The translations under genes and the position numbers were made by a program. Shown here piece after piece: positions 1-53,772 of a DNA stretch of 53,772 bases (position 1 is the stretch's first letter; every line of letters starts with the position of its first letter). Source of the stretch: Fusobacteriaceae bacterium. Its GTDB lineage: Bacteria > Fusobacteriota > Fusobacteriia > Fusobacteriales > Fusobacteriaceae. The notes below the pieces were generated by a model that did no database searches, was not told the origin of the DNA, and was given only the letters and a program-made list of their open reading frames with translations. The stretch is taken from NCBI GenBank assembly GCA_031272775.1, contig JAISTB010000028.1, positions 1-53,772 on the forward strand, written 5' to 3'.

Positions 1-108
1 CAAAAAGAAATTTTTGACACGATGAGGCGGACAAGAGGTGCAAAAAATGAAACAACGCGGGTTGCAATAAATTTTAAATTATTTTTGTATATGATTGGGC
101 CGACGCCT

Positions 109-260
109 GTATATGGGGGCGTGTCCGTTGCAAGAGACGCAAGGCATTGCGTCTCTACGGGGATAACCTGAAAATTTTCGAAATAAAAAAGGCGGAACCG
201 AAATTCCGCCTGTAAAATCGCGTTCTACGCCTCTTTTGCCTGTTCCGCGGCCTCGGCGCG
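109..260. repeat. Long direct repeat, copy A (tail of TA module 1)
   Basis: About 150 bp that recur almost unchanged at 1085-1238. The block holds a 10-bp palindrome (arms 133-142 and 147-156), an A/T-rich link, a terminator hairpin, and 34 bp that in copy B encode the last residues of the 1202-1399 gene. In copy A that coding scrap (about 227-260) is stranded immediately downstream of the higA stop codon and belongs to no gene. This points to recombination between two modules rather than a mobile element with its own ends. Confidence 0.9.
185..210 (-). terminator. Rho-independent terminator downstream of higBA
   Basis: A 7-bp stem (arms 191-197 and 204-210, loop 198-203) is followed on the minus strand by six T and then ATTT. 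It lies 57 bp past the higA stop. The same hairpin closes the second module at 1162-1187. Confidence 0.75.
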
Positions 261-266
261 CAAATC

Positions 267-587
267 CTACTTTCTCTGCGTCGCCATAGCAAAATGGATG
301 GCCTCACTTTTTACCGCGTTCATGCGTTCCGTGACCCTGGCATCATACAGTTCCTGCAAATCTGTCCAAAATTCACGATTAAGGCCAAAATATTCTGAAA
401 GACGGGCGGACATATCTGCCGTCATTTTTGTTTTTCCGTCCAGGATGCGATGAATTCTCGCCCAAGATACAGCCGTTTCATTGGCAAGTTTGTTGACCGA
501 GAGACCGAGGGGCTCCATGAACTCTTTTCGCAATATTTCCCCCGGCGTCGGGAAATCAACATTGATCATTTGTCGATCCTTCTCCAT
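267..587 (-). CDS. higA: HigA-type antitoxin, XRE-family DNA-binding protein
   Basis: Antitoxin that would neutralise the HigB toxin encoded just upstream and repress the shared promoter. The 106-residue protein opens with the family-typical stretch around PTPGEILRKEF. A helix-turn-helix follows (SVNKLANETAVSWARIHRIL), then the HigA-like segment with EYFGLNREFWTDLQ. The open frame extends back to a TTG at 605, but the ATG at 587 follows a GGGGGGA ribosome-binding site by four bases and is preferred; the ATG at 569 is a weaker alternative. Toxin-first order is characteristic of higBA. The family is clear; activity is inferred. Confidence 0.88.
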   Translation of the reverse strand: MEKDRQMINVDFPTPGEILRKEFMEPLGLSVNKLANETAVSWARIHRILDGKTKMTADMSARLSEYFGLNREFWTDLQELYDARVTERMNAVKSEAIHFAMATQRK

Positions 588-601
588 TTTTCCCCCCATA
601 A

Positions 602-883
602 TCAATGATAATCCACAATCTCTACTTCATACGCGTTTCCGTTAAACCACCTGAAAGCCAGACGCCATTGATCATTGATTTTGATGCTGCTCTCCCCTTT
701 GCGACGGCCCTGCAATTTTTCATAATGATTGCCCGGAATTTTCCTGAGAATTTCTTCACTGACTGCCTTGTCCAACATAAAGAGCTTTCGCAATGCTTGT
801 TCGCAGAGTTCTTTCGAATACTTTTTGCTTCTTCCCAGTTTGAACAAGCGTTCTGTATGCTTGTCGGAAAACGACTTGATCAT
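602..883 (-). CDS. higB: HigB-type toxin, RelE/ParE superfamily
   Basis: Probable ribosome-dependent mRNA endonuclease toxin of 93 residues, the normal size for the family. Recognisable features are the N-terminal FSDKHTERLF segment, the central pair PGNHYEKLQGRRKG and INDQWRLAFRW, and the closing VEIVDYH. These match the HigB fold with its basic and C-terminal His/Tyr positions. It is preceded by a GGGGGAT ribosome-binding site. The stop lies just upstream of the preferred higA start, so the two are co-translated from the promoter at 924-952. No truncation is seen, so the module is probably functional. Confidence 0.9.
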   Translation of the reverse strand: MIKSFSDKHTERLFKLGRSKKYSKELCEQALRKLFMLDKAVSEEILRKIPGNHYEKLQGRRKGESSIKINDQWRLAFRWFNGNAYEVEIVDYH

Positions 884-918
884 GTTTCCATCCCCCAGTA
901 CCTAGATATTTCTTTGTA

Positions 919-965
919 CCTTCAGTATAGCATATTATTCATTGAAAAACAAGGTTGATTTTTGA
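919..965. repeat. 47-bp exact repeat carrying the TA promoter, copy A
   Basis: Identical base for base to 1741-1787. Each copy contains the complete promoter of the module downstream of it on the minus strand. Confidence 0.95.
924..952 (-). promoter_or_regulatory. Sigma-70 promoter of higBA
   Basis: Reading on the minus strand, -35 TTGTTT (947-952) and -10 TATACT (924-929) are separated by 17 bp. The start of transcription would fall about 35 bases before the higB start codon. Confidence 0.75.
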
Positions 966-967
966 GT

Positions 968-1133
968 CGACGGAACGTCGTTTTGCCGTAGGGGCAGGCC
1001 CCTGTGCCTGCCCTGATCCAATGACGTGACGGGTCGATTGCCATCGACCCTACGTCGAAAACAGGCATTTATCATAATTGGATCGTATATGGGGGCGCAT
1101 CCGTTTTCCAGAGACGCAAGGCATTGCGTCTCT
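968..1133. repeat. Cluster of REP-like palindromes between the two TA modules
   Basis: Four separate palindromes lie side by side: CGAC-N5-GTCG at 968-980; an imperfect one with arms 992-998 and 1007-1013 (GGGCAGG/CCTGCCC); a perfect 8-bp stem with a 4-base loop at 1031-1050 (GGGTCGAT/ATCGACCC); and a 10-bp stem at 1110-1133 (AGAGACGCAA/TTGCGTCTCT). The last recurs at 133-156. They resemble short dispersed intergenic palindromes of other genomes. No gene is seen here. Confidence 0.7.
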
Positions 1134-1238
1134 ACGGGGATAACCTGAAAATTTTCGAAATAAAAAAGGCGGAACCGAAATTCCGCCTGTAAAATCGCGT
1201 TCTATGCCTCTTTTGCCTGTTCCGCGGTCTCGGCGCGG
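1085..1238. repeat. Long direct repeat, copy B (tail of TA module 2)
   Basis: Partner of 109-260, with a few substitutions near the left end and two in the coding scrap. Here the right-hand part is the genuine 3-prime end of the 1202-1399 gene, so this copy is the likely source arrangement. Confidence 0.9.
1162..1187 (-). terminator. Rho-independent terminator of the PIN module
   Basis: Stem arms 1168-1174 and 1181-1187, followed on the minus strand by six T. It has the same sequence as the higBA terminator and lies 15 bp past the stop of the 65-residue gene. Confidence 0.75.
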
Positions 1239-1399
1239 GCCTTTTCTTCCCTGTATTCCTGCATTTCTTTCAATACTTTTTCCGCTCTATCGTGATAATA
1301 GGCCAGTATCTCTGTATTTGTCATCTTCAGCAGTTTTTTGGATTCCTTGTTTCTGAACTTTCTGATATCACCTACAGAAAAACTCTCAAAGGATTTCAT
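1202..1399 (-). CDS. Small partner protein of a PIN toxin (putative antitoxin)
   Basis: A 65-residue, strongly charged and probably helical protein. It overlaps the 3-prime end of the PIN pseudogene by 14 bp and has a GGAGATGA ribosome-binding site. Its start (FESFSVGDIRKFRNKESKK, then MTNTEILAYYHDRAEK) is like the short proteins I recall encoded directly after PIN-domain genes in Firmicutes and Fusobacteria. The link is by position and composition only. The last ten or so residues are Ala/Glu-rich and are the segment duplicated behind higA. With its toxin broken, it may be a relic. Confidence 0.6.
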   Translation of the reverse strand: MKSFESFSVGDIRKFRNKESKKLLKMTNTEILAYYHDRAEKVLKEMQEYREEKARAETAEQAKEA

Positions 1400-1705
1400 T
1401 TTCTCTCATCTCCTTCAAAATAACGAAAGGGGCATAAATGTCTATCGTTCTTCCCGGATAATAATCCAACATGAATTGCCAGATTCCATCTTTCGTTTTG
1501 ATTCTTACCAAGTGGCTGAAATTCCAAGAAAGAATGATGTCACAACCAGCTGTAATCGCCGTTGCGATGTGATGACAATCCGTGAACCTGCTCTGCGTCA
1601 ATATTTTCTCTTTGATTATCGTGTTTGCCGCATTTGGTCAGGAACATCCTGCTGATCCAGGTAACTGATTTCCGACGTATCCAGATAAATCTTCGTTTTC
1701 TTCAT
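1386..1705 (-). pseudogene. Broken PIN-domain (VapC-like) toxin gene
   Basis: The reading from the ATG at 1705 (after a GGAGGG site) gives a typical PIN start, MKKTKIYLDTSEISYLDQQ, which holds the first catalytic Asp. It then runs into a stop after about 29 codons. From 1601 down to 1386 another frame gives the PIN C-terminal half, including DCHHIATAITAGCDIILSWN with the later acidic and Asn positions and the LVRIKTKDG tail. The middle third of the domain, about 70-80 residues that should hold the second acidic residue, is absent. An internal deletion plus frameshift explains both pieces. The encoded nuclease cannot be active. Confidence 0.8.
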
Positions 1706-1740
1706 GACAGCCCTCCGGTACCGCGTAGTTTTTCTTTCTG

Positions 1741-1787
1741 CCTTCAGTATAGCATATTATTCATTGAAAAACAAGGTTGATTTTTGA
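1741..1787. repeat. 47-bp exact repeat carrying the TA promoter, copy B
   Basis: Identical to 919-965; it lies upstream of the broken PIN module. Confidence 0.95.
1746..1774 (-). promoter_or_regulatory. Sigma-70 promoter of the PIN module
   Basis: -35 TTGTTT (1769-1774) and -10 TATACT (1746-1751), 17-bp spacer, reading on the minus strand. Same sequence as the higBA promoter. Confidence 0.75.
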
Positions 1788-2056
1788 ATCGCCCTCTACG
1801 ATCGCCGCGTGATGAAAAAAACGCGATTGAATTTTTTATGTCATTCCCGACTTTTTGGGAACACATGCCGAAGGCCAACCTTTTCGCCTTAAACCCTGAC
1901 GTGATTTTTCTGTTTCATCGCGCCTGAAAGGACAAATTTCAGCTTGTTGCGGCCATATTTTGAAAACCCCGCAGGACGCGCCTTTTCTGTGAAATTATGT
2001 CTCATTTTAGTGAAATTTAACATCATAAAACCCCACAAATTTCAGGTTTAAAACTA
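1788..2056. other. Gene-free stretch
   Basis: No ORF with a ribosome-binding site and no clear repeat. It is A/T-rich with short interrupted palindromes. It separates the PIN module from the RNA gene that follows. Confidence 0.6.
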
Positions 2057-2085
2057 TAGACAAGACCTGAAAAAAATGCTATGAT
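2057..2085 (+). promoter_or_regulatory. Sigma-70 promoter of the 2.1-kb RNA
   Basis: -35 TAGACA (2057-2062) and -10 TATGAT (2080-2085) with an exact 17-bp spacer. Predicted start is at about 2091, two bases before the closing stem of the RNA. That placement is what a non-coding RNA gene would show. Confidence 0.75.
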
Positions 2086-2090
2086 ACAGG

Positions 2091-2206
2091 CAAAGGTGGC
2101 GCCGCATCCGGGATGGCTCCCACACAAAGAACTGCCGCAAGCAATCCGATGTCCTCCATGGATTACAACCCCCGCTGTAACTGCCACACTTGAATGCGCC
2201 ACCTTA
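2091..2206 (+). ncRNA. Unidentified structured small RNA
   Basis: A perfect 10-bp closing stem (arms 2093-2102 and 2196-2205) brackets about 93 nt. Inside are a hairpin with arms 2143-2151 and 2157-2164 (5 + 3 bp with one bulged G, loop TCCTC) and a short GGGA/TCCC hairpin at about 2110-2121. A 17-bp-spaced promoter precedes it and an intrinsic terminator follows, and it contains no plausible ORF. It lacks the GGAAGGAAGCAGC core of SRP RNA, the size and layout of 6S RNA, and conserved cores of the riboswitch classes I can recall. It could be a stand-alone sRNA or, less likely, a leader of the autotransporter gene that ends at the terminator. Confidence 0.6.
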
Positions 2207-2219
2207 AAAAAACGATGGG

Positions 2220-2243
2220 AAAATTCGGGAATTTTGTTTTTTA
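2220..2243 (+). terminator. Terminator of the 2.1-kb RNA
   Basis: AAAATT-CGGG-AATTTT hairpin at 2220-2235, followed by GTTTTTT. A small CCTTGA/TCAAGG hairpin follows at 2249-2266. Confidence 0.6.
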
Positions 2244-2373
2244 TTGAGCCTTGACGTGAATCAAGGCATGGGTCCGGGTAAAATGGGAGTTTATTTTTTG
2301 ATGGTTATGACGCAAAGGGTCAGGGTGAATGGGAGTTTTTGTATTTTATTGGAAATTTGAACTCCGGGAAAAT

Positions 2374-2403
2374 TTGTTTTTTCGCGATCCTTTTTGTATA
2401 CAA
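2374..2403 (+). promoter_or_regulatory. Autotransporter promoter with embedded TTGTATACAA palindrome
   Basis: -35 TTGTTT (2374-2379) and -10 TATACA (2397-2402), 17-bp spacer. A perfect palindrome TTGTATACAA (2394-2403) covers the -10. The same ten bases occur in the dctP promoter region at 10164-10173 and fit the GT-N2-AC core of FadR/GntR-family operators. The 5-prime untranslated region would be about 140 nt and includes a GCCC-GAAA-GGGC hairpin near 2426-2437. Confidence 0.6.
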
Positions 2404-2549
2404 CCTGCTTGAAATGCCCGCACTGCCCGAAAGGGCGTTACAATATACTATGGCAAATCGGTAAAATCATTGGGCGACCACAGCAGTGGCAATACGTAAT
2501 TTATGGGTAAATTCGGGACTTCAGTCCTAAAAATGAGGTGAATCAGTTT

Positions 2550-5500
2550 ATGCAAAGAACAAGAAACAGTGTTTTTCGAACAACAGTTTTTCTGTTCATG
2601 CTGCTGATAATGGGAGCATTACCTTTGGGGGCTTCAAACATTATCAATGTGGGAAATACGTCCGTGGCGGAAGGGGACGGCTGGTCCTACGCCAACGGCG
2701 TGTTTACGATTACTGGCAACGGTGAATACATCATCACAGGAAACACCAGCGAGAACAGAATCGTTGTACAAAGCGGCGTGAAAGCCACGATCAATCTGGA
2801 CAGCGTCAAAGTGGACATGAGCGGAAAAGAAAACCTGAGCGCCCTCGATGTATCGGGGGCCGACGTAACCCTGGTTCTTTCCGGGGAAAACGAACTTCTG
2901 TCCAGCGGGACGGCCGCGGGCCTGCGCGCCCCCGACGGCTCGACCCTGACGATCACCAGCATCAGCGGCGACGGTTCTGAAGACGGTTCGCTGCTCGCGG
3001 CAAACGCGGGCGCGACTCACGGCAGCGGCGCGGGTATCGGCGGCAGCGGCGGAACGACCGGCAACGGCGAGAGCGGCGGCAACATTACCATCAACGGCGG
3101 AACCATCACGGCCAAGGGTTACTACGACGGGGAAACGGACTTTACCAATCCCGGCGCGGGCATCGGCGGCGGCGGATGGAACGGGGATCCCGACTCGGAT
3201 TCTTCGGGCGGATCAGGCGGAACCATTACGATTAACGGCGGCAAGGTCACGGCCGTCGGCGGCAGCTCGCAGACCAGCGGCAGCGAAGGGGCCGCAGGCA
3301 TCGGCGGCGGATCGGGCGAGCTCTACACGGACCACAACGATCCCGATGTCAACGCGGGCGGCAGCGGCGGCGTCATTACCATCAACGGCGGAACCATCGT
3401 GACCGGTTCCCAGATCAACGGCGCCGGTATCGGCGGCGGATATCGCGGGGATTCCGGCGAGATCGTCATCAACGGCGGACACATCACGGCGCAGGGCGGC
3501 GCTAAAGGAACGGGCATCGGCGCCGGTATGCGGGGCGACAACAATGAGATCACCATCAACGGCGGCGTCGTCATCGCCTACGGCGGCGAGTTGACCACCA
3601 CGGTGGCCGCAGGCGACTACAGACCTTCGGCCATCGGCGGCAGCACCGGAGAGCCGGGCAACATCACGATTACCGGAGGCACCATTGTGGCCATCGGCAG
3701 CGAAGGTTACATCGCCATCGGCTCCACGAATCCCAACGACGCCGAGATTCCCGGCAATATCGTCATTACCGGCGGCACCATCATCACAAACGGCAACATC
3801 GGGCTTTACAAAGGCAACGTCATGCCTGTAGACCTCTCGCAGGGGCAGCCGGTCATTCTCGTTCTGTCCCGGGACGCCATCGGCATCACCAGCAATCAAC
3901 GGAACCCGGATGAAGGCATCCTCGTAGGCTATCTGGCCAGCTGGGACTTTGACAACGTACAACCGAACGCCAACTTCTACGGCGACGTCCTTGTGGATAT
4001 TGACAGAAAAGAGGTCACTTTGTTCGAAGATGTTACAATAAAAGACGACGCCGTGCTCTCCTTTCCTTCGCGATGGACGCTCAACGCCGGAAATTATCTG
4101 ACATTGACCAAGGGCAGCGTCCTGGGCTTCGACTTGCATGACATCGACGCGGGCAGCCCCGACGTATCCCTTCGGATCACGGGAAGCCCCAAGGGCCTCA
4201 TCGGCGCGGGATCCATTTACATCTGGAATTTCAAGGGCGACGAGGGCTATTACATCCTGGCCCAGGCCGACGACGCCGAGTATCTGACGAATCCGGAAAA
4301 ATTCTATCTTGAAGGCAAACTGACCGACAACAAGAGAAGCACAACCAAGGGCGACATGCTCTTTGCCACGAGAATCTGGAAGGCGGCGGACTCCAATTAT
4401 CTCGAAGGTTCGGAAGGCCAGCTCGTCCTGCAGGCGGCCGACGCTACGAAAAACACCAAAGTCACGTGGAAATCCAAGACCGGCAGCGGCATGTGGGATA
4501 CTTCCGGCGAATACTGGGCCGGCAACGTGGACGGGATTCCGGTCAACACTTTCCTGAACGGCGACGACGTCGTCTTCGATACCGCCGCCCAGGTAACCGT
4601 AGGTCCCCATGACGTGACGGCCAACACCATCGAGATCAAATCGGAGACGACCTTTACCGGGCACAACGTCAACGCCACGACGGGCTTCAAGATCAACCCG
4701 GGCGCAAAGCTGTCCGTAGGAAGCCAGAACGCCGACGGCTCCATTTCCGGCGACGTGACAAACAACGGCAACCTGACGTTCAACACGAACATCAAAGACG
4801 TCGCCTTTAACGACGAAATCAGCGGTTCGGGCACATTGACGAAAAAAGGCGCGAGAAACCTGACGCTCCGGGGCTACAATTCCTATTCCGGCGCGACGGA
4901 CGTCGAGGAAGGCAGCCTGACCCTACCCGAGCATTCGGTCCTCTCCGCAAGCGACGTCACCGTGCGGGACGCCGCGACATTCAATCTCTACGGAGCGGCG
5001 GGGAAGGACGTCACCGTCAATCCGGGCGGACTCATGAACGTCTATCGCGGCGGCGAGATCGGCGGGGATCTCTATGCCCGGGGCGGAACCCTGAACTTTT
5101 ATGTGCCCGGCGGCGAGACGCCGGCCCAGATCGGGACCATGCTCAGTGTGGCGGGCGAAGCGGACATCACCGACAGTACCGTCAACGTCGGCATTAACGG
5201 CGCCAATTCCCCCCTCAAGGGCGGAGATGAGATCGTCCTGATCGACGCGGACTCCCGGGTCGGCGCGCCTGTCAACGAAAAGGGCAAAGCGACCGGCATG
5301 CAGGGCGTAACGCTCCAATACGAATTTGATATCCTCACAAGAAACGGCCAACTGCTGGCGGTGCTGCCCCTTGCGGACGACGATGATCCCGGGACTCCCG
5401 ATCCCAAGGATCCCGATCCTGAAGATCCGCCTGTGGAGCGGGAAACGCCTGAGGACAAGCCCGACGACAGCGGAAGAGGCGCTACCGCCCCCGCGCCCGC

Positions 5501-6440
5501 CAAAGCCAAGGTGGATCCCAGGACAAAGACCCTGACCGAAGGTTATGTCTCCGGTCTGGCCCTCGTCCACCAGGGCGGCGATCTCATCGGCGCGGCCCTG
5601 CCCGAGGAACAGGAAGTCAACTACCGGGTATTCGCCGATTTCGGCGGAGCGGATCTCCACTATCAGAGCGGCCTGCACTTCGATCTCAAGAGTTATACGG
5701 GCATCGCGGGCATTTCCAAAGGCTTTGAGACGAACAATCGTCATCTCGTCCAGGGCGGCGTCTTCATCGAGCACGGGAACGGCAAATACAAGACAAGCAG
5801 CGACTTCCCCGGATACGGCGCCGTCAGGGGCGACGGCAACGCCGACTATGTTGGCGGCGGTCTCCTCGGCCGCGTGGATTTCGTCGAGAAGGACAACCGG
5901 CATTTCTACGTCAACGGTTCCCTGCGGGGCGGCAGACTGCGCAATCATTACAACAGCGGCCTTGAGGACGCCACGGGCGCCTTCGCCAGATTCGCGGCGG
6001 CCACGGCTTACTACGGCGCGCATTTCGGGATCGGCCACATTTACCGGGAAGGCAACAACAAACTGGACGTCAGCTCAAAATATTTCTACACCCATGTCAA
6101 CAGCGATTCTTTGCGGCTTTCCACGGGAGACCCCATCGACTTCGGGGCCATTGATTCCCACCGCTTTCAATTGGGCATGAAAGTGATCCACAATTACAAT
6201 ACCAGCATGGCTTCCTACGCGGCCCTCATTTATGACCGCACGTGGGACGGCGAAGCGACGGCAACGACAAACGGCTACGCCATTGAGTCCTCTTCCCTGC
6301 GGGGAGAGACCGGCATCGGGGAATTGGGTCTCGTATGGAATCCCACGGATCCCTTCTCAGTGGACATCGGCGTACAGGGATACCGCGGCGGCGCGAGGGA
6401 AGGACTGTCCGGAACCCTCAAGCTCAAATACGAATTCTGA
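2550..6440 (+). CDS. Type V autotransporter with Gly-rich passenger
   Basis: Surface-exposed or secreted adhesin-like protein of 1296 residues. The ATG at 2550 follows GAGGTG by nine bases and gives a clean signal peptide (Arg-rich n-region, FLFMLLIMGALPLGAS), so it is preferred to the GTG at 2538. Residues about 150-420 are repeats pairing GAGIGGG with ITINGGTI, likely a right-handed beta-helix. Near 757-789 lies a passenger-associated transport repeat (GTLTKKGARNLTLRG, then YSGATDVEEGSLTL). A Pro/Asp/Glu-rich linker (about 942-975) leads to a C-terminal barrel of about 300 residues ending in LKLKYEF with terminal Phe. No protease triad is evident, so the passenger is probably structural. 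It has its own promoter and may be co-transcribed with the thioesterase. Confidence 0.92.
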   Translation: MQRTRNSVFRTTVFLFMLLIMGALPLGASNIINVGNTSVAEGDGWSYANGVFTITGNGEYIITGNTSENRIVVQSGVKATINLDSVKVDMSGKENLSALDVSGADVTLVLSGENELLSSGTAAGLRAPDGSTLTITSISGDGSEDGSLLAANAGATHGSGAGIGGSGGTTGNGESGGNITINGGTITAKGYYDGETDFTNPGAGIGGGGWNGDPDSDSSGGSGGTITINGGKVTAVGGSSQTSGSEGAAGIGGGSGELYTDHNDPDVNAGGSGGVITINGGTIVTGSQINGAGIGGGYRGDSGEIVINGGHITAQGGAKGTGIGAGMRGDNNEITINGGVVIAYGGELTTTVAAGDYRPSAIGGSTGEPGNITITGGTIVAIGSEGYIAIGSTNPNDAEIPGNIVITGGTIITNGNIGLYKGNVMPVDLSQGQPVILVLSRDAIGITSNQRNPDEGILVGYLASWDFDNVQPNANFYGDVLVDIDRKEVTLFEDVTIKDDAVLSFPSRWTLNAGNYLTLTKGSVLGFDLHDIDAGSPDVSLRITGSPKGLIGAGSIYIWNFKGDEGYYILAQADDAEYLTNPEKFYLEGKLTDNKRSTTKGDMLFATRIWKAADSNYLEGSEGQLVLQAADATKNTKVTWKSKTGSGMWDTSGEYWAGNVDGIPVNTFLNGDDVVFDTAAQVTVGPHDVTANTIEIKSETTFTGHNVNATTGFKINPGAKLSVGSQNADGSISGDVTNNGNLTFNTNIKDVAFNDEISGSGTLTKKGARNLTLRGYNSYSGATDVEEGSLTLPEHSVLSASDVTVRDAATFNLYGAAGKDVTVNPGGLMNVYRGGEIGGDLYARGGTLNFYVPGGETPAQIGTMLSVAGEADITDSTVNVGINGANSPLKGGDEIVLIDADSRVGAPVNEKGKATGMQGVTLQYEFDILTRNGQLLAVLPLADDDDPGTPDPKDPDPEDPPVERETPEDKPDDSGRGATAPAPAKAKVDPRTKTLTEGYVSGLALVHQGGDLIGAALPEEQEVNYRVFADFGGADLHYQSGLHFDLKSYTGIAGISKGFETNNRHLVQGGVFIEHGNGKYKTSSDFPGYGAVRGDGNADYVGGGLLGRVDFVEKDNRHFYVNGSLRGGRLRNHYNSGLEDATGAFARFAAATAYYGAHFGIGHIYREGNNKLDVSSKYFYTHVNSDSLRLSTGDPIDFGAIDSHRFQLGMKVIHNYNTSMASYAALIYDRTWDGEATATTNGYAIESSSLRGETGIGELGLVWNPTDPFSVDIGVQGYRGGAREGLSGTLKLKYEF

Positions 6441-6469
6441 TCAAAAAACCTATGGGAGAGGTGAATAAC

Positions 6470-6907
6470 ATGTTTATCTACAGTCGTCTGATTCAGGAAG
6501 AAGATCTGAATTTTATCGGACATGTGGGCACAGACCGGGTACTGTATCTGTTCCGGGAAGCCTGGCGGCTTTTTCTGGACAAATTGGGCTATACGGAGAC
6601 CGATATCGGCGGCGGCGTGGGCATGATCCAGAAAGCCTTCTATATGGAAAGCGACAAGGAGATTCTCGCGGGCGAAATCATTTCGGTCAATATTGACGGT
6701 TTCGAAGGCGAAAGGACGGCGTTTACGCTGTACTACTCGATCACGACCGAGAGCGGTCCCGCCTTTACGGGTTATATGAAGCTGCAGGCCTTCGACTGCA
6801 AGGCAAGGAAATTCCGGCGGGTGCCCGTCAGCTTCCTCCGGCGCGTACGGGGGGCGCTCTATCCCCTTTCGACCTCAGGCGCGCCGATGTTTACGGATTT
6901 CGCGTGA
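6470..6907 (+). CDS. Hotdog-fold thioesterase family protein
   Basis: Probable cytoplasmic acyl-CoA thioesterase of 145 residues. The opening YSRLIQEEDLNFIGHVG, then RVLYLFREAWRLFLDKLG and ISVNIDGFEGERTAFTLYY, matches 4HBT-type proteins in which an Asp/Glu-x-x-x-x-GHV segment precedes the hot-dog helix. The ATG at 6470 is chosen because GGGAGAGGTGA stands just before it; an earlier in-frame extension overlaps the autotransporter in another frame and is rejected. It starts 30 bp after the autotransporter stop and ends before a strong terminator. The C-terminal 30 residues are basic and not typical. Substrate unknown. Confidence 0.75.
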   Translation: MFIYSRLIQEEDLNFIGHVGTDRVLYLFREAWRLFLDKLGYTETDIGGGVGMIQKAFYMESDKEILAGEIISVNIDGFEGERTAFTLYYSITTESGPAFTGYMKLQAFDCKARKFRRVPVSFLRRVRGALYPLSTSGAPMFTDFA

Positions 6908-6920
6908 GGCGGGATCTGTG

Positions 6921-6960
6921 AAAACGCGAAACAGGGGCTTACGCCCCTGTTTCGCGTTTT
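6921..6960. terminator. Strong bidirectional terminator
   Basis: Perfect 18-bp stem (6921-6938 and 6943-6960) with loop TTAC and T/A runs on both sides. It separates the plus-strand thioesterase from the convergent TRAP gene and can serve both. Confidence 0.9.
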
Positions 6961-6972
6961 TCTATTCCTTTC

Positions 6973-8907
6973 TTATTTCGCGAATAATGATGGGATCCAC
7001 ATGCTGATGGCCGGTATGAAGGTGACCATGATCAGCGTCACGATCATGCAGATGTAGAAAGGCAGCGTCGCCTTGACGACTTTCTCGATGGTGAGCTTGC
7101 TGACGGCGGAACCGATAAAGAGCACGGCCCCCACCGGCGGCGTCAGAAGCCCGATCCCGCAATTCAGCACCATCATGATCCCGAACTGGATCGGATCGAT
7201 GCCGATGGACGTGGCGATCGGAAGCAGGATCGGCGTCGTGATCAGGATGATCGGCGCCATGTCCATGATGCAGCCGAGAATCAACAGGATCATGTTGAGC
7301 AGGATCGCGATTACAATGGGATTGCTGCTGAAGCCGGTAATGGCGCTTGCGGCCAGGGACGGCACCTTCAGGAGCGTCAGGCAGTAACCGAAGACGCTCG
7401 ATGTGGCGATCAGGATCAGCACAATGGAAAGCGTGTTGATACAATCCTCCAATACGCGCCAAACCCCTTTCCAGTCCAATTCCCGGTAAATGAAGATCGC
7501 GACGATCAGGCTGTAGATAACGGCAATGGCGGCCGATTCCGTGGCGGTAAAGACGCCGCCTACGACGCCCACGACCACGATGAGGACCGCGGCCAGGGCC
7601 CAAAGCGAGGAAGCCGTTTCTTTGAGCAGGCGCTTCACGCTGAAGGGCGCTCCCTTGGGATAATTCCGCCGCACGGAAATAATATAAGATCCCACCATGA
7701 GGCTCACGGCCAGCACGGCCCCCGGCAGATAGCCCGCGAGGAACAGACTCCCGACGGAAACGCCGCCGGCGGTCGTCGCGTAGATGACCATATTGTGGCT
7801 CGGCGGCACGAGCAGGCCCTCGCAGGAGGACGTGATCGTCACGGCCGTGGAAAAATCGGCGTCATAGCCCTGATCCACCATCATGGGGATCATGATGGCC
7901 CCGATGGAAGCCGTATCGGCCGAGGCCGAGCCCGAGATCCCGCCGAAGAAGTAGGAGGCCACGATATTGACCATGGCGAGTCCCCCCCGCATCCAGCCGA
8001 CGCAGGCGTCGGCCAGGGCGATGAGTTTGTTGGAAATTCCCCCCGAGCCCATCAGCATGCCCATCGTAATAAAAAACGGCACGGCCATGAGGCTGAAGGA
8101 ACTGATCCCCTTGACCATCTGCTGACCCACGATCCGGAATTCCATGCCCTGCACCTGCAGGCAGAGGATGGCCGAAAGGGCGACCGCGTAGGCGATCGGG
8201 AAGCGCAGCACGATCATCAGGAAGAAACTTCCCAAAAGGAACCAGATCGGCAGCGTTTCCTTGCTGATGAACTTTTGCGGGACGGCCAGCACCGCCTCGA
8301 GGGAAACGGGCTTCACGAAGGTCATAAAGAGACAGACCGCGATAAAGGCAAAGAAGGCGATAATCCCGGATTTGGTCAATTTTTTGAAGCGGTTGTAAAA
8401 AGATTCCACGAGGAAGACCAGCATGGCGATCCCGGCCAGGGGGATCGGGAAATACATCCAGAACTTCGAGAGCGACGGGATGCTGATGTATTTGCCGAAT
8501 CTGCCGATGCTGACGGCATATTTCCAGCCCACGGTGATCATGATCAGGGCCAGCACCGTCACCGCGAAATCAGACACGAGATCCGAGGCCCGGATCAATT
8601 TTTCGGGAATATAAATATCAAAGGCGTTCATGCGGATATGGGCCCGCCGCCGGATGGCCAGCGCGCCCGAAAGCACGGCCATATAGGACATGCAGCTCAG
8701 GACCACTTCCTCGCTCCAGGCCGGATCGGGAATAAAAGGCACATAGCGGCCCGCCACGGCCATGCTGGTAATCAGGATATCCGCGATCAGAAGCAATTTG
8801 CAGATAAACAGCGCGATGGCGTACAGCGCGTCAAAAAACTTCGTCACAAGGTCTTTCTTTTCCGTTTCAATCTTTTCTATTACTGCTTTGTCTGCGCCAG
8901 GCGGCAT
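6973..8907 (-). CDS. dctQM: TRAP transporter fused small and large membrane subunits (DctQM)
   Basis: Inner-membrane part of a sodium-coupled tripartite (TRAP) importer, 644 residues. Residues about 15-190 form a four-helix DctQ domain with SEEVVLSCMSYMAVLSGA and the RRRAHIRM segment. From about 205 the DctM domain follows, with LMAVPFFITMGMLMG, GGISGSASADTASIG, SCEGLLVPPSHNMVIYA and a matching second repeat (LLTPPVGAVLFI). Q and M are fused, as in the sialic-acid type and some sugar-acid TRAPs, and the fusion helix lies near 190-205. A GGAGGG site precedes the ATG. It lies downstream of dctP, separated by 129 bp with two hairpins. The substrate cannot be read from the sequence. Confidence 0.93.
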   Translation of the reverse strand: MPPGADKAVIEKIETEKKDLVTKFFDALYAIALFICKLLLIADILITSMAVAGRYVPFIPDPAWSEEVVLSCMSYMAVLSGALAIRRRAHIRMNAFDIYIPEKLIRASDLVSDFAVTVLALIMITVGWKYAVSIGRFGKYISIPSLSKFWMYFPIPLAGIAMLVFLVESFYNRFKKLTKSGIIAFFAFIAVCLFMTFVKPVSLEAVLAVPQKFISKETLPIWFLLGSFFLMIVLRFPIAYAVALSAILCLQVQGMEFRIVGQQMVKGISSFSLMAVPFFITMGMLMGSGGISNKLIALADACVGWMRGGLAMVNIVASYFFGGISGSASADTASIGAIMIPMMVDQGYDADFSTAVTITSSCEGLLVPPSHNMVIYATTAGGVSVGSLFLAGYLPGAVLAVSLMVGSYIISVRRNYPKGAPFSVKRLLKETASSLWALAAVLIVVVGVVGGVFTATESAAIAVIYSLIVAIFIYRELDWKGVWRVLEDCINTLSIVLILIATSSVFGYCLTLLKVPSLAASAITGFSSNPIVIAILLNMILLILGCIMDMAPIILITTPILLPIATSIGIDPIQFGIMMVLNCGIGLLTPPVGAVLFIGSAVSKLTIEKVVKATLPFYICMIVTLIMVTFIPAISMWIPSLFAK

Positions 8908-8927
8908 TTGCCCTCCTTATCGGAAAA

Positions 8928-9027
8928 ATGACACAGCAGCCCTTTTTCTACGCCACTGTGTCATCCCTTCCGTATTTTTCAACGATCACAGAGTCATGAT
9001 ATTGTGGGAAAAACTCTGTCGGTGATT
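8928..9027 (-). promoter_or_regulatory. Two stem-loops between dctP and dctQM
   Basis: Stem 1: ATGACACAG (8928-8936) pairs perfectly with 8956-8964. Stem 2: 8984-8994 pairs with 9013-9027 with a two-base bulge. There is no long T tract after either on the minus strand. They fit the processing or attenuation hairpins that lower expression of membrane subunits relative to the abundant binding protein. Confidence 0.6.
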
Positions 9028-9036
9028 ACCGTATGC

Positions 9037-10026
9037 TTATTTTGCCAGGTCAAGAATCTTCTGGTACAGTTCCTTGTTGTCCTTTGTGGATTCGGCGATG
9101 ATGTCCTTGCAGGCTTCCTGCCAGGGTTTGATGTCCGTAACTTCAACGACGTTGCAGCCGATTTTCTTCAATTCTTCGAGAACGACGTTCTCGGCGTCTT
9201 CGGAAATCTGCCGATTGAAAGCGGAGGCAACTTTTCCGGCTTCCACGAGGATATCCTGCTGTTCCTTGCTCAGTTTGTTCCAGGCTTCGTCGGTGATGAC
9301 TACCTGGATCGCGCCCAGCGTATGGCCGTCAAGGATCAGGTTTCCGGCAACTTCCTGATAGGAATTGGCTTTGTAATTGGCGATGGGCTGTTCGGCGCCG
9401 TCTACAACGCCGGTCTGCAGCGCGTTATACAGTTCCGCGAAGGCGATAACCGTGGGGCTCGCGCCGAGGCCTTTTACCATACCGGTCATGATCGGGTCAT
9501 TGGATACCCGGAGTTTCATGCCTTTGAGATCGCCGACGCCTTTAACGGGTTTCTTCGTGAAGAAATGGCGGAAGCCCTCTTCTCCGTAGAACAGACCTCT
9601 TACGTTGGTGCCGTTGGCCTTGGGCTCCATCAGGAATTCGGCGGCCAGCGGGGAATCCGCGAATTTCCAGAAATGCGCGCGGTTCGCGAAGGTATAGGGA
9701 ACCGACAGCAATTTCGATTTGGCGCCGCCGTAGCTCGTCAACGCGAAAGCGGAAATCCGGCTCATGTCGATGGTGCCGCCGCCACCCATCATCGTGTCGA
9801 GAACGACTTCTTCGGAACCCAGCACGGCGCTGGGCTGAATGTCAATGATGACTTCGCCCTTGGACAGGCTTTCCACAGTTTCCTTGAACTTCAAATCGGT
9901 CTTGCCGACAATGGTATCCAGCGGGTTCACTTCGGCGTATACCAATTTGATGGGCGCCGCGCTCAGCATTGTCGTCAAAGCCAGCATGCCTACCAAGCCC
10001 AGAATAAATCTGTACATATTTTTCAT
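9037..10026 (-). CDS. dctP: TRAP transporter substrate-binding protein DctP
   Basis: Periplasmic solute-binding protein of 329 residues. A cleavable signal peptide of about 23 residues ends at MLSA-APIK. Family signatures include PYTFANRAHFWKF, the KLRVSNDP segment whose Arg binds the carboxylate of ligands in this family, the PTVIAFAELYNALQTGVVDGAEQP block, and WNKLSKEQQDIL. The ligand is therefore probably an organic acid such as a sugar acid, but it is not defined. It is first in its operon, behind a strong promoter with a GntR-type operator about 20 bp downstream of the predicted start. Length is normal. Confidence 0.93.
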   Translation of the reverse strand: MKNMYRFILGLVGMLALTTMLSAAPIKLVYAEVNPLDTIVGKTDLKFKETVESLSKGEVIIDIQPSAVLGSEEVVLDTMMGGGGTIDMSRISAFALTSYGGAKSKLLSVPYTFANRAHFWKFADSPLAAEFLMEPKANGTNVRGLFYGEEGFRHFFTKKPVKGVGDLKGMKLRVSNDPIMTGMVKGLGASPTVIAFAELYNALQTGVVDGAEQPIANYKANSYQEVAGNLILDGHTLGAIQVVITDEAWNKLSKEQQDILVEAGKVASAFNRQISEDAENVVLEELKKIGCNVVEVTDIKPWQEACKDIIAESTKDNKELYQKILDLAK

Positions 10027-10163
10027 AACTCTGTTCCTCCTTGAGAAATTAGTATATCAATGCCATACGCCATTCCCTGACGTCATGGTCTTTGAGACTA
10101 TCTGATTCCCGTATAAATTGTTCGTCATCCGGCCAAGTGTTCGTAAAATTGCACAGAAAAATT

Positions 10164-10226
10164 TTGTATACAATGTATCCGGATCGTTCCACAATAAAGT
10201 TTACCATATAAACATTCAACTGTCAA
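10164..10226 (-). promoter_or_regulatory. dctP promoter plus FadR/GntR-type operator
   Basis: On the minus strand, -35 TTGACA (10221-10226) and -10 TAAACT (10198-10203) with a 17-bp spacer give a start at about 10191. A perfect TTGTATACAA palindrome (10164-10173) lies roughly 20-27 bp downstream of that start, where a bound repressor would block elongation. A FadR-type regulator is encoded at 19284-19988. Confidence 0.75.
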
Positions 10227-10261
10227 GAGACAAAAATTCTTTTTTTGTCCCGCAATAAAAG

Positions 10262-10286
10262 AGACATTGCGGCTTGCGCAATGTCT
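10262..10286 (-). terminator. Terminator-like hairpin after the PP-loop gene
   Basis: Perfect 10-bp stem (10262-10271 and 10277-10286, loop 10272-10276), followed on the minus strand by CTTTTATT. The T tract is short, so termination may be partial; readthrough would run into the dctP promoter. Confidence 0.65.
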
Positions 10287-10307
10287 GAATTCTTCATATA
10301 ACGCCTA

Positions 10308-11330
10308 TTACAGAATCTGAGTGGCCCTGATCCGCGTCTCCAGTTGTGTCGTATCAAAGGGATCCACGGACACCGTTTCGACCCTTGGAGGCGCTTCATT
10401 TTGCTCCCGCCGGAGCTCCGCCACGGCCTTTTCCCGTCCCTTGACTTTGGAATAACGCGAAAACAGCCGCAGAGCGAAAGCCTCATCGTCGGGGGAAAGC
10501 TCGCCCACGGCCATGATCCTCGGTCCGGGGGTCTCCGTGGGGATGATCTGAAGGTTGCCGTTATGCTCAAATTGCGCCAGCACTTGATTCGTTGCGTCAT
10601 CCCGGCCCACAAAGAGGTATTTTCCGCAATCCAGACGGAAAAAGCGCGTTTTCTTCAGGAGCGGAAACAGATAATCGTATCCGTCCCCAAGGAAGCCGTC
10701 GGCCTGAAGCGCCCGCAGGCGGTTGGAATAGGAGGGATCCGTCAAAAGGCAGCCCCCGCCGGGCGTCGGATATTCCTCGATCCCGAAGGATTTGATCAGT
10801 TCCATCTGCCGTGTGCGGGTACGGCCGTGGATGTCGAGCAATTTCTCCCCGTCGATCCAGCCCTCCAGGACCGGTCGCGGCGGCGGCAGCAGTTTTCCGC
10901 ACAGGGGCCTTACGATCAGGTCCCCCATACCCGAAAGCTTTTCCACCTTGGCCAGGGCCTTGAGGTTTTGCGACATGGGCCGCTGCCCCAGGACCTCGCC
11001 CGAGATCACGAATTGCGCGTCAAATTTGGGGAACAGTTCCCCCGCGACCCGGAACATCAGCGAATGGCAGTCGATGCAGGGGTTCATATTTTTCCCGTAG
11101 CCGTAAACCGGATTTTTCAGCATCTCCAGATGTCGTTTCCGGAATTCCACGAACTCCAGGGGAACGCCGAGCCGCTCGGCCATTTTGGCAATCTTCTCGG
11201 TATGTCCGAAAAAATGAGACACAAAGTTGAGGGCGATCACCCGTACGTTTTGCGCCTGCATGAGTTTTATGGCCAGAGAGCTGTCCAGCCCCCCCGAAAA
11301 AAGCGCCAGCGCCGTGATTTGCTTTTCCAC
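10308..11330 (-). CDS. PP-loop ATPase, tRNA thiolation-like (MnmA/ThiI-related)
   Basis: Probable adenylating enzyme of RNA sulfur modification, 340 residues. The N-terminus has the PP-loop FSGGLDSSLA (residues 9-18), then CIDCHSLMF and PGGGCLLTD, supplying a CxxC and a further Cys that could carry sulfur. The second half (YLFVGRDDATNQVLAQF) resembles an NFACT-R/DUF814-type RNA-binding module, from memory. The GTG at 11330 follows AAGGGGG by six bases and lies 10 bp after the sepF stop; a longer ATG-started frame would overlap sepF by 32 bp and is rejected. It is last in the pgm-hemW-yggS-sepF chain. It lacks the full MnmA architecture, so the exact nucleoside made is unknown. Confidence 0.75.
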   Translation of the reverse strand: MEKQITALALFSGGLDSSLAIKLMQAQNVRVIALNFVSHFFGHTEKIAKMAERLGVPLEFVEFRKRHLEMLKNPVYGYGKNMNPCIDCHSLMFRVAGELFPKFDAQFVISGEVLGQRPMSQNLKALAKVEKLSGMGDLIVRPLCGKLLPPPRPVLEGWIDGEKLLDIHGRTRTRQMELIKSFGIEEYPTPGGGCLLTDPSYSNRLRALQADGFLGDGYDYLFPLLKKTRFFRLDCGKYLFVGRDDATNQVLAQFEHNGNLQIIPTETPGPRIMAVGELSPDDEAFALRLFSRYSKVKGREKAVAELRREQNEAPPRVETVSVDPFDTTQLETRIRATQIL

Positions 11331-11340
11331 GCCCGCCCCC

Positions 11341-11784
11341 TTACGCGTCCAGAATGTCGCTGTCTTCGCCATCGGATTCGACGTTGGTGTTGCCGGGCAC
11401 CACCAGAAAAGCGTTCTGATTGATTTTCTTGTGTTTGGCCCCTTTGATGCACATGGCGCCCGCCACGAAATCGAGTACTTCCCGGGCCGTTTCCTGATCG
11501 AGTTTTTCCACGTTGATCACGACGTACTTGTTGGCCTTGATGTCGTCGGCGATTTTTTTCGCGTCCTCAAAGGCCTCGGGCGTCCGGATCACCGGAAAAA
11601 TATATTCGTTTCTGGGACTTTCGTCCTGCTTCATGCTATCCACCTCACTTCCGGCGTTTAAGAGATCTCCGACGTCAGAGGGACCCGCGACGCCTTCCCC
11701 TTCGTCATTCCCGTCAAAAATGTAGCTCTCGGGGTCATCTTTGGGCGTACCCGTCATGTTGCGCATTCTTTCCAATATTCCCAT
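11341..11784 (-). CDS. sepF: Cell division protein SepF
   Basis: Membrane-attached FtsZ partner that shapes and tethers the Z ring. The 147-residue protein has the expected layout: a short amphipathic N-terminal helix (MGILERMRNM) for membrane binding, an acidic variable linker to about residue 55, then the core YIFPVIRTPEAFEDAKKIADD with KYVVINVEKLDQETAREVLDFVAGAM. It ends with a short acidic tail. It starts 9 bp after yggS, reproducing the ylmE-ylmF order of Bacillus. No ftsZ is in the window. Confidence 0.9.
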   Translation of the reverse strand: MGILERMRNMTGTPKDDPESYIFDGNDEGEGVAGPSDVGDLLNAGSEVDSMKQDESPRNEYIFPVIRTPEAFEDAKKIADDIKANKYVVINVEKLDQETAREVLDFVAGAMCIKGAKHKKINQNAFLVVPGNTNVESDGEDSDILDA

Positions 11785-11793
11785 GTTACCTCC

Positions 11794-12465
11794 TCAAAGA
11801 AATAGTTTGCTGCCGATCCGGATGAGCGTCGCCCCTTCGGAGAGCGCAATTTTATAATCGTTGGTCATGCCCATGGACAGCTCCCGCAGCTGTCCGTGAA
11901 AAGTCGATTCGTTGAGCTCCGCCTCCAATTCCCGCAAGCCGCCGAAGCATTTCCGGATCGTCGCCTCATGTTCGGTCAGTGGCGCCATGGTCATCAACCC
12001 TATTATATGGATATTTTTCAGTTTTGTCAACCGATCGAGCTCTTTTTTCAGGATTTCCGGCGAATATCCCTCTTTGCTCTGCTCGCCCGAGACGTTGACC
12101 TCCAGGAGCACGTCGACGACGCGCCCGATCCCGGCCGCCTGCCTGTCGATCTCCGCGGCGATATCGAGCCGGTTGACCGAGTGAATCAGCGCCGCGTCGG
12201 CCACGATATACCTGACCTTGTTTTTTTGCAAATTCCCGATGAAATGCCAGGAAACGTCTTTTATGCCCTTTTCGTCAAACCAGGCCTTCTTGTCCCGGAA
12301 GGACTGGGCCCTGTTTTCCCCGAAAATCGTGATCCCCTCGGCGACGGCCTCTGCCATGGTCTCGGGCCCCACGTACTTGCTGACGGCCACGAGGCGGACC
12401 TCCCGGGGCTTGGGCGAGTATTTCGCGATATCCTCGGCGATCTCCCGAATGCTGTCTTTTCTCAT
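11794..12465 (-). CDS. yggS: YggS/YlmE pyridoxal-phosphate homeostasis protein
   Basis: Cytoplasmic PLP carrier of the fold-type III barrel, 223 residues, typical size. The PLP lysine lies in VRLVAVSKYV; other marks are IFGENRAQSF, WHFIGNLQKNKVRYI, EVNVSGEQSKEGYS and the phosphate-binding ELSMGMTNDYKIAL and IRIGSKLF. No enzymatic activity is expected in this family; it buffers PLP and indirectly affects amino-acid metabolism. Its ATG overlaps the hemW stop in an ATGA arrangement, so the two are translationally coupled. Confidence 0.93.
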   Translation of the reverse strand: MRKDSIREIAEDIAKYSPKPREVRLVAVSKYVGPETMAEAVAEGITIFGENRAQSFRDKKAWFDEKGIKDVSWHFIGNLQKNKVRYIVADAALIHSVNRLDIAAEIDRQAAGIGRVVDVLLEVNVSGEQSKEGYSPEILKKELDRLTKLKNIHIIGLMTMAPLTEHEATIRKCFGGLRELEAELNESTFHGQLRELSMGMTNDYKIALSEGATLIRIGSKLFL

Positions 12466-13565
12466 AAAAATTCCTCCGTCACATCGCTGGCAATCATAAG
12501 GCCGCGCTTTGTCAAAGTATAACGACCTTGTTTTTCCGATAGCAGGCCCCTCGCGCTCAGATCCCGACAGCGCTCCCGGAATTCCGGCAGAAGCGGTTCA
12601 TAGCCTTCGATCAGCAGCCGCAGATTGAGCATGGCCCGGTATTGTTCAAGCTCCAGGGGATCCGTGACGCGCACGATTTCCGCCTCGTCCCGGGGGCGTC
12701 GGCCGCTTTCGACAATCGCGCTCCAGCCCGCAAATTCCCGTATATTCTTGTAGCGAATCTCTCCGACATAGCCGGCCGCCGCGGGGCCCAAGCCCACATA
12801 GGGCCGGTTGCGCCAGTATTTGAGATTGTGCCGGGAAAAGAAGCCCTCCCGGGCAAAATTGGAAATCTCGTAATGCCGGTAACCGCAGCCGTCGGCGTAA
12901 TCCATGATCATCTCGAACATCAAGGCTTCCGTTTCGTTTTCGCAGGGAATCAGCTCCCCCCGTCGGCGTTTTTCCCAAAAGGGCGTACCTTGCTCCCAGC
13001 TGAGGGCGTAGAGGGACAGATGCTCCGGCGAGAGTTTGAAAAAGGCCTTCAGGTCCGCTTCCAGACCGGCAAGGGTCTGGCCCGGCAGCGCGAACATCAT
13101 ATCGAGACTGACGTTTTCAAAGCCCGCCTCTCGAGCCGTTTCATAGGCTTGGAGCGCTTCGGCGGCGCTGTGGATCCGTCCGAGCATACGTAATAAGTTG
13201 TCGTCCAGAGATTGTATGCCCAAACTCAGGCGCGTGATTCCCGCTTGCCGGAAAGCGACTAATTTTTGAAGATCCACGGTCCCGGGATTGACCTCAAGGG
13301 TGATTTCGGCCCCGGAGGCGATGTCTGTGGCGTCGAGAATGGTCGCGACTTCGTCCGGCGTCAAAAGCGAGGGCGTTCCCCCTCCGAAATAGATCGTATC
13401 GTAGCGGTTTCCCGGATAGAGGGCACTTTCTTTGACGATGCGTTCCGCAAAACGCGCCGTGGCTTCGGGGCCGCAGGTATGGAGCGGCCGCGAGACAAAA
13501 TCGCAGTAGCCGCATTTTTTTACGCAAAAGGGAACATGGATGTAGAGGGCGTCGACAGGTTCCAC
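12462..13565 (-). CDS. hemW: HemW radical SAM heme chaperone
   Basis: Radical SAM protein that handles heme, often mis-annotated as oxygen-independent coproporphyrinogen oxidase. Starting from the GTG at 13565 it has 367 residues. The iron-sulfur motif is CVKKCGYCDF (C-x3-C-x2-C with Phe after the third Cys region, as in HemW rather than HemN), then YFGGGTPSLL and ITLEVNPGTV. A winged-helix-like C-terminus ends in TKRGLMIASDVTEEFL. The GTG lies 7 bp after the pgm stop; an upstream ATG would overlap pgm by 20 bp. The operon position next to yggS matches many genomes. Confidence 0.9.
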   Translation of the reverse strand: MEPVDALYIHVPFCVKKCGYCDFVSRPLHTCGPEATARFAERIVKESALYPGNRYDTIYFGGGTPSLLTPDEVATILDATDIASGAEITLEVNPGTVDLQKLVAFRQAGITRLSLGIQSLDDNLLRMLGRIHSAAEALQAYETAREAGFENVSLDMMFALPGQTLAGLEADLKAFFKLSPEHLSLYALSWEQGTPFWEKRRRGELIPCENETEALMFEMIMDYADGCGYRHYEISNFAREGFFSRHNLKYWRNRPYVGLGPAAAGYVGEIRYKNIREFAGWSAIVESGRRPRDEAEIVRVTDPLELEQYRAMLNLRLLIEGYEPLLPEFRERCRDLSARGLLSEKQGRYTLTKRGLMIASDVTEEFL

Positions 13566-13572
13566 GTTTCCG

Positions 13573-15303
13573 CTATCCCAGCTGATCCACATAAGCGAGA
13601 AAGTCTTTTTCCGTTTTCGCCAGCTTTTCGTCGGCTTCGGCGGCGGTCTTTCCGATCACGCAGAGATAATATTTGATCTTGGGCTCCGTGCCCGAGGGCC
13701 TGGCCGTAATCGTCGTCCCGTCGGCCAGCACAAACTGGATCACATTGGAGCGGGGAAGACCGCTGATGGGTTTTGTCCCTTGGGCGGTTTTTTCCCTTTG
13801 CAGTTCGAAATCCCTCAAAACCACTACTTTTTGGCCCGCAATGACCTCGTGGGGCTTTGCCCGCAGCTGATCCATGATTTTGGCAATATCCTCAAGGCCG
13901 CTTTTGCCTTCCTTGGTGACCGAAATGGTCTTTTCCCTGTACCAGCCGTATTTTTCGTAGACGGCCGTGAGCCTGTCGTAGAGCGTAATCCCCTTGCTCG
14001 CGTACCAGGCGGCCATCTCGGCGATCAGCATGGACGAAACGACGCTGTCCTTGTCCCTGACGTGGGTGTTGATCAGATAGCCTATGGATTCCTCAAAGCC
14101 GAAAACATAGCTCGCGTCATATTTCTTTTCCTCGAATTCCCGGATCTTTTCGCCGATGTATTTGAAGCCGGTCAGCGTCCGGAAGACTTTGAGCCCGTAG
14201 GCTTCGGCCAGGGCGTCCACCATGGGGGTCGAGACGATGGTCGTGACGAGAGCCCCGTTTTCGGGGATGTCTTTTTTGTTTTCCAGCACATAATCGATCA
14301 GGAGAATCCCGATCTGGTTGCCCGTGGGATAAAACCAGGCGCCTTTGTCGTCCCGGATCGCGATGCCCACACGATCCCCGTCGGGGTCGTTGGCGAGACA
14401 GAGGTCCGCGCCCACTTTGTCGGCCAGGGCCGTGGAGAGCTTGAAGACGTTTTTGTCCTCGGGGTTGGCGTAGGCGGCCGTGGGGAAATTCCCGTCGGGC
14501 ATTTCCTGCTCGGGTACGGTCCAAACGGAGGCGAAGCCCATTTCCTTCAGCACCCGTTGTACGGGAACCCGGGCCGTCCCGTGAAGCGGCGAATAGACGA
14601 TTTTAAACGTTTCCTTGCCGGGGATATCCCGGTGAATGGCCGCTTTTTCCACTTCCTCGATATAGCGGTCGTCGATTTGGGAATCCAGATAAACCAGCAG
14701 GCCTTTTTGAAGGGCTTCTTCTTTGGAGATGATTTTCACGTCTTTGAAAATGTCGAGGGCGTTGACGGCGTCGACGACCCCGGTGGCTTCGGGATCCACC
14801 AATTGGGCCCCGTCGGCCCAGTAGACCTTGTAGCCGTTATATTCCCGGGGATTGTGGGAAGCCGTGATCATGATCCCCGCCTGGGATTTTGTCTCCCGGG
14901 TCGCGAAGGACAGCTCCGGCGTCGTGTGGAGCGTCGGAAACAGCCAGGCCTTGACGCCGTTGGCGGCCAGGACCCGGGCCGCGTTTTCGGCGAGGTCGGC
15001 GCTTCCGATCCGGCAGTCGTAGGAAATGGCGACGCCTTTTTTTTTGCCGGTTTCGCCGGTCATTTTGATGATGTAGTCGGCGAGACCCTGGGTCGCCCGC
15101 CTGATCGTGTAGACATTGATCCGGTTGCGGCCCATGCCGCGGATTCCGCGCATGCCGCCCGTTCCGAAGGATAAATCCGTATAGAAGCGATCCTCGATTT
15201 CCTCAGGCTTGTCTTTGATCGCCTGCAATTCCTTTATTTCGTCGTCATTTAAAACGCCGGAATTCAACCACAATTCATAGAATTTTGCGCTGTCGTTTTC
15301 CAT
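13573..15303 (-). CDS. Phosphoglucomutase/phosphomannomutase family (phospho-sugar mutase)
   Basis: Interconverts 6-phospho and 1-phospho hexoses, linking glycolysis with cell-envelope sugar nucleotides. The 576-residue alpha-D-phosphohexomutase shows all four motifs: active-site TASHNPREYNGYK, metal-binding NDPDGDRVGIA, sugar-binding GFEESIGYLI and phosphate-binding RPSGTEPKIKYY. Length and spacing match the long PgcA-type mutases of Firmicutes and Fusobacteria. The ATG at 15303 follows GAGGTG; the GTG at 15312 is less likely. First gene of a five-gene chain with gaps of 10 bp or less. Confidence 0.93.
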   Translation of the reverse strand: MENDSAKFYELWLNSGVLNDDEIKELQAIKDKPEEIEDRFYTDLSFGTGGMRGIRGMGRNRINVYTIRRATQGLADYIIKMTGETGKKKGVAISYDCRIGSADLAENAARVLAANGVKAWLFPTLHTTPELSFATRETKSQAGIMITASHNPREYNGYKVYWADGAQLVDPEATGVVDAVNALDIFKDVKIISKEEALQKGLLVYLDSQIDDRYIEEVEKAAIHRDIPGKETFKIVYSPLHGTARVPVQRVLKEMGFASVWTVPEQEMPDGNFPTAAYANPEDKNVFKLSTALADKVGADLCLANDPDGDRVGIAIRDDKGAWFYPTGNQIGILLIDYVLENKKDIPENGALVTTIVSTPMVDALAEAYGLKVFRTLTGFKYIGEKIREFEEKKYDASYVFGFEESIGYLINTHVRDKDSVVSSMLIAEMAAWYASKGITLYDRLTAVYEKYGWYREKTISVTKEGKSGLEDIAKIMDQLRAKPHEVIAGQKVVVLRDFELQREKTAQGTKPISGLPRSNVIQFVLADGTTITARPSGTEPKIKYYLCVIGKTAAEADEKLAKTEKDFLAYVDQLG

Positions 15304-15328
15304 GGATTTCACCTCGTTTTTAACGTTT

Positions 15329-15368
15329 GGGTTAACCCTATTATATCATATTCCGGGACATTTTCCAA
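15329..15368 (-). promoter_or_regulatory. Promoter of the pgm-hemW-yggS-sepF operon with palindrome at the start point
   Basis: -35 TTGGAA (15363-15368) and -10 TATAAT (15340-15345), 17-bp spacer, minus strand. A perfect GGGTTAACCC (15329-15338) covers the expected start point and may be an operator. The -35 box overlaps the T tract of the groEL terminator. Confidence 0.7.
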
Positions 15369-15396
15369 AAAAAACCCGGAAAATATCTTTTCCGGG
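15367..15396 (-). terminator. groEL terminator
   Basis: CCCGGAAAA/TTTTCCGGG stem (15375-15396, loop of four), followed on the minus strand by eight T. Confidence 0.9.
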
Positions 15397-15413
15397 TTCG
15401 TTTTTGTTTCTCT

Positions 15414-17069
<1,656 letters not shown>

Positions 17070-17339
17070 TTACTCCACAACCGCGAGGACGTCCTCACCG
17101 TTCAGAATGATGTATTTCTCTTCCCCGTCTTTGATTTCCGTGCCCGAATACTTGTTGTACACGATGGTCTGGTCCGCTTTGATGCCTTCGATTTTTTCCC
17201 CTTTCCCCACGGCGATGACAACGCCCAGGTTCGGTTTCTCCTTATCGGACGCGCCCGGCAGGATCAGTCCGCTGGCTGTCTTTTCCTCCTCTTTGATGGG
17301 TTTGATCAATACGCGTTCTCCAATGGGTTTGATTTTCAT
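17070..17339 (-). CDS. groES: Co-chaperonin GroES
   Basis: 89-residue lid of the chaperonin. It starts IKPIGERVLIKPIKEEEKTA, has the mobile loop TASGLILPGASDKE, and closes with VVYNKYSGTEI-type and GEDVLAVVE segments. An AAGGAGG site precedes the ATG. It is first in the groESL operon, 33 bp before groEL, under CIRCE control. Confidence 0.97.
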   Translation of the reverse strand: MKIKPIGERVLIKPIKEEEKTASGLILPGASDKEKPNLGVVIAVGKGEKIEGIKADQTIVYNKYSGTEIKDGEEKYIILNGEDVLAVVE

Positions 17340-17382
17340 GTGTTCCTCCTTCTATGATTTCAAAATGGTTTTGCCCGTTTTG

Positions 17383-17409
17383 TTAGCACTCATTTAATAA
17401 GAGTGCTAA
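17383..17409 (-). promoter_or_regulatory. CIRCE operator
   Basis: Exact TTAGCACTC-N9-GAGTGCTAA inverted repeat between the groESL promoter and groES. It is the binding site of the heat-shock repressor HrcA, which is not encoded in this window. Confidence 0.97.
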
Positions 17410-17421
17410 TCGTACAACAAC

Positions 17422-17450
17422 ATAATAATACATTTTTTGCGCCGTGTCAA
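17422..17450 (-). promoter_or_regulatory. groESL sigma-70 promoter
   Basis: -35 TTGACA (17445-17450), 17-bp spacer, -10 TATTAT (17422-17427), reading on the minus strand. CIRCE lies just downstream at the start point, the standard HrcA arrangement. Confidence 0.9.
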
Positions 17451-17482
17451 GGGTTTTTTTGAATTTTTTTCGCCCGAAAAAG

Positions 17483-17515
17483 CAAAAACCCCCGCGGGCG
17501 GTAAAACCGCGAAGG
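17483..17515 (-). terminator. Terminator of the response-regulator operon
   Basis: Nine-pair stem with two G-T pairs (17489-17497 and 17507-17515), followed on the minus strand by TTTTT. Confidence 0.65.
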
Positions 17516-17565
17516 TTCCTGCTTAGGCTGTATGACAATTGATAAAAGGAGTTAGCTGTGTGTCG

Positions 17566-18264
17566 TTACTGAGCGGCCTCCGCCGCGCCGATTGCGGCGC
17601 CGTTTCTGCCCTCAAATTTATATCCGAAGCCCCGGACCGTCTGCACATATTCGTCGCCGATCTTGCGCCGGAGTCGCTTGATATGGGTATCCACCGTCCG
17701 GAGGTCCCCGTAGTATTCCCATCCCCATACAGAGTTCAGGATTTTTTCTCTGGAAAGGGCGATGCCGTCGTTTTCGATAAAGAAATACAAGAGGTCGTAT
17801 TCCTTCGGCGTCAGTTCCAGAACCTTGTCCTTGAGCCTTACTTCGCGCTTGGAGCTGCAAAGTTTGATATCTCCCACATCCACGTTGATGTCGTTGTCCA
17901 CCTTGCCGTCCCTGCGCAGGAGCGCCTTGACCTTGGCCACGAGCAGTTTCGGGTTGAAAGGCTTGACGATATAATCGTCGGCCTTGAGCTCAAATCCGAA
18001 GAGCTGGTCGCTCTCGTCGGTCCGGGCGGAAAGCATGATGACCGGAATCGTGGATTCATCCCTGATCTTTCTGCAGACGCTCCAACCGTCCACCTTGGGC
18101 AACATGATGTCCAGAATCACGAGATCATACTTTTTCTGATAAAACAATTCCAAACCTTTTTCACCGTCTTCGGCTTCGTCTACGCTGTATTCTTCACGGG
18201 TCAGATAATCTTTGATCAGTTTCCGGATTTTCCATTCGTCATCCACAACAAGAATCTTTTTCAT
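17566..18264 (-). CDS. OmpR/PhoB-family response regulator (orphan)
   Basis: Two-component transcription factor of 232 residues. Receiver domain at about 1-120: acidic pair in VVDDEWKIR, phosphoacceptor Asp in LVILDIMLPKVDGW, Ser/Thr-type MLSARTD, and Lys in VKPFNPKLL. A winged-helix DNA-binding domain follows at about 130-225 (LTPKEYDLLYFFIENDG, VDTHIKRLRRKIG, VQTVRGFGYKFE). A short Ala-rich tail is extra. The start at 18264 follows GGGAGG; a longer frame adds an implausible N-terminus. No histidine kinase is adjacent. It is preceded on the same strand, 31 bp upstream, by a small exported-protein gene, possibly its sensor partner or a target. Confidence 0.93.
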   Translation of the reverse strand: MKKILVVDDEWKIRKLIKDYLTREEYSVDEAEDGEKGLELFYQKKYDLVILDIMLPKVDGWSVCRKIRDESTIPVIMLSARTDESDQLFGFELKADDYIVKPFNPKLLVAKVKALLRRDGKVDNDINVDVGDIKLCSSKREVRLKDKVLELTPKEYDLLYFFIENDGIALSREKILNSVWGWEYYGDLRTVDTHIKRLRRKIGDEYVQTVRGFGYKFEGRNGAAIGAAEAAQ

Positions 18265-18295
18265 TTCATTACCTCCCTCTGAATAAAATAGCACT

Positions 18296-18748
18296 TTATT
18301 TGATCGTTAATTCTTTTACGAGCCGGTCGGTCGCGACGAATCCGTTTCCCGCCACCTCACCGATCCCGGAATACACCCAGCCCTGGAGCCTCGCGAGCTT
18401 GTCGCCCGCTTTGAGACTGTGGTCATGGTTCAGAGCGTATTCGCCTTCCGCTTCGTCGGGCACATAGACGCCCACATGGCTGTGTCCCGTCAGGATCGTT
18501 GCTTTATCTTCCGACGCATCCTCCGGAAAATCCGTCGCGTCCTGCAGGTGGCGGATCAGACCGGCGTAAGCGCCCAAGGGCGTTTCCTCCCCGGCCTCCG
18601 CGGCCGTCGCCGCTTGGGCCGCCGCACTTACGGCCTTCAGCGGATTTTTCACGGCAAAATCTATTTTCGTTCCGATTTTCGAGAATCCGTTCAGGAAAAC
18701 CAGCAATCCGAACAAAATGCCAATCGTCAAAATCTTATTTTTCTTCAT
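18296..18748 (-). CDS. Small exported or membrane-anchored protein of unknown function
   Basis: 150 residues with an N-terminal signal or anchor (KKNKILTIGILFGLLVFLNGF) and no lipobox Cys. The first half is Ala-rich. The mature part has TILTGHSHVGVYVPDE, YALNHDHSLKAGDKLARLQGWVYSGIG, with several His that could bind metal. I do not recognise the family. It starts an operon with the orphan response regulator and is preceded by a GGGAGG site and an unusually long leader, so its expression is probably tuned. Periplasmic ligand-sensing is one possible role but is unproven. Confidence 0.7.
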   Translation of the reverse strand: MKKNKILTIGILFGLLVFLNGFSKIGTKIDFAVKNPLKAVSAAAQAATAAEAGEETPLGAYAGLIRHLQDATDFPEDASEDKATILTGHSHVGVYVPDEAEGEYALNHDHSLKAGDKLARLQGWVYSGIGEVAGNGFVATDRLVKELTIK

Positions 18749-19003
18749 TTTTTATCGCGCCTCCCATAGCTTCCCTCAGTATTCGTCAGACCGCTTTGGT
18801 TAAAAGGTAAAGTCATTCATCCCCACGAAATATTTTATCCTTTCCCTTTCGATTCGCACGACGTATGTGATTGTTTCCTCCTTCTGATCCCGTCAGGACT
18901 TGTCAATTTGTTGTTGTAAAATTCCGGGATCTCCTTTGTGTTTTTTTATGTCAATCGTTTTTTGATATCTGTAAATTCATCGGATGATTTCGACTGATTT
19001 TTT
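18749..19003 (-). promoter_or_regulatory. Long 5-prime leader with foldable element and orphan Shine-Dalgarno
   Basis: About 255 nt lie between a consensus promoter and the 18296-18748 gene. On the minus strand GATCCCG (18929-18935) can pair with CGGGATC (18891-18897). This brings one purine-rich AAGGAG next to a second, AAGGAGG (about 18882-18888). No start codon lies at a usable distance after the second; a 20-codon GTG frame further on is too far from it. It may be a structured regulatory leader or a degenerated small gene. Confidence 0.45.
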
Positions 19004-19009
19004 TCTTTT

Positions 19010-19038
19010 ATTATATAGAAGTCCGATGATTTTGTCAA
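19010..19038 (-). promoter_or_regulatory. Consensus sigma-70 promoter
   Basis: TTGACA (19033-19038), exactly 17 bp, TATAAT (19010-19015), minus strand: a perfect match to the consensus. It would drive the exported-protein/response-regulator operon through a leader of about 255 nt. Confidence 0.88.
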
Positions 19039-19169
19039 TAGATTTTATAAAATTTTTAAATATCGTTAATTTTTGGAACATTTGTGTCAAAAAATGTACT
19101 TAAACGGGATTATTGTCGCTTCTTTGCGGTAGGACAACTTTTGTGACCGTAGAAAGTTCCGGGAAGCGC

Positions 19170-19201
19170 CAAAAACAAAAACAGAGGGGCTGTCCCTCTG
19201 T
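19170..19201 (-). terminator. Terminator after the FadR-type regulator
   Basis: 8-bp stem (19181-19188 and 19194-19201, loop of five), followed on the minus strand by TTTTGTTTTTGG. Confidence 0.85.
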
Positions 19202-19283
19202 CAGCGGTCGTTCACATTTTGCCCGCCGCCCCGCCTTTTCAGCGGTCGGCGCGCTTACTCTTCGCGTATACTTTGTGAAAAGT

Positions 19284-19988
19284 CTATAAATTCGGGACTC
19301 TCTGCTCTCTTTCCCCGATAAAGCGATCCAGCAACGCCTCCCGCAGGAGATTGAGGTGCATAAACATCGCGTATTTGGCGTCTTTGATCTCGCCGAAGGC
19401 GATGGAGTCGGCGATGATCTTGTGGTATTTCCGGACGTTTTCCACGAAACCCGGCGACTGGTTGACCTCCGCCAAAGCCTCTTCGGTGTGGATGATCGGA
19501 ATCAGACTGGTGATCACCATGTTGCCGCTGGCTTCGGCGACCTTCCGGTGAAAATCCACGTCGGCCTGACTGTATTCTTCGCCTTCGCCGATCAGATGCT
19601 CGACGAGCTCGGCGGCCCGGTAGATCTTTTCGCTGTCCACGGGACCGGCGTTGGCCGCCGCCATGGCCGCGATCTCAGGCTCCACCATCAGGCGGATCTC
19701 GATGAGATCCGTGGCCATTTTGACCCGGTTCTCCACAAAAGTCAGACCGAGGGGGTCCGTGGGGATGCCCTGACCAGCCGACACGAAGGTGCCCGAACCC
19801 TGCTTCACAAACAGGATATTGCGGGAGATCAGGATCTTGATGGCCTCCCGCAGGCTTCCCCTGCCGACGTTCAGTTTCTGCGCCAGTTCATATTCGTTGG
19901 CCAGCCGTTCGCCCGGCCGCATTTTGCTCTGTCGGATCAACTGGATGATGTCATCCGCCACTTTTTCTGTCAAAGGTTGCCTTGCCAT
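19284..19988 (-). CDS. GntR-family transcriptional regulator, FadR/FCD subgroup
   Basis: Ligand-responsive repressor of 234 residues. The N-terminal winged helix contains MRPGERLANEYELAQKLNVGRGSLREAIKIL and the wing FVKQGSGTFVS. The C-terminal all-helical FCD domain (about 90-225) carries the metal-site residues in ADVDFHRKVAEASGN, RKYHKIIADSI and AMFMHLNLL. Such proteins usually sense organic acids and control uptake genes. Two TTGTATACAA palindromes, at the dctP and autotransporter promoters, fit the FadR-type operator core, so both may be its targets. It lies 9 bp after the PG0541-type gene and may be the last gene of the efflux transcript. Confidence 0.92.
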   Translation of the reverse strand: MARQPLTEKVADDIIQLIRQSKMRPGERLANEYELAQKLNVGRGSLREAIKILISRNILFVKQGSGTFVSAGQGIPTDPLGLTFVENRVKMATDLIEIRLMVEPEIAAMAAANAGPVDSEKIYRAAELVEHLIGEGEEYSQADVDFHRKVAEASGNMVITSLIPIIHTEEALAEVNQSPGFVENVRKYHKIIADSIAFGEIKDAKYAMFMHLNLLREALLDRFIGEREQRVPNL

Positions 19989-19997
19989 AGTTTCCCC

Positions 19998-20384
19998 CTA
20001 TCTTCTGTGTTTGTCCTTCCACTCCGCCACCTGGGCGGGATCGTATTCGATGTCTTCATTGATAAAATCAACAATGAGGCCTTCCAAAGCCACAACGCCC
20101 GCAGCCATAATGACGCCCTGCGGCAGGGTCAGGCGGAAACCCCGCAATTTCCCCAGCAAGGCCTCAAGCTTCGTCTCCCGGACGAGAATCCGGAAGATGC
20201 ACTCCTTCCCGGGCCAGATTTTGTTGTTCATGTGCTTCTCATGTTCGCTCCAGGCCGCCTCAAGGCCCGTCTGGACGCTGTACATCACATATTTTTCCGC
20301 GTCCAGCAATTCCTCAAGCCAGCGTTTCTGGGACTCGTTGATATAAATCAAAACCAGTTTGTAATCTTTGTGCCGAAAATTCAT
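19998..20384 (-). CDS. PG0541-type efflux-associated protein
   Basis: 128-residue cytoplasmic protein without signal or membrane segment. Size, ferredoxin-like pattern (KLVLIYINESQKRWLEELLDAE, RILVRETKLEALLGKL) and position right after an RND pump match the family named after Porphyromonas PG0541. There the order OMP-MFP-RND-PG0541 is the same. The fold resembles PII-like regulators, which suggests regulation of the pump, but no function is established here. A GGAGG site precedes the ATG. Identification is from memory and context. Confidence 0.65.
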   Translation of the reverse strand: MNFRHKDYKLVLIYINESQKRWLEELLDAEKYVMYSVQTGLEAAWSEHEKHMNNKIWPGKECIFRILVRETKLEALLGKLRGFRLTLPQGVIMAAGVVALEGLIVDFINEDIEYDPAQVAEWKDKHRR

Positions 20385-20411
20385 TGCCGCCTCCTTCGAT
20401 TGCCGGAAACC

Positions 20412-23400
20412 CTAAGCTTTCCGGAACCGCCCGAACGTCACGCCGTAGATGGCTTTCAAGACGCCCGAAATCTTCAGATTGATGTCTTCCGCCAGCGTAT
20501 AGAGGATCGGGATCACGACAAGGGTCAGAAGCGTCGAGAACGTCAGGCCGAACATGACGGTCACGCCCATGCCCTGATAGATTTCCGAGCCTTCGCCGAT
20601 GCCCAGGGAAAGGGGCAGGGTGCCGAGGATCGTCGTCGCCGTCGTCATGACAATGGGCCGCAGTCTCGTCCGACAGGATTCCAGAACCGCCTCGGTCCTG
20701 CTCAAGCCCCGTTCGCGCATCATTTTGATAAAATCCACCAGCACGATGGCGTTGTTGACCACGACGCCCGCCAGCATAATGACGCCGATCAGGGCCATCA
20801 CGTCTATGGGGAGCTTCATGAGGATCAGCCCGTAGACGACGCCCACGACGGCCAGCGGAATGGAGCCGATGACAACGATCGGCAGCATGAAGCTCTCAAA
20901 CTGGGAGGCCAGGAGCGCGTAGATCAAAAACAGCGACACGCCCAGGGCGAAAAAGAGTTGGGACATGGATTTATTCATGTTTTCGGCGTCGCCGCCCCAT
21001 TTGTACGTGATCGTCGAAGGCGGGTTGACTTTCCGGAATGCGGCCAGGAAGCGTTCCTGCATGGCCTGATTGCCGATGCCGCCGTCATTTGCCGCGATGG
21101 AGACGCTGTAGACCCGGTCGGTCTTCTGGATCTGGGACGTACCCTCGGCGATGACCACGTCGGCAATATCGGAAAGCTTCACGAATTCCGTGGGGCTGAT
21201 GCGGATATTGAGATTTTTGATCTGGTTGATGTCGTTGCGTTTAGCCTTGGGCAGTCGCACGAGAACGTCGATTTCTTCGATTCCAGTCTTGATCGTAACG
21301 GTCTTGTCCCGGTTGCCGCCGAGGATATAATAACTTAAGGTCTCGCCCACAGTGGCGGGATTGATGCCGTAACTTCTGATTTTCTCGCGGTTCAGTACGA
21401 TCCGCGCTTCGGTATTGCCCGGATCCAGCGAGGATTTTACGTCCACGAGCCCCGGTTCCTTGATGACCTCGGCCAAAATCTCGTCGCCCAGCTGCCTGAG
21501 CTCTGTGAGGTTGGATCCCAGAATCTGGAATTCCACGCTCCGGCGCTGACCGCCCATGGCGTAGTCTTCCCGCATATTGATCTTCATGCCCGGGATTTTC
21601 TCCACTTCTTTCCGGACTTTCTGTACGATATCGAAGACGGGCACATCGCGGGTGTCTTTTTTCCCGACGTCCACGTTGACCGAAAAGGTCGTGTTCTGCG
21701 TCATGGAAAAATATTGCTGCGTATGCTCCTCATTCCGGATAATCTCGGTCACCTGCCGCCGGAGCCGGTCGGCCTTGTCGAGGTCGATGCCGTTTCCGAG
21801 GTCGGCCGTTATGGAATATCTCCCCTGGTCCTGCTGCGGGAAGAATCTGACCTTGAGCATTTTCCGGGGGCCCAACATGGTCCCCACAAAGGCGATAAGC
21901 GCGATGCCGACAACGAGGATCCTGTGCCGGATCGCGAAGCGGATCAGACGCATATAGGATTTTTTCACGAAGGTAAAGATGAAGCCCTCCTTCGTCACGT
22001 TCATGCGCTCGCTCAAAATCCGGCTCGAGAGCATGGGGATCAGCGTCAGGGACACGATCAGGGCCGCGATATTGGAAAAGATGATCGCGTAGGAAAGATC
22101 TCGGAACAACTCCCGGGTGATGCCCTTGATAAAGAGTACCGGAATAAATACGATCATCGTCGTCAAAGCCGAGGCGATTACGGACATGGCCACTTCCGTC
22201 GTGCCGTTATCCGCCGCTTCCATGACCGGCGACTTGAGCTCCGTCATATGCCGGTAGATATTGTCCATGACGACGACGGAATTGTCGGTCAGCATGCCGA
22301 CGCCGATGGAAAGGCCCATCAGGGAAACCATGTTGAGCGTCGATCCCGCCATATACAAAAAGGCGAAGGTGAACGTGATGGCCACCGGCAGCGCCGCCGA
22401 GGAAATCATCGTCGCCCGGAGATTTTTCAAAAAGAGAAAGAGGATCACGGTGGCTAAAATCAAGCCCTGCACAGCGTTTCGCGTAACGCCCTCGATGGAT
22501 TTGTTGATGTCGATGGACGTATCCAGCGTGATCTTGTATTCCGTACCGGCCGGCAAAATGGGTTTCAGGCTCTCAAAGGCCTTGAGCACGCCTTTGTTGA
22601 GGTCAATGGTGCTGCCGTCGGCGGCTTTTGTGACGATCAAGACGATGGAGTCCTTGTCGTTCAGATGACCCATATTGGAAAGATCCTCCGTCGTCAGGAC
22701 CACGTCGGCCACTTCCCGCAGTCGCAAGGTGTTGCCGTTGGCGTGGATGATCATGTTCTCTAGATTGTCGATATAATCCATTTCCCCCATAAAGCGCATG
22801 GCGTACTGCTTGTCGCCTGTGCTGACGGTGCCCAGAGCCACGTTGAGGGAAGAAGCGCTGATCAGGCTGTAGAGCTCCATGGGCGTCAGATTGTAGGCGG
22901 CCAGTTTGTCGCTGTCCACCTGGATTTGCACCTGTTTCGCGCCCGAGCCGAAGATATTCACCTCGCCGATCCCGGCGATGCGCTCCAGCTTCGGCTGGAA
23001 ATACTGCTCGAGAAAGCTCCGGAGCTCAATCTTGTCCTTGGCGGAAAAGATGATGACCATGGTCAGATTGCCGGTACCGGCGTCGATCTTCCGGATAAAG
23101 GGCTCGTTGGCCGAATCGGGGAAGCGGTTCGTGAGTTTGGATATTTCTCTCTGGATCTCGGTCATCTTCATGCCGGCGTCCACGCCGTACTGGAAGTTCA
23201 CGATAATCCGCGACTGGCCGAAGGATGAGGTGGAGGTGATCTTTTCGATGCTCTCCACGTTGGGAAGAATCTCCTCGATCTGCTTTGTGATCTGGGACTC
23301 CACGTCTTCGGGCACGGCGCCGGTCCAACGGGTCGATACCGTCACGACGGGGATGTTCATATTGGGGAGCAATTCCGACTTCATGGAAAACATGGCCATG

Positions 23401-23477
23401 ATCCCGATAAACATCATGGCGACCATGACCATGGTCGTCGCCACTGGCCGTTTGATGGAAACGCCGGCTAATGTCAT
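20412..23477 (-). CDS. RND-family efflux pump inner-membrane transporter
   Basis: Proton-driven pump (AcrB/MexB-like), 1021 residues, that expels drugs or envelope compounds through the partner TolC. It starts with the typical SIKRPVATTMVMVAMMFIG helix, followed by a large periplasmic porter loop (about 35-330). TM4 has GVGMLTDNSVVVMDNI with the proton-relay Asp. A second periplasmic loop (about 560-830) and a closing helix bundle with DFIKMMRERGLSRTEAV and MTTATTILGTLPLSLG follow. Twelve membrane helices are expected. The ATG overlaps the MFP stop by 4 bp. The single Asp in the relay (TDNS rather than DD) is common in this branch. Substrate unknown. Confidence 0.95.
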   Translation of the reverse strand: MTLAGVSIKRPVATTMVMVAMMFIGIMAMFSMKSELLPNMNIPVVTVSTRWTGAVPEDVESQITKQIEEILPNVESIEKITSTSSFGQSRIIVNFQYGVDAGMKMTEIQREISKLTNRFPDSANEPFIRKIDAGTGNLTMVIIFSAKDKIELRSFLEQYFQPKLERIAGIGEVNIFGSGAKQVQIQVDSDKLAAYNLTPMELYSLISASSLNVALGTVSTGDKQYAMRFMGEMDYIDNLENMIIHANGNTLRLREVADVVLTTEDLSNMGHLNDKDSIVLIVTKAADGSTIDLNKGVLKAFESLKPILPAGTEYKITLDTSIDINKSIEGVTRNAVQGLILATVILFLFLKNLRATMISSAALPVAITFTFAFLYMAGSTLNMVSLMGLSIGVGMLTDNSVVVMDNIYRHMTELKSPVMEAADNGTTEVAMSVIASALTTMIVFIPVLFIKGITRELFRDLSYAIIFSNIAALIVSLTLIPMLSSRILSERMNVTKEGFIFTFVKKSYMRLIRFAIRHRILVVGIALIAFVGTMLGPRKMLKVRFFPQQDQGRYSITADLGNGIDLDKADRLRRQVTEIIRNEEHTQQYFSMTQNTTFSVNVDVGKKDTRDVPVFDIVQKVRKEVEKIPGMKINMREDYAMGGQRRSVEFQILGSNLTELRQLGDEILAEVIKEPGLVDVKSSLDPGNTEARIVLNREKIRSYGINPATVGETLSYYILGGNRDKTVTIKTGIEEIDVLVRLPKAKRNDINQIKNLNIRISPTEFVKLSDIADVVIAEGTSQIQKTDRVYSVSIAANDGGIGNQAMQERFLAAFRKVNPPSTITYKWGGDAENMNKSMSQLFFALGVSLFLIYALLASQFESFMLPIVVIGSIPLAVVGVVYGLILMKLPIDVMALIGVIMLAGVVVNNAIVLVDFIKMMRERGLSRTEAVLESCRTRLRPIVMTTATTILGTLPLSLGIGEGSEIYQGMGVTVMFGLTFSTLLTLVVIPILYTLAEDINLKISGVLKAIYGVTFGRFRKA

Positions 23478-24544
23478 TTCCCCGCCTCCTCTATTTTGTC
23501 GCCCTCTTCGAGGCCGTAAATCCCGTCGATTACGATGCGGTCCCCTTCTTTGATCCCTTCATAGTTAATTTCCGTATACGGCAGATTCGTCGTCCCCGTC
23601 ACGACCTGATAGCGGTGTACGGCGCCGTCCTGCACGAGATAGACATAGCTGATCAGATCCCGCACGAATACGCCCGAATCCTCGATGGAGAGCGTCTCCT
23701 TGGAACCTACGGACACCGTGACGATGGCGTACATGCCGTCCTTGATCCGGCCCTTGGGGTTGTCCACGGCGATCTTGACCCGAAATTTTTTCGTGGTCGA
23801 ATCGGCGATGGGGTTGATCTCGAGGATCTTTCCGCTGATTTCCTCATTGAGGGCGCTGATCTTGAGGCTGATGGCCTCGCCGACCTCGATTTCCGAAAGC
23901 CATTCGGCGGGAAATCCCACATATGCCTCCATTTGACTTTCGTCGACTACCGTAAAGAGCACTTTTTCCTTTTCAATCTTGTTGCCCTCTTTGACGAAGA
24001 GATTGCCGACGATCCCGTCAATGGGCGCTTTGCCGAGAAGTTTCTCGTAATTGTTTCTGGCGGTCTCGTAATTTCCCCTGGTGGAGGAATAAGCGGTCTC
24101 ATAGGGGGCGTATTCCAAATAGGAGATCAATTTTTTCTGGTATAAGGTCTGGAACTTCTCAAAATTGGCCGAGGCGATGTTCCAGGCGGTCTCGGCGGTC
24201 TTGTAGGCCCCTTCGGTGGCGGGATCCGACAGTTCCATGACCACTTCGCCTTTTTTGACCGGATCGCCGTTTTTCTTGTAAATCGTCTCGACGGTTCCCC
24301 CCTGCTCGGTCTTGAAATCAATCTTGCCCCGGGGTTCCAGAACGGCGTCGGACGTAAAGACGAGGTTCATTTTCCGCTTCGCCACGACCCCCGTCTTGAC
24401 ATATTTTATCCGCTCCACTGATTTCGGCGCTTCCGCCTTGTTGGCGGCGGTCTGGGTTCCGTCGGCCGCCTTGACTTCTTCCCGCTTGATGCAGGAGGAA
24501 AGCAGGAGCGCCCCCAGCGCAAGCAATACCATCAGTTTTTTCAT
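23474..24544 (-). CDS. RND efflux periplasmic adaptor (membrane fusion protein), lipoprotein
   Basis: Adaptor joining the RND pump with its outer-membrane channel, 356 residues. A lipoprotein signal ends at LLSSC-IKRE, so it is anchored in the inner membrane. The layout is membrane-proximal and beta-barrel segments (RKMNLVFTSDAVLEPRGKIDFK), a lipoyl half (VETIYKKNGDPVKKGEVV), an alpha-hairpin (about 105-165), the second lipoyl half (KAPIDGIVGNLFVKEGNKIEK) and a C-terminal barrel. It lies 26 bp after tolC. Confidence 0.94.
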   Translation of the reverse strand: MKKLMVLLALGALLLSSCIKREEVKAADGTQTAANKAEAPKSVERIKYVKTGVVAKRKMNLVFTSDAVLEPRGKIDFKTEQGGTVETIYKKNGDPVKKGEVVMELSDPATEGAYKTAETAWNIASANFEKFQTLYQKKLISYLEYAPYETAYSSTRGNYETARNNYEKLLGKAPIDGIVGNLFVKEGNKIEKEKVLFTVVDESQMEAYVGFPAEWLSEIEVGEAISLKISALNEEISGKILEINPIADSTTKKFRVKIAVDNPKGRIKDGMYAIVTVSVGSKETLSIEDSGVFVRDLISYVYLVQDGAVHRYQVVTGTTNLPYTEINYEGIKEGDRIVIDGIYGLEEGDKIEEAGK

Positions 24545-24570
24545 AAAATGCTTCCTCCGTTCTTCCCCGC

Positions 24571-25839
24571 TCAGATGATCAGGGAGCGATATCGCTCATA
24601 AGCGCACATATAGTCTACGATAGTCTGGTTGTGATCCACCTGGGCGTTCCGGTACGCCTCCTCCGATTGCAGATAGTCCGCCGTGGAGATGACGCCCGCG
24701 TTGTAGCGCTCCAGGTCAATTTCATAATTTTCCCGGGCCGCCGCTACGGCTCTTTCCTTGCTGTCCCGCAGTTTTTCCAGCCGCAGAAGCTCCAGATAAG
24801 CCGAGGTGACGCCGGTATCGATCGTGTCATCGGTCTGCTTCGCGCTGAGTTTTTCCTGTTCCAGTTCCAGTTTCGCGATGTTGTAGCTGTCTTTGGCCTT
24901 GCCGAAATCAAAGACGTTCCAGGTCACTTCCACGCCGGCCTGCCAGCTGGCGTCGTCGTAAGAATGCCGGAAGCGCGTCCGTTCCGCCCCGTAACTCGCG
25001 AAGGCGTTGACCTTGGGGAGCATTTCCGACATGGCGTACCTGCGCTCGGCGTCGGAATACTCGACGGCGTATTTGGCCAAAAGCGCCGCGATACTCTCCG
25101 TCCGGGCCACCTTCAAGTCCGACTCCAGGTCTATGCCCCGACTCAGGTATTTGGGGACTTTGAATTGCACGACTTTGATGGACGTTCCCTTGGGGAGGCC
25201 CGTTTTCATCCGGAGCATCTCGGTCTGCACCGAAATATTGTTTTGGGCCCCGATGATCTGGGATTCGATTTCGAGAATGGCGTTTTCCGTTTTGAGCAGA
25301 TCCGCCTTCGTGAGCATATTGAGGTTGAGCTGTTCCGATTGCACGCTGTAGCGGGCTTTGAGCTCCTTCAAGGCGCTTTCGAGACCGTAGAGGTTGCGCT
25401 CGTTGCGGACGATGGCCGCGTAGTTTTCTATGGTCGCGATCCGGACATTGACCTTGGTCTGCAAATACTGCAGATCGGCGATCTTCTCATAGGCCTTGGC
25501 GCCCTGGATCCCCGATTTGATGGCCCCGCCCCGGTAGAGAGGCTGGGTGATCCGGATTGCCTGGGACCAGCTGTTTCGCTCGTCGGTCACCGTGACGCCT
25601 CTTTTTTCCGTGATCTGCCGGTTGTATTCGCTCGTCGTAAAGGCGCCCGTATACATGGCCACAGGGAGAGCCGTCTTGAAGGCCGTCGATACCCGGAGTC
25701 GGGCGATTTCCTTGCTGAGCTCCGAAATCTTGATGTCCTTGCTGTTATCCACCGCAAGGGCAACCGCTTGTTCCAATGTCAGTTCGCGGGCCATGAGCCC
25801 CGTCGCGACCAGAATCAGGGCCGCCACTATTTTTTTCAT
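24571..25839 (-). CDS. TolC-family outer-membrane efflux protein
   Basis: Outer-membrane channel of the efflux system, 422 residues. It has an N-terminal signal peptide (IVAALILVATGLMA), then LTLEQAVALAVDNSKDIKISE, the standard OEP start, and the internal repeat LDRY-type sequences (ENYEIDLERYNAGVISTADYLQSEEAYRNA near the C-terminus). Long helical segments alternate with short strands, as expected for a trimeric alpha/beta barrel. It has its own promoter inside the end of tetR. Confidence 0.93.
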   Translation of the reverse strand: MKKIVAALILVATGLMARELTLEQAVALAVDNSKDIKISELSKEIARLRVSTAFKTALPVAMYTGAFTTSEYNRQITEKRGVTVTDERNSWSQAIRITQPLYRGGAIKSGIQGAKAYEKIADLQYLQTKVNVRIATIENYAAIVRNERNLYGLESALKELKARYSVQSEQLNLNMLTKADLLKTENAILEIESQIIGAQNNISVQTEMLRMKTGLPKGTSIKVVQFKVPKYLSRGIDLESDLKVARTESIAALLAKYAVEYSDAERRYAMSEMLPKVNAFASYGAERTRFRHSYDDASWQAGVEVTWNVFDFGKAKDSYNIAKLELEQEKLSAKQTDDTIDTGVTSAYLELLRLEKLRDSKERAVAAARENYEIDLERYNAGVISTADYLQSEEAYRNAQVDHNQTIVDYMCAYERYRSLII

Positions 25840-25861
25840 AGATCCCCCTCGGAATGCGTTT

Positions 25862-25893
25862 CGTGATTATATCACGCGGCTGTGTCTTGTCAA
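25862..25893 (-). promoter_or_regulatory. tolC-MFP-RND promoter with palindrome over the -10
   Basis: -35 TTGACA (25888-25893), 16-bp spacer, -10 TATAAT (25866-25871), minus strand. CGTGAT-N3-ATCACG (25862-25876) covers the -10 and differs from the TetR operators upstream, so a second regulator may act here. Confidence 0.75.
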
Positions 25894-25911
25894 TGTCTTT
25901 TGCGACTTGAT

Positions 25912-26541
25912 TTACCGCAGAATTTTCAAAATTACATTTTTGCAAAAATCCATGCGCCCAGCGATGTCGGCGCTCCGGATTCTTTCACTAATGACGGCCA
26001 CATCCCGTTCGAAGCTGAAGCCGTCCTTTCTCGTAATGTAGACGTCTTGCATTTTGAGCTGGGCGATCAGCGTCTCGATGACCCGCGCGTATTTGACGAC
26101 GTCCTGCAGGGCGATCCGGACCGCGTCGCTGAATTTGACGATGAGATCCTGCAAAAATTTCATGTTGAGTTCATCCCGTCTGACGAGGAGTTTCCGCGTG
26201 TTGACCGACAGGACGTCCATGTTCTGGAGAACATTCATCATGGCGATCTCCGTTTTGATCTCCTCCCCGCTGTTCTTGATCCGCGCGTCCAAAACCCGCC
26301 CGATGATGTCCTCAAGGGAGCCGGGGGCGTTCAGAATCTCCTCGTGCCGCCGCCGGATACGGTCCAGTTTCTCCGCGATGATTTCGTCCAACACCTCGTC
26401 TTTGTTCCTGAAATAGGTATAAAAGCTGCCCTTTGCGATATTGGCCGTTTTCGTGATATCATCTATGGTCGTATTCATGTATCCCTTTTGGGGAATCAGG
26501 TTTTTCAGGGCTTCGACGAGCAAATCCCTCTTGTTTTCCAT
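25912..26541 (-). CDS. TetR/AcrR-family repressor of the efflux operon
   Basis: Drug-sensing repressor of 209 residues. The helix-turn-helix is in the first 50 residues: NTTIDDITKTANIAKGSFYTYFRNKDEVLDEII. The helical C-terminal ligand domain is variable. The start at 26541 follows GGGAGG by six bases; an earlier ATG adds five residues. It is first in the tetR-tolC-MFP-RND-PG0541 order and faces a pair of palindromic operators at its own promoter, so autoregulation and coupled control of the pump are likely. Confidence 0.92.
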   Translation of the reverse strand: MENKRDLLVEALKNLIPQKGYMNTTIDDITKTANIAKGSFYTYFRNKDEVLDEIIAEKLDRIRRRHEEILNAPGSLEDIIGRVLDARIKNSGEEIKTEIAMMNVLQNMDVLSVNTRKLLVRRDELNMKFLQDLIVKFSDAVRIALQDVVKYARVIETLIAQLKMQDVYITRKDGFSFERDVAVISERIRSADIAGRMDFCKNVILKILR

Positions 26542-26587
26542 CGCCGCCTCCCGCAAGATTTTTGTCGCACAGCGTTTAGCAAGCCCT

Positions 26588-26649
26588 ATTATAACAAAAT
26601 ATTGACTGATCAGTCAATATTTTTTTTATTTTTTTGACCGTATGGTCAA
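26588..26649 (-). promoter_or_regulatory. tetR promoter with two palindromic operators
   Basis: -35 TTGACT (26612-26617), 18-bp spacer, -10 TATAAT (26588-26593). Operator 1 is a perfect 24-bp palindrome (26598-26621) with core TTGACTGATCAGTCAA, covering the -35 and spacer. Operator 2 is TTGACCGTATGGTCAA (26634-26649). Outer bases TTGAC/GTCAA are shared and the centres are 32 bp apart, close to three helical turns. Confidence 0.88.
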
Positions 26650-26681
26650 AATGGCGTCGCTTTGTTCCGTTTTCAATCAAT

Positions 26682-27581
26682 TCAGGGGCGGGCCAGGAGC
26701 CTGAGCGTCCCCGCTTTGTTCCGGATATCGGCGCTTTCAAAATTACCGCCCCGCTCGCCGTCTATGGTAAAGGAAACCGGCGACTCAAAGCGGAGACTGA
26801 TCCTGTCGGTCTTGAATCTGAGGAGCTGGGGGCTGGCGACCTCCCGCCCGAAGGCGAAGGACAGGATGTCCTTCCAATCTCCGAAGCCCCGGGGTTTCCG
26901 GATCAGCGTCGCCTCAAAGCGCCCGTCGCCCAAATCCACGTCCTTTCCGGTAATGCCGCGAAAACCGCCTACCGAAAGGGAATTGGAGACCATGCCGAAC
27001 AAAAATTCCCCCGACGCCGATTTTTCGCCGCCGTCTTCAGCCCAGGCCGCCCGCAGGGGAACGGAGCGCAGGGATAAAATGTCGCGCACGCCCCAGAGTA
27101 CGTAGGCCCCGTGGCCGAGAAGATTTTTCAGCTTTTGCGGCGTCGTATAGGTGACCCCCGTAAAGGGGCCGAAGGCCGCCACATAAATAAAATGTCGGCC
27201 GTTGATGGTCCCGGTGTCGACGCGCCTTTCACGGCCCGAGGTGATGATCCGGGCGCAAGCGGGCATGTCGGCGGGGAGATCGACGCTGCGGCCGAAATCG
27301 TTTGTGGAACCCGCGGGAATATAGCCCAGCGGAAGAGGCAGGTTTGCCTCCACCATGGCCCCGGAAATCTCATTGAGCGTCCCGTCGCCGCCGGCGCAGA
27401 CGATGCACTCGTATTCGCCGCCGCAGCGCAGCACAAAATCCCTGCCGTCAAGGGGGGCCTTCGTCGGGTAGACCCGCACGTCCCAGGCGGCTTCGGAAAA
27501 GACCCGCAACAGTTCCGGAAGATTTTCCTGAACCTTGCGGCGGCCCGAAAAGGGATTGAAGATAAACAGGACTTTTTTCAT
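26682..27581 (-). CDS. Diacylglycerol/lipid kinase (DagK/YegS family)
   Basis: Phosphorylates diacylglycerol or a related lipid, recycling it into phosphatidic acid. The 299-residue protein has the nucleotide-binding start FIFNPFSGRRKVQE and the catalytic loop CAGGDGTLNEI, followed by PLPLGYIPAGSTNDFGRSV and a C-terminal beta-domain with GRFEATLIRKPR and FTIDGERGGNF. Length is normal. Its ATG overlaps the CytX-like stop by 4 bp. Confidence 0.92.
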   Translation of the reverse strand: MKKVLFIFNPFSGRRKVQENLPELLRVFSEAAWDVRVYPTKAPLDGRDFVLRCGGEYECIVCAGGDGTLNEISGAMVEANLPLPLGYIPAGSTNDFGRSVDLPADMPACARIITSGRERRVDTGTINGRHFIYVAAFGPFTGVTYTTPQKLKNLLGHGAYVLWGVRDILSLRSVPLRAAWAEDGGEKSASGEFLFGMVSNSLSVGGFRGITGKDVDLGDGRFEATLIRKPRGFGDWKDILSFAFGREVASPQLLRFKTDRISLRFESPVSFTIDGERGGNFESADIRNKAGTLRLLARP

Positions 27582-28720
27582 GAGATCAAGTACACCAGCG
27601 CTACAAAGATTATGGTGGAAACCGTCGGGATGAAGGGAACGTATTTCGCGAAAAACAGGTTTCCCAGCATACCGATCAGGGATATCACAACAAAACGGAC
27701 GTTGAGTTTCCCCGAAGGGGCCTTCTTTTGCCGGAAAAAGTCCAGGAAGACCAAGGTGAAGATCGGGACGAACACCGTATCGATGGAGACGAGAAAATGC
27801 TCCAATATGGCGGCGAAGCGCTCCACCGGAAAGAGAACCGCCAGCAGCAGCGTCGTTATCCCCACAAGAAGGATATTCCGGCTGAACCGCGACAGGCAGA
27901 TCAGGCGGGTCGAGGAGACGGCAGCCGAATACAGGGCCACAAAATTCGTCGTGATCGTCGAAAGGAGCACGACGCAGCAGGCCACATAACGAAAGCGGCT
28001 GGCCGCGATAAAGGAGAAGATGTCCCGCCCGCCCGTGAGGGCGATCGTAAAGCCCAGAAAATACATGAAACAGCTGCCGGCGAAATAGCCCAGAAAAGGC
28101 ATGATAAAGGCCGTGGCCCCGTCCTCCGCTTTTGAGGAATAATCTCCGACCAGCGGAAGCCAGGAGACCGGCATGGCGATCGAAAGCTCAATCCCGAGAA
28201 CGAGATTCATGGCGGAAGCCGGAAAAGCCGGAGCGACCGCCGGGCGGCCCGCGAAGGCTTCTCCGAAAAACAGCAGACAGAGCAGCGCCAGCAAAACTAC
28301 GGCCAGATCATTGATCCGGCTTGCCGGAGTACCGAAGGACATGGCCCAAATGATCTGCAGCAGCGAAAGCGTGAAGGTGACAACCTTGAAGGGAATCCCG
28401 GGAAATACGCTGGTGATGGCGCTTCCCGACTGCACGATCAAGATGACGATCCAACCCAGGAGTTGCAGCAGATTGATGGCGGCCACGATCCGGCCGCCCG
28501 TTTCACCGAAGGCAAAAGAGACATTTTCCATGGAATTGACGCCTCTGACCCAGGCTACGTAAGCGCCCAGCGCGAGAAGGCCTGTTCCGATCAGGTGACC
28601 GACCAGAATGGCGGCGCTCCCCTTTACCACGCCCAGGGGGGCAAGGAGCCCGCCCGTAAAAATCTCCGAAACCGAGATGGCCGCGCCGACCCAGAGCAAA
28701 AACATTGTGTTGCGTTTCAA
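27578..28720 (-). CDS. NCS1-family permease, CytX-like
   Basis: Inner-membrane symporter for a nucleobase or related heterocycle, 380 residues with about 11-12 membrane helices. SVSEIFTGGLLAPLG near the start, LLGWIVILIVQSGSAI and VSWLPLVGDYSSKAEDG are NCS1 marks. The whole resembles CytX, proposed to carry the thiamine precursor hydroxymethylpyrimidine. No TPP riboswitch is visible upstream, where only 22 bp separate it from the nitrilase gene, so here the substrate may be linked to the nitrilase instead. Confidence 0.78.
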   Translation of the reverse strand: MKRNTMFLLWVGAAISVSEIFTGGLLAPLGVVKGSAAILVGHLIGTGLLALGAYVAWVRGVNSMENVSFAFGETGGRIVAAINLLQLLGWIVILIVQSGSAITSVFPGIPFKVVTFTLSLLQIIWAMSFGTPASRINDLAVVLLALLCLLFFGEAFAGRPAVAPAFPASAMNLVLGIELSIAMPVSWLPLVGDYSSKAEDGATAFIMPFLGYFAGSCFMYFLGFTIALTGGRDIFSFIAASRFRYVACCVVLLSTITTNFVALYSAAVSSTRLICLSRFSRNILLVGITTLLLAVLFPVERFAAILEHFLVSIDTVFVPIFTLVFLDFFRQKKAPSGKLNVRFVVISLIGMLGNLFFAKYVPFIPTVSTIIFVALVYLIS

Positions 28721-28742
28721 AAAAATAACCTCCGAAACATAT

Positions 28743-29672
28743 TTATTTATTATGCTTATGCACGATCAATTCCAGGACGTCGGGTCGGGCGTAGTGACCC
28801 GTGGGATCGAAGTCCATCCGGGACAGGGGAACCAAATCCATGCTCAGTTCCGCGAAGGCTATTTCTTCGCGATTCCAGATCGGTTCCACGAGATATTTTC
28901 CAAAGGGGTCCACGACGCAGGAACCGCCCGGGCAAAAGTCTTCTTTGACTTTGGCCAACTCCTCCTGGTTTTTGAATATTTGTGGAATCATGCTTTTTGT
29001 CTCATATTGGTTACAACCAATTACGAAACAACGCCCTTCCAGGGCTATGTGGCGCAATGTCGCCTGCCATTCCTCGCGGTTGTCCGCCGTGGGCGCCAGG
29101 TAGATGGCCACGCCTTGCTGATACAGGGCAACCCGGGCAAGGGGCATATAGTTTTCCCAGCAGATAAGCCCGCCGATGACGCCGAACTTTGTGGGGATTG
29201 TTGTCAGAATGTCCCCGGTTCCCTCGCCCCAGATCAATCGTTCGGAACCGGTGGGCTTCAATTTCCTGTGTTTTCCCAAAAGGCGGCCGTCGGGTCCGAA
29301 ATAGAGCAAGGTGCAATAGAGCGTGCAATTGAGCGAATCCCGTTCCGTGACGCCCAAGGCCACATAAGCCCCGGCCCTTTTCGCGGCCGCGCCGATGGCT
29401 TCCGTATCGGCGGAGGGAACGATCACCGCGTTGTCGTAGTAGATTTTCCAATCCTCGCGCCCCTCCATGGTACGGCTTCCGACGACATATCCGAAGGAAA
29501 AGCCCCGGGGATAGGCGGGAATGAAGGCCTCGGGGAAGACGATCAAGTCCGGGTGTTGCCCGGCGGCTTTGTCGATCAGGGCAAGCGTCTTTTCGAGGGC
29601 GCCGTTTTTGTCAAATGGGACCGTGGATGCCTGCACCACGGCAACTTTGCATTTCTTTTCCATATCCTGCAT
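28743..29672 (-). CDS. Nitrilase
   Basis: C-N hydrolase, 309 residues, that converts an organic nitrile to its carboxylic acid and ammonia. The catalytic triad is visible: Glu in VFPEAFIPAYP, Lys in GKHRKLKPTGSER, Cys in GGLICWENYMPLAR. The last and the LIWGEG element are those of true nitrilases rather than amidases or carbamoylases. The start at 29672 follows AGGGGG. First gene of an operon with the CytX-like permease and lipid kinase, from its own promoter at 29729-29757. A permease-nitrilase pair suggests import and hydrolysis of a cyano compound. Confidence 0.9.
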   Translation of the reverse strand: MQDMEKKCKVAVVQASTVPFDKNGALEKTLALIDKAAGQHPDLIVFPEAFIPAYPRGFSFGYVVGSRTMEGREDWKIYYDNAVIVPSADTEAIGAAAKRAGAYVALGVTERDSLNCTLYCTLLYFGPDGRLLGKHRKLKPTGSERLIWGEGTGDILTTIPTKFGVIGGLICWENYMPLARVALYQQGVAIYLAPTADNREEWQATLRHIALEGRCFVIGCNQYETKSMIPQIFKNQEELAKVKEDFCPGGSCVVDPFGKYLVEPIWNREEIAFAELSMDLVPLSRMDFDPTGHYARPDVLELIVHKHNK

Positions 29673-29728
29673 GGTTTCCCCCTGGTTGGTTTTCATTGGG
29701 AATTTTCTCGTTTCTGTAATCTGGTATT

Positions 29729-29757
29729 AGTATACACAGATTTTGACAAAAAGGCAA
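29729..29757 (-). promoter_or_regulatory. Nitrilase operon promoter
   Basis: -35 TTGCCT (29752-29757), 17-bp spacer, -10 TATACT (29729-29734), minus strand. Confidence 0.65.
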
Positions 29758-29843
29758 GGGTAAAGTTCTTTTTTTGCCATTTCTGATTGTGACGCTCAGT
29801 ATTGGCGGGTTCTTGAGCGGATCAGTCAAGATAGTTAAGCTGC

Positions 29844-29872
29844 TTGACAATGGATGAATTTGGTGATACACT
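29844..29872 (+). promoter_or_regulatory. Promoter of the cysteine-synthase-family gene
   Basis: -35 TTGACA (29844-29849), 17-bp spacer, -10 TACACT (29867-29872). Divergent from the nitrilase promoter. Confidence 0.75.
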
Positions 29873-29912
29873 AATACAATCAGAACATCATTTTTTTACA
29901 GAGGGGGGAACA

Positions 29913-30920
29913 ATGAACGAAGAAATCCGGAACAAATTGAAGGCTTTGGGGAACCTGATCGGCAACACGCCCATGGTGAGAATCCACTTCCGCTACAAAG
30001 GCGTCCCGATGGAGATTTACGCCAAGGTGGAATACTACAATTACTCGGGCAGCATCAAGGACAGGATGGCCTACCATATCCTCAAAGACGCTTATGAAAG
30101 CGGGAAAATCCAGCCCGGCGACGAGATCTGCGAAGCGACCAGCGGCAACACCGGAATCGCATTTACCGCTATCGGGAGCTTCCTCGGGCACAAGGTCAAC
30201 ATCTATATGCCCGACTGGATGAGCGTCGAACGGATCCGCCTGATCTCGAGCTTGGGCGGAAACGTCATTCTCGTGTCCCGGGAGGAAGGCGGCTTTCAGG
30301 GCAGCATCGCGCGCTGCCAGGCGGCGGGGGAATGCGCCTGCACATTTCTGCCGAAGCAGTTTGAAAATGACGGCAACCGCGTGGCCCACTACATCTCCAC
30401 GGGTCCCGAAATCGAGCGGCAAATGGCGGCCTTCGGCGTAGCTGCCGACGGATTTACAGCCGGTTACGGAACAGGCGGGACGCTCATGGGCATCGGGGAA
30501 TACCTCAAGGACAAAACCGGCTGCAAGGTCTACCCCATGGAACCGGCCAATTCCCTGATCTCGGCCACAGGCGAAAAAAAATCCGGCGGACACCGGATTC
30601 AAGGCATATCGGACGACTTCATCCCGCCGATCCTCAAGATGGAAAAACTGGACGATATCGTCGTCGTGGAGGACGGGGACGCCATTATCATGGCGCAGCT
30701 GCTGGCGAAGAAATTCGGCCTCGGCGTCGGGATCTCCTCGGGCGGAAATTTCCTCGCGGCGCTGAAGATCCAGCTGGAGCACGGCGTAAAACACGCGGTC
30801 ACCACCTTCGCCGACGACAGCAAGAAATATCTCTCGACCGATTACGCCAAAGAAGAACCCGTCAAAGACGGGTATCTTACCAGGGATATCGAATTGATCT
30901 CATTTGATTGCGTGAGGTAA
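29913..30920 (+). CDS. PLP-dependent cysteine synthase family protein
   Basis: Fold-type II PLP enzyme of 335 residues related to CysK/CysM and cystathionine beta-synthase. The PLP lysine is in NYSGSIKDRMAYH, the substrate loop is EATSGNTGIA, the phosphate loop is GYGTGGTLMGIGEYL, and GVGISSGGNFLAAL follows. Start at 29913 follows AGGGGGGAA. It lacks a regulatory domain. It may make cysteine or a related beta-substituted alanine. It is divergent from the nitrilase and convergent with the dehydrogenase cluster, one base from it. A beta-cyanoalanine synthase role beside a nitrilase is an attractive guess but is not shown. Confidence 0.87.
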   Translation: MNEEIRNKLKALGNLIGNTPMVRIHFRYKGVPMEIYAKVEYYNYSGSIKDRMAYHILKDAYESGKIQPGDEICEATSGNTGIAFTAIGSFLGHKVNIYMPDWMSVERIRLISSLGGNVILVSREEGGFQGSIARCQAAGECACTFLPKQFENDGNRVAHYISTGPEIERQMAAFGVAADGFTAGYGTGGTLMGIGEYLKDKTGCKVYPMEPANSLISATGEKKSGGHRIQGISDDFIPPILKMEKLDDIVVVEDGDAIIMAQLLAKKFGLGVGISSGGNFLAALKIQLEHGVKHAVTTFADDSKKYLSTDYAKEEPVKDGYLTRDIELISFDCVR

Positions 30921-30921
30921 T

Positions 30922-31869
30922 TTAATTCACAACAAAAGGCCAGTCTTCGCCTTTTACTATGGCGATGCAGGCTTTGGCGGCCATGGTCGTCATATTGACC
31001 ATGGCTTCGTTTGTTACGGCGGCGCTGTGCGGCGTGCAGACGATATTTTTCGCGTGGAGGATGGCGGCGTCGGGTTTCGGCGGTTCGTCTTCATAGACGT
31101 CGACGCCCGCGCCTCCGATGACGCCTTCATTGAGGGCCCGCGCGAGGTCTTTTTCGGGGACGATGCCGCCCCGGGCGCAATTGATCAGAATTGCGCTTTT
31201 TTTCATGGTCTTCAAATCCTCAAAGGTAATCATGCCTCTGGTTTCCGGCGCCAGCGGCACGTGCAGGCTCAAAACGTCGGCTAGCGGAAGCATTTCGTGA
31301 TAGTCGGCGTACCAGGTCCAGCCCTTTTTTTCGGCTTCTTCCCGGGGGAAGAAGGGATCGTAGCCCAGAACGCGCATGCCGAACCCCGCGGCGATTTCCG
31401 CGACCTCCCGGCCGATATGCCCCAGGCCGATGATGGCCATGGTCTTTCCCTTGAGCTCAAAGGAGCGCGCGAAATCCTTCTGGTAGGTGAATTTCCCGGC
31501 TACGGTCTCGTTGTGGAAGTTGACGATGTTCCGGTTTACCGCGAGCAGAAGCGCGAAAGTCTGCTCGGCCACGGCCCGGGCGTTGGCCCCGACGCTTACG
31601 GCCACCTTCACGCCGTGTTCCGTCGCCGCCGCCGCGTCAATATGGTCATAGCCGACGCCTACGTTGGAGATGACCCGGAGTTTCGGCGCCATCTCAATGA
31701 TTCCGCGGGTGATCTTCCCCAACAGAAGCACGATGCCTTCGGCTTCCCTGAGGGCGTCGGGGTATTTGGAGAGATCGCCGTCATGGACGATGAATAAATC
31801 CGTTTCCTCCCGCAGCAGCTCCGTGGCCCCGCCCGCCAAGGGATACGTCAGCAATACTTTGGGTTTCAT
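30922..31869 (-). CDS. D-2-hydroxyacid dehydrogenase, paralogue 1
   Basis: NAD-dependent reductase of 2-oxoacids to D-2-hydroxyacids (PGDH/glyoxylate-reductase type), 315 residues. The Rossmann motif is GLGHIGREVAEIAAGFG. The catalytic Arg is in NCARGGIVPEKDL, Glu in VDVYEDEPP, His in CTPHSAAVT. It ends shortly after the core (DWPFVVN), without the extra HPKW tail of its three neighbours. Its ATG overlaps the stop of paralogue 2 in an ATGA arrangement. Substrate unknown. Confidence 0.9.
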   Translation of the reverse strand: MKPKVLLTYPLAGGATELLREETDLFIVHDGDLSKYPDALREAEGIVLLLGKITRGIIEMAPKLRVISNVGVGYDHIDAAAATEHGVKVAVSVGANARAVAEQTFALLLAVNRNIVNFHNETVAGKFTYQKDFARSFELKGKTMAIIGLGHIGREVAEIAAGFGMRVLGYDPFFPREEAEKKGWTWYADYHEMLPLADVLSLHVPLAPETRGMITFEDLKTMKKSAILINCARGGIVPEKDLARALNEGVIGGAGVDVYEDEPPKPDAAILHAKNIVCTPHSAAVTNEAMVNMTTMAAKACIAIVKGEDWPFVVN

Positions 31870-32861
31870 GATTTTCCCCCTTTACCGGCCCATTTTGGAT
31901 GGTTGTAGACTTCGGGATTCGCCACATAAGGCCATTTTTCCCCGCCCAGAATGGCAAGGACGGCCGTCGCACACATCTGCGCCATTTTCACCATGGCCTG
32001 AGTCGTCTGCGCGCCGTTGTGAGGCGCGGCCACAAGATTTTTCGCGTGAAGGATCTTCCGGTCGGGAGCGGGCGGCTCGTTTACAAAGACGTCGAGGGCG
32101 GCGCCCGCGATAATTCCGTCGTTTAACGCGTCCGCGAGGTCGTCTTCGTTGATGATCCCTCCCCTCGCCGTATTGACGATGATGGCCGTGGGCTTCATGA
32201 GCTTCAGGTCCTTCATCGTGATAAGATCCCGGGTCGCCGGGGAAAGGGGCACGTGGATCGAGACGACGTCGGCCTTTTTCAGAACATCCGTATAATCGGC
32301 GCAATATTCCCAACCGAGGGCCTCAATTTCTTCTTTTTTTACGAAGGGGTCATAGCCGATGACCTTCATCTCGAAGCCTTCGGCGATTTTCCCGAGCTTT
32401 TTCCCGATGTTGCCGAGGCCGATGAGCCCCAGTGTCTTGCCGTAGACCTCGAAGGAAGACTCGATGTATTTTCCGAACCAGACCGCGTTTCCGGCCCGGG
32501 TCTCGGCGTCGCCTTCGGGGGTCCGCCGGATCAGCGAAAGAATGAGTCCCATGGCCAGCTCCGCCACGGAAATGGCGTTGGCCCCGGCGCTGATGGCAAC
32601 GGGGATTCCGCGTTCGGTGGCCGCTTCCACATCCACCTTTTCAAAGCCCACGCCGATAGTCGCGATGACCTCGAGACAGGGCGCCGTTTCTATGTCCTTC
32701 CGGTCGCATTTGCCGCCCCAGAGGATGATGCCGTTGGTATCGGCCCAGTCCTTTTTGAACGTTTCGGGCTGCTTGTCCTCCACCAGGATCATGTCGACGT
32801 TATCTTTCAATATCGCGAGACCTTCCCCGCGTATATGCCGCGATACGATCATTTTCTTCAT
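31866..32861 (-). CDS. D-2-hydroxyacid dehydrogenase, paralogue 2
   Basis: 331 residues from the ATG at 32861, which follows GGGGAGGA and overlaps the paralogue 3 stop by 4 bp. Cofactor motif GLGNIGKKLGKIAEGF; catalytic Arg in NTARGGIINEDDL, Glu in VNEPPAPD, His in APHNGAQT. The His loop differs from the TPHxAA of the other three, which suggests a different substrate. It ends with VANPEVYNHPKW. Confidence 0.9.
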   Translation of the reverse strand: MKKMIVSRHIRGEGLAILKDNVDMILVEDKQPETFKKDWADTNGIILWGGKCDRKDIETAPCLEVIATIGVGFEKVDVEAATERGIPVAISAGANAISVAELAMGLILSLIRRTPEGDAETRAGNAVWFGKYIESSFEVYGKTLGLIGLGNIGKKLGKIAEGFEMKVIGYDPFVKKEEIEALGWEYCADYTDVLKKADVVSIHVPLSPATRDLITMKDLKLMKPTAIIVNTARGGIINEDDLADALNDGIIAGAALDVFVNEPPAPDRKILHAKNLVAAPHNGAQTTQAMVKMAQMCATAVLAILGGEKWPYVANPEVYNHPKWAGKGGKS

Positions 32862-33862
32862 CTGGATCCTCCCCGTTCCGCCAATCGTTTGCGCCATTTG
32901 GGCTGTTCATAAACTTCCGGGTTTGCCACGGCGGGCCATCTCTCGCCGTCCAGCACCGCGAGACAACCCTTCGCGCACATAACGGTCATGTTCCGGATCG
33001 CTTCTTTTGTCATGGCCGCAATATGCGGCGTGCAGACGAGATTTTTCGCCTTGAGGATCCTGGCGTCGGGCGGAACGGGCTCCGTCGCGAATACGTCGAT
33101 GGCCGCTCCGGCAATGATGCCGCTGTCCAGGGCGTCTGCGAGATCGTCTTCGTTGATGATCCTGCCCCGGGCCGTATTGAGGATGAAGGCGCTCTTTTTC
33201 ATGAGTCCCAGTTCCCGTTTGCCGATGAGGTTGATTGTCTCGGGGGATCTCGGCACATGGACCGACACGACGTCGGCGTTTTTCAGCACGTCGTCATATC
33301 CGGCGCAATAGACGATTCCCGCCTGTTCCGTCGCTTCCTTTGAAAGGAAGGGGTCATAGCCGATGACGTTCATGTCAAAGGCCCGGGCCAGCTTGGCGAC
33401 GGTCTTTCCGATATTGCCCAGACCGATAATGCCCATGGTCCGCCCCGACAGCTCAAAGGACTGGTCGGGATTGCGTTCCTGCCAGCCGACTCCCGCGAGG
33501 GTCTCGTAGTGGCCGCTGACGATCTTCCTGTCCAGCGCCAGCAGCAGTCCCATGGTGTGCTCCGCCACGGAGCGGGCGTTGGCCCCGAAGCTTGCCAATA
33601 CCAGTATGCCGTACTTTGTGGCCGATTCCACATCGATGTGGTCATAGCCCACGCTCATGGTCGCCACAAAATCCAGATGTTGCAATTTGTCAAAGGCATT
33701 GGCGTTCATAAAGCCCCGAAAGAGCAGGACCCCCTGGGCGTCTTGGATCTTGTCGGCAAAATTGGCCGGATCCCTGTCGTTTCCGATAAAAATTTCGGCT
33801 TTTTCCCTGAGGATATCCATCCCCTCGTCCCGCATCGCGTAGGTGCAAGCGATTTTTTTCAT
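32858..33862 (-). CDS. D-2-hydroxyacid dehydrogenase, paralogue 3
   Basis: 334 residues. Cofactor motif GLGNIGKTVAKLARAF; catalytic Arg in NTARGRIINEDDL, Glu in FATEPVPPD, His in CTPHIAAMT. C-terminal VANPEVYEQPKWRKR. It lies 32 bp downstream of paralogue 4 and is translationally coupled to paralogue 2. The order and shared tail show recent tandem duplication with divergence. Confidence 0.9.
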   Translation of the reverse strand: MKKIACTYAMRDEGMDILREKAEIFIGNDRDPANFADKIQDAQGVLLFRGFMNANAFDKLQHLDFVATMSVGYDHIDVESATKYGILVLASFGANARSVAEHTMGLLLALDRKIVSGHYETLAGVGWQERNPDQSFELSGRTMGIIGLGNIGKTVAKLARAFDMNVIGYDPFLSKEATEQAGIVYCAGYDDVLKNADVVSVHVPRSPETINLIGKRELGLMKKSAFILNTARGRIINEDDLADALDSGIIAGAAIDVFATEPVPPDARILKAKNLVCTPHIAAMTKEAIRNMTVMCAKGCLAVLDGERWPAVANPEVYEQPKWRKRLAERGGSR

Positions 33863-33894
33863 TTTTTACCCCCCTGATTGATATAAAAATGTTG

Positions 33895-34869
33895 TTATTG
33901 CCACCTCGGATGATTCCAGACCCCCGGGTCGACCACGCAGGGCCAGCGCTCCCCCCGGAGTACCGCGAGGCATCCGTCCACGCACATGCGCATCATGTTG
34001 AGGGCCGCTTCCTTCGTCTGGGCCGCCGAATGAGGCGTCACCAAAAGATTTTTCGCACGCAAAAGCGGCGCCGTCCCGTCGGGCGGTTCCATTTCAAAAA
34101 CATCGAGGGCCGCGCCCGCAATGAGATCTTTTTCCAGCGCCGCCGCGAGATCGGCTTCGCTTACGACGCCGCCTCTGGCGCAATTTACAAGAATTGCCTC
34201 GGGCTTCATGAGACTCAGTTCCCGCAGGGCAATCAGATTTTTCGTACTCTCGTTCAAGGGCGTATGGACCGTAACCACATCGGCCGCCCGCAAAAGATCC
34301 GGCAGATCCGCGCAGCGGGTCCAGCCGCGCTTCGTAAACGCTTCCGGCGGGAGGAAGGGATCATAGCCCAGGATCTTCATGCCGAAGCCCGCGGCCAGTT
34401 CCGCCACGATTTTTCCGATATTGCCCAGGCCGATAACGCCGATGGTTTTTCCGTAGAGCTCAAAGGAATTGCCGCTGATCCGGCTTTCCATAAATTTTCC
34501 CGCCAGCGTTCCCAAATGCCCGGCCAGCATTTTTTTATCGAGGGCAAGGATCATCCCCATGGTGTGTTCGGCCACTGAGCGGGCGTTGGCCCCGGGCGTA
34601 TAGACCACGGGCACGCCGCGGGCCGTCGCCGCCGCGACGTCGATATTGTCATAACCGACGCCGTTTTGGGCAATTACCCGTAAATCAGGCGTTTGCGCGA
34701 GAATTTCCCCGGTCATTTTTCCGAGCCGGATAATGATCCCTTGAGCTTTTTTCAGCTCCGCCATATAGTTGGCGGGATCGGGATCGTCGGCGATAAAGAC
34801 TTCCGCCTTTCCCTCCAGAAGGACCATCCCTTCGGGCGGAAAAGCCTGCGTCATCACCAGTTTCACCAT
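33895..34869 (-). CDS. D-2-hydroxyacid dehydrogenase, paralogue 4
   Basis: 324 residues, first of the four in transcription order. Cofactor motif GLGNIGKIVAELAAGFG; catalytic Arg in NCARGGVVSEADL, Glu in EMEPPDG, His in TPHSAAQT. It ends VVDPGVWNHPRWQ. The start lies 30 bp after the BatD stop with no terminator, so the array could be read from the bat operon. No separate promoter was seen. Confidence 0.9.
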   Translation of the reverse strand: MVKLVMTQAFPPEGMVLLEGKAEVFIADDPDPANYMAELKKAQGIIIRLGKMTGEILAQTPDLRVIAQNGVGYDNIDVAAATARGVPVVYTPGANARSVAEHTMGMILALDKKMLAGHLGTLAGKFMESRISGNSFELYGKTIGVIGLGNIGKIVAELAAGFGMKILGYDPFLPPEAFTKRGWTRCADLPDLLRAADVVTVHTPLNESTKNLIALRELSLMKPEAILVNCARGGVVSEADLAAALEKDLIAGAALDVFEMEPPDGTAPLLRAKNLLVTPHSAAQTKEAALNMMRMCVDGCLAVLRGERWPCVVDPGVWNHPRWQ

Positions 34870-34899
34870 TTTACTCCCCCTGTATGTCCATAAAAGTCG

Positions 34900-36546
34900 T
34901 CAATTGAATTCTTTTTTCAAACGCCGGATGATTTTCTTCCGCTCCAGAGCCTTCCCCTGAACCCGGCAATCGGCGATCTCCCGGTCAAGCTCCACAAGGG
35001 CGTCGGACGCGCCGCTTTTGGCGAGCCGCTCCCCCAAATGGGCCTTGGGCGTATAGCCGTAACGCTCCCGCAGAAGCCGGCAGTATTCCTCATAGAAGCC
35101 TTCGTCGTCCCCCGCGCTTTTGAGCGCCTGCAACGAAGGTCCCGATCCCCTTCCGGCCTTCTTTTTCCTTTTCATTACTAAATATAATAGCACAAAAGTC
35201 TCCGGGATACAAACAAATAAAAATATTTTTCCGTAGGGATGCGAAAAGCGGCCCGATTCTCCCTCGGGCGGAAGCGTCGAAACCGTGATTTTTTCGCTCG
35301 CGGCAAGCTCAACCGGTCCGTTTGTCGCCGGGGTCGTCGTGACCGCGGGCGAAGCCCCTTGAGGCGGCGCGACGCGCTGTGTTGGCGCGGAAGGCTGTAC
35401 TTGCCCGCTTCCGGGCGTCACCGAGACTTTCTTCGCCGGAATCTCCAAATATTCATATTTCTTGCTTTTGGGGCTGAAATAGGAAATCCGCATGTCCGGG
35501 ATCGTCACTTCCCCGGTATTTCTCGGGATTACGGCGATTTCAAAGGTCTTTTCGGCGTAATAACCTTCGTTTTCTATGGTCTCATCGGCGGATTTCACGC
35601 TCTCGAACACGTTGAATTCCGTCGCGGGCAGCGAATTTGCCGCGATTTCCTCAAGGCCGTCCAGATTGACCGCCCCCGAGATTTTTACCGTAAGCACAAG
35701 GGAATCGCCGTAGGAAACGCTGTCCCGATTCCAGCTCCAGTTGATTTCAGGGGTCCCCACGACGTTCTGAAAGTCCGCCGGTTTCCCCTGGGGCAGCGGC
35801 AGAATATGGAGCGTAATGTCTTTTTCGGGGAAAATGTTTCTGCGGATCCGCATGTTTTCCTCCGTTTCCACGGACAGGGAACTGGAGTGCATTTTTTTGT
35901 CCCCCGAGGAATTGGCCTCGAGAATCCACTGATAGATCGTCGCCTCTGCGGCCATGGTCCCCTTCAGCGTCCGGATCTGCTTTGTCCGGGGACCGCCGCC
36001 GGCCTGGACGGCGGGGACATTTTTCGAGGAAAGCTCTCCGAAATCAGAATCGGCCACGACGTTCAGGCCCATGAGTTGCCTCGAAAACAGGAGTTTTTCC
36101 ACATAGGGGATCTTTTCGCCGAAATAGAAGGTCTCATCCTGTTTGAGATTCGTCAAAAATTCGATTTCCTCGCCTGCGGCAACGGCGGCCCGCCCTTTGC
36201 CGACCTTGAGCGTCAGCTCGTTGGACGCGGCCTTTTTCCCGGCCGCTTTGAGCTTCACTTCCCCCTCTTTCAGCGGCAGGAGCTCATAAATATCGGCCAC
36301 CTGGCTCTGCTGCCGGCCGTTGATAATGGTGAAATTGGAGTTGGAACCCCGGGAAACGATCCGGAAGTTTTTGTCGAGACCGGCTATCGTGTAGTCCTCT
36401 TTCTCTTCGTTCACAAAGGTCACGGCAATCCGGAAGGTTTCGTTGAGGACGGGATTCAGCGTATCGCTTTCGAGCCGGATCTCGCCCAGGGCCGCCGTCG
36501 CGCCCAGGAGAAACAGTATTATCCATAGAATTTTTTTGATCTTCAC
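34900..36546 (-). CDS. batD: BatD-family protein
   Basis: Large exported protein of the Bacteroides-aerotolerance (Bat) cluster, 548 residues. Signal peptide (IKKILWIILFLLGATAALG), periplasmic Ig-like beta domains with LNPVLNETFRIAVTFVNEE and VSYGDSLVLTVKISGAVNLDGL, then a Pro/Thr-rich stretch (about 380-425). A single membrane helix follows (IFLFVCIPETFVLLYLVM, about 445-462), then a basic cytoplasmic tail. This is the usual BatD layout. The 1-bp gap to the BatC-like stop indicates coupling. Confidence 0.88.
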   Translation of the reverse strand: MKIKKILWIILFLLGATAALGEIRLESDTLNPVLNETFRIAVTFVNEEKEDYTIAGLDKNFRIVSRGSNSNFTIINGRQQSQVADIYELLPLKEGEVKLKAAGKKAASNELTLKVGKGRAAVAAGEEIEFLTNLKQDETFYFGEKIPYVEKLLFSRQLMGLNVVADSDFGELSSKNVPAVQAGGGPRTKQIRTLKGTMAAEATIYQWILEANSSGDKKMHSSSLSVETEENMRIRRNIFPEKDITLHILPLPQGKPADFQNVVGTPEINWSWNRDSVSYGDSLVLTVKISGAVNLDGLEEIAANSLPATEFNVFESVKSADETIENEGYYAEKTFEIAVIPRNTGEVTIPDMRISYFSPKSKKYEYLEIPAKKVSVTPGSGQVQPSAPTQRVAPPQGASPAVTTTPATNGPVELAASEKITVSTLPPEGESGRFSHPYGKIFLFVCIPETFVLLYLVMKRKKKAGRGSGPSLQALKSAGDDEGFYEEYCRLLRERYGYTPKAHLGERLAKSGASDALVELDREIADCRVQGKALERKKIIRRLKKEFN

Positions 36547-36547
36547 G

Positions 36548-37585
36548 CTACCACCTGTTCTTGCCGCGGGTATTTCCGACCGGCATTACCCGCTCGTTGT
36601 TTTTGAAGGACTGCTTTTCGTTGCCCTCCAGTTTTTTCAGGACGGCCCGGATTTCTTCTTTGCGCTCGTCGGGGACGTCTTCGGCGTATTGGATTTCGCT
36701 CTGTCCCTGCGCCTTTTGGCTGTCCTGCTGTTGATCTTGATCGTTAGCTTGATCTTCTTGCTGATTTTTTTGGTCTTGATTTTGTTGATTCCGCTGCTGC
36801 TGTTGGTTTTGCTGGTTTTGCTGATCTTGATTCTGCTTATCTTGCTGATCTTGATTCTGTTGATCTTGATTTTGCTGTTGATCCTGATTTTGTTGATTCT
36901 GTTGATTTTGTTGATCTTGTTGGTCTTGATTTTGCTGCTGATCTTGATTTTGTTGCTGCTGGTCTTGATTCTGTTGATCTTGATTTTGCTGCTGATCTTG
37001 ATTCTGCTGATCTTGCTGATCCTGATTCTGCTTGTCTTGTTGATCCTGATTCTGTTGGTCTTGCTGATCCTGTTGATCCTGCTTATCCTGTTTATCCTGC
37101 TGATCTTGCTGTTTTTGTTGATCCTGCTGATTTTTTATCTTTTCGAGAACCATCTCGTAATTTTTTTTGATATGGATATCGCCGGAACGCAGCATGGCGT
37201 TTTTGTATTCTTCGAGGGCTGCCGTATATCCTTCCATCGGCCCTTTTTCCCCGTTTTCCGCCTGCCCCGCCGGATCTGCCGGCGTCTCCGCCAACTTGAC
37301 CCGGGCATTGCCCCGGATAAAATACACCGTCGACTCCTCTTGGAGAACTTCCGCGTATTTTTCCGCCCCGTAGAGCGTCTTCACAAGATTGCTCCGGATC
37401 CGCCCGTTGCCGGGATCGGTCTCAAGGAGTTTCCGATAGGCCGCCAGGGCTTTTTCCGTTTTCCCCGTTTTTTGCAGGACATCGGCCAGCGTCTCGGGGA
37501 ACCATGTCCGCTCCCGCCGCCAGCCCGTAAAAAAGAGGGCGACGCCGGCGATCACAAGAAACAGCGCCAAAAGTTTACGTCTCAT
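36548..37585 (-). CDS. batC: BatC-like TPR protein with Gln/Asn/Asp-rich tract
   Basis: 345 residues. N-terminal membrane anchor (about 5-21), a TPR-like region to about 150 (GKTEKALAAYRKLLETDPGN, then EEYKNAMLRSGD), and then about 140 residues (152-293) made almost only of Gln, Asn, Asp and a few Lys. A conserved-looking end follows (IQYAEDVPDERKEEIRAVLKKLEGNE). TPR plus charged tract is normal for BatC/BatE, but the length and purity of this one are extreme. The Gln-rich part is likely disordered and periplasmic. The ATG overlaps the batB stop by 11 bp. Confidence 0.8.
   Translation of the reverse strand: MRRKLLALFLVIAGVALFFTGWRRERTWFPETLADVLQKTGKTEKALAAYRKLLETDPGNGRIRSNLVKTLYGAEKYAEVLQEESTVYFIRGNARVKLAETPADPAGQAENGEKGPMEGYTAALEEYKNAMLRSGDIHIKKNYEMVLEKIKNQQDQQKQQDQQDKQDKQDQQDQQDQQNQDQQDKQNQDQQDQQNQDQQQNQDQQNQDQQQQNQDQQQNQDQQDQQNQQNQQNQDQQQNQDQQNQDQQDKQNQDQQNQQNQQQQRNQQNQDQKNQQEDQANDQDQQQDSQKAQGQSEIQYAEDVPDERKEEIRAVLKKLEGNEKQSFKNNERVMPVGNTRGKNRW
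36707..37132. repeat. Low-complexity coding repeat (Gln/Asn/Asp codons)
   Basis: About 425 bp of degenerate tandem units built from CAG/CAA, AAT and GAT codons in patterns like QNQDQQ and DQQDKQ. Read on the plus strand it looks like a Leu/Ile-rich membrane ORF, which is an artefact. Such DNA changes length easily by slippage; in-frame units would keep the gene intact. Confidence 0.9.
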
Positions 37586-38543
37586 CTTTCGTCCTCCCCC
37601 GCAGGAAAAAGGCCGCGGTAATCAAAAGCAGCCCCAGCAGCAGCGGAACCTGAAAATACTTCTCATAGCGTCTGACGCGCTCCTCCCGGACGGCGCTCCG
37701 GTCGAGGCTTCGAATATCCGTGAAAAAGCGTGGAAAATCGTCTTGCAGATTGTTGACCTCGTAGTAGGCGCCGCCGTTTTCCTCGGCCAGTTGCCTTAAA
37801 AACGAGGTGTTGAGCCGACTCACCACGGCGGAGCCCGTCTCGTCCTTGATAAAGCCCTGTTTTTTGCCTCCCTCATAATCGGGGACAACGCCGCCCTGGG
37901 CCGTTCCGATGCCGGCCGCGTAAATTCTTATTCCGCGCTCCTTCGCGAAGCGCAGCGTCTTTTCGTCGAAATCCCCGCCGTCGGAGAGAATTAACACGGT
38001 CTTGTTGTCGCTGCCGGTCTCCGTAAAGGAGTTGTCCGCGATTTGCAGCCCCTGATAGAGCTCGGTGCCGCCCCCCGAAATCAGGTTGCCGTCGATGGCG
38101 TCGATGTAATTTTTTCCGATGGCATAATCGTCAGTCAGCGGCATCTGGATGTAGGCGCTGTCCGAGAAGGGGATAAAGCCTATCCGGTCTCCCTTGAGGT
38201 TTTTCAGCAATACCGTCAGCAGGCGCTTTGCTCCCTCCAATCGATTGGGATAGACGTCTTCGGTCATCATGGAGCGGGACACGTCGATCAGCGCGTAAAT
38301 ATCGGCGCCCTTCACGTCCTGCTTTTCCTCGTCGAGCAAACGTTGCGGGGAGAGCAGCGCAAGGACGAGGGCGAAGGCCCCCGCCGTCATCAGGACGATC
38401 CGCAGGAGCTCCAGCCCCGGCGTTCCCGTTATCGTCAATTGCCGCAGCAGTCTTCGCTTTTTCCCGAATCCGGCCAGCATAATGGCCAGGATCAGCAGGG
38501 GAATCAGCAAAAACGGCGCGTATCGCATATTTCCAAATTCCAT
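37575..38543 (-). CDS. batB: BatB-like vWA protein
   Basis: Membrane-anchored von Willebrand factor A protein, 322 residues. N-terminal helices (FLLIPLLILAIMLAGF; VLMTAGAFALVLALL), the MIDAS motif DVSRSMM, Thr in SGGGTELYQGL and Asp in LILSDGGDFDE, and a C-terminal helix (VPLLLGLLLITAAFFL). The start at 38543 follows GAGGAGG. It is the second vWA gene in the cluster and probably works with BatA in a MoxR-dependent complex at the inner membrane. Confidence 0.9.
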   Translation of the reverse strand: MEFGNMRYAPFLLIPLLILAIMLAGFGKKRRLLRQLTITGTPGLELLRIVLMTAGAFALVLALLSPQRLLDEEKQDVKGADIYALIDVSRSMMTEDVYPNRLEGAKRLLTVLLKNLKGDRIGFIPFSDSAYIQMPLTDDYAIGKNYIDAIDGNLISGGGTELYQGLQIADNSFTETGSDNKTVLILSDGGDFDEKTLRFAKERGIRIYAAGIGTAQGGVVPDYEGGKKQGFIKDETGSAVVSRLNTSFLRQLAEENGGAYYEVNNLQDDFPRFFTDIRSLDRSAVREERVRRYEKYFQVPLLLGLLLITAAFFLRGRTKDET

Positions 38544-38553
38544 CGAATCCTCC

Positions 38554-39513
38554 TCAGGGAATCCGCACAAAAATCAGGTAGCGGAGCGATATCCCGAGCA
38601 AAAGCAGAATCAACGCGCCCGTGAGAAAATTCTCGTACAGCTCCTGCCGCTCGTAATAACTGCGTCCTTCCACTTCCGTTTTTTCCAGTTCGTTGATCGT
38701 ATCAAAAATCCGCTCGAATTCTTTCTCGTCTCCGGCTCTGAAGTATTGACCCCCGGTCTCTTTCGCGATATATTCGAGCAAGGTCTCATCCAGTTCCGTG
38801 TTCTTGACGCGCTGGCTCCCGAAAAAAGAACGGACGACGAATTCCCGGGCCCCGATGCCCACGGTGTAGACCTTGACGCCCAGCTCTTTGGCCAGTTTTG
38901 CCGCCCCCTCGGGGCTCATTTCCCCCGAGTTGTTCTCGCCGTCCGTCAGCAAAATCGCGATTTTTTCCCGGGTCTTCGCTTCCTTGATCCGGTTCAGGGA
39001 GACGCCCAGGCCCATGCCGATAGCCGTCGACGTGTTGCTTGTGATGTCATTGACCGTCAGTTTACGCACGATCTCGGTAATGACATTGTGGTCAAAGGTC
39101 AGGGGAACCTTCGTATAGGCGTCGCCGCCGAAGACCACGAGGGAGATCAGGTCATCGGGGCGTTTTTCGACAAATCGGCCGAGGACCGCCTTGGCGGTCT
39201 CGAGTCGGCTGGGCCGGAAATCGTCCTTCAACATGGACTGGGAGAGATCGAGCACGAGGGCGATGGAAATCCCGTTTTTCGTGACGCTCCTGTCCTCGAG
39301 CCACAACTGCGGTCGGGCCAGCGCGAAGGCCGCCGTGATCGACGACAGAAAGATCAGCCATTTGCCGATCAGGGTTTTTTTGCTTTTGAGCTTGTATTGC
39401 CGGACCAGGGCCACGCTGGGGACCCGGATCGCGGGTTCTTTTTGCCTGCGGAAAAACAGCCAGGCCAGAAGGGGGATAAAGGCCAGAAACCAGGGCGCGG
39501 CCAGTTTAAACAT
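38554..39513 (-). CDS. batA: BatA-like vWA protein
   Basis: 319 residues, same layout as its neighbour. Membrane segments at about 5-20 and 52-70, MIDAS DLSQSMLKDD, TSTAIGMGLG and LLTDGENNSGE, and a final helix (FLTGALILLLLGISLRYLIF). It overlaps the preceding gene by 8 bp and ends 10 bp before batB. The complete MIDAS set implies divalent-metal-dependent binding of a partner. Confidence 0.9.
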   Translation of the reverse strand: MFKLAAPWFLAFIPLLAWLFFRRQKEPAIRVPSVALVRQYKLKSKKTLIGKWLIFLSSITAAFALARPQLWLEDRSVTKNGISIALVLDLSQSMLKDDFRPSRLETAKAVLGRFVEKRPDDLISLVVFGGDAYTKVPLTFDHNVITEIVRKLTVNDITSNTSTAIGMGLGVSLNRIKEAKTREKIAILLTDGENNSGEMSPEGAAKLAKELGVKVYTVGIGAREFVVRSFFGSQRVKNTELDETLLEYIAKETGGQYFRAGDEKEFERIFDTINELEKTEVEGRSYYERQELYENFLTGALILLLLGISLRYLIFVRIP

Positions 39514-40303
39514 CGCTTACCGCCCCCTTTTGCTTTTCCTTCTCTGCCAGGTCGCGAAGCCGCCCGTAGATATCCATTGCCCGGGCGCAGACGCGTTTTT
39601 GGTACGTATCGGCCTTTTCTTCCTTCCGCGAGAACTTGTAGTCGTCGAGGTCTTTGATATAGTTGACGTCGTCTGCATCGATGACGCCGGTCTTTTCGTA
39701 GTCGCCGGTCAAAAATCGCGTGCCGTAGCGATAATCAATGAGTTCCCGCAGGAGCACGCTGACCCGGTATTCCCACTGGTCGGCGGGAAGGTCGGCCATA
39801 TCCCGCTCAAAGCTCAGGAAAGGATTCCGCGCCGGTCGGGTCCGCCGCCGACCCTTGGGCGTCAGCAAAAAAAGCCCCGCAAGAAAGAGCGCGATACCCG
39901 CGATCAGCCGGTATGGAGGCTTCCCCCAGTCCAGTTTCCGCTCGTCGCCGTCGGCCTGATTGAGGTAAATTTCCCCGTTCCGGGCGCGGTCGGCTTCGGT
40001 CAGGGCGCTGGCCACATGGATCGTGAGATCAAGATTTCCCGGACGCAAATTCAATTCTCCCGGCAGAAAGCTCCGGAACGTGACGACGTTTCCCGGCGGG
40101 TCTTTGGCGTCATCCCGGATATCCTCAAGGCGGACGTCATTTGCCGCGGGCGCCCCGTCAAAGGCCCGGGCGATCTCCTCCCGGGAGACGCCCGTCATCC
40201 GCAGGCGGACCGGATCCCCCACCAGGATCTCCCGTTCGGCGGCCGGTCCCGTCATCGCCAACAATAGAAAAAGCATCAAACCACAGGGCAAAATTCGCTT
40301 CAT
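39506..40303 (-). CDS. Membrane protein of the moxR-bat cluster, unassigned
   Basis: 265 residues. Signal peptide (ILPCGLMLFLLLAMTGPAA), a periplasmic domain of about 110 residues, one membrane helix (about 131-148, LIAGIALFLAGLFLLTP) and a charged cytoplasmic domain with LSFERDMADLPADQWEYRVSVLLRELIDYRYGTRFLTGDYEK. The position between DUF58 and BatA and this last segment fit the DUF4381-like proteins of other bat operons. It is coupled on both sides by 4- and 8-bp overlaps. Confidence 0.7.
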   Translation of the reverse strand: MKRILPCGLMLFLLLAMTGPAAEREILVGDPVRLRMTGVSREEIARAFDGAPAANDVRLEDIRDDAKDPPGNVVTFRSFLPGELNLRPGNLDLTIHVASALTEADRARNGEIYLNQADGDERKLDWGKPPYRLIAGIALFLAGLFLLTPKGRRRTRPARNPFLSFERDMADLPADQWEYRVSVLLRELIDYRYGTRFLTGDYEKTGVIDADDVNYIKDLDDYKFSRKEEKADTYQKRVCARAMDIYGRLRDLAEKEKQKGAVSDV

Positions 40304-41118
40304 CGTTTGATCCTCCGTCGCTTGCCGAAATAATTGGAAAGCGTCACAATATAGTTGTCATCGGTATCGATTTTCAAAATCCGCCTGCCCATGGGGCGGG
40401 TCAGGGAAATATCGCCGGCTTTGTTCTCCATGACGACGCGTTCGCCGCTCTCGGCGTCCCGCAGCGTGAATATGGTCCCCGAGGGCAGTTTGTCATATTT
40501 CTTGTCGCCCACCGCGATGGGAATCAGGTCATGCTTGGAATCGAGAATCGCCAGCATTTTTTCGTAGCCCGTATCGAGAAAATCCGAAATCAGAAAGACA
40601 ATCCCGCGTTTTTTCATGACGCCGTTCAAAAACTCCAGGGCCGTCCGTATGCTGGTCCCGCGCTCGGCGGGCTCGGCGTTAAGCAAGGCGTCCAAAAGGA
40701 TCATCGCGTGATTCCGACCTTTTTTGGGGGGAATATGCTTTTCAATCTTCGTGGTGAATAAAATCAGGCCCACTTTGTCGCCGTTTTTATGGGCGGAAAG
40801 GGCGAGACTTCCCACAAGTTGATAAATCAAGTCGAGCTTTTCGGGAAAATATTCGGAACCCGAAATATCCACGAGGATATAGATGCAGATTTCCCTTTCT
40901 TCCGTAAATTCTTTGACATAGGTCTTCCGCTGGCGGGCCGAGACCTTCCAGTCGATTTTTTTCACGTCGTCGCCGGGGGCATAGAGCCGGATATCGGAAA
41001 ATTCCATGCCGTTTCCCTTGAAATAGGAGCGGTACCTGCCCGAGAAGATCTCGCGGGCCAAAATAGACGAGGCGATTTCTATTTTTTTAATCTTTTTCAG
41101 CAGTTCTTCACGCTTCAT
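40300..41118 (-). CDS. DUF58 family protein
   Basis: Soluble vWA-like protein, 272 residues, of the MoxR-associated DUF58 family. It has RSYFKGNGMEFSDIRLYAPGDDVKKIDWKVSARQRKTYVKEF, the signature segment, then the vWA-type DISGSEYF and LISDFLDTG. The start at 41118 follows AGGGTGG. It lies between moxR (12 bp) and the 265-residue gene (4-bp overlap). It is thought to link the MoxR ATPase with client proteins. Confidence 0.92.
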   Translation of the reverse strand: MKREELLKKIKKIEIASSILAREIFSGRYRSYFKGNGMEFSDIRLYAPGDDVKKIDWKVSARQRKTYVKEFTEEREICIYILVDISGSEYFPEKLDLIYQLVGSLALSAHKNGDKVGLILFTTKIEKHIPPKKGRNHAMILLDALLNAEPAERGTSIRTALEFLNGVMKKRGIVFLISDFLDTGYEKMLAILDSKHDLIPIAVGDKKYDKLPSGTIFTLRDAESGERVVMENKAGDISLTRPMGRRILKIDTDDNYIVTLSNYFGKRRRIKR

Positions 41119-41130
41119 TGAAACCACCCT

Positions 41131-42114
41131 TTACGGCAATTTTACGGTTTCCAGAATGTCGGTGATGATGTCGTCGACAGTCTTTCCCTCGGCTTCGGCC
41201 TCGTAGGTGGGAATAATCCGGTGCCGCAGCACGTCAAAGAGGATGGTCTTCAAATCCGTGGGCGTCACGAAATCACGCCCTTCAAGAAAGGCGTTTCCTT
41301 TTCCCGCCAGCGCGATGGCGATGGAGGCTCTGGGCGAAGCGCCGCAGAGGATGTAATTGTTCTTTTCCCGGGTCCGGAAAACGATATCGACGATATAATC
41401 CATCAATTTTTCATCGAGATGGATCTCCCGGATAAGGTCGCCGATGGCCTTGATTTCATTCTTGTCGAGGATCGCGTCTATCGGCATATCCTCGTATCCG
41501 CCGGCGCCCGTCAGCAAGCGCAGGATCGTCTTTTCTTCTGCCTTATCAGGATATTCGACCCTGACTTTCATCAAGAATCTGTCCTGCTGGGCTTCGGGCA
41601 GCGGGTAGGTCCCGTCCTGCTCGATGGGGTTCTGGGTCGCCAGGACCACAAAAGGCCGGTCCAGAATAAACGTCTCGCTTGCGATCGTGATCTGCTTTTC
41701 CTGCATGGCCTCAAGGAGAGCCGACTGCACCTTGGCAGGGGCGCGGTTGATTTCGTCGGCCAGGATGATGTTGGCGAACACGGGGCCTTTTTTCGTGTAA
41801 AATTCCCCGTTTTTTTCGTTGTAAATCTCGGTTCCGATGATGTCCGAAGGCAGCAGATCCGGCGTAAATTGGATTCTCGCAAATTTGAGACCCAGGGTGC
41901 GGGCAATGGTGCTGACCGTCAGGGATTTGGCCAGTCCCGGCAGTCCCTCCAGCAGAATATGACTGCCCGTAAAGATTCCGATCAGGATCTTTGCGATCAT
42001 GTCCTGCTGCCCGATGACCTTCTTCCCGATCTCGTCCCGGACGGCCCTGACCAGCCTGCCGTATCCCAAAATTCGTTCTTTGACGCTGAGTTTGCTTTCA
42101 GCCGTATTTTCCAT
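41131..42114 (-). CDS. moxR: MoxR-family AAA+ ATPase
   Basis: AAA+ chaperone-like ATPase, 327 residues, expected to drive assembly or metal loading of the Bat vWA complex. Walker A is GLPGLAKS, Walker B is IILADEINRAPAKVQSALLEAMQEKQ, sensor 1 is LATQNPIEQDGTYPLPEAQQDRF with the Arg finger, and CGASPRASIALA is the sensor 2 region. The start at 42114 follows GGAGGT at nine bases; a longer frame lacks a ribosome-binding site. First gene of a seven-gene moxR-DUF58-batABCD operon. Confidence 0.93.
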   Translation of the reverse strand: MENTAESKLSVKERILGYGRLVRAVRDEIGKKVIGQQDMIAKILIGIFTGSHILLEGLPGLAKSLTVSTIARTLGLKFARIQFTPDLLPSDIIGTEIYNEKNGEFYTKKGPVFANIILADEINRAPAKVQSALLEAMQEKQITIASETFILDRPFVVLATQNPIEQDGTYPLPEAQQDRFLMKVRVEYPDKAEEKTILRLLTGAGGYEDMPIDAILDKNEIKAIGDLIREIHLDEKLMDYIVDIVFRTREKNNYILCGASPRASIAIALAGKGNAFLEGRDFVTPTDLKTILFDVLRHRIIPTYEAEAEGKTVDDIITDILETVKLP

Positions 42115-42201
42115 TTTTCTCTTACCTCCGATCCGTTTCGTAACTCTAACTATAGCCGCTTTTGATGTCCCCAATATGACAGCGGGGCTCTTTATCTCCG
42201 A

Positions 42202-43449
42202 TCAAAATCCGATTTCCCGCAGGGCCGGAAGGGCGTAGAGGGACATGTCGCGCCGGTATTTTTCCGGATTCTGACGTTTCATCATCCGGAGGAAAACCGT
42301 GGCGTTTCCCGTATCCATACGGGCCCTGCGGAAGGCCCGGCGCTCGTAGGGCGTCTTTTCCGCGATAAAGAGAAAGATATCGAGGAGAACCTCGTCGGGC
42401 AGGCGTTCGGTCAGCACGGTCTTCTTGTCGCCCAGGATCTTGTAGCGCTTGTACACGCTGCCGTTCCGGTCGAATTCCAGAAAAAAGCCGCAGGGCACTC
42501 CCTGTCGGTAGGTACAGAGGCTTGTGAGATTTCCGTTCCGCTGATAATTCATCACGAAGCCGTGGCGAACCCCCGCGCGAAACATGGAATATTTGCGGAC
42601 GGAGCCGCTCTTGTAGTATTTTATCTCAATGCCGTCGGGGACGCCCTTCGTTAGCCAGGCCCGTTGCTTGATTTCGCCTGTGGCGTGGAGAATCCGGCAC
42701 TCGCCGGTCATTTCGTTGGCCACGTAATTCACGATGACTTCCCGCCGGCCCAGTTTGTCGTAGAGAATGCTCTTGCCCGAGAGCTTGTTGTCCTCATAGA
42801 GCGAGACGTTGACGAGTTTGCCGTTGGGGGCGTAGAGAATGCAGCGGCCGTTCAGCTTGCCGTCCTTGTACATCAGACTTTTTTCGAGCTTCCCGTCGGG
42901 AAAATAGATATAGGCCCGGCCGTTCAGAATGCCGGCCGTATAACTCGCGCTCATTTTAAGGATCTCGTTGGGGTAGTAGCCGTACTCGTGGCCGCTCAGC
43001 TTTCCATTTTTGTAGAGACACTTGGTCTTCAATTTACCGCTCAGGTAATACTCGAAACAGCGGCCGTTGGGGATGCCCGCCCGCATGACCGCTTCCCGCT
43101 CGATCCTGCCGTTGGGGAAATAGCGGATGTTCTTCCCTTCGGACTTGCCGTCCTTGAAGAAAACCGTCTCCTCCAGCGTCCCGTCGGAATAATAGATCTC
43201 GCCCGGACCGTTCAACTGGTCGTTCGCGTAGGTAAAGCGCTTCAGCAAAACGCCGGCTTCATTGTATTCCGTGGCCTCGCCCTCGAGTTTGCCTTCATTG
43301 AAATGAAGCGCGCTGGCCTTGCGTCCGCTGGTGAAATAGAGCACGTGCTCCCCGTGGAATTTCCCGTTCAGGACGCCCATTTTCCGCTTGACGATCCCGT
43401 TGGGATAATACTCCATCCGGTATTCGACTTGGTTTTCCAGTTCTCGCAT
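42202..43449 (-). CDS. MORN-repeat (YwqK-type) protein
   Basis: 415 residues made of about 12-13 repeats of roughly 23-24 residues (pattern YYPNGxxxxxxxYKNGKLxG), covering about 10-320, then a helical C-terminal domain (about 340-415, LPDEVLLDIFLFIAEKTPYERRAF). No signal peptide. MORN_2/YwqK repeats are frequent in fusobacteria and appear in some toxin-immunity contexts, but nothing toxin-like is adjacent. The repeats bind partners or lipids in other proteins; the role here is unknown. Confidence 0.82.
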   Translation of the reverse strand: MRELENQVEYRMEYYPNGIVKRKMGVLNGKFHGEHVLYFTSGRKASALHFNEGKLEGEATEYNEAGVLLKRFTYANDQLNGPGEIYYSDGTLEETVFFKDGKSEGKNIRYFPNGRIEREAVMRAGIPNGRCFEYYLSGKLKTKCLYKNGKLSGHEYGYYPNEILKMSASYTAGILNGRAYIYFPDGKLEKSLMYKDGKLNGRCILYAPNGKLVNVSLYEDNKLSGKSILYDKLGRREVIVNYVANEMTGECRILHATGEIKQRAWLTKGVPDGIEIKYYKSGSVRKYSMFRAGVRHGFVMNYQRNGNLTSLCTYRQGVPCGFFLEFDRNGSVYKRYKILGDKKTVLTERLPDEVLLDIFLFIAEKTPYERRAFRRARMDTGNATVFLRMMKRQNPEKYRRDMSLYALPALREIGF

Positions 43450-43493
43450 CGTTTCTCCTCTATATGGGGTTTATTTTTTCAACGATATTGTTT

Positions 43494-44273
43494 TCAAATA
43501 TATTGCCGGATCACGGTGATAACGCCTTTTTCCGTATTGCCGGGCGCCAGAAAGGCAGCGGCTTTTTTGAGATCCGGATGGGCGTTTTCCATGGCGAAGC
43601 TGTATTTGCAAAGGGGCATCATCTCGAGATCATTGAGAAAATCCCCGAAGACCATGGACTCGTCCGGCCCGATCCCCAGCTTTTTCTGAATCATGGCGAC
43701 GCCGGTCCCCTTGCTGGCATCCAGCTTTTCGACGTCGAGCCAGACCTTGCCCGAGACGACGATCTTGTAACGGTCGGCCCAATGCCGGACTGCCGGGTAA
43801 ATGTTCTTTTCACTGCCGTCAAAATTGCAGAGGGCGATTTTGCAGATCTCGTCCTCCACGGCGCAGAGGTCCTCCACGGCCCGCAGACGAAAATAGTATT
43901 TCCGGACCTCTTCCTCGAAGAGGATCCCGCCCTTTTGAATATAAGCGGATTTTTTCCCGCAGAGAACGGCCTGGGTCCCCGGCAGATCCGCCACATGTCG
44001 CAGGATGTCCCGGGCGTCGGAAAGAGGCAGCGGATTCGCGAAGAGTTCCTCGCCGCGCCAGACGACGTAAGTCCCGTTTTCCGCGATAAAGATGATGTCG
44101 TCGCGGATCGGCGCGAATTGCTCCAAGAGCGTATAATACTGCCTGCCCGAGGCCACCGCGAACAAGATGTTCTTTTTTCTCAGTTCCGGGACCAGGTCCC
44201 AGAATTCCTCCGGGATCTTGCCCTCGCCATCGAGAAGCGTCCCGTCCATATCGCTTACGATCAGTCTGATCAT
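43494..44273 (-). CDS. HAD-superfamily Cof-type phosphatase
   Basis: 259-residue sugar- or nucleotide-phosphate phosphatase. Motif I is VSDMDGTLLDG, motif II is AVASGRQYY, the Lys of motif III precedes the Mg-binding motif IV MVFGDFLNDLEMM, and the C2-type cap lies between. A GGAAGA site stands before the start at 44273. It is close upstream (44 bp) of the MORN gene. Substrate unknown, as usual for this family. Confidence 0.92.
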   Translation of the reverse strand: MIRLIVSDMDGTLLDGEGKIPEEFWDLVPELRKKNILFAVASGRQYYTLLEQFAPIRDDIIFIAENGTYVVWRGEELFANPLPLSDARDILRHVADLPGTQAVLCGKKSAYIQKGGILFEEEVRKYYFRLRAVEDLCAVEDEICKIALCNFDGSEKNIYPAVRHWADRYKIVVSGKVWLDVEKLDASKGTGVAMIQKKLGIGPDESMVFGDFLNDLEMMPLCKYSFAMENAHPDLKKAAAFLAPGNTEKGVITVIRQYI

Positions 44274-44340
44274 TGATTCTTCCTTTCGGTTCAAATTTCC
44301 TTTCATATTATACAACAGGTCGGCGGTCCTTTTCAACAAA

Positions 44341-44369
44341 AAACAAAAGGACGGGATTTTCTCCCGCCC
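44341..44369 (-). terminator. Terminator of the EF-G-like gene
   Basis: 8-bp stem with one G-T pair (44349-44356 and 44362-44369), followed on the minus strand by TTTTGTTTTTTG. Confidence 0.85.
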
Positions 44370-44391
44370 TGCTGTTCAGTTTCGGTACAAA

Positions 44392-46473
44392 TTATTTTGC
44401 CGCTTCTTTTTCCGCCGCCCGGGCCTCGATGACCTTCTTCGCGATCATTTCGGGCGCTTCCTCATAGCGTTCAAAGTGATAGGTGAAGGAGCCCCGTCCC
44501 TGGGTCATGGCCCTCAGATCCAGCGCGTATTTGAGGATTTCGCTCTGAGGAACTTCCACATGAAGGATCTGCTCGCCGTAGTGGTTGTGATCCATGCTCA
44601 GAATCCGGCCGCGGCGTTTGTTCATGTCGCCCATGACGTCGCCCAAAAAGGACTCGGGAATCACGATTTCCATCTTGCAGACCGGCTCCAGCAGAACCGG
44701 CGAAGCCTGGGGGATCCCCTGCTTGAAGGCGAGGATGGCCGCCAGCTTGAAGGAAAGCTCGTTGGAGTCCACAGCGTGGTAGGAACCGAAATAGAGCGTC
44801 GCCTTGAAGTTGATCATCGGATAACCCGCCAGGACGCCCGTGGTCTTGGCCTCGATCAGGCCCTTTTCCACCGCGGGGATAAAGGATTTGGGCACAACGC
44901 CGCCGTGAATATCGTCCACAAAGGTGAATTCTTCGTCGGGATTGGGCTCAAAGCGGATATAGACGTCGCCGAACTGACCCGCGCCGCCGGACTGCTTCTT
45001 GTGGCGGCCCTGCTGTTCGACCTTCTTCCGGATCGTCTCGCGGTAGGACACGATCTGGTCGATGAGCTCGGCGTGAACGCCGAATTTATTCTTGATCTTG
45101 GAAAGGATGATGTAAAGATGCTTTTCGCCCTGTCCGCCGATCAAAAGCTGCTTGGTTTCGTAGTTTCTCGTGACGACAAACGTCGGATCCTCCTCGAGCA
45201 TCCGCTGCAAGCTCGTGCTCAGTTTTTCGTCGTCGTTTTTTTCCGCCGGTTTTACGCCCGAGTAGAAGGTGGCTTCGGGGAAATCAATGGCCGGATAGAG
45301 GATCGGCTTGTCCTTGTCACAGAGCGTGTCTCCGGTCTGGGTCGCCTGGAGCTTTGTCGTAGCGCCGATGTCGCCCGCGATAATTTCCGGCGCCTCTTCC
45401 TGCTTGTTCCCGCGCATAAAGACCGTCGTCGAGATCCTTTCCTTCTTGCCCTTGGTGGAATTCAGGATTTCCGTGTCTTTTTTGATGGAACCCGAAAGTA
45501 CCCGGAACAGGGATACTTTGCCGATAAAGGGATCGACAAAGGTCTTGAACACAATGGCCGAGAAGGGTTCGTCGCGGCTGGTCTTTCTCGTGATCTCCGC
45601 CTTGGTGTTGGGATCAATTCCCTTCCATTCGCCCTCGTTGACTTCCGTCGGTACGGGCATATAGTCATAGATCATTTTGAGCAGCGTATGAATCCCGATC
45701 TCCTGGGTGGCCGAGCCCACAATAACCGGTACGACGTCGCCGGAAACGGCTCCTTTGTGGAGACCGGTCTTGATTTCCTCGAGGGTGAATTCCTCTCCGC
45801 CGAAGTATTTTTCCATCAACTGCTCGTCGGTCTCGGCCACGGCCTCAATCAAGAGGTTGCGCACTTCTTCGATGTCGACGCTTTCGGGAATGGGGCCGTC
45901 CAGACAGTCTTTGCCGTTGTAGATCCGGCTCTTGAGCCCGACGACGTCCACAAAGCCCTTGAATTCTTCTTTTTCTCCCAAGGGGATGCAGAAGGGGGCG
46001 ATTTTCTTGCCGAATTTATCTTTCAATTCCTTCAGCAGCTTGTCGTAATTGACGAAGCCCTTGTCCATTTTGTTGATGAAGATGATCCGCGGCAGTTTCT
46101 TTTCCTCAAGAATGCGCCAGGCCTTTTCCGCGCCCACTTCTATGCCCGAAGTCGCGTCAAGGACCATGACCGCGCTTCCCGCCACGCGCAGGGACGAGTA
46201 TACTTCGCCGATAAAGTCGAAATACCCGGGGGTATCAAAGAAATTGTATTTGCAGTCTTCATACTCGATGGGAATGATCGACGTGTTGATCGAAAACAGC
46301 CGTTTGACTTCCTCTTTGTCAAAGTCCGACTGTGTCGTCCCGTCTTCGACCGTGCCCATTTTGTCAATGACTTTGGAGATTTTCAGCATCGCTTCGATCA
46401 AGGTGGTTTTGCCGCTCCCCCTGTGTCCGACAAGAGAAATGTTCCTGATTTTGTTTGTATCGTAGCTTTTCAT
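44392..46473 (-). CDS. EF-G-like translation factor GTPase (EF-G paralogue)
   Basis: 693-residue GTPase with the five-domain EF-G layout. G1 is GHRGSGKTTLIEAM rather than the canonical AHIDAGKTT, G2 region DGTTQSDFDKEEVKR, G3 FFDTPGYFDFIGEV, G4 INKMDKG. Later domains include GQGEKHLYIILSKI and the C-terminal GRILSMDHNHYGEQI. These deviations place it with the EF-G-like paralogues (Thermotoga/Firmicutes type), not the main elongation factor. Its role is uncertain: possibly ribosome recycling or stress translation. It has its own promoter and terminator. Confidence 0.9.
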   Translation of the reverse strand: MKSYDTNKIRNISLVGHRGSGKTTLIEAMLKISKVIDKMGTVEDGTTQSDFDKEEVKRLFSINTSIIPIEYEDCKYNFFDTPGYFDFIGEVYSSLRVAGSAVMVLDATSGIEVGAEKAWRILEEKKLPRIIFINKMDKGFVNYDKLLKELKDKFGKKIAPFCIPLGEKEEFKGFVDVVGLKSRIYNGKDCLDGPIPESVDIEEVRNLLIEAVAETDEQLMEKYFGGEEFTLEEIKTGLHKGAVSGDVVPVIVGSATQEIGIHTLLKMIYDYMPVPTEVNEGEWKGIDPNTKAEITRKTSRDEPFSAIVFKTFVDPFIGKVSLFRVLSGSIKKDTEILNSTKGKKERISTTVFMRGNKQEEAPEIIAGDIGATTKLQATQTGDTLCDKDKPILYPAIDFPEATFYSGVKPAEKNDDEKLSTSLQRMLEEDPTFVVTRNYETKQLLIGGQGEKHLYIILSKIKNKFGVHAELIDQIVSYRETIRKKVEQQGRHKKQSGGAGQFGDVYIRFEPNPDEEFTFVDDIHGGVVPKSFIPAVEKGLIEAKTTGVLAGYPMINFKATLYFGSYHAVDSNELSFKLAAILAFKQGIPQASPVLLEPVCKMEIVIPESFLGDVMGDMNKRRGRILSMDHNHYGEQILHVEVPQSEILKYALDLRAMTQGRGSFTYHFERYEEAPEMIAKKVIEARAAEKEAAK

Positions 46474-46546
46474 AAAATGTTGCCCCCTTACGTTTGGTTT
46501 TCGATTGTAAAAACTACGGCCGCTGAAATTTTGACCGCCAATACTT

Positions 46547-46575
46547 TATATACTCAATAAACGGCAAATAGTCAA
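46547..46575 (-). promoter_or_regulatory. Promoter of the EF-G-like gene
   Basis: -35 TTGACT (46570-46575), 17-bp spacer, -10 TATATA (46547-46552), minus strand. The 5-prime untranslated region is about 65 nt. Confidence 0.7.
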
Positions 46576-46587
46576 TAGGGGAAAAAA

Positions 46588-46818
46588 TTATTTTTTGCCT
46601 TTTTTGTCTTTTTCGTTCGCTTCTTCCTTGACTTTGCCCTTTTCCTCAGCCTTGTCCTTCTTGAGCTCCTTCGAGCCTCCCACGCCTACGCCGACGCCTA
46701 CATGGGGGAAAATGGGGATGCCCACGCCGACGCCTATGCCTGTGGAGCAACCTGTCATGAGCATGGACAGCAGAATGAGACCGATTGCCGTTTTCGTGAT
46801 CAATCCGGATCGTTTCAT
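46588..46818 (-). CDS. Small lipoprotein with Gly/Val core and Lys/Glu tail
   Basis: 76 residues. Lipoprotein signal with lipobox LMTGC (Cys at 24). The mature part starts with a repetitive Gly-Val segment (GIGVGVGIPIFPHVGVGVGVGG) and ends in a Lys/Glu-rich helix-like tail. GGAGGT stands before the ATG. The type is like small envelope lipoproteins of fusobacteria, but I do not recognise the family. Monocistronic, with its own promoter at 46871-46899. Confidence 0.8.
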   Translation of the reverse strand: MKRSGLITKTAIGLILLSMLMTGCSTGIGVGVGIPIFPHVGVGVGVGGSKELKKDKAEEKGKVKEEANEKDKKGKK

Positions 46819-46870
46819 CGTGATACCTCCGCTTCAAAAGGGTTTTTGCGCGAAAATTGTGTATAGGAAT

Positions 46871-46899
46871 ATTTTAGCATGTTTGTGGCTTTTTGGCAA
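46871..46899 (-). promoter_or_regulatory. Lipoprotein gene promoter
   Basis: -35 TTGCCA (46894-46899), 17-bp spacer, -10 TAAAAT (46871-46876), minus strand. The -35 touches the end of the upstream terminator. Confidence 0.7.
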
Positions 46900-46936
46900 T
46901 AAAAAACACGCGCGGGTCCAAAAGGAGGCGGCGTGT
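46899..46936 (-). terminator. Terminator of the DUF4143 ATPase gene
   Basis: Stem of ACACGC(C) type around 46905-46912 and 46929-46936, followed on the minus strand by TTTTTTATT. Confidence 0.7.
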
Positions 46937-46949
46937 ATTTTTTCTTCGG

Positions 46950-48158
46950 TCAGGCCTGTTCTTCCAACAGGAAATCCAAGATATTCCGGATTTTGATCCC
47001 GCGATAATCTTTGAAGGGCAGGCGGTCCATGGTCAGGACCACTTTTTCGTGGTTGTCATTCAGTTTTTCCAGCGGTCTCACTTCCCGCTCCAGTGTTGCG
47101 GGGTCCATGACGGACGCGACCACCTGGCAATAAATCAATTCATCGAGATTCTTTGCCACAAAATCAATCTCAAGGTCGTCGGACTTTCCGACATTGACCC
47201 GATATCCGCGACGCAGCAACTCGAAATACACAACATTTTCCAAAAGTCTGCCGTAATCGCGGCTGCCGTCCGACAAGAGCAGCGTCCGGATCCCCGAATC
47301 CGTCAGGTAATACTTGGCCTGGGTCTTCAAAAGCAGCTTGCCCTTGAGGTCATAGCGGGACGCCTTGTAAATGATAAAGGCCTCTTCAAGGTGGTGCAAA
47401 TAGTTTTCGACAGTCTCGCTGGACGTCTTCTGTCCGGCGCTCGAGAGGTAATCGCTGATTTTTTTTGCCGAAACGGGATTGCCGATGTTGTCCGCGAGAT
47501 ATTTCATCAGGTTTTCCAGCAAAGGCGGGTCTTTGATGATGTTGCGAGTGATGACGTCCTTCATGAGGATCGTGTTGTAGACGCCGGAAAGGAAATCCAT
47601 ATTGGCGCGAGGCGTCTCTACAATGTCAATCCTGCCCGGGAAACCGCCATATTCCAGATAATCGGCAAAAGCGCGCGCGGTATCGCCGCCGGCGGCGAAG
47701 TCGATAAAATCGAGATATTCCTTGAAGGAGAGGGGAAGCATTTTGATTTCGACGTAACGTCCTGTCAGGTATGTCGAGATTTCTGAGGACAGCAGTTTCG
47801 CGTTGGAACCGGTCAGGTAAATATCCAGGTCCGGACTCAGGAAAAGGGCGTTAACGGTGATTTCCCAATCGGGGATCCGCTGAATTTCATCGAGCAGGAG
47901 ATAATATTTTTCTCCTTTTTCCGCAGTCTGCTCCTCAATCAGGGCGTACAGGGTCTTGTGGTCCATGCCGTCATAGCGGAATTCCTCAAAGTTGTGTTTT
48001 ATGATCTGACCTTCTTTTACGCCGCTTTCCAGCAAATGCGCCCTGAAAAGGTCAAGCAGCATGGATTTGCCTGAACGTCTAATGCCTGTGACGACTTTGA
48101 TCATGTGCTTGTTCACAAAGGGGGAAAGTTTTTTGAGATAGACGGGACGATTTTTCAT
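46950..48158 (-). CDS. AAA ATPase with C-terminal DUF4143
   Basis: 402-residue soluble P-loop ATPase. Walker A is TGIRRSGKSMLLDLF, Walker B is YYLLLDEIQRI, followed by IYLTGSNAKLLSSEI. The C-terminal half has the DUF4143 pattern (LKGKLLLKTQAKYYLTDSGIRTLL, ENVVYFELLRRGY, LEIDFVAKN), which resembles a restriction-like nuclease fold with the Asp and Glu-x-Asp positions. Many copies of this family occur in fusobacteria and their role is unknown; defence or toxin-like functions have been suggested. It has a GAGGTGA site and is preceded by a 40-bp repeat array containing its promoter. Confidence 0.9.
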   Translation of the reverse strand: MKNRPVYLKKLSPFVNKHMIKVVTGIRRSGKSMLLDLFRAHLLESGVKEGQIIKHNFEEFRYDGMDHKTLYALIEEQTAEKGEKYYLLLDEIQRIPDWEITVNALFLSPDLDIYLTGSNAKLLSSEISTYLTGRYVEIKMLPLSFKEYLDFIDFAAGGDTARAFADYLEYGGFPGRIDIVETPRANMDFLSGVYNTILMKDVITRNIIKDPPLLENLMKYLADNIGNPVSAKKISDYLSSAGQKTSSETVENYLHHLEEAFIIYKASRYDLKGKLLLKTQAKYYLTDSGIRTLLLSDGSRDYGRLLENVVYFELLRRGYRVNVGKSDDLEIDFVAKNLDELIYCQVVASVMDPATLEREVRPLEKLNDNHEKVVLTMDRLPFKDYRGIKIRNILDFLLEEQA

Positions 48159-48164
48159 ATGCTC

Positions 48165-48284
48165 ACCTCTTTTTCAAGTATAACTGAAAAAGTTGGAAAA
48201 AGCAAGAAGTTTTTCGGTTGTAACTGAAAAAGTTCTGAAAATCCAGAAGTTTTTCGGTTGTGGCTGAAAAAGTTTTTGGGCCAA
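48165..48284. repeat. Three tandem 40-bp repeats with internal palindrome
   Basis: Units 48165-48204, 48205-48244 and 48245-48284. Units 2 and 3 are nearly identical in their first half; unit 1 is diverged. Each carries a near-palindrome of GTTTTTCGGTT against AACTGAAAAAGTT around the GTAA or GTGG centre. They stand between the ATPase gene and the end of the AAA/radical SAM cassette, at the point where base composition changes. They may bind a regulator or form RNA hairpins. Confidence 0.85.
48177..48205 (-). promoter_or_regulatory. Promoter of the DUF4143 ATPase gene, inside the repeat array
   Basis: -35 TTGCTT (48200-48205), 17-bp spacer, -10 TATACT (48177-48182), minus strand. The -10 is a variant of the repeat sequence: unit 1 has TATACT where units 2 and 3 have TTACAA and CCACAA, so only the first unit acts as a promoter. 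Confidence 0.6.
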
Positions 48285-48317
48285 CTCTGGCCTAGCTAAG
48301 TGAGCGTAAGATATGTG

Positions 48318-50195
48318 CTAAAATTTCGACTTTGTTGCTATAAGCGAGTGCTTATCCTGAACAGTTTCAATCTCCTCTATCGTAATGCTGACTCCCCCTG
48401 ATACCCCTTGATCAAAAATATACCGTGACAATGGATTTATAACCATGCTCTCTACAACATTGCCTATTCCTCGTCCACCGTTCTCCAAATTTAATTTTAC
48501 TCTTTCAAACAACGTTTTAACCGCTTCTTTGGAAAAATCCAGCCGTATGTTTTTTTCAGCGAAGAGGTTTACGGATATTTTTGTCAACTGTGCCTTCATA
48601 ATATCCAAAGCTACTGATTCTCTAATATAATCATATACAATTATATTTTCGCCAATTCTGTTCAAAAGTTCCGGCCTGCCCAATTGCAATTTAAAATAAT
48701 TCTCGATCGCAGTTCGAACCTTTACTTGGATTTCCTCATATGGCATGCTTGAAGTTACATTAGCGATGCGGTTTCCCCTTTCATCAGGAATAAATATTCC
48801 TAAATTACTCGTAAATATAATAATTGTTTCAGAAAAATATATCGTATTCCCCTGACCGTCGGTCATACGGCCATCTTCGAGGATCTGTAGAAATTTGTCC
48901 AGAATAGATGGATCTGCTTTTTCTATTTCATCGAAAAGAAGAACCGAAAAAGGATTCTTCTTGACTGCATTAGTCAGTTGTCCACCAGCCTCATAGCCTA
49001 TGTAACCTGGCGGTGCACCCATGAGTTTCTGGTCAGAATGAGATTGTGAGTATTCACTCATATCGAATCGAATGCAGGAACGCTCATCTCCGAAAATAAA
49101 TTCTGATAATGTTTTTGCCAGTTCCGTTTTGCCAGTCCCGGTTGGACCTGCGAGAAACAAAACGCCTTTAGGTTTGGAAAGAGAAGAGGACTGAAGACCT
49201 GCTAACCCGACAACAGCCCTTTTTATAATGTCAAGAGTTCGGTTGATCGCTAAATTTTGTCCTTTGATCCGGTTTTGAAACATTTTTTCCGCATGCATCA
49301 GCTTATCGTAATTGAGCTTGGCCCATGGATTTTCTTGAATTCCAAATTTATAAAGATCAATGACTTGACAGAGTTTCGAAATTTCTGTTTTTCTTGATTT
49401 TGCAAGTTTCCGAATATCATTCAGTTCCGTAAAGCTCATTCCTTCAGTCAACGCAACAAAGCGATCTTGAATTTTTATTAATTCTCTAGGTAAGTTTTCG
49501 TAAGTAGCGATTTGTTCTTTGTATATGTCTACCTGAAAAAAGCTTCTGAAATTTTCTCCTTTTATAAATTGCTCTCGCTCCTCTTTTTGCGGCGTGTCAA
49601 TTCTGATTGTTTTACTTCCAGGATTTTCTAAGTAGAACCACGCTGGTAGATCGTTTACTTTGTTTGCAATCACTATTATCACATTTTTCAGCACATTTCC
49701 CATTGTGACAACATCCATGGCTGAAAGGCTGGCCATGGTCAAATTCGTAAAGATATCTATGTCCTCTTGACTCAAATTATCCGGAGAAATGATATATCGA
49801 GAAGCAAAATTTAAAATTAGCGCAGTTGGAACTTCCGCTTGAGCCAAGGCAGTCACTGCACGAGCAGAGAGATCAATTAAATCCAATGGCCGGGAATTGT
49901 TACCAAAATTTTGTATGCCTGCAACTTTTATGAATGCAGATAGACTTTCGGCATTCATTTCATTTGATAGACCTGATAGACCATCAAAAAAGGCAATGGC
50001 TTTATAACCCAAATCTGTCAAATAATAATGTAGATACTCAGAGAGCCTTACTATACTTCCACCAGGCAACTCCTGATTCTCTGAAATTTCTGGATACTGA
50101 TACAAGTCAAGAACATTTCCCTCCAAAACGATTTGTGGATTTAATCGACAAAAAATATTTAATTCCTTATGCCATTTTGAGATAAATTCTTCCAT
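48318..50195 (-). CDS. ClpB-like AAA+ protein with degenerate N-terminal AAA module
   Basis: 625 residues, last gene of the island cassette. The C-terminal module (about 300-610) is a ClpB/ClpV D2-type unfoldase: Walker A GPTGTGKT (350-357), pore loop GYIGYE (397-402), Walker B LLFDEIEK (419-426), sensor 1 Asn464, Arg finger in RPELLNRIGE, and sensor 2 GGRG (573-576). All catalytic parts are present. The N-terminal half has no P-loop, but residues about 125-270 look like a decayed AAA domain: NVIIVIANKV-NDLPAWF with an RIDTPQKEERE continuation, then the lid-like FVALTEGMSFTEL. There is no Clp N-domain or ClpB coiled coil. The start follows AGGAG located in the end of the radical SAM gene, 1 bp away. 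Probably it remodels a client supplied by the cassette. Confidence 0.85.
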   Translation of the reverse strand: MEEFISKWHKELNIFCRLNPQIVLEGNVLDLYQYPEISENQELPGGSIVRLSEYLHYYLTDLGYKAIAFFDGLSGLSNEMNAESLSAFIKVAGIQNFGNNSRPLDLIDLSARAVTALAQAEVPTALILNFASRYIISPDNLSQEDIDIFTNLTMASLSAMDVVTMGNVLKNVIIVIANKVNDLPAWFYLENPGSKTIRIDTPQKEEREQFIKGENFRSFFQVDIYKEQIATYENLPRELIKIQDRFVALTEGMSFTELNDIRKLAKSRKTEISKLCQVIDLYKFGIQENPWAKLNYDKLMHAEKMFQNRIKGQNLAINRTLDIIKRAVVGLAGLQSSSLSKPKGVLFLAGPTGTGKTELAKTLSEFIFGDERSCIRFDMSEYSQSHSDQKLMGAPPGYIGYEAGGQLTNAVKKNPFSVLLFDEIEKADPSILDKFLQILEDGRMTDGQGNTIYFSETIIIFTSNLGIFIPDERGNRIANVTSSMPYEEIQVKVRTAIENYFKLQLGRPELLNRIGENIIVYDYIRESVALDIMKAQLTKISVNLFAEKNIRLDFSKEAVKTLFERVKLNLENGGRGIGNVVESMVINPLSRYIFDQGVSGGVSITIEEIETVQDKHSLIATKSKF

Positions 50196-50196
50196 G

Positions 50197-50802
50197 TCAG
50201 TCTCCTTTAATTCCTACTGTAATGATATGGTTGCCTTCAGAAAACACTTGCAGAGAATTTCCTTCTTTCATATATTCATTATATTTTTTTTTGCATTTCG
50301 GATCAAGATAATGTATAATTTGATTGTCAGATCCACGTAGTGGACTATTGTTGTTCTCTTTTTCAAGGTATTGTCCATCTATCAAAACTGAAATATTAGA
50401 CAAAATAGAGTGAACACTTTCCTTTCGCATATTTTTTAATTCCTGCAAAGTAAATCCGGTATAAACTAATATATCAATTTTGGAGGATCTGTGACTAAAT
50501 AATCTATGAAGCCCTTCGACAAGAATTGCTAAAGCTCCAGGCTGCAGGAACGGTTCTCCTCCGGAAATAGTAATGCCATCCACATTTATGTTCTTAAAGA
50601 CACGCTTCATTGTTTTCAGTAAATCTTCTGTATTGATTCTTTCTGTTGGATGCTGAATTTTAAATTCCGGACTAATACACCCATGGCAATTTCTATGGCA
50701 TCCGGTTAACCATATGCCAATCCGGGTTCCCGGACCTAAACTGTGGACTGGATAAAGAATATTGCCAATATAAATATGTCTTGCGACTTCTGGTTTTGTC
50801 AT
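50197..50802 (-). CDS. Radical SAM protein, activase-like (single 4Fe-4S)
   Basis: 201 residues. The iron-sulfur motif is TGCHRNCHGC (C35, C39, C42; C-x3-C-x2-C), followed by the SAM-binding SGGEPFLQ (80-87). The compact length and the start IYIGNILYPVHSLGPGTRIGIWLTG resemble NrdG/pyruvate-formate-lyase-activase type proteins with one cluster and no SPASM extension. No glycyl-radical enzyme is in the window, so the substrate is probably a protein or peptide of the cassette. The ATG at 50802 follows GGTGA; two earlier in-frame starts lack a site. It is 16 bp after the FHA gene. Confidence 0.85.
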   Translation of the reverse strand: MTKPEVARHIYIGNILYPVHSLGPGTRIGIWLTGCHRNCHGCISPEFKIQHPTERINTEDLLKTMKRVFKNINVDGITISGGEPFLQPGALAILVEGLHRLFSHRSSKIDILVYTGFTLQELKNMRKESVHSILSNISVLIDGQYLEKENNNSPLRGSDNQIIHYLDPKCKKKYNEYMKEGNSLQVFSEGNHIITVGIKGD

Positions 50803-50818
50803 AATCATCACCACAGGT

Positions 50819-51472
50819 TCATGATTTAGATTTTTTCTTTTCCCCTTCTTTACCAAGCGCCACCTTAACGATCAGACTTCTTGAGGGTTTTCTCTCGCCT
50901 CCCATCATCACAATGGAACCGATTTGCAATGGATACGCTTTTTCTGAAGGAATTGACTTTCCATTGACAATGGTTCCATTTTTGCTTTTTAAGTCAGTAA
51001 CAACCAGCTGCCCGTTTTGCAGACTGAATTTACAATGTTTCCTGGATACGCCGTCTTTATTTTTCCGGACTAAATATCCACCCCATACGTTTGCTCGTCC
51101 TATAACGACAGGATTTGCTAAATCTAATTCCAGTATTTCGCCATCTTCCAAAGAAATCAAAGAATACTCCGTCGTGAGGGGATCTTCTTCAAAGTTATCA
51201 GGTATATTATCAATAGATGTTATCGGCACATCCTCCAAAGATTCACCGCAGGCTTCGCATTTAAGGAGATTAGCGGGATTCTTGTGTTGACATTCCTCAC
51301 AAATCCTGATTTGGGTTTCAGAGATTTTTGGTTCGGTCGGGACAGATGGAAACTCAGAAGGGGCCGGTTTGTCAATTGACACGCCTGTCAAATCATATCC
51401 GCATCCTTTGCAGGTGAAGATATTAGCCAGATTTTGTAGTCCGCATTGCGGGCAAGTTTTTGTCTTAGCCAT
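50819..51472 (-). CDS. Double zinc-ribbon + FHA domain protein
   Basis: 217 residues. Two similar zinc ribbons: C7-x2-C10 with C21-x2-C24, and C58-x2-C61 with C72-x2-C75. An acidic linker is followed by an FHA domain (about 110-205) with GR (125-126), SRKH (143-146) and NGT (165-167), the phosphothreonine-reading residues. A basic tail ends the protein. The ATG at 51472 overlaps the upstream stop by 8 bp and follows AAGGA; longer frames overlap the neighbour by about 100 bp and are rejected. It implies control by a Ser/Thr kinase, none of which is in the window. Confidence 0.88.
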   Translation of the reverse strand: MAKTKTCPQCGLQNLANIFTCKGCGYDLTGVSIDKPAPSEFPSVPTEPKISETQIRICEECQHKNPANLLKCEACGESLEDVPITSIDNIPDNFEEDPLTTEYSLISLEDGEILELDLANPVVIGRANVWGGYLVRKNKDGVSRKHCKFSLQNGQLVVTDLKSKNGTIVNGKSIPSEKAYPLQIGSIVMMGGERKPSRSLIVKVALGKEGEKKKSKS

Positions 51473-52337
51473 TTGTTTTTCCTTGAGTGATCGCCTTTTT
51501 TTTCGTACCCGCTTTATCATAGTTCTCTTTTGTTCTCCGATATTCCTGTAAATTGACTTTAGCAACATTTTCTACTGATGGGGGGGTGGCAGTATATTCA
51601 GTTACAATAACGCCTTTTTCAGCAAGCCGTTCAATTATTTTTCCTTCCATTCCACAAAAAGTCTTAGACTTAGACGTAATGTCCATGGCCTCAGTTTTGG
51701 TTGGAATGGTATTATCTTCTCCTTTCCCAACGATGCTCATTATAATACTGCCATCACTTTTTTGCACGACATTTATTGCTGTCGTATCCCCATAATCAAT
51801 TAAGGTGCTTTTTGATTTTTTCCCGGATTTCTTGACGATATTTTTGGTCGCAAACGCTTCGTAGCCCAATTCTTGGAATGTCTCAGCAACTGCATTTTCC
51901 ACGACCGTATTAAGAAAATCATTCCCAGCAATACGTCTGTATTGTTCTTGCGCTATTTCTTTTATAATTGCTATAGATTCTGCCGAACAAGAGTACTTAT
52001 CCGGGCTTTCACCAAGGGATTTGCAACATATTTGGTATTCTGAATAAACATCAATAAAGGCTTTTTTCAATTGAACATCTTTTTTTTCAATATTCTCTTG
52101 ATTGACTTCCGTGAAAGTAATAATCTCTTCTGATTTCGATTTTACTAGTCTCAGATAAATCTCTAGCTCTTTCTTTCGCAGAGCTGATTCCATTTGAGCT
52201 TTCTTTCTTTCTTCTGTTCGTTTTTCTTCTCGCTCTTTTTTTTGACGAGCTCTCTCTTCTGCAAGTAATCTTTGGCGTTCTGCTTCTTCGGCTATTCTTT
52301 CCAAATTTATTGTAATTTTACCTTGTCCGTGACTCAT
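51465..52337 (-). CDS. Charged coiled-coil protein with unassigned C-terminal domain
   Basis: 290 residues. It begins MSHGQGKITINLERIAEEA, then a highly charged helix (about 12-75; Arg/Glu/Lys runs) expected to form a coiled coil. A helical middle (about 75-170) and an alpha/beta domain (about 170-265: YEAFATKNIVKKSG, GDTTAINVVQKSDGSIIMSIVG, MEGKIIERLAEKGV) complete it. No catalytic motif is recognised. The ATG overlaps the upstream stop in ATGA, the stop overlaps the FHA start, and so it is made in step with both. It may be the scaffold or the client of the radical SAM and AAA+ proteins. Confidence 0.78.
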   Translation of the reverse strand: MSHGQGKITINLERIAEEAERQRLLAEERARQKKEREEKRTEERKKAQMESALRKKELEIYLRLVKSKSEEIITFTEVNQENIEKKDVQLKKAFIDVYSEYQICCKSLGESPDKYSCSAESIAIIKEIAQEQYRRIAGNDFLNTVVENAVAETFQELGYEAFATKNIVKKSGKKSKSTLIDYGDTTAINVVQKSDGSIIMSIVGKGEDNTIPTKTEAMDITSKSKTFCGMEGKIIERLAEKGVIVTEYTATPPSVENVAKVNLQEYRRTKENYDKAGTKKKAITQGKTNG

Positions 52338-52996
52338 AATAAGACTCCTTTGATATACATGAAAGCAACTAAAATAGATATGAACAAATTAACTACCACT
52401 AATACCAGCATGACTGCATATTTAGTTTTTAATTTCCTCATATCCGCATGATAAACTTTCGGAAAATCGACAACAATTGTATTCCAAGCTTTGTCCTGTT
52501 TTTCAGCGATTTCATTTTGCTGTAAACCTATATTATCTATATCCGAGGTAATAGTTGTCACACCATTTATTATTGCTTTATGATTATCTTTGACCAACTG
52601 CAACAGCAATTTGATGTTTTCGTCTTGCTGTCTAATCGAATTCCGATTTTGAGACTGGACGTCCTTAACAACCTCAACAAAATTTGACACCGTTGTACAG
52701 GAAGCTGATAATATGGCTGCTGTATTTTGTGCATCATTCCTCAATTTTTCGGCAGTATGATTTGCCAGAACTATATCTGCTATCAGCTTGTCCATTTTCT
52801 CGGAAGTAGACTGACTCTCAGAGTAAATTCTCTGTATGAGTTTTTCTACTGCATTAGCATATTTTTCGCTAGCTAGCTGTGATTCTTTTACCCATGTTTG
52901 GATACTGCCAACAATAAGTCGCTCAGATTTTTCAAGTTCTTCTGTCACCGTTGCCAATCTCTCGCCCGTCGACGGCTGATTATCATTTTTACCCAT
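52334..52996 (-). CDS. Coiled-coil protein with C-terminal membrane anchor
   Basis: 220 residues. Long helical region (about 15-170) rich in Gln, Asn, Ser and charged residues with heptad-like spacing (ATVTEELEKSERLIVGSI, EKYANAVEKLIQRIYSES). One hydrophobic helix lies at about 192-217 (YAVMLVLVVVNLFISILVAFMYI) with a short end. There is no signal peptide, so most of it faces the cytoplasm: a tail-anchored filament or receptor. The pattern recalls the coiled-coil of chemoreceptors without HAMP or signalling tip. The start at 52996 follows AAGGAGGAG. It probably holds the cassette at the membrane. Confidence 0.8.
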   Translation of the reverse strand: MGKNDNQPSTGERLATVTEELEKSERLIVGSIQTWVKESQLASEKYANAVEKLIQRIYSESQSTSEKMDKLIADIVLANHTAEKLRNDAQNTAAILSASCTTVSNFVEVVKDVQSQNRNSIRQQDENIKLLLQLVKDNHKAIINGVTTITSDIDNIGLQQNEIAEKQDKAWNTIVVDFPKVYHADMRKLKTKYAVMLVLVVVNLFISILVAFMYIKGVLL

Positions 52997-53040
52997 GCGG
53001 GTCTCCTCCTTGTATATCCACAATTCTTGATGGATTATAT

Positions 53041-53640
53041 CTATTTTGGTCTTATAGACTTGGTAAGCCTTGTTAAAGCCAATTCAGCAATGATGAGCAT
53101 TGTTTCATTATCCTTTAACATCCGATGAATTTCCATTAACCGATTGGGAAGAATGTTCATCGCTTCTTTTGCAAAGAAGTCTTTTGCGCCTTCTGGAGCA
53201 GTTTGTAAAATTGGCAATGAATAAGAAATCAATAGATTTTGATTATGTTCATTAAAATATGTAGGGTCCATCTCAAAAATTCTGCTGAGTTCTCCCCTGT
53301 AGTCAAGATATCGTTCACCATCGAATTGCTTTGCAAGATAATTTATTACTTCCAGTCCTATATTCCCTCGATAAGATTCGCGATATCGGTCGATCAATGC
53401 TGAGAGGGCGACTATTTCATCTTGCGAGCGTAGTTTTTTTTGACTATATGTTCGCTCCTCATTGGTTTCATAATTGTAAAATATGGAAAGCCACGCCTCT
53501 ATATCAGTAGACACAGAAAGTATGCTGTTGATGCGTGCATTGTCTGTCGTGCTCAACCTGAAAAACGAATTAATATATTGTCTAATTTCCTCTTCGCTGG
53601 GGTTTCGCTCACAAAAGCGATACATGTTCACTATAGCCAT
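53041..53640 (-). CDS. Unrecognised helical protein, first gene of the island cassette
   Basis: 199 residues from the ATG at 53640; the frame is open to 53712, but the extra N-terminus (many aromatic and Ile residues) looks non-coding, and an ATG at 53625 is also possible. Composition is helical and mildly acidic with many Asn, Arg and Tyr (NPSEEEIRQYINSFFRLS, ALIDRYRESYRGNIGLEVINYLA, LPNRLMEIHRML). No signal or membrane segment. I do not recognise it. It lies 44 bp before the coiled-coil gene and is probably co-transcribed, but membership in the cassette is by position only. Confidence 0.6.
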   Translation of the reverse strand: MAIVNMYRFCERNPSEEEIRQYINSFFRLSTTDNARINSILSVSTDIEAWLSIFYNYETNEERTYSQKKLRSQDEIVALSALIDRYRESYRGNIGLEVINYLAKQFDGERYLDYRGELSRIFEMDPTYFNEHNQNLLISYSLPILQTAPEGAKDFFAKEAMNILPNRLMEIHRMLKDNETMLIIAELALTRLTKSIRPK

Positions 53641-53698
53641 CCGTCTGCTATAGATATTGATATACCAAATAAACATCGCGTTTTGAATTGATTTGTGG

Positions 53699-53704
53699 TA
53701 TAAT
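53699..53704 (+). promoter_or_regulatory. Extended -10 element at the island edge
   Basis: TGG-TATAAT: perfect -10 (53699-53704) preceded by a TGn extension, with no good -35. The expected start point falls on the ATG at 53711, which would give a leaderless message. Confidence 0.4.
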
Positions 53705-53710
53705 ATAGTC

Positions 53711-53772
53711 ATGGAAAATGAACTTAAGACTAACGCGGTTCGACTGAGCCAAGAACAGCAATACGAGCTTCG
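53711..53772 (+). CDS. Partial gene start at the window edge, possibly IS630-type transposase
   Basis: Twenty codons from the ATG at 53711 are open to the window end. The residues NAVRLSQEQQYELR recall the beginning of IS630/Tc1-mariner transposases (a hydrophobic-R-L-x-x-E-x-x-x-L helix). No ribosome-binding site is visible. It is divergent from the cassette and overlaps the extended frame of the first gene by two bases. Too short to be certain. Confidence 0.3.
   Translation, partial: MENELKTNAVRLSQEQQYEL

Follow-up and report, generated by a model that had tools for sequence, protein, structure and literature searches.

The 53,772-nucleotide stretch of Fusobacteriaceae DNA analysed here (the window; contig JAISTB010000028.1) carries what looks like an acquired, incomplete copy of a widespread system, most likely one that defends against phages or other mobile DNA under phosphorylation control, a reading to which we give roughly an even chance. 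The operon type itself is established; for its function, we infer anti-phage or anti-plasmid machinery gated by phosphorylation as the best reading.

The cassette consists of six ORFs on one strand, as the earlier note had described; this is the minus strand, and the ORFs lie between positions 48318 and 53625. The AAA+ gene (48318–50195) encodes an Hsp100-type double AAA+ protein, as judged by motifs, profiles and model comparison; the radical SAM (rSAM) gene (50197–50802, start ATG at 50802) encodes an NrdG/PFL-activase-like protein with a CX3CX2C motif, and the FHA gene (50819–51472, start ATG at 51472) encodes an adaptor with a double zinc ribbon and an FHA domain. ORF3 (51465–52337) combines a long coiled coil with a C-terminal α-β4-α domain, ORF2 (52334–52996) is a coiled coil with a C-terminal transmembrane (TM) anchor and ORF1 (53041–53625) is a helical protein. 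The domains named in that note were found again by profile search (FHA 2.5e-14, double zinc ribbon 4.4e-6, Fer4_12/radical SAM 7.9e-28, AAA_2 7.7e-49 and ClpB_D2-small 1.8e-6), and the spacing it gave holds: ORF2 and ORF3 overlap by 4 bp and ORF3 and FHA by 8 bp, while gaps of 16 bp and 1 bp separate FHA from rSAM and rSAM from AAA. The order ORF3, FHA, rSAM, AAA is uninterrupted. Three 25-nt direct repeats with 40-bp spacing (48170–48274) separate the cassette from its neighbouring gene, and an IS-like repeat end (53655–53772, plus strand) is located at the contig edge.

This arrangement is not due to chance, since it recurs in many genomes. Recurrence of rSAM, FHA and AAA+ beyond close kin, together with a coiled coil and near kinases and phosphatases, is pronounced; relatives of the operon occur in Clostridia, Erysipelotrichia, Selenomonadales, Succinivibrionaceae and members of the window's own order. 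Among the 34 loci with enough upstream sequence, FHA is present in 33, ORF3 in 32, rSAM in 31, PP2C in 29 and the kinase in 24. The full clostridial form reads helicase (DUF4011, nuclease)–Ser/Thr kinase–[variable TM/coiled coil]–ORF3–ZnR/FHA–rSAM–AAA–PP2C–DUF4236. Proteobacterial plasmids have the order helicase–PIN–coiled coil–AAA–rSAM, to which E. coli genomes offered no near match. The operon genes are co-inherited; the pairwise distance matrices of six families correlate with r of 0.70–0.93 (0/500 permutations). Operons that are complete or nearly so are present in cultured bacteria, such as Clostridium drakei (L030) and Succinimonas amylolytica (L095). Across 98 genomes of the window's phylum, ORF3 was found beyond doubt in just three, one of which is the genome of the window.

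The window copy looks horizontally acquired because of its foreign base composition (37.9% GC against 54.5%). It also looks incomplete, because the helicase and the cassette PP2C were not found and the family kinase is on another contig. The search for a helicase in the window's genome gave a single weak AAA_12 hit, which the profile of the family's helicase did not match, and the only PP2C_2 hit in this genome is on contig C3, in another context. The repeat at 53655–53772 shares 98% identity with the terminus of another contig of this genome, C6, and the ORF beginning in it is read as an IS630-type transposase. ORF1 may be a remnant truncated at its 5′ end by an IS, because it has no visible ribosome-binding site and starts 30 bp from this repeat; no relatives of it were found in plasmids or in 98 related genomes. 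The suggestion that ORF1 is the missing C-terminus of the kinase was rejected, as BLAST, HMMER and hhalign were all negative.

It is a serious possibility, somewhat short of an even chance, that the copy in the window is a remnant that no longer functions, which would be compatible with any of the proposed functions. The IS-like end and the contig end on its 5′ side, the absent helicase, the position of the PP2C_2 hit and the state of the kinase are consistent with decay: the only family kinase of the genome, on contig C9, has 395 aa against about 560 in the family. Against this, five ORFs are intact, with conserved catalytic motifs and translational coupling; a related Selenomonadaceae operon (L096) likewise shows no PP2C after AAA, and the GC content of the off-site kinase, 37.2%, matches that of the cassette.

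Kinase control, as proposed in the earlier note, is supported by the presence of a cognate kinase and a PP2C in the operon, and by the threonine arrays that the tails of the kinases carry. The kinases of the relatives carry tandem threonine motifs at the N-terminus; the pattern T-x-[ILVM]-[NSM] occurs 99 times in 2,000 aa of tails, whereas shuffling the tails gave 11.2 and the remaining 14,339 aa contain 24. In the kinase of one relative that belongs to the window's order, ATVPQN repeats take the place of the usual threonine motif. The shortened kinase on contig C9 of the window's genome has one motif. The tandem motifs are likely FHA docking sites.

The AAA+ protein has a degenerate D1 domain (approximately residues 1–285) without Walker A, and a ClpB-like D2 domain with intact Walker A, Walker B, sensor 1, Arg finger and GGRG motifs. 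Walker A is present in D2 of 88/88 family members and in D1 of 0/88; on these motifs, D2 is predicted to be active and D1 dead. The structural model matches ClpC/ClpB over residues 3–625 (Z 28.5) and the D2 of ClpB alone at 2.5 Å. The fold and the intact D2 motor are those of Hsp100 unfoldases, but the window-family AAA has no N-domain, D1 Walker A or ClpP loop, and the window protein scores below the ClpB equivalog cut-off (257.2 against 1232 bits). A ClpP-dependent protease was rejected, since the docking loop is absent (tripeptide [LIV]G[FL] in D2 of 0/86 family members). A search for the AAA N-terminus in phage records found none.

A nested AAA clade (clade II) has lost all the other operon genes except C5 and lies among ordinary chromosomal genes; for this reason, the AAA can serve some other role. 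When the remaining operon genes were sought elsewhere in 13 clade II genomes, ORF3 was not found. The chromosomal setting of this clade speaks against defence and fits a role in stress or protein quality control, where a kinase-regulated disaggregase would refold or extract damaged proteins repaired or tagged by the rSAM enzyme. The live D2, the missing ClpP loop and a kinase/PP2C pair suited to reversible stress control agree with such a role; we nevertheless consider it unlikely, as patchy distribution, plasmid carriage, defence-gene neighbours and helicase/nuclease partners are unusual for housekeeping chaperones.

The rSAM protein of the window has the cysteine motif GCHRNCHGC; its best PDB match is PFL activase, and SPASM is absent. 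It shares the minimal rSAM fold and CX3CX2C with NrdG and pyruvate formate-lyase activating enzyme, but its score is below the NrdG equivalog cut-off (93.9 against 126.1 bits) and the core proteins have no glycyl-radical motif: R[VITCA][SCAG]GY gave two chance-level matches in 350 core proteins and 0 in the window cassette. Activation of a glycyl radical enzyme was rejected on this ground, and a viperin reading because the matches were weak and at the general rSAM level only.

An analogy for an rSAM beside a partly dead AAA is found in the FtsH ternary systems, in which a double AAA protein with a dead, P-loop-less N-terminal AAA is accompanied by an rSAM gene (Kaur et al. 2020, PMC7159879); section 21 of that paper proposes that the rSAM modifies a peptide effector. 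In those systems the active domain is FtsH-type and vWA-MoxR proteins are the defining components, whereas the active domain in the window cassette is of the Clp type and none of the cassette proteins has a vWA or MoxR domain that scores above cut-off. The MoxR/vWA/BatD-type genes at 34903–42174 are a separate locus. That analogy would suit a RiPP-like or conflict system with a small effector peptide modified by the rSAM, which seems improbable: no conserved small peptide gene was noticed among ORFs of 70 aa or more, and the rSAM is of the PFL-activase kind without SPASM.

ORF3 begins with MSGPK in the family and MSHGQGK in the window. Its C-terminal domain had no Foldseek match below E 0.1; in VIA-align it resembles KA1, with Chk1 KA1 at Z 7.7 (2.2 Å over 78 residues, same element order) tied with spermine synthase at Z 8.0, and a KA1-like identity was not adopted, the match being tied and below the trusted level. 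A possible homology between ORF3 and the coiled-coil protein of the proteobacterial operon scored E 0.005 with a probability of 7%. The most likely start of ORF2 is at 52996, preceded by AAGGAGG, which gives a 220-aa protein with one TM segment; it has no detected relatives, including in 98 related genomes, and in other loci the slot that it occupies before ORF3 is frequently filled by TM or coiled-coil proteins unrelated to it. The earlier interpretation stands in part: recurrence and kinase control hold, genomic context favours defence, and membrane tethering is dropped from the core, as ORF2 has no detectable relatives and its slot varies between loci.

The TM coiled-coil genes in this slot would suit a regulated assembly or secretion machine in which kinase, FHA and PP2C govern how a membrane apparatus is assembled and the AAA recycles it; the same regulatory trio occurs in the T6SS threonine phosphorylation pathway (PpkA-Fha-PppA). 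We regard this as a remote prospect. The TM slot is not constant, and none of the sheath, baseplate or secretion genes was seen in the loci inspected. A T6SS/ClpV identity was rejected: no T6SS structural genes were seen, and the AAA reaches 215.9 bits against the ClpV/TssH cut-off of 884.95.

The genomic context of the relatives favours defence rather than quality control. Their flanks have matches to 77 PADLOC families in 112 proteins, including PglZ, DpdF, GajB, PsyrT and HEC-06, compared with 3 in 108 proteins for the clade II control. Two observations go the other way: a DUF4011 helicase is directly upstream of only 13 of 26 kinases, and the flanks of the window are mostly housekeeping (EF-G, MoxR/vWA/BatD and GroEL-type genes), with a single PDC-S01 neighbour.

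The earlier note missed the helicase/nuclease partner, as the window does not contain one. The helicase of complete operons contains an MTES_1575 nuclease domain and is of the Hhe (DUF4011-helicase-Vsr) and PDC-S37 (PADLOC candidate) type; that of L006 scores 1308 bits with PDC-S37 and 545 bits with Hhe. Hhe acts as a single gene, whereas here the helicase is the leading gene of an operon that also encodes the kinase, FHA, rSAM and AAA; in the genome of the window it was not found. The helicase of the proteobacterial locus L008 matches MkoA (340 bits), and Mokosh (MkoA/MkoB) likewise has an Upf1-like helicase with a fused or adjacent kinase; to our knowledge, Mokosh has no FHA, rSAM or Hsp100 component, and MkoA and MkoC gave no match to the cassette proteins of the window. 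No named system that groups the homologues turned up in PADLOC, NCBIfam or Pfam, nor in any of the papers searched. The passages found of Aravind-group papers do not describe the operon, and other literature searches returned nothing relevant on it.

If the operon is a phosphorylation-gated defence, foreign nucleic acid or damage would be sensed by the helicase or the variable subunit, and the kinase would autophosphorylate on the tandem threonines in its tail. FHA could then dock on this tail, bringing rSAM and ORF3 together, and the rSAM would modify a cassette protein, with ORF3 as the likeliest target. The D2 motor of AAA+ might thread or remodel the modified assembly, switching on a nuclease or membrane effector, and PP2C would reset the system. 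Tentatively, this may amount to a new immune machine, in which a self-phosphorylated threonine array recruits FHA, the rSAM makes a radical modification of a partner, and a one-motor Hsp100 ring reads it and assembles or disassembles the nuclease or membrane effector.

The threonine arrays and their FHA partner make binding directly testable. If defence is the true function, the pathway would place both a radical-SAM modification and an Hsp100 motor under the control of a Hanks kinase; none of the named systems in the databases and papers searched was found to combine these elements.

The cassette comprises six minus-strand ORFs (48318–53625), which lie where the earlier note had placed them, with exactly the overlaps and gaps that it stated; Pfam bears out its FHA, double zinc ribbon, radical SAM and Clp-type AAA domains. 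ORF2, a coiled-coil protein, most likely starts at 52996, preceded by AAGGAGG. ORF1, for which no relatives are detectable, may be a fragment, since its start is 30 bp from a recurring IS-like repeat that closes the window's contig and is also present at the end of another contig; the ORF-beginning encoded by the repeat is read as an IS630-type transposase. Three 25-nt direct repeats with 40-bp spacing (48170–48274), which may be an operator or the scar of a recombination event, separate the cassette from the next gene. The adjoining AAA_14/DUF4143 ATPase (46950–48158) matches the PADLOC candidate PDC-S01 (1.6e-155). No window protein matches a named defence system.

At least 540 relatives emerged when 84,980 genomes were scanned with a diagnostic part of AAA; 80 of these were kept. 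Locus-derived profiles mapped back onto the loci yield the consensus order HEL-STK-[slot]-ORF3-FHA-rSAM-[LRR_5]-AAA-PP2C-C5, with a helicase, a Ser/Thr kinase, a variable gene position and, in C5 of the operon loci tested, DUF4236. Among the 34 loci whose upstream sequence extends to 2.5 kb or more, FHA is present in 33, ORF3 in 32, rSAM in 31, PP2C in 29, the kinase in 24 and C5 in 11; the helicase occurs in 12/34, many contigs stopping short of its position. Between-family distances of six families correlate at r 0.70–0.93, to which shared organism history adds, and 0/500 permutations were as high. The cassette genes very probably form one functional unit. BspA-type leucine-rich repeat genes lie between rSAM and AAA in L020, L028, L039, L052, L090 and L096 (LRR_5 confirmed for L028). 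At L116:13270–17809 in genome G076, AAA is shortened to 516 aa; PP2C there is preceded by an ORF that resembles a transposon gene, on visual inspection TnpB-like.

In a tblastn search of plasmids, full-length AAA relatives were found in Aristaeella, Rhizobium, Caballeronia, Moellerella, Leisingera, Photobacterium, Polaromonas and Acinetobacter, and one at 80% coverage in Geminocystis. Their neighbourhoods have two main layouts: DUF4011 helicase, kinase, coiled coil, FHA, rSAM, AAA and PP2C in Aristaeella, and, in Proteobacteria (Moellerella and Acinetobacter, for example), Upf1-like helicase, PIN-domain protein, coiled coil, AAA and rSAM. The five-gene Acinetobacter version (L010) is carried by plasmid pNDM1_010055, whose name refers to NDM-1.

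In 28 further loci (clade II; for example, L034, L038, L043 and L048), AAA is accompanied by C5 only. FHA, rSAM, ORF3 and PP2C occur in 0/28 of them, and ORF3 is absent genome-wide from the 13 clade II genomes searched. Clade II is nested inside operon-bearing loci in the AAA tree; the operon is therefore likely ancestral and lost in clade II.

As modelled, AAA is an Hsp100 protein without an N-domain; residues 3 to 625 of the model (pLDDT 86) align with ClpC, and the comparison with ClpB D2 gives 2.5 Å. The first AAA unit, which also matches VCP-like sequences, has lost Walker A in 88/88 members, and the second has kept it in 88/88. The ClpP tripeptide occurs in none of the 86 family members examined. 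The known proteins nearest to rSAM are PFL activase and NrdG, with a score under the NrdG cut-off. ORF3, which in most family members starts with MSGPK, has a predicted long helix followed by an α-β4-α domain (pLDDT 82); its weak KA1-like structural match is regarded as a lead.

In 28 kinases of the family, the motif T-x-[ILVM]-[NSM] occurs 99 times in the N-terminal tails (2,000 residues); shuffled tails contain 11.2, and the remaining 14,339 residues of these kinases only 24. The contrast is descriptive because the motif was picked after reading the sequences. The tail repeats are uniform inside one kinase and different between lineages; ATVPQN repeats replace the motif in one relative of the window's own order. 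Judging from sequence, the repeats could be multivalent docking sites for FHA.

GC content is 37.9% in the cassette versus 54.5% in the remaining window, and a convincing ORF3 is found in 3/98 genomes of the phylum, namely the source genome and two others. The Pkinase profile detects one kinase in the whole source genome, on contig C9 (L015:15209–16396; 395 aa, 37.2% GC), a member of the operon kinase family about 165 residues short; it adjoins phage-like genes, and a nearby gene looks like a reverse transcriptase. The operon-family helicase was not found in this genome, and the sole PP2C_2 match is on contig C3, in a context unlike the operon. There (L105) the PP2C lies beside a divergent kinase-like protein undetected by the Pkinase profile; the pair, reminiscent of TerY-P triads, is outside this operon. 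Selenomonadaceae locus L096, the nearest cousin with enough context, likewise has no PP2C after AAA. The chances that the window copy still works are roughly even.

In Firmicutes the relatives' helicase belongs to the Hhe/PDC-S37 type; the proteobacterial one is MkoA-like. Among 112 proteins flanking operon loci, including a few accessory genes lying within operons, 77 PADLOC families match (E < 1e-20), among them PglZ, DpdF, GajB, PsyrT, HEC-06 and a reverse-transcriptase-associated helicase, against 3 among 108 proteins flanking clade II, a set partly from close relatives; because PADLOC families are redundant, the distinct matching proteins are fewer, about six to eight by a count of named groups. 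Rival readings make the operon a quality control system, a secretion-like machine or a peptide-modifying conflict system. Its individual components are already known; the combination of kinase, FHA, rSAM and Hsp100 with a helicase did not turn up as a named system in PADLOC 2023, NCBIfam, Pfam or the open-access papers searched, a scope that excludes preprints and current DefenseFinder models. Phosphorylation-gated defence is the preferred reading of the operon's function, judged about as likely as not.
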